A stretch of DNA of 30,661 nt from a virus. Position 1 is the first letter of the stretch; every line of letters begins with the position of its first letter. Shown piece after piece: positions 1 to 30,661 of the stretch. The notes under the pieces were generated by a model. That model saw only the letters and a program-made list of their open reading frames with translations. It made no database searches and was not told the DNA's origin. A program made the translations under genes and the position numbers. The stretch is taken from positions 1-30,661 of the IMG/VR virus record IMGVR_UViG_3300028925_002892; one strand, 5' to 3'.

Positions 1-99
1 AGGTGGCTCAATAATGAGCCATCTAACAATGGAGGGTAAAATGCAATATACTTTTTATGAATGGCAGACTTGTTATGTTGATGAAGGACATAGCGATTA
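1..99. repeat. Terminal direct repeat, left copy (circular overlap)
   Basis: Bases 1-99 are identical to 30563-30661. An exact overlap of this size at both ends is what a short-read assembler leaves when it closes a circle, and the reading frames and repeats continue sensibly through the join. A genuine short terminal repeat of a linear virion genome cannot be excluded from sequence alone, but the overlap starts and stops inside ordinary coding sequence, which favours the assembly explanation. Unique length would be 30,562 bp. Confidence 0.93.
4..21 (+). repeat. Hairpin over a stop/start junction (copy 2 of the 34-bp repeat, bases 1-34)
   Basis: TGGCTCA-ATAA-TGAGCCA forms a perfect 7-bp stem with a four-base loop. 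As RNA it can extend to about 10 pairs (1-10 with 15-24) with one G-U pair. It covers the stop codon of the upstream 43-residue gene and the ATG at 14, and lies just before the GGAGGG ribosome site (31-36) of the gene starting at 41. Bases 1-34 are an exact copy of 30405-30438. The stem would hide AGGTGG and ATG14, which supports ATG41 as the true start. Confidence 0.75.
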
Positions 100-322
100 T
101 TTTAAAACATTAAAAGAATGTTTAGAACAACACAAAGTATCTTTAAAAAAATTATTAGATGATAAAACTATTGAATTTACTTTAAATAAGCAAAATATTG
201 ATCCAGATTGTTTAGAAGAAGAAGAATATGCTTTTGTTAAAAATTATAAATTAGATAAAATATTAGATAGAGGATCAAAAGTACCAAAAAAATACATGAA
301 AGAATTTAATAATTTAATATAG
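41..322 (+). CDS. Hypothetical protein (93 aa)
   Basis: I do not recognise this family. The protein is 93 residues, rich in aromatic residues near the N-terminus and in Lys/Glu/Asp after that, with no signal peptide, membrane segment or metal motif, so it is probably a small soluble protein. ATG41 is chosen because GGAGGG stands 4-5 bases before it; an in-frame ATG at 14 would add nine residues but is buried in a stable hairpin. In the circular genome it is the third gene of the unit that starts at the promoter near 30.1 kb and is followed 10 bases later by the HTH gene. An early or regulatory accessory role is possible but unproven. Confidence 0.8.
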   Translation: MQYTFYEWQTCYVDEGHSDYFKTLKECLEQHKVSLKKLLDDKTIEFTLNKQNIDPDCLEEEEYAFVKNYKLDKILDRGSKVPKKYMKEFNNLI

Positions 323-332
323 AAAGGATTAA

Positions 333-545
333 ATGACAAATAAAGAATTACAACAAAGATTAAACAAGGTCGGATTAAATCAATCTGACCTTGCAAGAGC
401 AATATATGATACTAAAAAATTAACTACTTCCCAGCGAGTAATGATAAATAGATACTGGACAGGAAAAGTTAAAATCCCTCATTGGTTGCCTAAACTATTA
501 GACAGGTATATAACAAAATCAAATGAGCAGAGAATCAATACTTGA
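333..545 (+). CDS. Small helix-turn-helix DNA-binding protein (XRE/Cro-like)
   Basis: This 70-residue protein has the look of an XRE-type HTH: an amphipathic first helix (about 3-12), LNQSDLARAI (15-24) as helix 2, and a recognition segment with RVMINRYWTGK (35-45), as in Cro/CI-type domains. There is no oligomerisation or peptidase domain, so it is Cro-sized. AAAGG precedes the ATG. It is co-oriented with the small genes upstream, and its 3' end overlaps the minor head gene by 23 bases. Because it belongs to a transcript that starts at one of three identical-looking operator-promoters, it is a candidate autoregulator; that is inference. A structural small protein with a chance HTH pattern is the alternative. 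Confidence 0.65.
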   Translation: MTNKELQQRLNKVGLNQSDLARAIYDTKKLTTSQRVMINRYWTGKVKIPHWLPKLLDRYITKSNEQRINT

Positions 546-1419
546 CAGACTAGCAGACGAACATGAAGCAAGAATTAATAGAGTTCTAATTAATTTAGAA
601 GAAGCTATTGTTAGTTCTATTGTTAGTTCTACAAGTGCAGATGTTATTTCAACACAGATAGCAATACAATTAAGACCTACTTTAAAATCATTAATTGAAA
701 AAGAATATTTAACAGAAGCAGATGCTATAGTTAGAGATTATGACAAAGTGGTTGATGAATTTATGAAAGAGTTTGGGGTGCTTAATATACCAGATGAATT
801 TAAAACCCTTACACAAGCTAATTTAGAAACAATTACTGCTCTTAAATCTCAAGTTTATAGAGGTTTTGAAGATGTGGCTGGAAGATTTTTAAATGTGATA
901 GCAGATGAAGTTTATCAATCGGCTATAGCTGGAAAGCCTTTTGATGAAACTGTAAAAGCTATTAGAGGTGCTATTAATGGTGTTTATCAAAGAAGTAATG
1001 AGGAAGCTATTAATCGTTTAGTTAGATATATTAATTTAAATAGATATAATCCTAATAAAAAATCTAGGGTAGATGACGCAAGAAAAATTCTTCATACAAA
1101 ATATGCTTCCGATATATTAGGTAATAATATGAGGAGATATGCTGGTCAGATAGCTCATGATTCTTTAATGCAATTTGATGGCTCTTTTATTTTATCAAAA
1201 GCAAAAGAAGCTGGATTAAATAAATTTAAATATAGTGGAAGTTTAGTTACTGATAGCAGAGATTTTTGTAGAAGAAATCAAGGAGAAACATTTACCCAAG
1301 AGGAAGCTAATAAAGAATGGCAAAGATCATGGACTGGAAAATCATCATCAGACCCATTTACAGCTAGAGGAGGATATCGTTGCAGACATTCTTGGCTAGT
1401 AGTTGCAGATGATTTTTAA
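523..1419 (+). CDS. Minor head / head morphogenesis protein (SPP1 gp7 / Mu F-like)
   Basis: The 298-residue protein has a long helical N-terminal half and a C-terminal domain with cysteines and the ending GGYRCRHSW (about 284-292). This is typical of the phage head morphogenesis family (SPP1 gp7/Mu gpF type), which usually ends in a G-G-Y-x-C-R-H motif. Such proteins are minor capsid components associated with the portal and made in few copies. On the circle it comes after portal (with only small genes between) and directly before scaffold and capsid, the expected place. The ATG lies inside the HTH gene, 23 bases before that gene's stop, so translation is probably coupled. Function is assigned from motif and order, not alignment. 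Confidence 0.8.
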   Translation: MSRESILDRLADEHEARINRVLINLEEAIVSSIVSSTSADVISTQIAIQLRPTLKSLIEKEYLTEADAIVRDYDKVVDEFMKEFGVLNIPDEFKTLTQANLETITALKSQVYRGFEDVAGRFLNVIADEVYQSAIAGKPFDETVKAIRGAINGVYQRSNEEAINRLVRYINLNRYNPNKKSRVDDARKILHTKYASDILGNNMRRYAGQIAHDSLMQFDGSFILSKAKEAGLNKFKYSGSLVTDSRDFCRRNQGETFTQEEANKEWQRSWTGKSSSDPFTARGGYRCRHSWLVVADDF

Positions 1420-1425
1420 ATAATA

Positions 1426-1449
1426 TATAAACAATATTAACAAAAAGGA
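1426..1449 (+). promoter_or_regulatory. Half-operator and conserved leader before scaffold
   Basis: TATAAACA (1426-1433) equals one arm of the 19-bp palindrome found upstream of three other units, but the second arm is missing. Then TTAACAAAAAGGAG (1437-1450) closely resembles the shared leader with its ribosome site. This may be a degenerate copy, a single-arm binding site, or an AT-rich coincidence plus a good ribosome site for the ATG at 1457. Confidence 0.35.
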
Positions 1450-1456
1450 GATTACT

Positions 1457-2170
1457 ATGGCTGACGAGCAAAAAACGGATTTGGTTGAAGAAACTGCACC
1501 AATACAAGAAGCAGAACAAGTACAAGAAACCCAAGAGCAAAAAGAAAATTCCTATACTGAAAAGCAATTTGAAGAAGGAATAAGATCAAGACTAGCTAGA
1601 GAAAGAGCAAAAATGTATAGGGAATTGGGTACAGATAAACTAGATGAAGCAAAAAGTGCTATTGAAGAAAAGAAATCCAGAGAGTTAGATCGTAAAAAAG
1701 AACGAGGAGAATTTGAAGATATCTTAAAGCAACAAGCAGATGATCATAAGAATGAAACAGAAAAACTACAAAAAAAATTAGAAACAATTCAAGTTAGTGA
1801 TTCTCTTTTAAGTTCAGCTTCAAAACATCAAGCAATTAATCCAGAACAAGTTTCAAACTTACTCAAAAGCAAAGTTAAATTAAATGATGAAGGTAAAGTA
1901 GAAGTCCTTGCAGATACTGGACAACCTCGCTATAATAAGAAAGGCGAATTATTGAGTGTTGATGAATATGTTCAAGAGTTCATTACGCAGAATCCTCACT
2001 TTCAAAGTGCTACACCTAGTGGCTCTGGAAGTAGGGCAAATGTGGGTAAGGTTGACGCAAAACCTTTTAATATTGCGGATTTAGATATGGCTAATCCAGA
2101 TGATAGGAAGCGTTACGCTGAATATAAAAAGGTAAGGGATAGTAAACCCACAGTCATAAATTTAACATAA
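1457..2170 (+). CDS. Capsid scaffolding protein
   Basis: The 237-residue protein is highly charged and almost entirely helical in character: an acidic, Gln-rich N-terminus (1-35), a long predicted coiled coil (about 55-125) and a basic, polar C-terminal tail. This profile, with its place right before the major capsid gene, marks a scaffolding protein that directs procapsid assembly and then leaves. There is no sign of a fused protease. It has a strong AAAAAGGAG ribosome site eight bases upstream, as expected for a protein made in high copy. The C-terminal segment from about residue 185 (Gly/Ser-rich then charged) may be the capsid-binding end; that is inference. Confidence 0.85.
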   Translation: MADEQKTDLVEETAPIQEAEQVQETQEQKENSYTEKQFEEGIRSRLARERAKMYRELGTDKLDEAKSAIEEKKSRELDRKKERGEFEDILKQQADDHKNETEKLQKKLETIQVSDSLLSSASKHQAINPEQVSNLLKSKVKLNDEGKVEVLADTGQPRYNKKGELLSVDEYVQEFITQNPHFQSATPSGSGSRANVGKVDAKPFNIADLDMANPDDRKRYAEYKKVRDSKPTVINLT

Positions 2171-2188
2171 TATTAAAAGGAGTCTATA

Positions 2189-3031
2189 ATGGCTAACGAA
2201 ACAACAAGCTCCACGATCTCGGAGCTATATACAGAGATCGTAGCAGAAGCACTATTCGTAGCAAGTGAGAGATCACTAATGCGAGGATTAGTAAAAAATT
2301 ACACTATTGCTGGTGGCGGCAAATCAGTTGAAGTACCTATCTATGCAGTAGTTTCTGCAGCGGCAGTTGCAGATGCTACAGATTTAGCTAATACTGCAAT
2401 CAATCCAAGTTCTGTAACTATTACAGCTTCAGAGGTTGGAATTATGACAACATTAACTGATCTTGCTAGAAATAGTGCATCAAGAAATGTTGCAGCAGAT
2501 ATTGGAAAATTATTTGGTGAAGCAATTGCAAAAAAAATTGATGTTGATTTAATCACATTATTTGATGGCTTTAGTAAAATCGTAGGTGGAGCAGATGTTG
2601 CTTTTTCTGCGGCAAAACTATTTGAAGCAACTGCAGAATTAAGAAATTTAGGAGTTCCAACACAGGATTTAGCTTGTGTAGTACACCCTTATATTGCTTA
2701 TGATTTAAAAGCGGCAATTACAAATACATATGCTAACCCTAATCCAAGTGATGTTGCTAACGAAGCAATGAGTACAGGATTTGTCGGTAGAATAGCTGGA
2801 GTTCCTGTTTATGAATCTTCAAATGTTCCAGCATATGCAACTGGTGATTATAAAGGTGCTTTATTCCACAAAGATGCTTTAGGACTTGCTATGATGCAAG
2901 ATCTTAAAATTGAAACTCAAAGAGATGCTTCTATGAGAGCAGATGAGATTGTGGCAACAGCAGTTTATGGTGTTGGTGAATTACACGATACTTATGGTGT
3001 TGAATTAATGATGGATTCTTCACTTGCTTAA
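2189..3031 (+). CDS. Major capsid protein
   Basis: The 280-residue product has Ala/Val/Thr-rich composition, higher codon polish than its neighbours and the strong ribosome site AAAGGAG six bases before ATG, all fitting the most abundant virion protein. An N-terminal helix (1-35) is followed by alternating beta and helical stretches; the segment around 150-180 with a conserved-looking VVHPYIAYDLK and the Gly/Val-rich strand GRIAGVPVYESSNVP (about 202-216) resemble the A-domain of HK97-fold coats. It sits between scaffold and a strong terminator. No protease cleavage site is evident, so it may assemble without N-terminal processing. Fold assignment is by resemblance. Confidence 0.9.
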   Translation: MANETTSSTISELYTEIVAEALFVASERSLMRGLVKNYTIAGGGKSVEVPIYAVVSAAAVADATDLANTAINPSSVTITASEVGIMTTLTDLARNSASRNVAADIGKLFGEAIAKKIDVDLITLFDGFSKIVGGADVAFSAAKLFEATAELRNLGVPTQDLACVVHPYIAYDLKAAITNTYANPNPSDVANEAMSTGFVGRIAGVPVYESSNVPAYATGDYKGALFHKDALGLAMMQDLKIETQRDASMRADEIVATAVYGVGELHDTYGVELMMDSSLA

Positions 3032-3042
3032 TTAATTAAATA

Positions 3043-3070
3043 AAAAGAGGGGATTTAATTCCCCTCTTTT
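3043..3070 (+). terminator. Rho-independent terminator after major capsid gene
   Basis: AAAAGAGGGGA (3043-3053) pairs perfectly with TCCCCTCTTTT (3060-3070) around a six-base TTTAAT loop, and the stem ends in a T run. It lies 12 bases after the capsid stop. It would reduce transcription into the head-completion and tail genes, giving a capsid-rich step. Confidence 0.92.
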
Positions 3071-3085
3071 AAACAAAGGATTTTT

Positions 3086-3250
3086 ATGATTAATGAAAAA
3101 ATTAAATTACAAAAAGGCGATAAAATAATTGAACGCAATAAAATTGATTGGGAAAAAAATCAAAATATGTGGAAATTTAGAGGTTATACTTTAGCTGAAG
3201 ATAAACCAAAACTTTCATTAGTTACAAAAAAAAAGAAAAAAGATGATTAA
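3086..3250 (+). CDS. Small charged protein (54 aa)
   Basis: This is a 54-residue lysine-rich protein with no cysteines, ending in a run of lysines and Asp-Asp. AAAGGA lies six bases before the ATG, and the stop overlaps the start of the next tiny gene by eight bases (ATGATTAA). I do not recognise a family. It is the first gene after the capsid terminator and immediately precedes head-completion genes, so a small virion-associated or accessory role is possible. Support is the ribosome site, clean coupling and same-strand context; length alone would not be enough. Confidence 0.6.
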   Translation: MINEKIKLQKGDKIIERNKIDWEKNQNMWKFRGYTLAEDKPKLSLVTKKKKKDD

Positions 3251-3323
3251 TCCTTGTACTTGTAAATCTTGTGGCTGTGATGTATGTATTTGTAATGATG
3301 AATGTGAATCTTGTGGAGCATAA
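3243..3323 (+). CDS. Tiny cysteine-rich peptide (26 aa, 8 Cys)
   Basis: Reading from ATG3243 gives only 26 residues, eight of them cysteine, at positions 5, 7, 10, 12, 15, 17, 21 and 24. The C-x-C and C-x2-C spacing is like metallothioneins or small zinc/iron-sulfur knuckles. The start overlaps the stop of the preceding gene by eight bases and its stop falls three bases before the next start, so it fits the operon exactly. No family is recognised. It could bind metal as a monomer or oligomer; a disulfide-rich virion peptide is another option. Chance ORFs this Cys-dense in such AT-rich DNA are unlikely, since TGT/TGC codons recur regularly. Confidence 0.55.
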   Translation: MINPCTCKSCGCDVCICNDECESCGA

Positions 3324-3326
3324 ATA

Positions 3327-3794
3327 ATGGCAACTTCTCAATTTAGTGTAGCTAATAGTGATTTACAGACCATACAGCCAGATATTCTTGGTTTTGGTAT
3401 AACTACATTTGAATCACACTTACAACTCGCAGAAGATGATGTTTTAAGACAAATTCGTGCTGAATGGTGGGAAAGATACAGGCATACAGTAAGATATAAA
3501 GATATTACAAAAGTAACTTCTATAGAAATGACTGATAGTAAACTTACTAATGCTCAATGGAAAAGTTCAGTAGTTTATATGGCTATGTGGAAATATATAT
3601 ATCCTCAATTAACTAAATGGAATGAAATAGGAAATTTAGATTCATTTCAAATACAAATAGATTTTTACAAAGATAGATATACTGAAGAATTTCAACAAGT
3701 TTTACGAGATGGTGTTGAGTATGATGAAGATGGTGGTGGAACTATTGCCGCATCTGAAAAAGAATCTATTCACAGTTTACGCCTTACTAGGTAA
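3327..3794 (+). CDS. Head-tail connector / head completion protein
   Basis: The 155-residue protein is helical, with a tryptophan-rich centre (EWWERYR about 46-52 and repeated Trp/Tyr to about 100) and an acidic Gly-rich tail. Size, helical type and place directly after the capsid genes and before the tail completion gene match adaptor proteins of the SPP1 gp15 / HK97 gp6 kind, which extend the portal ring after packaging. No motif proves this. It begins three bases after the cysteine-rich peptide and its TAA overlaps the next ATG (TAATG), indicating translational coupling. Confidence 0.6.
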   Translation: MATSQFSVANSDLQTIQPDILGFGITTFESHLQLAEDDVLRQIRAEWWERYRHTVRYKDITKVTSIEMTDSKLTNAQWKSSVVYMAMWKYIYPQLTKWNEIGNLDSFQIQIDFYKDRYTEEFQQVLRDGVEYDEDGGGTIAASEKESIHSLRLTR

Positions 3795-4246
3795 TGGTCG
3801 CAGATATTAAGATCAAAGCTAATACGATTGAAGTAGTTAATTACTTAAAAAAATTACAAAAAACTATTCCTAAAGATATTACTAGAGCATTAAATGTTGT
3901 TTCTGCTTATGGAGTTAAACAAATAACAGAAAAAACTCAAAAAGGTCAAACTCCAGATGGTGGTGGATTTCAAGAATATTCTTCAAGAGCAAAAGAAGAT
4001 AGAAATAAAAGAGGAAGGCAAACAAGTTTTGTAGATTTAACGGATAGCGGAAAAATGTTTAGTTCATTAACTTGGAAAGTTTCTGGAAGTAAAGGATCAT
4101 TATTTTTTAGGCGACAAACAGAAAATGAAAAAGCATTTAGACATGATCAAGGTATAGGTAAGTTGCCAAGACGACCTTTTTTTGCTATTGGTAAACAAGA
4201 TGAAAATAAGATAAGAGATTTATTTTTTAAACATATTAAGGTTTAA
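3794..4246 (+). CDS. Tail completion / virion morphogenesis protein (phage_tail_S or HK97 gp10-like)
   Basis: The 150-residue protein begins with a short beta segment and a helical region that includes LKKLQKTIPKDITRALN (about 18-34). A polar loop with GQTPDGGGFQ and the C-terminal motif LPRRPFFAIG (about 127-136) follow. A basic R-P-F-F/L-G ending is characteristic of the Mu gpG / P2 gpS / HK97 gp10 group, which closes the head-proximal end of the tail. The start overlaps the upstream stop as TAATG, and the tail terminator gene follows after two bases. Family assignment is by motif resemblance and order. Confidence 0.7.
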   Translation: MVADIKIKANTIEVVNYLKKLQKTIPKDITRALNVVSAYGVKQITEKTQKGQTPDGGGFQEYSSRAKEDRNKRGRQTSFVDLTDSGKMFSSLTWKVSGSKGSLFFRRQTENEKAFRHDQGIGKLPRRPFFAIGKQDENKIRDLFFKHIKV

Positions 4247-4248
4247 CA

Positions 4249-4692
4249 ATGAGTGAACGAGAAGATATAGCAAGTGATATTATTACTAAATTAGATGCTG
4301 TTTCTAGTCCTATTGAATTAAAAAAGATAACGAGAGAGCCATTTGAGGTAGAAGAATTATCAGATGCTCAATTTCCTAGTGCTTATGTTCAAAGCGGAAA
4401 TGAATCTAGAGAGCCATTTGCTATGGGTAGTAATTCATCTGGAAAAACACAAGGTACAATAGATTTTATTATAGTTGGATTTGTTAAAGGTAGCACAACG
4501 AATATAGACACATTACGAAACCAGCTCATAGAAGTTATTGAAGAAACTTTAGATAATGATATAACAAGAAATGGAAATGCTATTGATACACAACTCGTTG
4601 AAGCTGATACAGATGAAGGAATTATTTTTCCTTATGGTGGAGTAAGAATTGTGGTAAGAGTAATATATGAATTTACGAGAGGAACAGCATAA
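4249..4692 (+). CDS. Tail terminator protein
   Basis: This 147-residue protein has the arrangement of tail terminators (lambda gpU / HK97 gp11-like): an N-terminal helix (MSEREDIASDIITKLDAV), a central beta meander and a C-terminal strand with IVVRVIYEF (about 135-143). Such proteins cap the tail tube at its head end and stop polymerisation. It lies after the tail completion gene and one small gene before the tube protein, the standard order. AAGG precedes the ATG. The stop overlaps the next start (TAATG). Confidence 0.65.
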   Translation: MSEREDIASDIITKLDAVSSPIELKKITREPFEVEELSDAQFPSAYVQSGNESREPFAMGSNSSGKTQGTIDFIIVGFVKGSTTNIDTLRNQLIEVIEETLDNDITRNGNAIDTQLVEADTDEGIIFPYGGVRIVVRVIYEFTRGTA

Positions 4693-4859
4693 TGGCTAAA
4701 GACATAGAAGTAACTAATGGAATAGATATAATAACAATTAATTCTAATAGTCTTGATAAATTTAAAAAACTTGGTTATAAAGAATCATCTGGTGAAAAAA
4801 AGATTGAAGTAAAAACTCAAACTAAAAAATCAGAGTATAAACCCAACTTAAAGGAATAA
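4692..4859 (+). CDS. Small tail-module protein (55 aa)
   Basis: A 55-residue protein starting at the TAATG overlap with the tail terminator gene. The N-terminal half (IEVTNGIDIITINS) is beta-like and the C-terminal half is basic and polar. I do not recognise it. Small proteins between tail terminator and tube are found in many siphoviruses and are often dispensable or assembly factors. Its 3' end carries the AAGGA ribosome site used by the tail tube gene three bases after its stop. Confidence 0.7.
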   Translation: MAKDIEVTNGIDIITINSNSLDKFKKLGYKESSGEKKIEVKTQTKKSEYKPNLKE

Positions 4860-4862
4860 TAT

Positions 4863-5249
4863 ATGGCACATCATGGTAAAGAAGGAGTTATAAAATGTGG
4901 CTCTGCTGTTTTAGGAGGCATAACTGGCTTCACTATAGATACTACTGCTGATGTTGTTGAAGATTCTTCACTAAGTAATTCTGCTAAAACTTATATGGCT
5001 GGTAGAACTGCATTTAGTGGAAGTGTTGAAATGCACTATGATGAGGGAGATGCACCACAAGAAACCCTAGATGTAGGAGCAACTATTGCCTTTACTTTAT
5101 TGCCAGAAGGAAATAGTTCTGGCGATCAAAGTTTAGCTGGTAGTGGTATTATTAGTTCAATGTCTATTGGAGTAAGTCTTGATGGTATATCAACCAGATC
5201 AGTTGCTTTTCAAGGCACAGGAGCTTTAACAATAGGAACAGTTTCATAA
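4863..5249 (+). CDS. Major tail tube protein
   Basis: The 128-residue protein is Gly/Ser/Thr-rich and almost wholly beta-strand: a first strand pair (VIKCGSAVLGGITGFTID), a central ARTAFSGSVEMHYD-like hairpin (about 46-60), then TIAFTLLPEG and a last sheet ending GTGALTIGTVS. This is the tail tube fold shared by lambda gpV-type proteins, which stack as hexamers around the tape measure. Position right before the chaperone and tape measure genes is decisive. The size is small for the family and no Ig-like extra domain is present. Confidence 0.8.
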   Translation: MAHHGKEGVIKCGSAVLGGITGFTIDTTADVVEDSSLSNSAKTYMAGRTAFSGSVEMHYDEGDAPQETLDVGATIAFTLLPEGNSSGDQSLAGSGIISSMSIGVSLDGISTRSVAFQGTGALTIGTVS

Positions 5250-5252
5250 TAT

Positions 5253-5597
5253 ATGGCAGAAAAAATAGATTTTTTTGAGGGAGTCAAAGCACATTTTGAT
5301 TCCCTTGAAACAAAGATTATAGAAGTAGAAGAATGGGGATTAATAGGCGATAAGGCTATTTACACAAAACCCTTTAATATGTTGGAGAAATCAAAAATCT
5401 TTAAAGGTGCAAATGATAGTGATCTCAATGTTCTCATAGATGTTATCATAGAAAAATCTTTAACTAAAGATGGCGATAAAATGTTCACATTAGAGCATAA
5501 ATTAAAATTTAAAGTCAAAGCAGATACAGATGTTATTTCAAGAGTTGCTACTTTAATTCTTGCTAATGATGATGTTGATACACTTAAAAAAAAATAA
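5253..5597 (+). CDS. Tail assembly chaperone, short form (G-type)
   Basis: This 114-residue helical acidic protein lies between the tube gene and the tape measure gene, where siphoviruses encode the G protein. It ends in three lysine codons and TAA inside a run of nine adenines (5586-5594). The same run allows a -1 shift into a 57-codon open frame, listed separately. The short form coats the tape measure protein during assembly and is not in the finished tail; that is known for lambda and inferred here. Confidence 0.85.
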   Translation: MAEKIDFFEGVKAHFDSLETKIIEVEEWGLIGDKAIYTKPFNMLEKSKIFKGANDSDLNVLIDVIIEKSLTKDGDKMFTLEHKLKFKVKADTDVISRVATLILANDDVDTLKKK

Positions 5598-5767
5598 AAA
5601 ATTCCTTTGAACTTTATTCAATATTTGCTTTAGCCGAAAGACTTCATAAGACAGCAAGTGAAATCTTGCAAATGTCAGTTCAAGAGTTTAATATGTGGTT
5701 AGCTTATTATGATCTTCAAAGAGAAGATTCAGAAAGGCAAAACAGAATTAACCAAATGAAAAGATAA
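5253..5767 (+). CDS. Tail assembly chaperone, long form by -1 frameshift (G-T type)
   Basis: After the AAA codon at 5592-5594 a one-base backward slip reads ATA AAA AAT TCC and stays open to TAA 5765-5767, adding 57 residues for a total of 171. The added part is helical and contains WLAYYDLQRE (about residues 148-157) and many Gln/Arg, the hallmark of T domains that contact the tube protein. The -1 frame has its own stop at 5585-5587, so the shift can only occur within 5588-5594. No good start codon with a ribosome site would make the T part alone. The final TAA overlaps the tape measure ATG. Confidence 0.85.
5586..5597 (+). other. Slippery site for programmed -1 frameshifting
   Basis: A9 at 5586-5594 contains the heptamer A AAA AAA in the zero frame and is followed at once by the zero-frame stop TAA (5595-5597). 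A homopolymer slip site with a stop directly behind it is a classic way to set a low ratio of long to short chaperone. Confidence 0.85.
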
Positions 5768-7488
5768 TGGCTACAAAAAAAGTAAATATTGACATTATAG
5801 CTAAAGATAAGTCCAAAGCGGCTTTAAAAGGTGTTCGTGGTAGTTTAGATGGTGTTAAAAAATCAATATTTAATGTTCGTAATGCTTTTATAGGTTTAGG
5901 TGCTGGTTTAGCAATTCGTTCTCTTGTTAAAACAGGAATGGAGATTGAAGGATTACAAGTTAGATTAAAATTTTTATTTGGTAGTACAGAAGAAGGTGCA
6001 AAAGCATTTGATAAAATGGCAAAATTTGCTTCTAAAGTTCCTTTTTCTTTAGAAGAAATACAAAAAGGTGCTGGAGTTTTAGCAGTAGTAAGTAAAGATG
6101 CTGATGAATTAGCAAAAATAATGAAATTAACAGGTAATGTTGCAGCAGTTACAGGACTTGATTTTAAAACTACAGCAGAACAAATACAACGATCATTATC
6201 TGCTGGTATTAGTGCGGCTGATTTATTTAGAGATAGAGGTGTAAAATCCATGTTAGGTTTTAAAGCTGGTGCAGTTGTATCAGTAGAAGAAACAGCAGAA
6301 GCATTTGATAGAGTATTTGGTGAAGGTGGAGAATTTTCTGGAACAACAGATGCATTAGCCAAAACTTTAGGTGGAACTCTTTCAATGATTGGGGATAAAG
6401 TATTTAATTTTCAAAAAGTTTTATTAGAAGCTGGATTTTTTCCAGAACTTAAAAAACAATTTGGCGATATAAATAAATTTTTAGAAGATAATGGAAAATC
6501 TATAGATAGAATTGCCACAAGTATAGGCAGAGGTATGGCAACAGCTTTAGTTACAACAGGATCAGCTATTTTATTTTTAAAAGATAATTTTGATAAAATC
6601 CTTTTTGTTTTAAAAGCAATAATAGCTGTAAAAATAGCCGCTTTTTTTGTTGCTATGTCTATTGCTATTCAAGGTGCTACAGTTTCAATGTTAGCATTAA
6701 ATAGTGCTACAAAAAGGAATTTGTTAATAGGTGGTGCAGCAATAGTTATTTTTAATTTAGAAAAAATTTTTAAATTACTAAAAGATATAACTGGAGAATT
6801 TAAAGATGACAAAGGGTTAGAAATAACAATAACTCCATTAATAGATGAAATGAATTCAAGGCATCCAGAAAAAATTATTACACAAAGAATTGAAACTGAA
6901 TTAGAAAAACAACAAAAATTATATAAAGAACACGCACATTTTAGAAAAATTTTATCAACAAGATTAGCTAAACAACAAGTAGAAATAGATAAAAAAGGAT
7001 TAGATCAAATTACTAATAATACTAAAGACTCATTACAAGCATTATCTGGAATAAATAGAAATGCATTTGAAGCATATAAAAGATTTCAAATGGCAGAAGC
7101 AACAATCAATGCTATTAAAGGTGCATCAAGAGCATTTGCTGATTATTCTTTTCCAACAAGTTTGGCTGTTGCCGCAAGTTCTGTAGCAAAAGGAATGGCT
7201 TTGGTTGCACAAATAAATTCAACAAGTTATTCTGGAAGACAACAAGGTGGATCAGTTATTGGTGGTAAACCTTATATGGTTGGAGAAGCTGGAAAAGAAA
7301 TGTTTGTGCCAAGTTCAAATGGTAATATAATTTCTAATGATCAATTAGGAAAAGCTGTAAATGTAAACTTTAATATTAATACTGTTGATGCTAGTGGGTT
7401 TAATCAATTACTAACTAATAGTAGAGGAGTTATTGTAAATATGATTAATAGTGCAGTTAATGAAACAGGCAGACAGGCAATAGTATGA
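5767..7488 (+). CDS. Tape measure protein
   Basis: The 573-residue protein follows the frameshifted chaperone, as tape measures do. It has a basic N-terminus, helical Ala/Lys-rich blocks, hydrophobic segments at about 258-310 and 319-329 and a C-terminal region with GGSVIGGKPYMVGEAGKE (about 490-510), a motif common at the end of tape measure proteins. It sets tail length and fills the tube; at about 0.15 nm per residue, 573 residues predict a short tail near 85 nm. The hydrophobic centre probably enters the host membrane during DNA injection. The stop overlaps the next ATG by four bases. Confidence 0.93.
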   Translation: MATKKVNIDIIAKDKSKAALKGVRGSLDGVKKSIFNVRNAFIGLGAGLAIRSLVKTGMEIEGLQVRLKFLFGSTEEGAKAFDKMAKFASKVPFSLEEIQKGAGVLAVVSKDADELAKIMKLTGNVAAVTGLDFKTTAEQIQRSLSAGISAADLFRDRGVKSMLGFKAGAVVSVEETAEAFDRVFGEGGEFSGTTDALAKTLGGTLSMIGDKVFNFQKVLLEAGFFPELKKQFGDINKFLEDNGKSIDRIATSIGRGMATALVTTGSAILFLKDNFDKILFVLKAIIAVKIAAFFVAMSIAIQGATVSMLALNSATKRNLLIGGAAIVIFNLEKIFKLLKDITGEFKDDKGLEITITPLIDEMNSRHPEKIITQRIETELEKQQKLYKEHAHFRKILSTRLAKQQVEIDKKGLDQITNNTKDSLQALSGINRNAFEAYKRFQMAEATINAIKGASRAFADYSFPTSLAVAASSVAKGMALVAQINSTSYSGRQQGGSVIGGKPYMVGEAGKEMFVPSSNGNIISNDQLGKAVNVNFNINTVDASGFNQLLTNSRGVIVNMINSAVNETGRQAIV

Positions 7489-8096
7489 GTGGAGCATTAC
7501 CTAATACAGATTTTACAGCAGTTAATATTTCAAGTAATCAAAAAACTTTAATATCTCAAACTGATAGTGGAAAAACATTCCGTAGACAAATAGATGGTCA
7601 AAGATGGAGTTTTACTTGTAGATATAAATTAAAAACAAGAGCAGATTTTCAAAGTATAATGGCTTTTATAATAAAACAAAGAGGTCAAAAAGAAAGTTTT
7701 ACAATTACATTTCCAAGCTATCTTAATGCTATCGGAGTTGAAGCTGGAACAGTTTTGGTTGATGGAGTTCATGCTGTAGCAGATACTACTATTGCTTTAA
7801 ATGGTTTTGGTGCTGATGGATCTGGAAGATTTAAAGCTGGAGATTTTATTAAATTTAATTCACATAGTAAAGTTTATATGATTGTTGCAGATGTTACTTC
7901 AAGCAGTAATGCGGCAACAGTAACCATAGAGCCACCACTTACAACAGCATTAGCAAATGATGGAGCAGTAGTTTATGACAGTATTCCTTTCACAGTTCAT
8001 TTAACAAGTGATCTACAAGAATTTCCTAGTGGTAATATAGATAAAGATGGAAACCTTTTATATAATTTTGAATTTGATGTAATTGAGGCAATATAA
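7485..8096 (+). CDS. Minor tail protein, distal tail-like
   Basis: The 203-residue product is beta-rich. Its opening (NISSNQKTLISQTDSGKTFRR, split around 15-35) and WSFTCRYKLKTRADF (about 41-55) resemble small proteins encoded straight after tape measure genes, which form the distal tail ring or connect tube to hub. The middle (about 75-160) looks like a compact beta insertion, possibly an OB- or Ig-like domain. ATGA overlap with the tape measure gene and TAATG overlap with the next gene show tight coupling. The exact family is not certain. Confidence 0.65.
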   Translation: MSGALPNTDFTAVNISSNQKTLISQTDSGKTFRRQIDGQRWSFTCRYKLKTRADFQSIMAFIIKQRGQKESFTITFPSYLNAIGVEAGTVLVDGVHAVADTTIALNGFGADGSGRFKAGDFIKFNSHSKVYMIVADVTSSSNAATVTIEPPLTTALANDGAVVYDSIPFTVHLTSDLQEFPSGNIDKDGNLLYNFEFDVIEAI

Positions 8097-8662
8097 TGTC
8101 AAGAGGATTAACTAGTTCTGTTAAAACTGAATTAGCAACAGGTACTATAAATCCTGTTCATTTAATTCATTTAAATTTTGCTACACCACTTTATTTAACT
8201 GATTGTGGATTTGCATTAACTTCTAGCATCTCTGGTAGTTCAAGAACATATACATCAAGTGGTCATTTATTAGGAATTAGTAATGTTCAAGAAGGAACAG
8301 AGCCAATAAAAAATTCACTACAAATTTCATTATCTGGTGTTGACCAAAGTTTTATTTCTATAGCTTTAAATGAAAATATTATTAATTCATCTGTTCAAAT
8401 TTATAAAGGATTTTTAAATAGTTCTAATGCTTTAATTGCTGATCCTTTTTTATTGTATGAGGGTTTTATAGATCAATACTCAATAGAAGATGATACAAAT
8501 ACTGCTGGAATAGGATTACAAGTTACTTCTCATTGGGGTAATTTTGAAAAAGTATCTGGTCGTAATAGTTCTGATGTATCACAACAAAGACATTTTTCTG
8601 GAGATAAAGGTTTTGAATTTTCTGCTTTAACAGTTCAAGATATTCGTTGGGGTAGAATATAA
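8096..8662 (+). CDS. Minor tail protein (hub-associated)
   Basis: The 188-residue protein begins LTSSVKTELATGTINPVHLI and has alternating beta strands, a pattern seen in proteins placed between the distal tail protein and the J-like hub of many alphaproteobacterial phages and GTAs. The C-terminal part ends in QDIRWGRI. By location it should help build the tail tip with the gene on either side; no catalytic residues stand out, so a cell-wall peptidase function is not supported. Both ends overlap neighbours as TAATG. Confidence 0.6.
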   Translation: MSRGLTSSVKTELATGTINPVHLIHLNFATPLYLTDCGFALTSSISGSSRTYTSSGHLLGISNVQEGTEPIKNSLQISLSGVDQSFISIALNENIINSSVQIYKGFLNSSNALIADPFLLYEGFIDQYSIEDDTNTAGIGLQVTSHWGNFEKVSGRNSSDVSQQRHFSGDKGFEFSALTVQDIRWGRI

Positions 8663-11600
8663 TGGGTTGGGGTAGTTTTTTCAGTAGTGTTGCAAGAGTA
8701 GTCGGAATTGTATCAAAAAGTCCTTTAATAAGATTTATATCTCCTATACTTTCAACTATTAGTATTGTTTCTGCCGCATTAACTTGGTTACGAAAACCAG
8801 ATGAGCCAGAAAGTAATTTTGAAACTACAGTAGAAAATATTGCAAAAGGTGTTTTGGTAAATAAAACTTCTGCAAATGGACAGTTACCAATTATTTATGG
8901 AACAAGAAAAGTAGGGGGAATAATTTCTTTTTTAGAAACTTCTGGAACAGATAATGAATTTTTATATATGATCTTAGCTTTAGGAGAAGGTGAAATAGAT
9001 GATATAACTTCTATTTTTGTTAATGATAATCAAGTTACATGGTCTGGAGATTTAGCTGATAACACAGAACGCACAGTAGGAAGTGGTGATTCTAATTATT
9101 ATAAAGATAGTACAAGTTTAATAACTGTTAGACCTCATTATGGTACTGATGCACAAACTTATGATACATTGGTTGGTGGATTAACTTCATGGACAAGTAA
9201 TCATAGATTAAGAGGAATTTCTTATTTAGCATTAAAATTTAAATGGAATCAAGATTCTTTTGGCAGTATTCCAACAGTTCATGCAATAGTTAAAGGAAGA
9301 AAAATTTATAATCCTAATTTAGATGGATCTATCACAGGTGGCTCTGGCTCTCATAGAGCAGATACAAGTTCAACATGGGCTTATTCAGATAACCCAGTTT
9401 ATCAATTATTAGATTATTTACGAAATAGTCGTTTTGGTATGGGTATTGCTAATAGTTATTTTGATACTAACTTTGCAGATTGGCAAACTGCTGGAGATAT
9501 TTGTGATGCAAATATAACCCCTTATTCTGGTGCAGATCAAATAGATTTAATTGATAGCCATACAGTTATAGATACTTCACAAAAATGTATTAATAATGTG
9601 CAAAATTTTTTAACAGGTTGTAGAGGATATTTAAATTATACTGCTGGAAATTATAAAGTTACAGTTGAAACAAGTGGCTCTGCATCTATTACTTTAACAG
9701 AAGATAATATTATTGGTGGGATAGGTATTTCTTCTAAAAATAAAAATGAAAGATTTAATAGAGTTATTACTACCTTTATTAATCCAAATAAAAATTATCA
9801 AGTAGATGAAGCACAATTTCCGCCTGTAGATGATTCTGCACAAGCAAGTGCTGATCAACACGCAACTATGAAAACTGCTGATGGGGGAATTTTATTAGAA
9901 GGAAGATTTGATTTTCCAAGTATTACAAATCCATATCAAGCACAAGAAATGGCAGAAATTATTTTGCGTAGATCAAGATCAAGTTTAGATGTTAGCTTAA
10001 CAGCAGATGGTACAGCAATGGATTTATCAGTAGGGGATATAGTAAATATTACTCATGCTACTCCAAGTTTTTCTGCAAAACCATTTAGAGTTTTATCAGT
10101 AACTTTAAATCCAGATAGCACTACAAGTTTACAGCTTACTGAACATCAAGATTCTTATTATACTTTTGGAACTCAAATAGTAGTAGCAACAATTCCAGAT
10201 ACTAACTTACCTAGTCCTTTTAGTGTTTCTGCTCCAGCAAGCTTAACATTAACTGATTCTTTGGTGGAGTATTCAGATGGAGTTGTTATTACAAAATTAC
10301 AAATCCTTGTAGGTGCAAGTACTAATAAATTTGCTCAATATTATCAAGTAGAAGCCAAATTAAGCACAGATTCAGATTATGTTATTGTAGGAAAGGGGAC
10401 ACAATTAAATTATGAAATGTTAAATGTTGTTGATACTGAAACCTATAATGTAAGAGTAAAAACAATTAATAGTTTGGGAGTTAGTTCTACCTATACAACA
10501 GGAAGCAGAGTAATTGTAGGGGGTAGTGAGCCACCAAGTAATATAGCAGATTTTTCTATTGAAATGCACGGAAGCAATCAAATGAGATTAACTTGGACAC
10601 CACCAACTGCTTCAACAGATTTAGATATTGCTTATTATGAAATTCGCTATCAAAATTTAACGAGTGGTGCATTATGGAATAACAGTACAAATTTAATTAG
10701 AGTAACAAGAAGAAAATCAGACAATGCTATAGTGAATAGTAGAACAGGTGCATTTCTTATTAAGGCAATAGATAAAACAGGAAATGAATCTATTGATGAA
10801 ACTATCATTTATACAAATATTGCTAATGTTTTTAATTATACTGATATTTCAACAACAACAGAAACATTATCACTTTCAACAAGTTCTGGACAAATGGATT
10901 CAACTTCTCCTCTATGTATTAAAGAAGATTCAAGTGGTGATACAGTTATTGCTCTTGATACTATTACTGATTTTGATGACACTGTAGGAAATTTTGATTC
11001 ACCAAGTGGAAATTTTGAATTAGGGGGGACAGATACAACAAGCAATCCAACTTATTCAACAGCCAATAGAGATAATATTGGCTATTATAATTTTGCTAAC
11101 TCTATTTCTTTATTAGCAATATTTGATGGTACAGTTCAGCCAACATTAACATTAGATAATGAAGATCCTTATGATCAATTTGATTCTGGTAGAGGTGTTT
11201 CTTTTTTTGATGATGCTAAAGCTCCATTTGATGGAAGTGAGCCATCTCATGCTTTTCATAAGATACAAATAGCAGTTAGTAATACAAGTTTGGGTGATGC
11301 CACAATTTATCAAGATATTAGTTCATCAGCAACACATAAATTCAGATATGCAAAATTCAGATTACGATTAACAAATGATGATTATAAGACAAGCAGTAAA
11401 ATAACAGGATTATCTGTTAAACTAAGTTTGGAAGATAGAACAGTATCTGGTGCTGATATAGTAAGTGGAACAGGGACAAAAGCAATAACATTTTCCAATG
11501 CTTTTTATGCAAGTCCTTCACTTGGAATTGCCGCACAAAATATGGCATCTGGTGATACATATACAATTAGTTCAAAAAGTGTTACAGGATTTTCTATTGC

Positions 11601-11676
11601 TTTTACAAACTCAAGTGTAAGTGGTGTAAGTAGAACTTTTGATTATGTTGCAAAAGGTTATGGATTAACACCATAA
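8662..11676 (+). CDS. Tail hub / host specificity protein (lambda J-like)
   Basis: At 1004 residues this is the largest product. It opens with a hydrophobic N-terminus (1-45), then a hub-type region with GQLPIIYGTRKVGG (about 73-86) and LALGEGEIDDI (about 108-118), both typical of gpJ-family hubs. A fibronectin type III-like domain starts near residue 620 (PPSNIADFSIEMHG) with LTWTPP and YYEIRY. The last 300 residues are Ser/Thr/Asp-rich beta repeats likely to face the receptor. It should form the trimeric tail tip and decide adsorption. The C-terminal portion is the part most likely to differ between relatives. Confidence 0.88.
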   Translation: MGWGSFFSSVARVVGIVSKSPLIRFISPILSTISIVSAALTWLRKPDEPESNFETTVENIAKGVLVNKTSANGQLPIIYGTRKVGGIISFLETSGTDNEFLYMILALGEGEIDDITSIFVNDNQVTWSGDLADNTERTVGSGDSNYYKDSTSLITVRPHYGTDAQTYDTLVGGLTSWTSNHRLRGISYLALKFKWNQDSFGSIPTVHAIVKGRKIYNPNLDGSITGGSGSHRADTSSTWAYSDNPVYQLLDYLRNSRFGMGIANSYFDTNFADWQTAGDICDANITPYSGADQIDLIDSHTVIDTSQKCINNVQNFLTGCRGYLNYTAGNYKVTVETSGSASITLTEDNIIGGIGISSKNKNERFNRVITTFINPNKNYQVDEAQFPPVDDSAQASADQHATMKTADGGILLEGRFDFPSITNPYQAQEMAEIILRRSRSSLDVSLTADGTAMDLSVGDIVNITHATPSFSAKPFRVLSVTLNPDSTTSLQLTEHQDSYYTFGTQIVVATIPDTNLPSPFSVSAPASLTLTDSLVEYSDGVVITKLQILVGASTNKFAQYYQVEAKLSTDSDYVIVGKGTQLNYEMLNVVDTETYNVRVKTINSLGVSSTYTTGSRVIVGGSEPPSNIADFSIEMHGSNQMRLTWTPPTASTDLDIAYYEIRYQNLTSGALWNNSTNLIRVTRRKSDNAIVNSRTGAFLIKAIDKTGNESIDETIIYTNIANVFNYTDISTTTETLSLSTSSGQMDSTSPLCIKEDSSGDTVIALDTITDFDDTVGNFDSPSGNFELGGTDTTSNPTYSTANRDNIGYYNFANSISLLAIFDGTVQPTLTLDNEDPYDQFDSGRGVSFFDDAKAPFDGSEPSHAFHKIQIAVSNTSLGDATIYQDISSSATHKFRYAKFRLRLTNDDYKTSSKITGLSVKLSLEDRTVSGADIVSGTGTKAITFSNAFYASPSLGIAAQNMASGDTYTISSKSVTGFSIAFTNSSVSGVSRTFDYVAKGYGLTP

Positions 11677-11716
11677 AATCATTGTAAAAGAAAACAGAAT
11701 AGGATAAAAACAAAGT

Positions 11717-12274
11717 ATGTCACAAGTTTCAGATGTAAGTATAGCAAATCAAGGATTTTCAGCTTTCCGTACAGAATTAAATACTATTCTTGGAGCATTA
11801 AATACTTCACATATAGGAAGTTCAGCTCCAGCAAGTTTAGGTGCTGGGTCAATATGGGTTGATACCTCTGGTGGAGTAACAGCTTATAAATTATATTTTT
11901 ATGATGGAGCTCAATCCATTGAAATGGGAACAATTAATACAACAGCTAATACTGTTGATTGGACTGATTCAACTGTTGCTACTGAAGTTGTATCAGATAC
12001 ATCTCCACAATTAGGTGGTCAATTAGATGTTAATGGAAATGCTTTAGGTGATGGGACTTTGGAACTTTTAAAATTTTCTGAAACAGGAAGTGCTGTTAAT
12101 GAATTTACTATTGCAAATGCGGCAACAGGTGCTGGCCCAACTTTGTCTGCAACTGGTACAGATACTAATGTTGATATTAACATTACATCTAAAGGAAGTG
12201 GTAAAATAGTAGTTTCTGGAAGTATGAATGATAGTTTAAGTTCAACAGGAAAAACAATGGTATTAGGATTTTAA
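11717..12274 (+). CDS. Tail appendage / fibre-like protein
   Basis: The 185-residue protein has an N-terminal helical attachment-like region (1-32). A short GSIWVDTSGG module and the segment DTSPQLGGQLDVNGNALG (about 94-111), a repeat unit very common in marine phage fibres, follow. The remainder is Thr/Ser/Gly-rich with small beta turns. It probably extends from the tail tip with the next two products. There is a 40-base gap after the hub gene and only a distant AGGA, so expression may depend on read-through. Confidence 0.65.
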   Translation: MSQVSDVSIANQGFSAFRTELNTILGALNTSHIGSSAPASLGAGSIWVDTSGGVTAYKLYFYDGAQSIEMGTINTTANTVDWTDSTVATEVVSDTSPQLGGQLDVNGNALGDGTLELLKFSETGSAVNEFTIANAATGAGPTLSATGTDTNVDINITSKGSGKIVVSGSMNDSLSSTGKTMVLGF

Positions 12275-12284
12275 GGAGTAAATT

Positions 12285-12611
12285 ATGGCAAGTGAATTAT
12301 TAAAAGTCGCACATCAAATAGTTACAAACTCAGAAATGGTTTTAATTAATGGTGTAAGTGGACATACATATACTATTTTATCAATTACATTTTGTGAAAC
12401 TGCAGGCGCTGCAGAAACATTTGATTTGTTTATTCAAGATGATGGTGGAGCAACTGATTATGAAATTTATTCTGATCAATCAATTGGTGCTAATGAAACT
12501 TTTGAGCATACAGGTAAAATTGTTATAGAAGCTACAGATCATTTAACAGCTAAGACTGCATCATCTGCTGCAGTTCATGTAGTTGTAAGTTATTTAGATC
12601 AAACATTATAG
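12285..12611 (+). CDS. Small beta-rich appendage protein (108 aa)
   Basis: The 108-residue product is beta-rich and hydrophilic, with DLFIQDDGG (about 46-54) and a final VVVSYLDQTL strand. It looks like a single beta-sandwich, as in receptor-binding knobs or collar parts encoded next to marine phage fibres. It has the strong ribosome site AAGGAG seven bases before ATG. No sequence motif gives a specific function. Confidence 0.6.
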   Translation: MASELLKVAHQIVTNSEMVLINGVSGHTYTILSITFCETAGAAETFDLFIQDDGGATDYEIYSDQSIGANETFEHTGKIVIEATDHLTAKTASSAAVHVVVSYLDQTL

Positions 12612-12619
12612 GATAAAAA

Positions 12620-13186
12620 ATGAGTGGAATTATAGGAAGTCGTCTTAATATAAGAGGGTCTGGTTTAGTAGGTAGCTTAGGAACTGATGGACAAGTTTTT
12701 ACTTCATCTGGTGCTGGTGTTGGTGCAATTTATGAAGCTGCAGCTGGAGGTGGCAAAATTCTTCAAGTAATACATAAAAAATTAACAAGTAATTATAGTA
12801 TGAGTTCTGGAACTACAACAGATGTAACTGGTTTTTCACAAGCAATTACAATGGCATCATCATCAAACCATCTTTTAGTTTTAGGAAATTATGTTTTTAG
12901 ACTTGGTGGTAATAGCGCAACTGTTGCTCCTGGATCTAATACTTCTATAACTAATTCAAGTAATGCTCTTTTAGCTGGTGCATATTTTTTACATAATCTT
13001 GCTACTAATACACATGAGCCAACTTGGACTGCAAATCAATGTGCATATTTAACACCTGGAACAACTGATGCTTATACAGTTAAGGTAAGAACTAATAACG
13101 CAAGTGAGGGTGGAATTGTACAATTTTTTGGCTCTAGCGATAATTCTTACAGCACTAATTTAACATTAATGGAAATAGCGGCATAA
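12620..13186 (+). CDS. Putative tail fibre tip / receptor-binding protein
   Basis: The 188-residue protein starts with Gly/Ser-rich turns (SGLVGSLGTDGQVFTSSGAG, about 14-33), the short repeat that precedes many marine phage fibre heads. It then has an uninterrupted beta domain with Asn/Thr/Ser-rich loops, ending in SYSTNLTLMEIAA. This is the shape expected of a trimeric fibre head. It follows the other two appendage genes and its stop overlaps the next start (TAATG). Confidence 0.6.
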   Translation: MSGIIGSRLNIRGSGLVGSLGTDGQVFTSSGAGVGAIYEAAAGGGKILQVIHKKLTSNYSMSSGTTTDVTGFSQAITMASSSNHLLVLGNYVFRLGGNSATVAPGSNTSITNSSNALLAGAYFLHNLATNTHEPTWTANQCAYLTPGTTDAYTVKVRTNNASEGGIVQFFGSSDNSYSTNLTLMEIAA

Positions 13187-13551
13187 TGGACATTACAATA
13201 AAATTACATAAAGCAATTAAGAATTTAAAATCTACAGCAGAAGTAAGTGTTAGTGGAGATATAGAAACTGAAGCAGACTTTAATAAGATTCAATGGTTAC
13301 AAGCAAATAAAACTTGGTCACTTACAAATCCTCATAGTGAAATAACATGGTCAACTTTAAGTACAGAAATGACAAGACTTCAAACTGAATATGATGGTGT
13401 TGGAGCAGTACAAAGAAATAGAGCAAAACAATATAAACAAATTCAAGACCAATTAGACCAACTATATCATGATATGACTGCTGGAAAACTAAATGCAACT
13501 GGAGAATGGCACAAAGCAATAAAAGCAGTTAAAGATGCCAATCCTAAATGA
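13186..13551 (+). CDS. Fibre-associated small protein (121 aa)
   Basis: This is a 121-residue protein. Its N-terminal part (1-50) is mixed, while the C-terminal half is helical, with RAKQYKQIQDQLDQLYHDM (about 79-97) then W-x-K-A-I-K-A-V-K-D-x-x-P-K. That ending is frequent in phage proteins coded after tail fibres and thought to be virion components or fibre-assembly factors. ATG overlaps the upstream stop; the TGA overlaps the next ATG by four bases. Confidence 0.65.
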   Translation: MDITIKLHKAIKNLKSTAEVSVSGDIETEADFNKIQWLQANKTWSLTNPHSEITWSTLSTEMTRLQTEYDGVGAVQRNRAKQYKQIQDQLDQLYHDMTAGKLNATGEWHKAIKAVKDANPK

Positions 13552-14120
13552 TCTGGAAACCTATTTTAATAGGTTTAATTATTTCAACCTTAATTTTATT
13601 TTTTCTTAACTCCTTAATGAATTCTGTTCAAGCCGCAGAAACAAACACAGTAAGCTCAACTGTAGTAACTGACAAATCTGTTCCAACTGCATCTGCTCCA
13701 AGTGTTGTTGTTAATAATTCTGATGTATGCAAAACAGCTACGAGTGGTGCTGTTCAAACTCAGATATTTGGTATTGCTTCTGGCATTACTATCACAGATG
13801 AAAATTGTGAAATACTCAAATTATCAAGATCATTATATGCTATGGGAATGAAAGTTGCCGCAGTTAGTTTATTATCTACTGATTATAGGGTTTTTGATTC
13901 CATGCTTATGGCTGGAACACCTCCACCAATTAATGGAAAAATAGGATCAGAAGCATTAAAAGAATGGGAATTAAATCCAGATCTTATTCCAGAAGGATCA
14001 AAATATTTTAATAAAATAGAATTAATTAAAACACAGGAGCAAAAACATAATGATATGGAATTGGCAAAATTTCTCATTAGTGCTATGGCTTTGTATATCG
14101 GCTTTCCTATCTTTTTCTAG
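13548..14120 (+). CDS. Membrane/secreted hypothetical protein
   Basis: The 190-residue product has a hydrophobic N-terminus (about 5-22, ending SVQAAE) that may be a cleaved signal peptide or an anchor. Two cysteines (about 61 and 86) might pair outside the cytoplasm, and the last 20 residues (LISAMALYIGFPIFF) form a second hydrophobic segment. I do not recognise a function. It may be inserted in the host membrane late in infection. The last 71 bases also encode the start of the next gene in another frame, an unusually long overlap. Confidence 0.65.
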   Translation: MIWKPILIGLIISTLILFFLNSLMNSVQAAETNTVSSTVVTDKSVPTASAPSVVVNNSDVCKTATSGAVQTQIFGIASGITITDENCEILKLSRSLYAMGMKVAAVSLLSTDYRVFDSMLMAGTPPPINGKIGSEALKEWELNPDLIPEGSKYFNKIELIKTQEQKHNDMELAKFLISAMALYIGFPIFF

Positions 14121-15582
14121 TAAAGCTGTAGATTGTACAATTGACACCACAGGTCTTTGTTCTCCAACAATAGAAGAAATTATTGAACAATCTATTGTAG
14201 AAACTATTGAATATAAATCAGATGGATTTACAACAACTACAACAACTACAAATGATATTACAACAACAACAGTTACTAATGAAGATTCAAATGATTTATT
14301 AAATGGTGATAATGAATATGTAGCTAAGAAATTTGAGGGAGATATGGATATTGATTGGGGTGGTCAAGGTTCTGCATCAATGCCTTCTGGCTCTGGTTGT
14401 GGTAATTTAGGAACTGATAAATGTGCTTCTATAACTAGTGCAAGTAATTATACTTCAAATATGGGAGTGCCAAATACTGGAACTACTTTTATTCAAACAG
14501 TAGATATTTCTGCTCTCAATATTACTTATGGTGGTAAAACAAATTATACAATTAAAGTAGATAAACAAGATGCACAAGATTCTATTTATATGCACATCAC
14601 AGGAAAAGATGGGTCAACAAATGTATTTTCTGGAACTGATATTTTAAGTGCTAGTGGTACTGCAAGTGGATATCAATCTTATGAAGGTGGATTTGATTTT
14701 TCTGGAAGTTTAACAACTGTCATTATTGAAGTTGGGGGTAGAGATATTAATCTTGCTATTGGACCCTTGTTTGACGATGTTTCCATCAATGTGCTTTATA
14801 ATGTTATCAATACAATTATCACACAATCAATAACATCTGTTGAAATGTTTGTTGCTCTTAATATAAATGCTCCAGAAGATGTAATTGAAGTTGTTGAAGA
14901 TATATTTGATTCAAATAAAATGACTGAAGAATTTGTTTTAGAGCCAATAGAAATTCAAGATGCTAATTATGAAGCAGTAGAAATTGAAATTCAAGAAATT
15001 GAAATGGCTGAAATAGAAATTGAAGTTATGCAGATGGAAGTGGAAGTTGAAGCAGAGATAGAAATGGAGATAGAAGAAGTTGTAGAAGAAACGATTGAGG
15101 TAGCAGAAAATATACAAGAAGAAGAAATAAAAGAACAAGAAATAGAAGCCGAAGAAGTGGAGGAAAAAGCTGAAGCAGAAACAAAACCAGTTGAAGAAAA
15201 ACAACAATCAAACCAAGAAAAACAATCAGAGAAAAAAGAATCATCTCAAAAAGAAAATAAAGAGGTTGAAAAAAAATCTGAAAAAGAAAATGAAAAAGAA
15301 TCATCTAAGGAAAAAGCTGTTAAAAAAATTATGAAAAAAATAGATGATAAAAAAAGATATGATAATGTAAACCAAACTAAAACTCTTATTGTTATGCAAG
15401 TATTGGGTGATAGTAAAACTTTTTTTGATACTCAGCAAGTCTTAAATGATAGAATTGATTTTTTTTCAAATGTTACTTTACCAGATACCACAATATCTGA
15501 TAATAGTATGGCTAGTTACTTTCTATTCGCTGGGAGTGATGGTTTAATGAATGAATTGGTAGATAGTCAATGGCAGAATTAG
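14050..15582 (+). CDS. Exported Glu-rich hypothetical protein (510 aa)
   Basis: The product opens with a signal-like sequence (LVLWLCISAFLSFSSKAV, about 10-27), then a Thr-rich stretch (about 60-80) and a beta domain with four cysteines in the first half. Residues about 296-420 form a very acidic, low-complexity run of short EIE/EIQEIE-type repeats that turns into a Lys/Glu coiled coil. A conserved-looking C-terminal domain with VKKIMKKIDDKKRYD and TLIVMQVLG follows. AGGAG stands ten bases before the ATG. I believe similar proteins occur in other marine phages, but no function is known to me; a structural or cell-surface role is only a guess. Confidence 0.75.
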   Translation: MIWNWQNFSLVLWLCISAFLSFSSKAVDCTIDTTGLCSPTIEEIIEQSIVETIEYKSDGFTTTTTTTNDITTTTVTNEDSNDLLNGDNEYVAKKFEGDMDIDWGGQGSASMPSGSGCGNLGTDKCASITSASNYTSNMGVPNTGTTFIQTVDISALNITYGGKTNYTIKVDKQDAQDSIYMHITGKDGSTNVFSGTDILSASGTASGYQSYEGGFDFSGSLTTVIIEVGGRDINLAIGPLFDDVSINVLYNVINTIITQSITSVEMFVALNINAPEDVIEVVEDIFDSNKMTEEFVLEPIEIQDANYEAVEIEIQEIEMAEIEIEVMQMEVEVEAEIEMEIEEVVEETIEVAENIQEEEIKEQEIEAEEVEEKAEAETKPVEEKQQSNQEKQSEKKESSQKENKEVEKKSEKENEKESSKEKAVKKIMKKIDDKKRYDNVNQTKTLIVMQVLGDSKTFFDTQQVLNDRIDFFSNVTLPDTTISDNSMASYFLFAGSDGLMNELVDSQWQN

Positions 15583-16052
15583 AAGTAGCTGGAATTAAAT
15601 TTAGAGGGGGAAAAATATTTCTTATTCTCACAGTATTATCTTCTTTATGTGGTGCATTGTGGGGTGGCTTTGAATTTTATAAAGATTATCAAAATATGCG
15701 AAATAAAATATCTAAATATACTGCTCCAGATTTAAGTGGTTTTGATAAAAGAATAGATTTAGTTCAACAAGAAGTAACTATGCTTCAATCAGAAATGTCT
15801 ATGATTTTAGATGAAGTAGAACTTGTTGCTGATGTGGCAAAAGAATTAAAGAATGATTTAAAAGCAGATGTTCGTAGAATTGAAACAATTGTAGAAGATG
15901 TAGAGCAAAGAGTTAAACAAGATAGTAGAGATAATGGAAAAGATTTAAAAGAAATTATTGCTGATGTAAAAGATGAAATGAAAGATTTGGAAGAAAAAAT
16001 AGATAAAAGAATTAAAACAACTTTAGAAAATCCATTAAGCCAAATGAAGTAA
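15570..16052 (+). CDS. Membrane-anchored coiled-coil protein (spanin- or holin-related candidate)
   Basis: This 160-residue protein has one N-terminal membrane segment (IFLILTVLSSLCGALWGGF, about 16-34) and then a long charged coiled coil to the C-terminus. The topology is like an inner-membrane spanin (Rz) or a phage membrane organiser. No outer lipoprotein partner is encoded in another frame inside it, so spanin is only one option. It starts 13 bases inside the previous gene and its stop overlaps the following ATG, putting it at the junction of virion and lysis genes. Confidence 0.65.
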   Translation: MAELEVAGIKFRGGKIFLILTVLSSLCGALWGGFEFYKDYQNMRNKISKYTAPDLSGFDKRIDLVQQEVTMLQSEMSMILDEVELVADVAKELKNDLKADVRRIETIVEDVEQRVKQDSRDNGKDLKEIIADVKDEMKDLEEKIDKRIKTTLENPLSQMK

Positions 16053-16189
16053 TGAATAAACAAACGGAATTAAGAAAATCATTTACAATAATTAAAAAGA
16101 GAACTTCAATAGGAAATTCACCTCGTTCAAAGCCAAAAAATAAACATAAATTGAAATCATGGAAAAAGTATAATAGACAAGGTAAATGA
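16052..16189 (+). CDS. Small highly basic protein (45 aa)
   Basis: The 45-residue product carries about 15 Lys/Arg and almost no acidic residues, with the core TSIGNSPRSKPKNKHK (about 18-33) and an ending KKYNRQGK. Small basic proteins with this T-S-I-G...K-N-K pattern recur in marine podo- and siphoviruses; nucleic acid binding is plausible but unknown. It is coupled at both ends: TAATG with the gene before and ATGA with the gene after. Confidence 0.7.
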   Translation: MNKQTELRKSFTIIKKRTSIGNSPRSKPKNKHKLKSWKKYNRQGK

Positions 16190-16398
16190 CCTTTTCTATA
16201 TTTGCTATTATTTGTGTTATGAATTTATCTATAAATCCATTTTGTACTATGGGAATATTAAGAACACAGACCTTTGACAATAAACAAAGCTGTGATAAAG
16301 AGATAAACTACCTTGTGGCGGAAATTAATAATGATTTTATTAAAAGAAATATAGCAATTTTAATGGTGTGTAAAAAAAATGACAAATTTAATACCTAA
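16186..16398 (+). CDS. Small exported/membrane protein (70 aa)
   Basis: The first 20 residues (FSIFAIICVMNLSINP) look like a signal peptide or anchor. The rest holds three more cysteines (about 20, 36 and 62) and could fold as a small disulfide protein in the periplasm. There is no recognised family. It starts at an ATGA overlap and its end overlaps the next gene by 20 bases, typical of this block of tiny genes. Confidence 0.6.
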   Translation: MTFSIFAIICVMNLSINPFCTMGILRTQTFDNKQSCDKEINYLVAEINNDFIKRNIAILMVCKKNDKFNT

Positions 16399-16567
16399 GA
16401 CAACAAAAGAACATATTATTCATATCTATGATAAAATAGATAGAATAGAAAATAATCATTTAAAACATATTGAAAAAGATATCAGCAGATTAAATTTTGT
16501 TTTATGGGCAATAGGTTTTATGGTTGCAACTCAATTTATTGCTTGGGGTTTAAGATTTTTTAATTAG
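16379..16567 (+). CDS. XhlA-like small membrane protein (62 aa)
   Basis: The product has an N-terminal amphipathic coiled coil (about 8-37) followed by one membrane span (FVLWAIGFMVATQFIAWGL, about 40-58). This layout matches XhlA-type proteins that assist holins, so a role in lysis is reasonable. The similarity is architectural only. It lies directly before the phosphoesterase gene, nine bases away. Confidence 0.6.
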   Translation: MTNLIPKTTKEHIIHIYDKIDRIENNHLKHIEKDISRLNFVLWAIGFMVATQFIAWGLRFFN

Positions 16568-16575
16568 GCGGATTA

Positions 16576-17712
16576 ATGGAAGATACAGAGTGGAATGAAC
16601 TCAAAGCAATACAAGAAAAATTACATGAAGCATTAGATAAGGGATATCCACCCATAGGTAAAGGTGGTATTGGTCAGCCAACAGGAGCAAAAAAAATAGT
16701 TTCTGATCTTTTAGATATTCCTAGAACTACATTACAACATAAAATAGAAAAAATAGAAAAATTAGCATTAGATAGTTCACATTGGACTATAGAATGGCAT
16801 AAATATAAAGAAGTAAAACCACAAATTATTATTGAAGAATACAAAAAACCTATAATAAGAATACCAGCACAATCAACCTCATTTTCAAACCCTACTAAAG
16901 TATTTGTTATTCCAGATGCTCATGTTTCTCCAGATGAAAATATAGATAGATTTTATTGGATAGGAAAACAAATAAATGATTACAAACCAGATTATGTCGT
17001 ATGCATTGGGGATTTTTGTTCTTTTGATTCAGTTAATTCTTTTGATAAAAATCATACTGTTAAAGGAGGAGCTAAACCTCCTATATCAGAAGACATACAA
17101 ATCACAAAAGAAGCATTAAATTTATTACATGAAGGAATAGGAGATCATCAATGCCACAAGCATTATTGCTTAGGCAATCACGAATTACGATTATATCGTT
17201 ATGAAAACGAACACAAAGAAGTAGTTGGTACTTTCTCACAGCAATATGAAAACCTATGGAGATCTAGAGGTTGGGGAATATCTGAATATGGGGATTTTTT
17301 CTTTATCAAGGGAGTTGCTTTTGTTCATGTACCATTAAATGAAATGGGGCGAGAAATGGGTGGAAAAATGGCAGAAGCAAGTCAAATTTCTAATAATGCT
17401 ATGCATGATATAGTCTTTGGTCATAGTCATAGAGAAAGATCTTGGAGAGCATCAAAGCTAGGTAGAGGTAATTATGTTAAAATAATTAATGTTGGAACTT
17501 GTATGGACTTTGGTCATATTGAAAGTTATGCTATAAACAATGCTAATGGGTGGAGTTATGGTATATCTCAATTGTTATTAGCAGATGGTCATATACAAGG
17601 TCATAATTTTGTATCAATGATAGAACTAAAGGAGAAACATGAAAACAAAAGACAAACTCATTCAAAGAGTATCAGACAAAATGATAATGAGGGCGAACAA
17701 GGGAATAATTAA
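16576..17712 (+). CDS. Calcineurin-like metallophosphoesterase with N-terminal HTH-like region
   Basis: Residues 108-300 hold the metallophosphoesterase motifs in order: DAH (D114, H116), GD (145-146), GNHE (200-203), a lone H251 and GHSH (282-285). All metal ligands are present, so a two-metal phosphatase or phosphodiesterase is expected. The first 85 residues look like a separate DNA-binding module, with TGAKKIVSDLLDIPRTTLQHKI (split about 36-57) resembling a helix-turn-helix. The substrate is unknown; nucleic acid ends or nucleotides are likely. The C-terminal 25 residues are overlapped by the next gene. Phage phosphoesterases of this type are common near lysis genes in marine phages, but their role is unclear. 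Confidence 0.85.
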   Translation: MEDTEWNELKAIQEKLHEALDKGYPPIGKGGIGQPTGAKKIVSDLLDIPRTTLQHKIEKIEKLALDSSHWTIEWHKYKEVKPQIIIEEYKKPIIRIPAQSTSFSNPTKVFVIPDAHVSPDENIDRFYWIGKQINDYKPDYVVCIGDFCSFDSVNSFDKNHTVKGGAKPPISEDIQITKEALNLLHEGIGDHQCHKHYCLGNHELRLYRYENEHKEVVGTFSQQYENLWRSRGWGISEYGDFFFIKGVAFVHVPLNEMGREMGGKMAEASQISNNAMHDIVFGHSHRERSWRASKLGRGNYVKIINVGTCMDFGHIESYAINNANGWSYGISQLLLADGHIQGHNFVSMIELKEKHENKRQTHSKSIRQNDNEGEQGNN

Positions 17713-17830
17713 ATATGGCAATACTATGGAGGAAACAAAAAAAACTAAAAAACAATGGTTAATAGAAGCACAGGAAGAATGTTTAGATATGGCAGTATAT
17801 TTGGAAAAGTGTATAGAAGATGAAAAATAA
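17639..17830 (+). CDS. MazG-like nucleotide pyrophosphohydrolase, minimal (63 aa)
   Basis: The 63-residue protein has WLIEAQEECLDMAVYLEK (about 40-57), matching the E-x2-E-x2-D helix that binds magnesium in MazG/dUTPase-type all-alpha pyrophosphatases, where the hallmark is EE..D...Y. A preceding K-Y-G-N motif also fits. It is shorter than usual, so it may act as a dimer or be a reduced form. AAAGGAG stands four bases before the ATG although 74 bases overlap the phosphoesterase gene, which supports real expression. It could hydrolyse nucleotides or ppGpp-like alarmones. Confidence 0.65.
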   Translation: MKTKDKLIQRVSDKMIMRANKGIIKYGNTMEETKKTKKQWLIEAQEECLDMAVYLEKCIEDEK

Positions 17831-17984
17831 ATATATAGCACAATATTGGTTTGAAAATGATTGGCTAGGCAGAAAAAGCAAAGTTTTTTATTTTGGTGCA
17901 AAATTAGATTGGGCAAAGGAGATTAAAAATGAACCTAGAAAAATTAAAAGAAGAAATACGAAAAGAAGAAGGGACAAAGTTTGA
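17820..17984 (+). CDS. Possible small protein (54 aa)
   Basis: An ORF starting inside the MazG-like gene and running 56 bases into the lysozyme gene. The first 37 residues are aromatic-rich (QYWFENDWLG) and look like protein; the last 15 are Arg/Lys-rich because they read the lysozyme gene out of frame. No ribosome site is apparent. It fills the only gap between its neighbours, so either it is a true coupled gene or the gap is leader for lysozyme. Confidence 0.4.
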   Translation: MKNKYIAQYWFENDWLGRKSKVFYFGAKLDWAKEIKNEPRKIKRRNTKRRRDKV

Positions 17985-18360
17985 GGTTTACAAAGATCAT
18001 TTAGGAAATTTAACATATGGAGTTGGTCATTTAGTTAGAGATTATGAAAAGTTAGAATTAGGTGATATAATTTCACATAAAAAAGTTGAAAAAACTTTAG
18101 AAATTGATTTAAATTTAGCAATTAGAGATATGCGTAAATTTACAAAAAATATGAATATTTCAGAAGATGTTAAAGAAATAGTAACTCATATGAGCTTTCA
18201 ACTGGGATTGCCAAGACTTAATAAATTTGTTAAGTTTAAAGAAGCATTAAAAAACAATAAATATGAACAAGCTAGTTTAGAAATGCAAGATAGTTTATGG
18301 TACAATCAAACATCACACAGGGCAAGCCGATTAATTCAGAAAATGAAAAAGTTGACTTGA
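17929..18360 (+). CDS. Endolysin, T4-type lysozyme (GH24)
   Basis: The 143-residue protein has the T4 lysozyme active-site layout: E14 in EEG, D23 in YKDHLG and T29 in LTYGVGH, matching E11/D20/T26 of T4. The C-terminal half has the usual helical lobe, ending SHRASRLIQKMKKL. It cleaves the glycan strand between MurNAc and GlcNAc. It has no signal or anchor, so it should need the holin to reach the cell wall. GGAG lies about ten bases before ATG. Confidence 0.93.
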   Translation: MNLEKLKEEIRKEEGTKFEVYKDHLGNLTYGVGHLVRDYEKLELGDIISHKKVEKTLEIDLNLAIRDMRKFTKNMNISEDVKEIVTHMSFQLGLPRLNKFVKFKEALKNNKYEQASLEMQDSLWYNQTSHRASRLIQKMKKLT

Positions 18361-18485
18361 GGAAACATAGAAAAAGAATTACAACACCAGAAGAATTACA
18401 AGAAATATATGAAAATAGAAAAAAATATAAAGAAGAAGAATTAAAAGAAAAAATGGCTAAATTAAGCAAGGAACAAAAAATATGA
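18297..18485 (+). CDS. Small charged helical protein (62 aa)
   Basis: This 62-residue ORF begins 64 bases before the end of the lysozyme gene in another frame. The first 20 residues are therefore doubtful; the part beyond is a Lys/Glu-rich helix with TTPEELQEIYENRKKYKEEE (about 29-48). No other ATG in frame would give more than ten residues. It ends in an ATGA overlap with the next gene, so something in this frame is probably translated. Function unknown. Confidence 0.5.
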   Translation: MVQSNITQGKPINSENEKVDLRKHRKRITTPEELQEIYENRKKYKEEELKEKMAKLSKEQKI

Positions 18486-18619
18486 AAAAAAAGATTAAAC
18501 AACCACCAAAAATAAAAAAAGAAGTTAATGAATTAGGTTATTCATTTAATGATCCTTATGGATTAGTAGCAGCATTTTGTAATATTATTCCACCTATGAC
18601 AGTATTCGGTAATAAATAA
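18482..18619 (+). CDS. Small protein (45 aa)
   Basis: The product has a basic N-terminus (MKKKIKQPPK) and a mildly hydrophobic C-terminal stretch (GLVAAFCNIIPPMTVFG, about 27-43) that is too broken by prolines for a firm membrane call. Its start overlaps the previous stop by four bases and its TAA overlaps the holin ATG. It could be a holin regulator, but nothing shows this directly. Confidence 0.6.
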   Translation: MKKKIKQPPKIKKEVNELGYSFNDPYGLVAAFCNIIPPMTVFGNK

Positions 18620-19035
18620 TGGGTTTGTTAGATGTATTTTCTAGTGGCAGTATTAAAGCCGTTGGTGGTATTATTGATGAATTACATACTTCTACAGAAG
18701 AAAAAGAACAATTAAAATTACGATTTGCAGAAGTTGAAGCCAAGCTAAAAGAAAAACAAATGTCAATTAATTTGGCTGATGCTAGTTCAACTGCTGGAGG
18801 AATTAGTGGTTTTATGCAAAGGTCATGGCGACCAATGATAGGAATGAGTTGTGCTTTGGCAATATTCTGGGAGTTCGTCCTATCAAAATTTATTTTATTT
18901 TTTCTTGGCATATTTCACTATGAAGTGTTAAATCTTCCGGTGTTAGATATGGGAACTCTCATGCCTTTGGTGATGTCATTATTAGGCATGGGCGCTCTTC
19001 GTACTTTTGAGAAAACAAAAGGAGTTGCAAAATGA
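18619..19035 (+). CDS. Holin, GTA-type (Holin_3TM)
   Basis: The 138-residue protein has a charged helical N-terminus (1-60), the signature RSWRP (68-72) and then hydrophobic spans at about 73-98 and 112-126, ending LLGMGALRTFEK. This is the layout of the 3TM holin family found in gene transfer agents and phages of alphaproteobacteria. It should form the membrane lesion that frees the nearby lysozyme. It is coupled by TAATG before and ATGA after. Confidence 0.85.
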   Translation: MGLLDVFSSGSIKAVGGIIDELHTSTEEKEQLKLRFAEVEAKLKEKQMSINLADASSTAGGISGFMQRSWRPMIGMSCALAIFWEFVLSKFILFFLGIFHYEVLNLPVLDMGTLMPLVMSLLGMGALRTFEKTKGVAK

Positions 19036-19151
19036 TAAATAGAGCAATGGATATGTTTAAATGGTTATGGTCTTGGGAATTAAATCCTAAATTAAAATGG
19101 GCAATATGTATTGTTGTTATTCTAGCAGTACATAATTGGATATTACATTAA
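19032..19151 (+). CDS. Small membrane protein (39 aa) after holin
   Basis: The product has a Trp-rich N-terminus (FKWLWSWELN) and one membrane span (WAICIVVILAVHNWI, about 23-37). ATGA overlap with the holin gene and TAATG overlap with the next gene make it part of the same unit. Position and topology suggest a second holin subunit or antiholin; this is inference. Confidence 0.65.
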   Translation: MINRAMDMFKWLWSWELNPKLKWAICIVVILAVHNWILH

Positions 19152-19240
19152 TGCCTTATGGTAAAGGGACTTATGGCTCAAAAAAAGGCAGACCCCCTAA
19201 AAAGAAAAAACCAATTAAACGAAAAAAAAAAAAAAAATAA
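19151..19240 (+). CDS. Very small basic protein (29 aa)
   Basis: The 29-residue product begins MPYGKGTYGSKKGRPPKK and ends in five lysines coded by a run of 16 adenines (19222-19237). The Y-G-K-G-T-Y-G-S start and G-R-P-P-K look like an AT-hook-type DNA-binding peptide. I think related small proteins occur in other marine phages. It overlaps the next ORF, which reads the same DNA in the +1 frame, so the two may be linked by slippage on the A run. Confidence 0.6.
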   Translation: MPYGKGTYGSKKGRPPKKKKPIKRKKKKK

Positions 19241-19487
19241 AATTACCATTGATGGTAAAGAATACCATTTCCATATTATAGTTTGGGAAGATATTGTAGG
19301 CGATTCAAGTATTTCTAGTTTTGATGATTTTAACAAAATGAAAACAGCTAGTATTACGAGTTTTGCCTACATATTTAAAAAAGACAGAAATTACCTTTAT
19401 ATTTTCTCAAGTTACTCTGATGATGGCTATTTTGGGGATAGGAACATAATACCTCTAGGAGTAGTTAAGAAAATGGATAAAATTTAA
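19173..19487 (+). CDS. Hypothetical protein (about 104 aa; start uncertain)
   Basis: From about residue 22 the product looks like a well-folded small domain: KITIDGKEYHFHIIVWED then DDFNKMKTASITSFAYIF and IIPLGVVKKMDKI. I do not know its function. The N-terminal part before the A16 run reads the 29-residue basic gene out of frame and is probably not conserved. ATG19173 has AAAGGGA just before it; ATG19158 has no ribosome site. Alternatively, slippage on A16 fuses the basic peptide to this domain. Confidence 0.65.
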   Translation: MAQKKADPLKRKNQLNEKKKKNKITIDGKEYHFHIIVWEDIVGDSSISSFDDFNKMKTASITSFAYIFKKDRNYLYIFSSYSDDGYFGDRNIIPLGVVKKMDKI

Positions 19488-19561
19488 GCACTAGTGGTCT
19501 TTTAATCTATTTTATATAGATTTATACCCCAGAACTACAAATACCTCTATATGGCTAAAAA

Positions 19562-19591
19562 TAGGCTTTTATGCCTAGATGAAGTTTTTTT
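19562..19591 (+). terminator. Possible weak terminator
   Basis: TAGGC (19562-19566) pairs with GCCTA (19573-19577) around TTTTAT, and seven T follow at 19585-19591 after a seven-base gap. The short stem and the gap make this weak. It is the only terminator-like signal after the lysis block. Confidence 0.25.
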
Positions 19592-19611
19592 CATTATTTT
19601 AAATAATAATG

Positions 19612-19642
19612 TTTACAAGTATAAACAATATGTTTATATAAT
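19612..19642 (+). promoter_or_regulatory. Promoter with palindromic operator (copy B)
   Basis: A -35-like TTTACA (19612-19617) is followed by TATATA (19635-19640, 17-base spacer) or TATAAT (19637-19642, 19-base spacer). The perfect palindrome TATAAACA-ATA-TGTTTATA (19620-19638) lies across spacer and -10. The leader then reads AATTTAACAAAAGGAGAAAATAAT up to ATG19674 (written here in two parts: AATTTAACAAAAGG, AGAAAATAAT). A further AT dyad (CATTATT/AATAATG, 19592-19611) lies just upstream. A protein bound here would block RNA polymerase. Confidence 0.75.
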
Positions 19643-19673
19643 AATAATGAATTTAACAAAAGGAGAAAATAAT

Positions 19674-19940
19674 ATGAACTATCACTTATTTGAAGTTGTT
19701 TCATTATTTGGAACTAGAGAAGCATTAATTAAAGTTTCAAAATTGTATGATTTAAAAGATGCATATAAAGTTGCTTATCAAAATTATTCAAAGAAATATT
19801 ATGATATATCTGAAGGATATTTTAATGGTGGTTATGAAGTAGATGAAAAAAGATGCACAGAAGTTACTTGGAAAGTTTCTTATAAATGGAAAAATTCTGG
19901 AATTAATTGGAAGCAAGTAAATGCTCAACATGGTTATTAA
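19674..19940 (+). CDS. Hypothetical protein (88 aa)
   Basis: The ATG at 19674 is chosen because AAAGGAG precedes it and because the same leader stands before two other genes; the ORF runs open further upstream, but that part covers the promoter. The 88-residue product is aromatic-rich, with many Tyr and Trp (DAYKVAYQNYSKKYYD about 29-44; VTWKVSYKWKNSGINW about 65-80). It is a single-gene unit between its own promoter and a strong terminator, so it is probably made early or in quantity, perhaps as an anti-host or regulatory factor. No family recognised. Confidence 0.8.
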   Translation: MNYHLFEVVSLFGTREALIKVSKLYDLKDAYKVAYQNYSKKYYDISEGYFNGGYEVDEKRCTEVTWKVSYKWKNSGINWKQVNAQHGY

Positions 19941-19965
19941 TAAATAAATTTTTTATTAAACGAAT

Positions 19966-19994
19966 AAAGGGGTGCTAATAACACCCCTTTTTTT
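19966..19994 (+). terminator. Rho-independent terminator
   Basis: AAAGGGGTG (19966-19974) pairs with CACCCCTTT (19982-19990) around CTAATAA, and the stem runs into seven T (19988-19994). It ends the rightward unit at 19674-19940. On the other strand the U run is poor, so it probably does not end the leftward operon equally well. Confidence 0.92.
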
Positions 19995-20010
19995 ATGCCT
20001 TTTATGTAAT

Positions 20011-20111
20011 GTCTAATAGCCATTGGGAGAAAATTAGGGCAATAAAGAGTTACAACTATTAGACTTTGTCCCAGCAGTTACAAGGCCACTGTAAAATCCT
20101 CTAAATTGCCC
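20011..20111. other. Intergenic segment with two long inverted repeats
   Basis: This gap between converging units holds GTCTAATAG (20011-20019) with its exact complement CTATTAGAC (20056-20064). A 7-base pair, GGGCAAT (20037-20043) and ATTGCCC (20105-20111), spans exactly 75 bases. The two helices interleave, so they are either alternatives or a pseudoknot. CAGT/ACTG (around 20073-20089) gives a further small stem. It may be a small RNA, the 3' end structure of the leftward transcript, or a protein site. Local G+C is higher than around it. It is not a standard tRNA. Confidence 0.4.
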
Positions 20112-20116
20112 AGCCA

Positions 20117-20887
20117 TTAAATACCCCAAATAGTTTCTCTAGCTGATCTTTTGTCTGCATCTGACCAGTACCAATCATCTAGATTTGGAGTTATTAAACT
20201 TGATAAACTTTCTTTTTCTTTACAAATTTTAATCATGTTAGCACAACTGATTAATGACATTTCTATTTCTTTCATTAAATTTTCTGTATCATCAATATTA
20301 ACATATTCAAATTTTTTAGGTGTTACAATAAGAATCTTAACATCAACAGGTTTTTTGTATTGTTCCTCTAATGCTTTTTTATAGATAGCTTGTTGTAACA
20401 TATCGCTATGTTTTTTCATCAACTTGCCTTTTGTTTTAAGATCTATAACAGTTATTCTTTCATCATTCTCAAAAGCATAATCTGTATATCCAGAAAATGG
20501 TATGCCTAGAATTTCTGTAGATACTTTCATTTGAAAACCTAAATATTTAGAATTAGTTTTTGATAATTCTGGATATATAAGATTAAGCATTGGCTCTATA
20601 AATGCCCTTTCCTTTTCAGCTTTATCTTTATCCATAGTAAAAGTAACACCATCATCATAATAATTAAATGCTTTTTGAATACATTGATCCAGAGAATACC
20701 CATCAGTAAAATAAAAATTAAATCCATATTCTACTGCTGATCCTCTAATCATAGGAGGACTAGCTGGGAAATCATATCCATAAATATATCGCATAACAAA
20801 GCCACAAGGAAAATCTCTAAAAGCATTTAATCTGCTAGGACTAAAAGGAAGCAAATTAAACTTCTCAAATATTTTTTTATCTATCAT
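20117..20887 (-). CDS. RecB/Cas4-like PD-(D/E)XK exonuclease
   Basis: The 256-residue protein has the order of motifs expected for this nuclease family: an N-terminal FSPSRLNAFRDFPCGF region (about 15-30), RGSAVEYG (48-55) in place of the usual G-x-x-x-H, GYTDYAFENDERITVIDLKTKG (split 133-154) with D136, D149 and K151 as catalytic residues, and QQAIYK (165-170) as the motif IV. It lacks the four-cysteine iron-sulfur set of true Cas4. With the annealing-type protein upstream in the same operon it would form an exonuclease plus annealing pair for phage recombination. It is the last gene of the leftward operon. Confidence 0.83.
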   Translation of the reverse strand: MIDKKIFEKFNLLPFSPSRLNAFRDFPCGFVMRYIYGYDFPASPPMIRGSAVEYGFNFYFTDGYSLDQCIQKAFNYYDDGVTFTMDKDKAEKERAFIEPMLNLIYPELSKTNSKYLGFQMKVSTEILGIPFSGYTDYAFENDERITVIDLKTKGKLMKKHSDMLQQAIYKKALEEQYKKPVDVKILIVTPKKFEYVNIDDTENLMKEIEMSLISCANMIKICKEKESLSSLITPNLDDWYWSDADKRSARETIWGI

Positions 20888-21138
20888 ATTAATAAATCTC
20901 CCTGTCTTTTATCAATAGGTTTCCATTCATAGTAATACAGCATATTCATATTGCCTGTAAATTTGTCTGGAACTATTGTTGTTTTAATTGGTTTTTCTAA
21001 TTGTGAGTTTGCAAGTATCATTTTTGCATCTTGATAAATTAGTCGCAAATCACATTTTCTTTTTAATGCTTGTTTAATATACTTACCTTGTACTGATATT
21101 AAATTACCATACAAAGTCTTAATTTTTTTTGTAATCAT
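20884..21138 (-). CDS. Hypothetical protein (84 aa)
   Basis: The 84-residue basic protein starts MITKKIKTLYGNLISVQGKY and is mixed helix/strand. I do not recognise it. It overlaps the HNH gene by 20 bases upstream and the exonuclease by four bases (ATGA) downstream, so it belongs to the recombination operon, perhaps as a DNA-binding helper. There is no other evidence for function. Confidence 0.7.
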   Translation of the reverse strand: MITKKIKTLYGNLISVQGKYIKQALKRKCDLRLIYQDAKMILANSQLEKPIKTTIVPDKFTGNMNMLYYYEWKPIDKRQGDLLI

Positions 21139-21385
21139 TTATTTTCTCCATTAATTTATTTTTTAAAGTTTCTTTGCTTATCTTATGATCGTGTGCCAAA
21201 TTATGACATAATCTACATAAAGCTATAAGATTGGATATTGTATTTTTTGTTTTATCACCTCCATTTTTTCTAGATTCTATATGATGCCAATCAACTGCAA
21301 AATCATTTCCACAGTTAAAGCATAAGGGGATATCTTGATCGGCATATCCCCAATACTTTTGTACTAATCTTAAATATGGTTTCAA
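21119..21385 (-). CDS. HNH endonuclease
   Basis: The 88-residue protein holds a complete small HNH domain: zinc pairs C22/C25 and C57/C60, the catalytic VDWHHIESRKNGG (31-43) with H34-H35, N52 in the middle and H61/H65 at the end (CHNLAHDH). The start is TTG at 21385, overlapping the upstream TGA as TTGA; there is no ATG in frame before the domain. It could be a free-standing homing nuclease or take part in packaging or recombination; its place in the recombination operon favours the latter. Confidence 0.82.
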   Translation of the reverse strand: MKPYLRLVQKYWGYADQDIPLCFNCGNDFAVDWHHIESRKNGGDKTKNTISNLIALCRLCHNLAHDHKISKETLKNKLMEKINDYKKN

Positions 21386-21600
21386 ATATCTTCAGATTGT
21401 TGAGTTGGTTGTTCTTCTTTTGGCTCAATTTTAAAGTTTAAAGAGCCATCTTCATTCTTCCAAATTGCAGCAGAATATAAATTCTCTGGATGTAGCATAA
21501 TAGCTTCTTTAACTGAAACCTTGCTATTGCTATATAAAGGTTGATTATCTCCCTCAATTTTTTTATCGTTTTTAAATAATTTAATGTATGTTTTAGACAT
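21382..21600 (-). CDS. Hypothetical protein (72 aa)
   Basis: The ATG at 21600 is taken because GGAG lies eight bases upstream; an in-frame TTG two codons earlier has no advantage. The product is acidic at the C-terminus (EPKEEQPTQQSEDI) with a compact N-terminal region (TYIKLFKNDKKIEGDNQPLY). A small soluble domain with a disordered acidic tail is seen in single-strand binding proteins, but there is no OB-fold motif to support that. It overlaps the annealing-type gene by eight bases. Confidence 0.7.
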   Translation of the reverse strand: MSKTYIKLFKNDKKIEGDNQPLYSNSKVSVKEAIMLHPENLYSAAIWKNEDGSLNFKIEPKEEQPTQQSEDI

Positions 21601-22066
21601 CTTCAATTACTCCTATTTTAGTTTTATTATTCGGCTTATCCGAATCATCTGTTGCTCCATAAATTTCTTCTGCTGAAGCAATATTGTGGTCTGAAATTAT
21701 TCCTAGTCCAGCGCAAGCTCTTCCTAAAGCTGTTGTCTGACAGAATTCTATAGCGGCAGTCTTAGTAATAAAATTTAATGATCTTTTCTTTTCAGCAAAA
21801 CCATTAGACAAAAATTGACTTTTTTCTTCTCCATGTAAATAAATTTTACATTCCACCATAACTTTATCATCTGTATTTTCATGGACAATAAATTTAGTTG
21901 AAATAGCTATACCAAATTGATCTCTTAATTTAGTAATTCGCAAACCAACTGTAGAATAAATCTTGCCTTTTATATTGACTAAACCTTTTCCTATTTCTGC
22001 ATCTGCTATTAATTTTTTAACTTGTGATAATTTAAAGTTAAAATCTTGTAGTTCTAAAGTTTTCAT
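21593..22066 (-). CDS. Putative ssDNA annealing / recombination protein (ERF/Rad52-like)
   Basis: The 157-residue protein has a helical N-terminus, a strand region with GKIYSTVGLRITKLRDQFG (34-52), another strand VMVECKIYLHG (69-79), and then TKTAAIEFCQTTALGRACAG (101-120) and IASAEEI (129-135). The T-x-A-x-G-R-A motif followed by IASAEE is typical of phage annealing/recombination proteins of the ERF-like group. The C-terminal 20 residues are polar and disordered. Its operon partner is a RecB-like exonuclease, which supports the call. The ribosome site CGGAGAAAATA precedes the ATG. Confidence 0.65.
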   Translation of the reverse strand: MKTLELQDFNFKLSQVKKLIADAEIGKGLVNIKGKIYSTVGLRITKLRDQFGIAISTKFIVHENTDDKVMVECKIYLHGEEKSQFLSNGFAEKKRSLNFITKTAAIEFCQTTALGRACAGLGIISDHNIASAEEIYGATDDSDKPNNKTKIGVIEDV

Positions 22067-22069
22067 TAT

Positions 22070-22098
22070 TTTCTCCGTTGTTTATTTATTTGTTTATA
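22070..22098 (-). promoter_or_regulatory. Half-operator and leader before the annealing gene
   Basis: On the minus strand TATAAACA (22098-22091) is followed by an A/T stretch and AACAACGGAGAAAATAATG, closely like the three full modules but without the second palindrome arm. It could be an internal promoter of the leftward operon or a degenerate copy. Confidence 0.35.
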
Positions 22099-22104
22099 TA
22101 CTAA

Positions 22105-22338
22105 TTATTGAGCATTTAAAATAGAATAACCTCTATTTTCCATACATTTTCCAATAACTTTTCTTTCATAATAACCATATTGAAAACCACTCATTTGGCT
22201 TTCAGCTACAAAACGACATTCTGCAAGGTCATCATAAAATTCTTTTGAATTACTACCTGTTGGGTCATATACTGGTACATAACTTGAACAAGCAGACAAT
22301 ATTAAAACTAAAAATATGATAATAATTTTCTTAACCAT
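22105..22338 (-). CDS. Small lipoprotein (77 aa)
   Basis: The product has a lysine start, a hydrophobic core (IIIIFLVLI) and the lipobox LSAC (14-17), so C17 should be lipidated after signal peptidase II cleavage. The mature part is about 60 residues with two more cysteines (in AECRF and GKCMENRGY) and an ending CMENRGYSILN that resembles small outer-membrane lipoproteins of marine bacteria. ATG22338 has GGAG right before it; an in-frame ATG 12 bases earlier contains that GGAG. Made from an early-type operon, it may alter the cell surface, for example to exclude other phages; that is inference. Confidence 0.75.
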   Translation of the reverse strand: MVKKIIIIFLVLILSACSSYVPVYDPTGSNSKEFYDDLAECRFVAESQMSGFQYGYYERKVIGKCMENRGYSILNAQ

Positions 22339-22625
22339 TTTTTTCTCCATTGTTGAAATTTAGTTTCATAAATATTTAATCCCACAGGGTCTGGATAGAA
22401 ATCATGTCTACTATTAATATAAATATTTACCCATAATCCATATAGCCAATCTCTAGGAATTTTATTTTTTTCGTCTTTAATTGATTTTTTATATTTATTA
22501 GATCTATCAATTAAAATATCATCTAATCTTTTTGTAATTGTAAAAGTTTTATTATTACCTAATGTTGAAATAACATACTCAACATTATTTGGTATTATTC
22601 TAAAAGGTTGGTATTTTTTTTGCAT
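22308..22625 (-). CDS. Hypothetical protein (105 aa)
   Basis: This basic protein is rich in Arg/Lys/Tyr/Trp, with VEYVISTLGNNKTFTITKR and a C-terminal WRKKWLRKLLSYF. ATG22625 has AAAGGA nine bases before it; the longer frame from 22646 contains that ribosome site and is less likely. It overlaps the lipoprotein gene by 31 bases. No family is recognised; a nucleic acid-binding role fits the charge but nothing more. Confidence 0.6.
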   Translation of the reverse strand: MQKKYQPFRIIPNNVEYVISTLGNNKTFTITKRLDDILIDRSNKYKKSIKDEKNKIPRDWLYGLWVNIYINSRHDFYPDPVGLNIYETKFQQWRKKWLRKLLSYF

Positions 22626-22626
22626 T

Positions 22627-22896
22627 TTATATATCCTTTCTTTCAAATGGTAATATAGGTTTGTAAACTATAACATTTTTACTGAGATGTGCTTTTTTTT
22701 TATAAACTTTTTTTATCTCAGCTTTAGTAGGTTTTTTGATTTGATTTGGAAAATCTAATACAGATTTGCTAATAGCATTATAAATATCACAAGCAGATTG
22801 TCTTGCTTTGTTTATTTGCTCCTCTGTAGCTTTGGGTGGAAAATTATTTCTCCACCCTATTTGCCTTAATCTTCTTATGTATTCTTTATCTTTCAT
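22627..22896 (-). CDS. Hypothetical protein (89 aa)
   Basis: The 89-residue basic helical protein starts MKDKEYIRRLRQIGWRNNFP and contains ATEEQINKARQSACDIY (about 23-39). No recognised domain. The start overlaps the previous stop (TAATG) with GGAG upstream, and the stop is one base before the next start. It belongs to the group of small genes at the front of the leftward operon, a place where phages keep host-takeover factors. Confidence 0.7.
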   Translation of the reverse strand: MKDKEYIRRLRQIGWRNNFPPKATEEQINKARQSACDIYNAISKSVLDFPNQIKKPTKAEIKKVYKKKAHLSKNVIVYKPILPFERKDI

Positions 22897-23072
22897 TATT
22901 TTTTCTCCATTATTTTATTATTAATTTTTTGCCTTAATGGCTCTATATATTTTATTAAGTTTCTACGAGTATCAAATATTGTTGCATTAATACCTGCTAT
23001 TTCTGGATTATCATTTCCATTTATAAAAGCATGTAAAACTCTTAATTCTTTTTTTGTTATTTCAATTTTCAT
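22896..23072 (-). CDS. Hypothetical protein (58 aa)
   Basis: The 58-residue product begins MKIEITKKELRVLHAFINGN and is helical and soluble. The start at 23072 overlaps the stop of the 24-residue membrane peptide as TAATG and has GGA seven bases before it. A longer frame from 23132 would begin with residues read out of frame from that peptide and has no ribosome site, so I reject it. Function unknown. Confidence 0.65.
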   Translation of the reverse strand: MKIEITKKELRVLHAFINGNDNPEIAGINATIFDTRRNLIKYIEPLRQKINNKIMEKK

Positions 23073-23146
23073 TATATCCAATGCGGTATGTACAAAGCTA
23101 TAAAACAAGCAAACAAATATAAGATAACCCAATGTGCTTTAAACAT
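23072..23146 (-). CDS. Tiny membrane peptide (24 aa)
   Basis: The minus strand from ATG23146 encodes 24 residues, MFKAHWVILYLFACFIALYI then PHWI, almost all one membrane span. GGAG is nine bases upstream, the ATG overlaps the stop of the preceding gene (TAATG) and its own stop overlaps the next ATG (TAATG). That exact double coupling fills what would otherwise be a 73-base gap. It could be an inner-membrane effector or a leader for the next gene. Confidence 0.55.
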   Translation of the reverse strand: MFKAHWVILYLFACFIALYIPHWI

Positions 23147-23364
23147 TATTTATTCTCCATTGTTGCTATACATGCTTGGCTATTATTTTGAATAGCATAA
23201 ACAAGATATTTTTTATTAGTAATAAAATCATCATCATTTTCATAATCTTGTATATCTTCAAATGTTTTAAATTCTTTTTTGAAGTTTTTAGACCATAAAG
23301 TAAATCTATCTGCATTATTAAATACAGATGTTTCATAATCATTTAATTCTAAAAATTTTATCAT
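23146..23364 (-). CDS. Hypothetical protein (72 aa)
   Basis: This acidic, aromatic-rich 72-residue protein starts MIKFLELNDYETSVFNNADR and ends CIATMENK; the last codons ATG GAG AAT AAA also carry the ribosome site of the next peptide. The start overlaps the previous stop (TAATG) after GGAG. No family recognised; position second in the early-type operon suggests a small host-directed or regulatory factor. Confidence 0.7.
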   Translation of the reverse strand: MIKFLELNDYETSVFNNADRFTLWSKNFKKEFKTFEDIQDYENDDDFITNKKYLVYAIQNNSQACIATMENK

Positions 23365-23663
23365 TATTTATTCTCCTTTTCTAAATCTGATAATTTTTTT
23401 CTTGTAAAATACAAATCTCTTTCAACATGTATCCCTCCAATAATTAATGAAAATAATTCCATAAAACTAAAATATCCCATTTCTTTATATTGATTATGTA
23501 CCATTCCAAAAAACATTTTAGTTTCATCATTATATTCAGTAGCATACCAAGTATAATTTGAAAAAGGGTGAAAAAATTTTGCAACAATAATAGGATCGTC
23601 TATATTTTCTTGACTTCCTATTTTGTTAAATTTATTAATTAATTCTTTAGTAAGTAGTTTCAT
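23364..23663 (-). CDS. Hypothetical protein (99 aa), first gene of leftward operon
   Basis: The product is 99 residues, soluble and rich in Phe/Tyr (FHPFSNYTWYATEYND, about 31-46; YFSFMELFSLI). It has a strong ribosome site AAAGGAG seven bases before the ATG and stands directly behind operator copy C, so it should be the most highly made product of this unit. No recognised domain. The first gene of an early unit is often a takeover or anti-defence factor, but there is no direct evidence here. Confidence 0.75.
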   Translation of the reverse strand: MKLLTKELINKFNKIGSQENIDDPIIVAKFFHPFSNYTWYATEYNDETKMFFGMVHNQYKEMGYFSFMELFSLIIGGIHVERDLYFTRKKLSDLEKENK

Positions 23664-23690
23664 TATTTTCTCCTTTGTTAAATTTTATTT

Positions 23691-23711
23691 ATTATAAACA
23701 TTTTGTTTATA
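23691..23711 (-). promoter_or_regulatory. Promoter with palindromic operator (copy C)
   Basis: Read on the minus strand: TATAAACA-AAA-TGTTTATA (23711-23693) runs into the -10 box TATAAT (23696-23691). The leader ends AATTTAACAAAGGAGAAAA before ATG23663. A clear -35 is missing; TATACT at 23719-23714 has the right 17-base spacing. The palindrome and leader match copies at 19.62 and 30.09 kb. Confidence 0.72.
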
Positions 23712-23738
23712 AAAGTATACAAAAAATATAAAAATAAT

Positions 23739-23767
23739 TTGCTATCTGATTTTTGTTAGAATATAAG
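23739..23767 (+). promoter_or_regulatory. Divergent promoter for the right-hand genes
   Basis: TTGCTA (23739-23744) and TATAAG (23762-23767) are 17 bases apart, a fair sigma-70-type pair. It lies back to back with operator copy C, 28 bases away, so one bound protein could affect both directions. No palindrome overlaps this promoter. Transcription would start near 23774. Confidence 0.5.
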
Positions 23768-23813
23768 GGTTTTTGGGGTTGCTTTTTCTCCATTGTCAGC
23801 CCCAACTATATAT

Positions 23814-24182
23814 ATGCGAACAAATGAAAGCATTTTACAGCAACAAATAGTCGTTTACTTATCTCAAAAACAAAATAGATATCAATTTAGGTTTTGGCAT
23901 ACACCAAACGAAGGTAAGCGAAAAGTTTGGTACTTAAAGAAACTGAAAGCAATGGGGATGAAGAATGGAGTACCAGATTTGATATTAGAATTTCCTAAAA
24001 GTAAGTTTGTTTATTGTGAAATTAAGATGCCTAAAGGCAGATTAAGTCCAGCACAAAGACAATGGAAAGTCGTATCTAATATATTAGGCACACCTTTTTT
24101 TCTTCTCAAAGGCACTTTTATTGAGTGCAAACAACAAATAGATATAATCTTTGAAGAATATGAATATTCAAGAATTAGATAA
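23814..24182 (+). CDS. VRR-NUC domain nuclease
   Basis: The 122-residue protein is a stand-alone VRR-NUC domain: FRFWHTPNEGKR (26-36), GVPDLIL (52-58) with D55, then CEIK (68-71) with E69 and K71 and a following LSPAQRQW (78-85). These are the D...ExK...Q residues of the PD-(D/E)XK fold. Such phage proteins cut DNA junctions or flaps in replication and recombination. I take ATG23814; a TTG at 23793 would add seven residues. Neither has a good ribosome site, which is unusual in this genome. Confidence 0.85.
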   Translation: MRTNESILQQQIVVYLSQKQNRYQFRFWHTPNEGKRKVWYLKKLKAMGMKNGVPDLILEFPKSKFVYCEIKMPKGRLSPAQRQWKVVSNILGTPFFLLKGTFIECKQQIDIIFEEYEYSRIR

Positions 24183-24324
24183 AAAAATATATTATTTAGT
24201 TAACATAGTGGAAGAAAATAGTTTATATTTTCCAGATTATATATTAGTATGTAAAGAAGAAGCATTTAAACAAATGGAGAAAAATAATGACAAAGATATG
24301 GAAAATGGGCATCAGTCCAGATAA
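24160..24324 (+). CDS. Small acidic protein (54 aa)
   Basis: The ORF starts 23 bases before the end of the nuclease gene and ends 38 bases inside the next. Its core KIYYLVNIVEENSLYFPDYI (9-28) followed by CKEEAFKQ is like a small strand-strand-helix domain. It resembles in layout the 59-residue product at 25062, which has KLYKIFFILPSEEDD then EDDAKMYL, so the two may be distant relatives. No function known. Confidence 0.5.
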   Translation: MNIQELDKKIYYLVNIVEENSLYFPDYILVCKEEAFKQMEKNNDKDMENGHQSR

Positions 24325-25054
24325 TTTTATTTCTGATACACAAGATCTAACCAATGAAGAATTAGGAGTATATTTTAGATTACTCTGTTATGCTTGGAAG
24401 AAAGAAGCATATTTACCTAATAATATAGAAAGATTGCAAAGAATAGGTCAAGGTTGTAATTTAAAAATAATTGAATATATTTTAAAACAATTTTTTAAAA
24501 AAGATGAAAATGGTTATTACTGCAAAGCACAAAAAGAAGAATTTAATTGGGTTGTAGAAAAATCTGGTAAAGCAACTGAATCAGCAAATCGTAGATGGAA
24601 TAAAACGCAAAGCGAAAGCACAAGCGAACGCAATGCTAATTATAGTTATAATTATAATTATAAAGAAATAGATAATATGTTTGAAAATATATGGTCTAAA
24701 TTAACAGTTAAAAGGGGAACAAAGTCTAATGCTTTAAAAGTATATAGAAAAATACATAATAAAGTAAAAGATGATTTATTAGTAGATAAGTATAATGCTA
24801 AATGTACATCTGTAACTGATAAGCAATTTATACCTCATTTTAGTACATGGCTTAATAGCGAGGGTTGGACAGAGGTGTTGGTATCAGATCAAAAAGATAT
24901 AATCAGTACAAATACACAAGATCCTTTTAGAAATTTATCATCTTGGAAAAAGGGTATGAAGTTTCCAAATGATTATGAAAATGATATTAGAACAGCACAC
25001 AAGGAAGGAAAATTATCAGATGAAGCTATGGAAAAATTAAATATTACAGTATAA
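24287..25054 (+). CDS. DUF1376-type replication protein (helix-turn-helix N-terminus)
   Basis: The N-terminal 55 residues, with FISDTQDLTNEELGVYFRLL (14-33) and a conserved-type LPNNIERLQRI (43-53), match DUF1376, a winged-helix-like domain found in phage replication-initiation proteins. The middle is polar with a Tyr/Asn tract (YSYNYNYKE) and the C-terminal half is helical with Trp-rich HFSTWLNSEGWTE (about 184-196), as in O-like replication proteins. GGAG is seven bases before ATG. With no polymerase, helicase or primase in the window, this is the best candidate to start replication and recruit the host helicase. Confidence 0.78.
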   Translation: MTKIWKMGISPDNFISDTQDLTNEELGVYFRLLCYAWKKEAYLPNNIERLQRIGQGCNLKIIEYILKQFFKKDENGYYCKAQKEEFNWVVEKSGKATESANRRWNKTQSESTSERNANYSYNYNYKEIDNMFENIWSKLTVKRGTKSNALKVYRKIHNKVKDDLLVDKYNAKCTSVTDKQFIPHFSTWLNSEGWTEVLVSDQKDIISTNTQDPFRNLSSWKKGMKFPNDYENDIRTAHKEGKLSDEAMEKLNITV

Positions 25055-25061
25055 AGATTAT

Positions 25062-25241
25062 GTGGAAAATAAATTATATAAAATTTTTTTTATATTACCT
25101 AGTGAAGAAGATGATGATACATACACATCTTTTAGTCAAGTTAATGGATTTAAAACAGAAGATGATGCAAAAATGTATTTAATTAAAAATTATAAAATAA
25201 ATATTTTTGATATTTTAAATGAAAGGACAACTTTACATTGA
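25062..25241 (+). CDS. Small acidic protein (59 aa, GTG start)
   Basis: From GTG25062 the frame is open for 59 codons and ends in a TGATG overlap with the ParB-like gene. The product starts VENKLYKIFFILPSEEDDDTY and ends FDILNERTTLH. The competing ATG at 25060 in another frame gives a shorter, less protein-like product. It has the look of the 54-residue gene at 24160. No function known and no ribosome site is seen, hence moderate trust. Confidence 0.55.
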   Translation: MENKLYKIFFILPSEEDDDTYTSFSQVNGFKTEDDAKMYLIKNYKINIFDILNERTTLH

Positions 25242-25861
25242 TGAAAATAGAGCAAATAGAAATAGATAAAATAATTCCTTATATAAATAACCCTAGAAAA
25301 AAAAGAGACATAGAAAAAGTTGCAAATAGTATTGCAGAATTTGGGTGGCAACAACCTATTGTTATAGATACAAACAATATTATTATAGTAGGTCATTCAA
25401 GATTTGAAGCGGCAAAAATGTTAAATAATAAAACTGTACCTGTAGTAATAGCTAATATATCTCCAGAAAAAGCAAAAGCATACAGGATAGCAGATAATAA
25501 AACAAATGAATATGCAGATTGGGATTATTCAGCATTGCAAAAAGAATTTACCGATTTATTAGATAATAATTATGAATTAGATAATTTAGGTTTTGAAACT
25601 CATGAATTGGAAAGTTTAATAACATTTGATGATGCTAATACTAAATGGCTTGACCAAAAAGAAGAATGGGAAGGTATGCCAGAATATGAACATGATGATA
25701 AAACACCTCATAGAAGTATGACTGTTCATTTTATGTCGCAAAAAGATCTAGAAACTTTTTTTCAACTAATTAAACAAGATTGTTCAGATAAAACAAGATG
25801 GATTTATTTTCCTAGACAAGAAAAACAAGTTCTAAAAGATAAAGGTTATGTTGAAGAATAA
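25241..25861 (+). CDS. ParB/Srx-fold protein
   Basis: The 206-residue protein has an N-terminal ParB-type domain: IEIDKIIPYINNPRKK (6-21), SIAEFGWQQPIVID (30-43) and GHSRFEAAKML (51-61), the GH-R-x-x-A motif that binds nucleotides. ISPEKAKAYRIADNK then follows, as in phage ParB proteins linked to DNA modification. The C-terminal part (about 125-206) is a separate domain ending in RWIYFPRQEK. It lacks a KorB-type HTH, so plasmid-style partition is unlikely. The next gene, a DNA-type glycosyltransferase, starts 14 bases before its end, and such pairs are known from phage base-modification systems. Confidence 0.82.
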   Translation: MKIEQIEIDKIIPYINNPRKKRDIEKVANSIAEFGWQQPIVIDTNNIIIVGHSRFEAAKMLNNKTVPVVIANISPEKAKAYRIADNKTNEYADWDYSALQKEFTDLLDNNYELDNLGFETHELESLITFDDANTKWLDQKEEWEGMPEYEHDDKTPHRSMTVHFMSQKDLETFFQLIKQDCSDKTRWIYFPRQEKQVLKDKGYVEE

Positions 25862-26735
25862 TCCACAATTCCCTTTATATATTCCAAGTAAAAGTAGAGC
25901 TGATTCTAGATTAACTTCAAAAGCATTAGAAAAAATGCAAGTTCCATATTATATTGTTATAGAAGAAAAACAGTATGTAGAATATGCTAATGTAATTGAT
26001 AAAAAAAAAATTTTAATTTTAGATAAAAAATTTCAAGATGAATATGATACTTGTGATAATTTAGGTGATACCAAAAGTAAAGGTCCCGGTGGAGCAAGAA
26101 ATTTTATTTGGGAACACTCTATTTCTAATGGTTTTAAATGGCATTGGGTAATGGACGATAATATAAAATCTTTTAAACGATACAATAAAAATCAAAGAAT
26201 TACTTGTTATGATGGAACTCCTTTTAAAGTTATGGAGGATTTTGTATTAAGGTATAAAAATATTTCTATGGCTGGACCACAATATACAATGTTTGTAACA
26301 GATAGAAGTGCATTTGCTTACCCTCCTTTTACAGTAAACACTCGTATATATTCTTGCAACTTAATTAATAATAATGTTCCTTTTCGGTGGAGAGGTAGGT
26401 ATAATGAAGATACAGACCTATCACTACAAATGTTAAAAGCTGGGTGGTGTACAGTTCAATTCAATGCTTTTTTACAAGAAAAAATAACAACACAAGTTAT
26501 AAAAGGCGGAAATACAGAAGCATTTTATAGTGGAGAAGGAACTTTACCTAAATCTAAAATGCAAGTACAATTACACCCAGATGTTTCTAAATTAAAATGG
26601 AGATATGGTCGTTGGCATCATATAGTAAATTACAATGAATTTAAAAGAAATAACAGATTGGTATTAAAAGATAATATTAAAATTAATAAAGGTATAAATA
26701 ATTATGGATTAAAATTAAAAAAATTTGATAATTAA
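25848..26735 (+). CDS. TET-associated-type glycosyltransferase (DNA base modification candidate)
   Basis: The 295-residue protein shows the pattern of the TET-associated / GREB1-like glycosyltransferase group: LYIPSKSRADS (10-20), YYIVIEEKQYVEY (34-46), GGARNFIWEHS (81-91), the nucleotide-sugar and metal motif WVMDDNI (100-106) and YNEDTDLSLQML (185-196) with the catalytic-type Glu-Asp. AAAGG stands just before ATG. In other phages these enzymes add a sugar to modified bases, usually with a TET/JBP oxygenase; none is seen here. Substrate is therefore unknown. Confidence 0.72.
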   Translation: MLKNNPQFPLYIPSKSRADSRLTSKALEKMQVPYYIVIEEKQYVEYANVIDKKKILILDKKFQDEYDTCDNLGDTKSKGPGGARNFIWEHSISNGFKWHWVMDDNIKSFKRYNKNQRITCYDGTPFKVMEDFVLRYKNISMAGPQYTMFVTDRSAFAYPPFTVNTRIYSCNLINNNVPFRWRGRYNEDTDLSLQMLKAGWCTVQFNAFLQEKITTQVIKGGNTEAFYSGEGTLPKSKMQVQLHPDVSKLKWRYGRWHHIVNYNEFKRNNRLVLKDNIKINKGINNYGLKLKKFDN

Positions 26736-26773
26736 TATTGTAATTTTGCAATTAAAAGCATATTTTAATAAAA

Positions 26774-26788
26774 ACTGACACTCTCAGT
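26774..26788 (+). promoter_or_regulatory. Short inverted repeat before terminase genes
   Basis: ACTGA-CACTC-TCAGT lies in the 68-base gap before the small terminase gene, ten bases before its AGAGGA ribosome site. It may be an operator or a small mRNA hairpin. A TTGCAA at 26746-26751 could be a -35, but no well-spaced -10 box follows. Confidence 0.35.
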
Positions 26789-26803
26789 ATAAGAGGATTA
26801 AAA

Positions 26804-27103
26804 ATGGCAAGACCTAAAAAGTATATAATAGATAAAAAACAGTTAGAAAACCTAGCAAAATTTGGCTGTACCAATATAGAAATAGCACAATTTTTTGGAT
26901 GTTCAGCAGATTTAATTGATAAAAGTTATTCGGAATTTACAACAAAAGGGAGAGCAACACAAAAATTGAGGTTAAGACAACTACAATGGAAGTCAGCAGA
27001 AGGTGGAAATGTTACTATGCAGATATGGCTTGGTAAACAAATATTAGGTCAAGCAGAGTCACCTATAACTAATGATGATCAGCCATTGGCATGGTCAGTT
27101 TAA
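26804..27103 (+). CDS. Terminase small subunit
   Basis: The 99-residue protein begins MARPKKYIID, has an HTH at about 20-45 (FGCTNIEIAQFFGCSADLI) and ends with QWKSAEGGNVTMQIWLGKQILGQ (split 61-83). The AxGNxTMxIWLGKQxLGQ segment is a frequent ending of phage small terminases. It should bind the packaging site and regulate the large subunit, two genes downstream. GAGGA lies seven bases before ATG. Confidence 0.87.
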   Translation: MARPKKYIIDKKQLENLAKFGCTNIEIAQFFGCSADLIDKSYSEFTTKGRATQKLRLRQLQWKSAEGGNVTMQIWLGKQILGQAESPITNDDQPLAWSV

Positions 27104-27118
27104 ACAATGGAGAATAGA

Positions 27119-27436
27119 ATGGTAGATACTCAAAAATTTATTAAAATGAATGGAGATTGGTATAAAAAATATAAAAAATTAAATACATACAATGAAGAAA
27201 CAAAAGAAGTTAATCAAAAAAAAAGAGCAGATAAATGGGCATTAAAATATAAAAAAAACTTAGCAAAATATAAAAAATATTTAGCAAAATATGATAAGGT
27301 AATACTAGATAATGATGATTTAAAAAGAGTAAATAATGAATTAAACATTATGCAAACTAGAACATTAGATAAAGTTTTGTATTTAGGAGATGAAAATAGA
27401 AAACTTAAAGATAAAATAAAAAAATTATCTAAATAG
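27119..27436 (+). CDS. Lysine-rich coiled-coil protein (105 aa)
   Basis: The product is very rich in Lys/Asn/Tyr, with heptad-like ALKYKKNLAKYKKYLAKYDK (about 43-62), and is helical throughout. ATG27119 is chosen because ATGGAG (27107-27112) supplies its ribosome site; the ATG at 27107 would be upstream of any such site. It lies between the small and large terminase genes, so it may assist packaging. Its TAG overlaps the GTG start of the large subunit. Confidence 0.7.
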   Translation: MVDTQKFIKMNGDWYKKYKKLNTYNEETKEVNQKKRADKWALKYKKNLAKYKKYLAKYDKVILDNDDLKRVNNELNIMQTRTLDKVLYLGDENRKLKDKIKKLSK

Positions 27437-28641
27437 TGCCATTAACTAAACCACAGCAAGAAGTTATTTCATGTGAAAAGAGATTTAGGGTTTTAATCTC
27501 TGGACGCAGATTTGGTAAGACATTCCTAGCCATTAATGAATTAGCTAAATTTGCAAGATTTCCTAATCAAAAAGTTTGGTATGTATCTCCTAGCTATAGG
27601 CAATCTAAAAACATTTGTTGGACAATGCTTAAAGAGCAAATGATAAAACATAAATGGGCAAAGAAAATAAATGATAGTGATTTATCTATTGTGCTTAAAA
27701 ACAACTCATTAATTCAATTAAAAGGTGCAGATAATGAACAGTCGCTTCGTGGCGTTGGTCTAAACTTTATTGTCCTTGATGAATTTGCCGACATTAAACC
27801 TAATGCTTGGTATGAAGTTTTAAGACCGACATTAAGTGATACTAAAGGATCTGCTTTGTTCTGCGGCAGTCCAAAAGGATTTAATTTTGCTTATGATTTA
27901 TATTCCAGAAAAGATAAGGAATGGAAAAGTTTTAAATTTACAACTATTGAAGGTGGTCAAGTAGACCAAGAAGAAATAGAACAAGCAAAAAATGATTTAG
28001 ATGAGAGAACTTTTCAGCAAGAATATCTAGCAACTTTTGTTAATTATGCTGGTATTATCTATTATAATTTTGATATAAATAATAATGTTATTGAAGATTA
28101 TAAATTACATGATGGCACAATTCATATTGGTATGGATTTTAATATTGATCCTATGTGTTGCGTAGTGGCACAAGAGAAAGATAATAAAATTATAATATTT
28201 GATGAAATTCAAATCTGGAGTTCTAACACAGCCGAAATGGTTGAAGAAATAAAGCAACGATACAAACAAAAAGTAGTTGTTTATCCAGACCCAGCTTCCA
28301 GACAAAGGAAAACATCTGCTGGAGGATTTACCGATTTATCTATTTTAAAAAATGCTGGATTTGAAGTTAGATGTAGATCTACACACCCTTTAGTTAGAGA
28401 TAGAATAAATGCAGTTAATTCTAAATTAAAAAATGTTAATGGTAAGTCTAGTCTGTTTATGATAAAATCTTGCAAAAACTTAATTAAGAGTTTACAAAGA
28501 CAGATATACAAAGAGGGTACTCATGTTCCAGATAAAGATAGTGGCTTTGATCATTTTAATGATGCTTTAGGTTATATGATTGAATATATGTATCCATTGC
28601 GTAGAGATTTTAAACCAAACAGACCTACTAGGTGGAGTTAA
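27436..28641 (+). CDS. Terminase large subunit
   Basis: The 401-residue packaging motor has ATPase motifs SGRRFGKT (22-29, Walker A), FIVLDEFAD (111-119, Walker B plus catalytic Glu) and GSPKG (144-148, coupling). The nuclease domain follows with GMDFNIDP (232-239), a YPDPASRQ segment (about 283-290) and DHFNDALGY (about 378-386), which carry the metal-binding Asp residues. The start is GTG, overlapping the previous TAG. It cuts the concatemer and drives DNA into the procapsid. At 401 residues it is compact but all core parts are present. Confidence 0.95.
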   Translation: MPLTKPQQEVISCEKRFRVLISGRRFGKTFLAINELAKFARFPNQKVWYVSPSYRQSKNICWTMLKEQMIKHKWAKKINDSDLSIVLKNNSLIQLKGADNEQSLRGVGLNFIVLDEFADIKPNAWYEVLRPTLSDTKGSALFCGSPKGFNFAYDLYSRKDKEWKSFKFTTIEGGQVDQEEIEQAKNDLDERTFQQEYLATFVNYAGIIYYNFDINNNVIEDYKLHDGTIHIGMDFNIDPMCCVVAQEKDNKIIIFDEIQIWSSNTAEMVEEIKQRYKQKVVVYPDPASRQRKTSAGGFTDLSILKNAGFEVRCRSTHPLVRDRINAVNSKLKNVNGKSSLFMIKSCKNLIKSLQRQIYKEGTHVPDKDSGFDHFNDALGYMIEYMYPLRRDFKPNRPTRWS

Positions 28642-30047
28642 TGGCAGACTATACGAGAGAATTTTTAACACACAGACATCAAGATTATGATGAAAGTATG
28701 AAAAATTGGAATTTTCATTTGCGTTCTTATTTAGGCGGTCAAGATTATACCAACGGATATTTTCTTAATAGGTATATTTTAGAATCAGATGAAGAATATT
28801 TAAAGCGACAAAGTTTTACAGCACTAGACAATCATTGCAGAAATGTAGTGCAAGTTTATTCTAGTTTTTTATTTAGAGTTGCACCAACAAGAGATTATGG
28901 GTCATTAACTGGAAACCCACAATTACAATCATTTATTAAAGATGCTGATTTAGATGGAAGAAGTTTTTCTCATATTATTAGAGAAATGCAAATGAACGCA
29001 TCAATCTATGGTAACTGCTGGGCAATAGTAGATAAGCCATCAACACAAGCTAGTTCAATGGCAGAAGAATTAATACAAGATATTAGACCTTATCTTTCAA
29101 TCTATACTCCAGAAAATATTACTAATTGGCAATACGAAAGACAAGCCAACGGAAGATATTTTTTAACCCTTCTCACAGTCATTGAAGATATAAATTCAGA
29201 TAGAGCAATTATAAAAGTTTGGACACCAGAAACTATTTGTACTTATGAAATTAAAGATTTTATGCAAGAATACAAACAATCTAAACCTATTTTATTAGAA
29301 GAAGTACCTAATGCTTTAGGAGAGATACCAGCAGTTAATTTATTTAATCAAAAATCACAAAAGAAAGCTATTGGTATTTCTGATTTATCAGATGTGGCAG
29401 AATTACAACAATCAATTTACAATGACTATTCAGAAATAGAACAATTAATAAGATTATCTAATCACCCTAGCTTAGTTAAAACACCTAATGTAGAAGCCTC
29501 TGCTGGTGCTGGAAGTATTATTGAAATGCCAGAAGATATGGATGCTGCTTTAAAACCTTATATTATTCAGCCAAGTTCTCAGTCATTAGAAAGCATAATG
29601 AAAACTATTCAAATGAAAGTAGATGCTATTAATAGAATTACTCATATGGGTAGTGTTAGAGCAACAGAAAAACAAGTATCAAGTGGGATAGCATTACAAA
29701 CAGAATTTCAATTATTAAATGCAAGACTATCTGAAAAGGCTGATCTATTAGAAAATGCCGAAGAAGGAATATGGACATTTTTTGCTAAATGGCAAAACCA
29801 AACTTTTGATGGCATGATTGATTATCCAGATACTTTTGATTTAAGAGATTATGCAAGTGATTTACAATTCCTACAACAAGCAAAAGCAAGTGGTGTTAAA
29901 TCTGAAACTTTCCAAAAAGAAATAGATAAACAAATTGCTAAAGCAGTTGTAGATGAAGATGAAAAAATTCATTTAATTAATAATGAAATTGATAGTGCAA
30001 GTGCCACTTTAGGTCAATTTGCTACTCCTGTAGAAGAAACTATCTAA
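28641..30047 (+). CDS. Portal protein
   Basis: The 468-residue protein follows the large terminase and overlaps its stop (TAATG), with GGTGGAG just before the ATG; a longer GTG start at 28632 is less likely. It has the helical, Gln/Glu-rich portal composition, the central wing/stem-type segment SDLSDVAELQQSIYNDYSEIEQL (split about 250-275) and a long C-terminal helix set (SGIALQTEFQLLNARL, about 352-367). It forms the dodecameric vertex through which DNA passes and to which the tail attaches. Confidence 0.92.
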   Translation: MADYTREFLTHRHQDYDESMKNWNFHLRSYLGGQDYTNGYFLNRYILESDEEYLKRQSFTALDNHCRNVVQVYSSFLFRVAPTRDYGSLTGNPQLQSFIKDADLDGRSFSHIIREMQMNASIYGNCWAIVDKPSTQASSMAEELIQDIRPYLSIYTPENITNWQYERQANGRYFLTLLTVIEDINSDRAIIKVWTPETICTYEIKDFMQEYKQSKPILLEEVPNALGEIPAVNLFNQKSQKKAIGISDLSDVAELQQSIYNDYSEIEQLIRLSNHPSLVKTPNVEASAGAGSIIEMPEDMDAALKPYIIQPSSQSLESIMKTIQMKVDAINRITHMGSVRATEKQVSSGIALQTEFQLLNARLSEKADLLENAEEGIWTFFAKWQNQTFDGMIDYPDTFDLRDYASDLQFLQQAKASGVKSETFQKEIDKQIAKAVVDEDEKIHLINNEIDSASATLGQFATPVEETI

Positions 30048-30078
30048 AAAACCCTTTAAAACAGCCATAAATTAGCTA

Positions 30079-30107
30079 TTTACTTATATAAACATTTTGT
30101 TTATAAT
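30079..30107 (+). promoter_or_regulatory. Promoter with palindromic operator (copy A)
   Basis: TTTACT (30079-30084), a 17-base spacer and a perfect TATAAT (30102-30107) make a textbook promoter. The palindrome TATAAACA-TTT-TGTTTATA (30087-30105) fills the spacer and overlaps the -10. The leader ends AATTTAACAAAGGAGAAAA before ATG30137. It should drive the small genes that cross the circular junction, the HTH gene and perhaps the head genes up to the terminator at 3043. Confidence 0.82.
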
Positions 30108-30136
30108 AAGTTATGAATTTAACAAAGGAGAAAAAA

Positions 30137-30418
30137 ATGAACGACTTAATAATTAAAGCAGAAAAAATTATTAAAGATATTTTTGATGGAAAATATACAA
30201 CTGATAAACAAGAAGATGCATCTGATTGTGTGAGATGTGGAAAAGAATTACATGGTCATAATCATTGGGAATTTGATTTAGATAAGAATTGGAATTCTTC
30301 TTGGCATAAAGATTATGATGGCGAAAGTACTACTGGTTTCTTTGCTATTGGTCTTACTTGTGCAAAAAGAGTAGGAATTTATAAAACTTTAAAAGCATAT
30401 TTAAAGGTGGCTCAATAA
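30137..30418 (+). CDS. Small protein with putative zinc site (93 aa)
   Basis: The 93-residue product has CVRCGKELHGHNHWEF (31-46), a C-x2-C followed by H-x-H, and a second cysteine/histidine group (SSWHKDYDG then LTCAKR), enough to bind one metal ion. No family is recognised. The ATG at 30137 has AAAGGAG before it; an in-frame ATG at 30113 would place the ribosome site inside the gene. It is the first gene after operator copy A and ends with Val-Ala-Gln-stop in the 34-bp repeat. Confidence 0.72.
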   Translation: MNDLIIKAEKIIKDIFDGKYTTDKQEDASDCVRCGKELHGHNHWEFDLDKNWNSSWHKDYDGESTTGFFAIGLTCAKRVGIYKTLKAYLKVAQ

Positions 30419-30438
30419 TGAGCCATCTAACAATGGAG
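30405..30438 (+). repeat. 34-bp direct repeat with hairpin, copy 1
   Basis: Bases 30405-30438 equal 1-34 (and 30563-30596) exactly, 158 bases apart on the circle. Each copy contains the last three codons and stop of one gene, a 7-bp hairpin (30408-30425 here) and the GGAG ribosome site of the next gene. Each start follows the repeat at the same distance. This could arise by duplication of a gene-junction unit and may act as a translation or RNA-processing signal. Confidence 0.85.
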
Positions 30439-30444
30439 AATAAA

Positions 30445-30576
30445 ATGAACATTAAAACTGGAAAAGAACAAGTTAAATATTATGAAACAAAAATAAAAAA
30501 ATGCAAAAGAGCTATTAAAGATTTAGAAAATTTAATAAAACTTACTAAAAAAGAAATGACAGAGGTGGCTCAATAA
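30445..30576 (+). CDS. Small helical protein (43 aa)
   Basis: The 43-residue product begins MNIKTGKEQVKYYETKIKKC and is one charged amphipathic helix, likely to dimerise. GGAG (30435-30438) precedes the ATG; an in-frame ATG at 30418 is inside the hairpin. It lies exactly between the two 34-bp repeats and, like the gene before it, ends in Val-Ala-Gln-stop because the repeat encodes those residues. No family recognised. Confidence 0.65.
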   Translation: MNIKTGKEQVKYYETKIKKCKRAIKDLENLIKLTKKEMTEVAQ

Positions 30577-30661
30577 TGAGCCATCTAACAATGGAGGGTA
30601 AAATGCAATATACTTTTTATGAATGGCAGACTTGTTATGTTGATGAAGGACATAGCGATTA
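30563..30661. repeat. Terminal direct repeat, right copy (circular overlap)
   Basis: Identical to bases 1-99. The gene beginning at 41 is cut here after about 19 codons and is complete at the left end, as expected if the two ends are the same locus. Features in it are annotated once, at the left end. Confidence 0.93.

Follow-up and report, generated by a model that had tools for sequence, protein, structure and literature searches.

A gene of 26 codons in the head module of an uncultured virus belongs to a recurrent and previously unlabelled family of cysteine-rich peptides of 12 to 30 residues, with members in considerably more than 100 sequences of uncultured viruses. With modest confidence, the product is read as a metal-thiolate buffer or carrier that would be metallothionein-like in action. 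The family has a conserved design, carries the marks of purifying selection on more than its cysteines, and moves among genomic positions; the metal binding, the identity of the metal, and the benefit to the phage are all proposed from these properties of the sequences.

The peptide gene and its family

The window, the whole stretch of 30,661 nucleotides that was analysed, has a capsid gene at 2189, a tail-completion or neck gene at 3794, and a tail terminator gene at 4249 according to PHROGs, a setting that is a siphovirus-type head and tail module and that agrees with the head operon of the original prediction. The open reading frame (ORF) of interest encodes MINPCTCKSCGCDVCICNDECESCGA, in which eight of 26 residues (31%) are cysteines, at positions 5, 7, 10, 12, 15, 17, 21, and 24. 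The first 8 bases, from the ATG onwards, are shared with the end of a 54-amino acid ORF (3086-3250), and its stop codon is separated by 3 bases from the ATG of a 155-amino acid ORF (3327-3794); length, cysteine content, overlap, and gap are all as first described. The features considered here are as follows.

3043..3070, strand not assigned: strong terminator-like hairpin at the boundary between the capsid gene and the gene block bearing the peptide (2 sites found, 0.2 expected); expression of the capsid may thus be separate from that of the block
3086..3250, plus strand: 54-amino acid ORF with a lysine-rich end, overlapping the peptide start by 8 bases; in most relatives it abuts the 155-amino acid gene directly
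3243..3323, plus strand: gene for the 26-amino acid peptide, long form (family A), eight cysteines, from the ORF reading and a profile match at 3246-3320
3285..3323, plus strand: conserved C-terminal core C-x-C-N-D-x-C-E-S-C-G-A-stop, of the type common to 85 distinct peptides
3327..3794, plus strand: 155-amino acid head gene of unknown function, with homologues in pelagiphages and IMG/VR; the anchor for locating the slot in relatives
13548..14120, plus strand: gene of the second slot, whose relatives have the peptide in either form immediately 5' or with one gene in between, from neighbourhood comparison

Degenerate DNA patterns were scanned against IMG/VR because tblastn, in a search with a three-member alignment, cannot confirm such short peptides. 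The pattern C-x-C-[NDHY]-D-x-C-x2-C-G-x-stop matched 108 contigs, nearly all encoding a similar peptide, and a second, N-terminal pattern, together with stop and codon variants, gave additional members. The loci retrieved from IMG/VR comprise 85 distinct peptides in 124 distinct contexts and follow the design C-x2-C-...-C-x-C-[DNE]-D-x-C-[DE]-[SNT]-C-G-A-stop, with alanine at the C-terminal end in 80 of the 85. Six core cysteines and one further position occupied by cysteine or glycine are invariant in a 30-member alignment, and the near-fixed residues other than cysteine are the aspartate after C-x-C, the [DE][SNT] before the last cysteine, and the GA-stop end. Long forms have six to eight cysteines in 23-30 residues, with spacing that falls into a few classes, and both CPxCG and CxxCG turns are present among family members. 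The 71 peptides of 30 residues or fewer are all acidic, with net charges from -2 to -6, and have no more than two aromatic residues each and hardly any histidine. The family profile matches the window at 3246-3320 with an E-value of 6e-9, the window peptide itself being one of the 30 rows of that profile.

Long peptides at three loci (L139, L164, and L178) form the C-terminal end of a 59-63-amino acid protein whose N-terminal part carries more cysteine motifs. Another group of cysteine-rich phage proteins, of about 40-90 residues and with the motif CD(S/A)CxECGCD-x2-C-x-C-x-CH, was also encountered (L228, L246, L252, L253, L255, L262, L283, and others).

The pN/pS ratio of the long form is 0.22 in frame versus 1.95 and 0.88 in the other two frames, values that are biased in that the search pattern fixes the cysteines and some aspartates; at codons left free by the pattern, pN is 0.26 and pS is 0.60, and for the 12-amino acid peptides the values are 0.12 and 0.48. 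The family is under purifying selection that includes residues other than cysteine. Shine-Dalgarno-like motifs lie 5' of 44 of 75 distinct starts, against 24 expected from shuffles, while RNA folding around the ORF is no better than chance (z +0.7 to +1.5). On the family evidence, the ORF is marked as a protein-coding gene whose peptide is presumably translated.

Placement, short form, and distribution

The 155-amino acid anchor gene has homologues with 34-39% identity in the pelagiphages HTVC026P, HTVC202P, HTVC112P, and HTVC111P and in phage DSL-LC06, and 545 relatives in IMG/VR. Most of the best 80 of these 545 have no ORF in the slot before the anchor, and the lysine-rich gene abuts the anchor instead. 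The long peptides that relatives have in the head slot were identified by position, with three cysteines as the sole threshold: MNTNCPVCGCDKDKCICNDYCDNCGA or a close variant of this 26-amino acid peptide lies in exactly that position at three loci (L010, L011, and L020). Others have a 12-amino acid ORF in the head slot: MCNCNGNCICGK in L001, MCNCNGNCVCGK in L002, and MCHCNGNCVCGK in L015. In L004-L008 the 12-amino acid form has lost one cysteine and retains three (MCHCDGNCLFGK), and is perhaps a decaying copy.

The consensus of the short form is MCxCNGxC[IV]CGK, 12 residues with four cysteines, found at 35 loci (some of them one contig fetched twice) with eight distinct DNA sequences. At 31 of the 35 it directly precedes a relative of the anchor gene (58-95% identity); at L220, L221, and L224 it precedes a relative of the window gene at 13548, and at L213 a small membrane-protein gene resembling one found 3' of the long form elsewhere. 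The records bearing the 12-amino acid form do not have the long form. L001, which has the short form, shares 87% identity with the window along 4.1 kb that include the slot, close enough to indicate that the two forms replace each other between close relatives. Long and short forms are treated as one family mainly because they share slots, the sequences alone being too short for proof. The original prediction would fail if the ORF lost its cysteines in close relatives or showed no purifying selection, and the outcome is mixed: the 26-amino acid form is lost in the closest relatives, but the four-cysteine form of 12 residues stands there instead, and purifying selection acts on the family overall.

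Across the family, the neighbours of the peptide gene cluster into 26 upstream and 14 downstream protein groups, which include tail-fibre-like genes and small coiled-coil membrane proteins related to the "fibrinogen-like coiled coil" proteins of pelagiphages. One peptide-bearing lineage encodes a 2OG-Fe(II) oxygenase that has a relative in HTVC023P, and in one lineage of 23 contigs the ORF precedes convergent genes on the opposite strand. Three relatives of the window (G003, G004, and G005) have no peptide in the head slot and carry the gene about 13-14 kb downstream, after a tail-fibre-like gene, a distance that for G003 presumes a circular map. In two of them, G003 and G005, a gene for a small membrane protein and a relative of the window gene at 13548 come next. 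The window itself has no peptide at this second slot (13548..14120). The peptide gene also occurs in unrelated phages and beside lysis-type genes, and record G020 carries two distinct members, one towards each end (L315, 18-101, and L316, 1646-1729), that would lie close together on a circular genome. The gene is accessory and relocates between genomes.

A scan of 84,980 cellular genomes with the pattern gave seven matches, of which one is a true member: its contig is short and comes from a marine metagenome assembly (TMED10), and both the peptide and the adjoining 3' bases agree with phage contigs. As far as that pattern reaches, the family looks confined to viruses. No true member was found among GenBank phages by tblastn, and none by profile search in 14 annotated phage records, mostly isolated pelagiphages. 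An unannotated ORF of HTVC023P, near record position 29104 (L296, near 2019) and 3' of purM, encodes CFECHHDCHCDKICPKCSCYTC, with a similar C-x-C-x3-C-x2-C core; it was not accepted as a member, and is a possible distant relative in an isolated phage. The family spans several phage groups, at least three of them pelagiphage-related; the marine label derives from the relationship to pelagiphages and from the single named assembly.

Proposed metal-thiolate function and rival readings

The ORF product would be a soluble cytoplasmic mini-protein without a hydrophobic core of its own, which folds when its cysteine thiolates coordinate one or two soft metal ions; the metal would most likely be Zn(II), possibly Cu(I) or Fe(II). 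The long form would combine two turns, one of CPxCG type and one of CxxCGA at the C-terminal end, with a C-x-C in the middle, and the 12-amino acid C-x-C-N-G-x-C-x-C would retain a single four-thiolate site on a short hairpin. Synthesized with the late genes through coupled translation, the peptide would buffer or carry metal (or thiol) in trans in the course of infection, and action in trans would leave its genomic position free. The observed freedom of movement suggests just such action and argues against a head-specific role. Negative charge, few aromatic residues, and almost no histidine leave ligands without a basic nucleic acid-binding face or a hydrophobic core, and a variable cysteine number (six to eight, or four in the short form) with few spacing classes is as expected of metal clusters. 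The original prediction's comparison with metallothionein stands as the best reading, strengthened by cysteine conservation and purifying selection, although no prokaryotic metallothionein profile matches. Against it, the near-fixed D, [DE][SN], and GA-stop exceed in specificity what a pure chelator would require, so that a binding partner is conceivable, and a 26-amino acid peptide buffers little metal unless it is abundantly made.

A less probable alternative is that the peptide folds on zinc and binds one host or phage protein, such as a polymerase, a protease, or a lysis protein, altering its activity, with the metal being structural only. The same conserved residues (D after C-x-C, [DE][SNT], and GA-stop) would suit such an adaptor, and zinc ribbons and rubredoxins, which typically have CPxCG turns, give weak profile matches confined to those turns. 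However, the 12-amino acid form, which has no N-terminal turn, occupies the same slots, there is scant surface for a specific interface, and the residues between the cysteines are variable.

A component of the virion or a disulfide cross-linker of the head, a role raised by the original prediction, is improbable. In the window and a few relatives the gene does lie between capsid and neck genes, but most relatives sharing the head genes are without it, others carry it by tail or lysis-type genes or are unrelated phages, and when tested, the association with head genes was not constant. Since placement varies in this way, with the head slot empty in most relatives and the gene about 13-14 kb away in others, the gene is not tied to the head operon and cross-linking of the capsid is unlikely. 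The host cytoplasm is a reducing environment, which counts against a disulfide cross-linker.

Slightly less probable again is a cysteine-responsive leader, of the kind described for mycobacterial polycysteine leader ORFs, in which ribosomes stalling at cysteine codons would tune the next gene. The cysteine codons are dense and coupling to the gene that follows is often tight, but purifying selection reaches residues other than cysteine, RNA structure is within chance, and the ORF precedes many unrelated genes; where the next genes are convergent on the other strand, as in the lineage of 23 contigs, it cannot lead anything. A chance or non-coding ORF is the least credible reading: the ORF is very short and is unannotated in all libraries searched, but 85 distinct peptides keep the design despite numerous synonymous changes, a pattern confined to the reading frame, and ORFs of 20-41 amino acids with at least 25% cysteine number one in the window and none in 100 first-order Markov reshufflings of it, so composition is ruled out as the cause. 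The non-coding reading is refuted for the family, while the window copy alone could still be untranslated.

A broader proposal can be put forward tentatively: these would be virus-confined, ultra-short metalloproteins of 12 and 23-30 amino acids, encoded by single-gene cassettes that move among the late-gene slots of abundant marine phages, and 12 codons would suffice for a functional metal site able to replace a longer one. Members of the family are shorter than gene callers usually accept, and none of the profile libraries searched has a match, but several phage groups carry them. Should the peptide bind metal, phages of probably streamlined, sulphur- and metal-limited hosts spend cysteine on it late in infection, and infection would be connected with the metal pools of the cell; the 12-amino acid form would rank with the smallest metal sites encoded by a gene, and it offers chemistry an easy target.

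Comparison with known cysteine-rich families

Pfam, PHROGs, and NCBIfam gave only noise and no fitting family, and a search confined to the open literature found no published description of this one. An AlphaFold model of the peptide is unstructured and of low confidence (pLDDT 63), and speaks neither for nor against a metal-held fold.

Mycobacterial polycysteine leader ORFs are also short, cysteine-rich, and upstream of a coupled gene, but the phage ORF differs from them in having other conserved residues, no RNA fold, and unrelated neighbours. The zinc ribbon or rubredoxin fold has two CPxCG-type knuckles at the ends of beta-hairpins in a domain of about 40-50 amino acids. Rubredoxin, LysW, and Nop10 zinc knuckles share the CPxCG turn with the phage peptide, in which both turn types are present; the best matches to them are about 8-10 residues each, covering one turn, with a best E-value of 0.007 and no domain-level similarity, and the peptide is too short for such a domain. 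The restriction alleviation protein Lar (PF14354) is a small phage protein of the zinc-ribbon type with a CPxCG turn, but only one family member matches it, at an E-value of 5.5, which is noise.

The bacterial metallothioneins SmtA and BmtA are small, soluble, and very cysteine-rich, with C-x-C and C-x2-C motifs. The phage peptide is likewise small and very cysteine-rich, and its clusters of C-x-C and C-x2-C (six to eight cysteines in 23-30 amino acids) are of the metallothionein type. However, the model of the prokaryotic metallothionein family (PF02069, Metallothio_Pro) has 51 positions, while the phage form is half that length, almost free of histidine, and has a near-fixed GA end; neither the window nor the family members match PF02069 up to an E-value of 10. 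The peptide falls outside the known prokaryotic metallothionein family tested and, if the reading is right, works like a metallothionein nonetheless.
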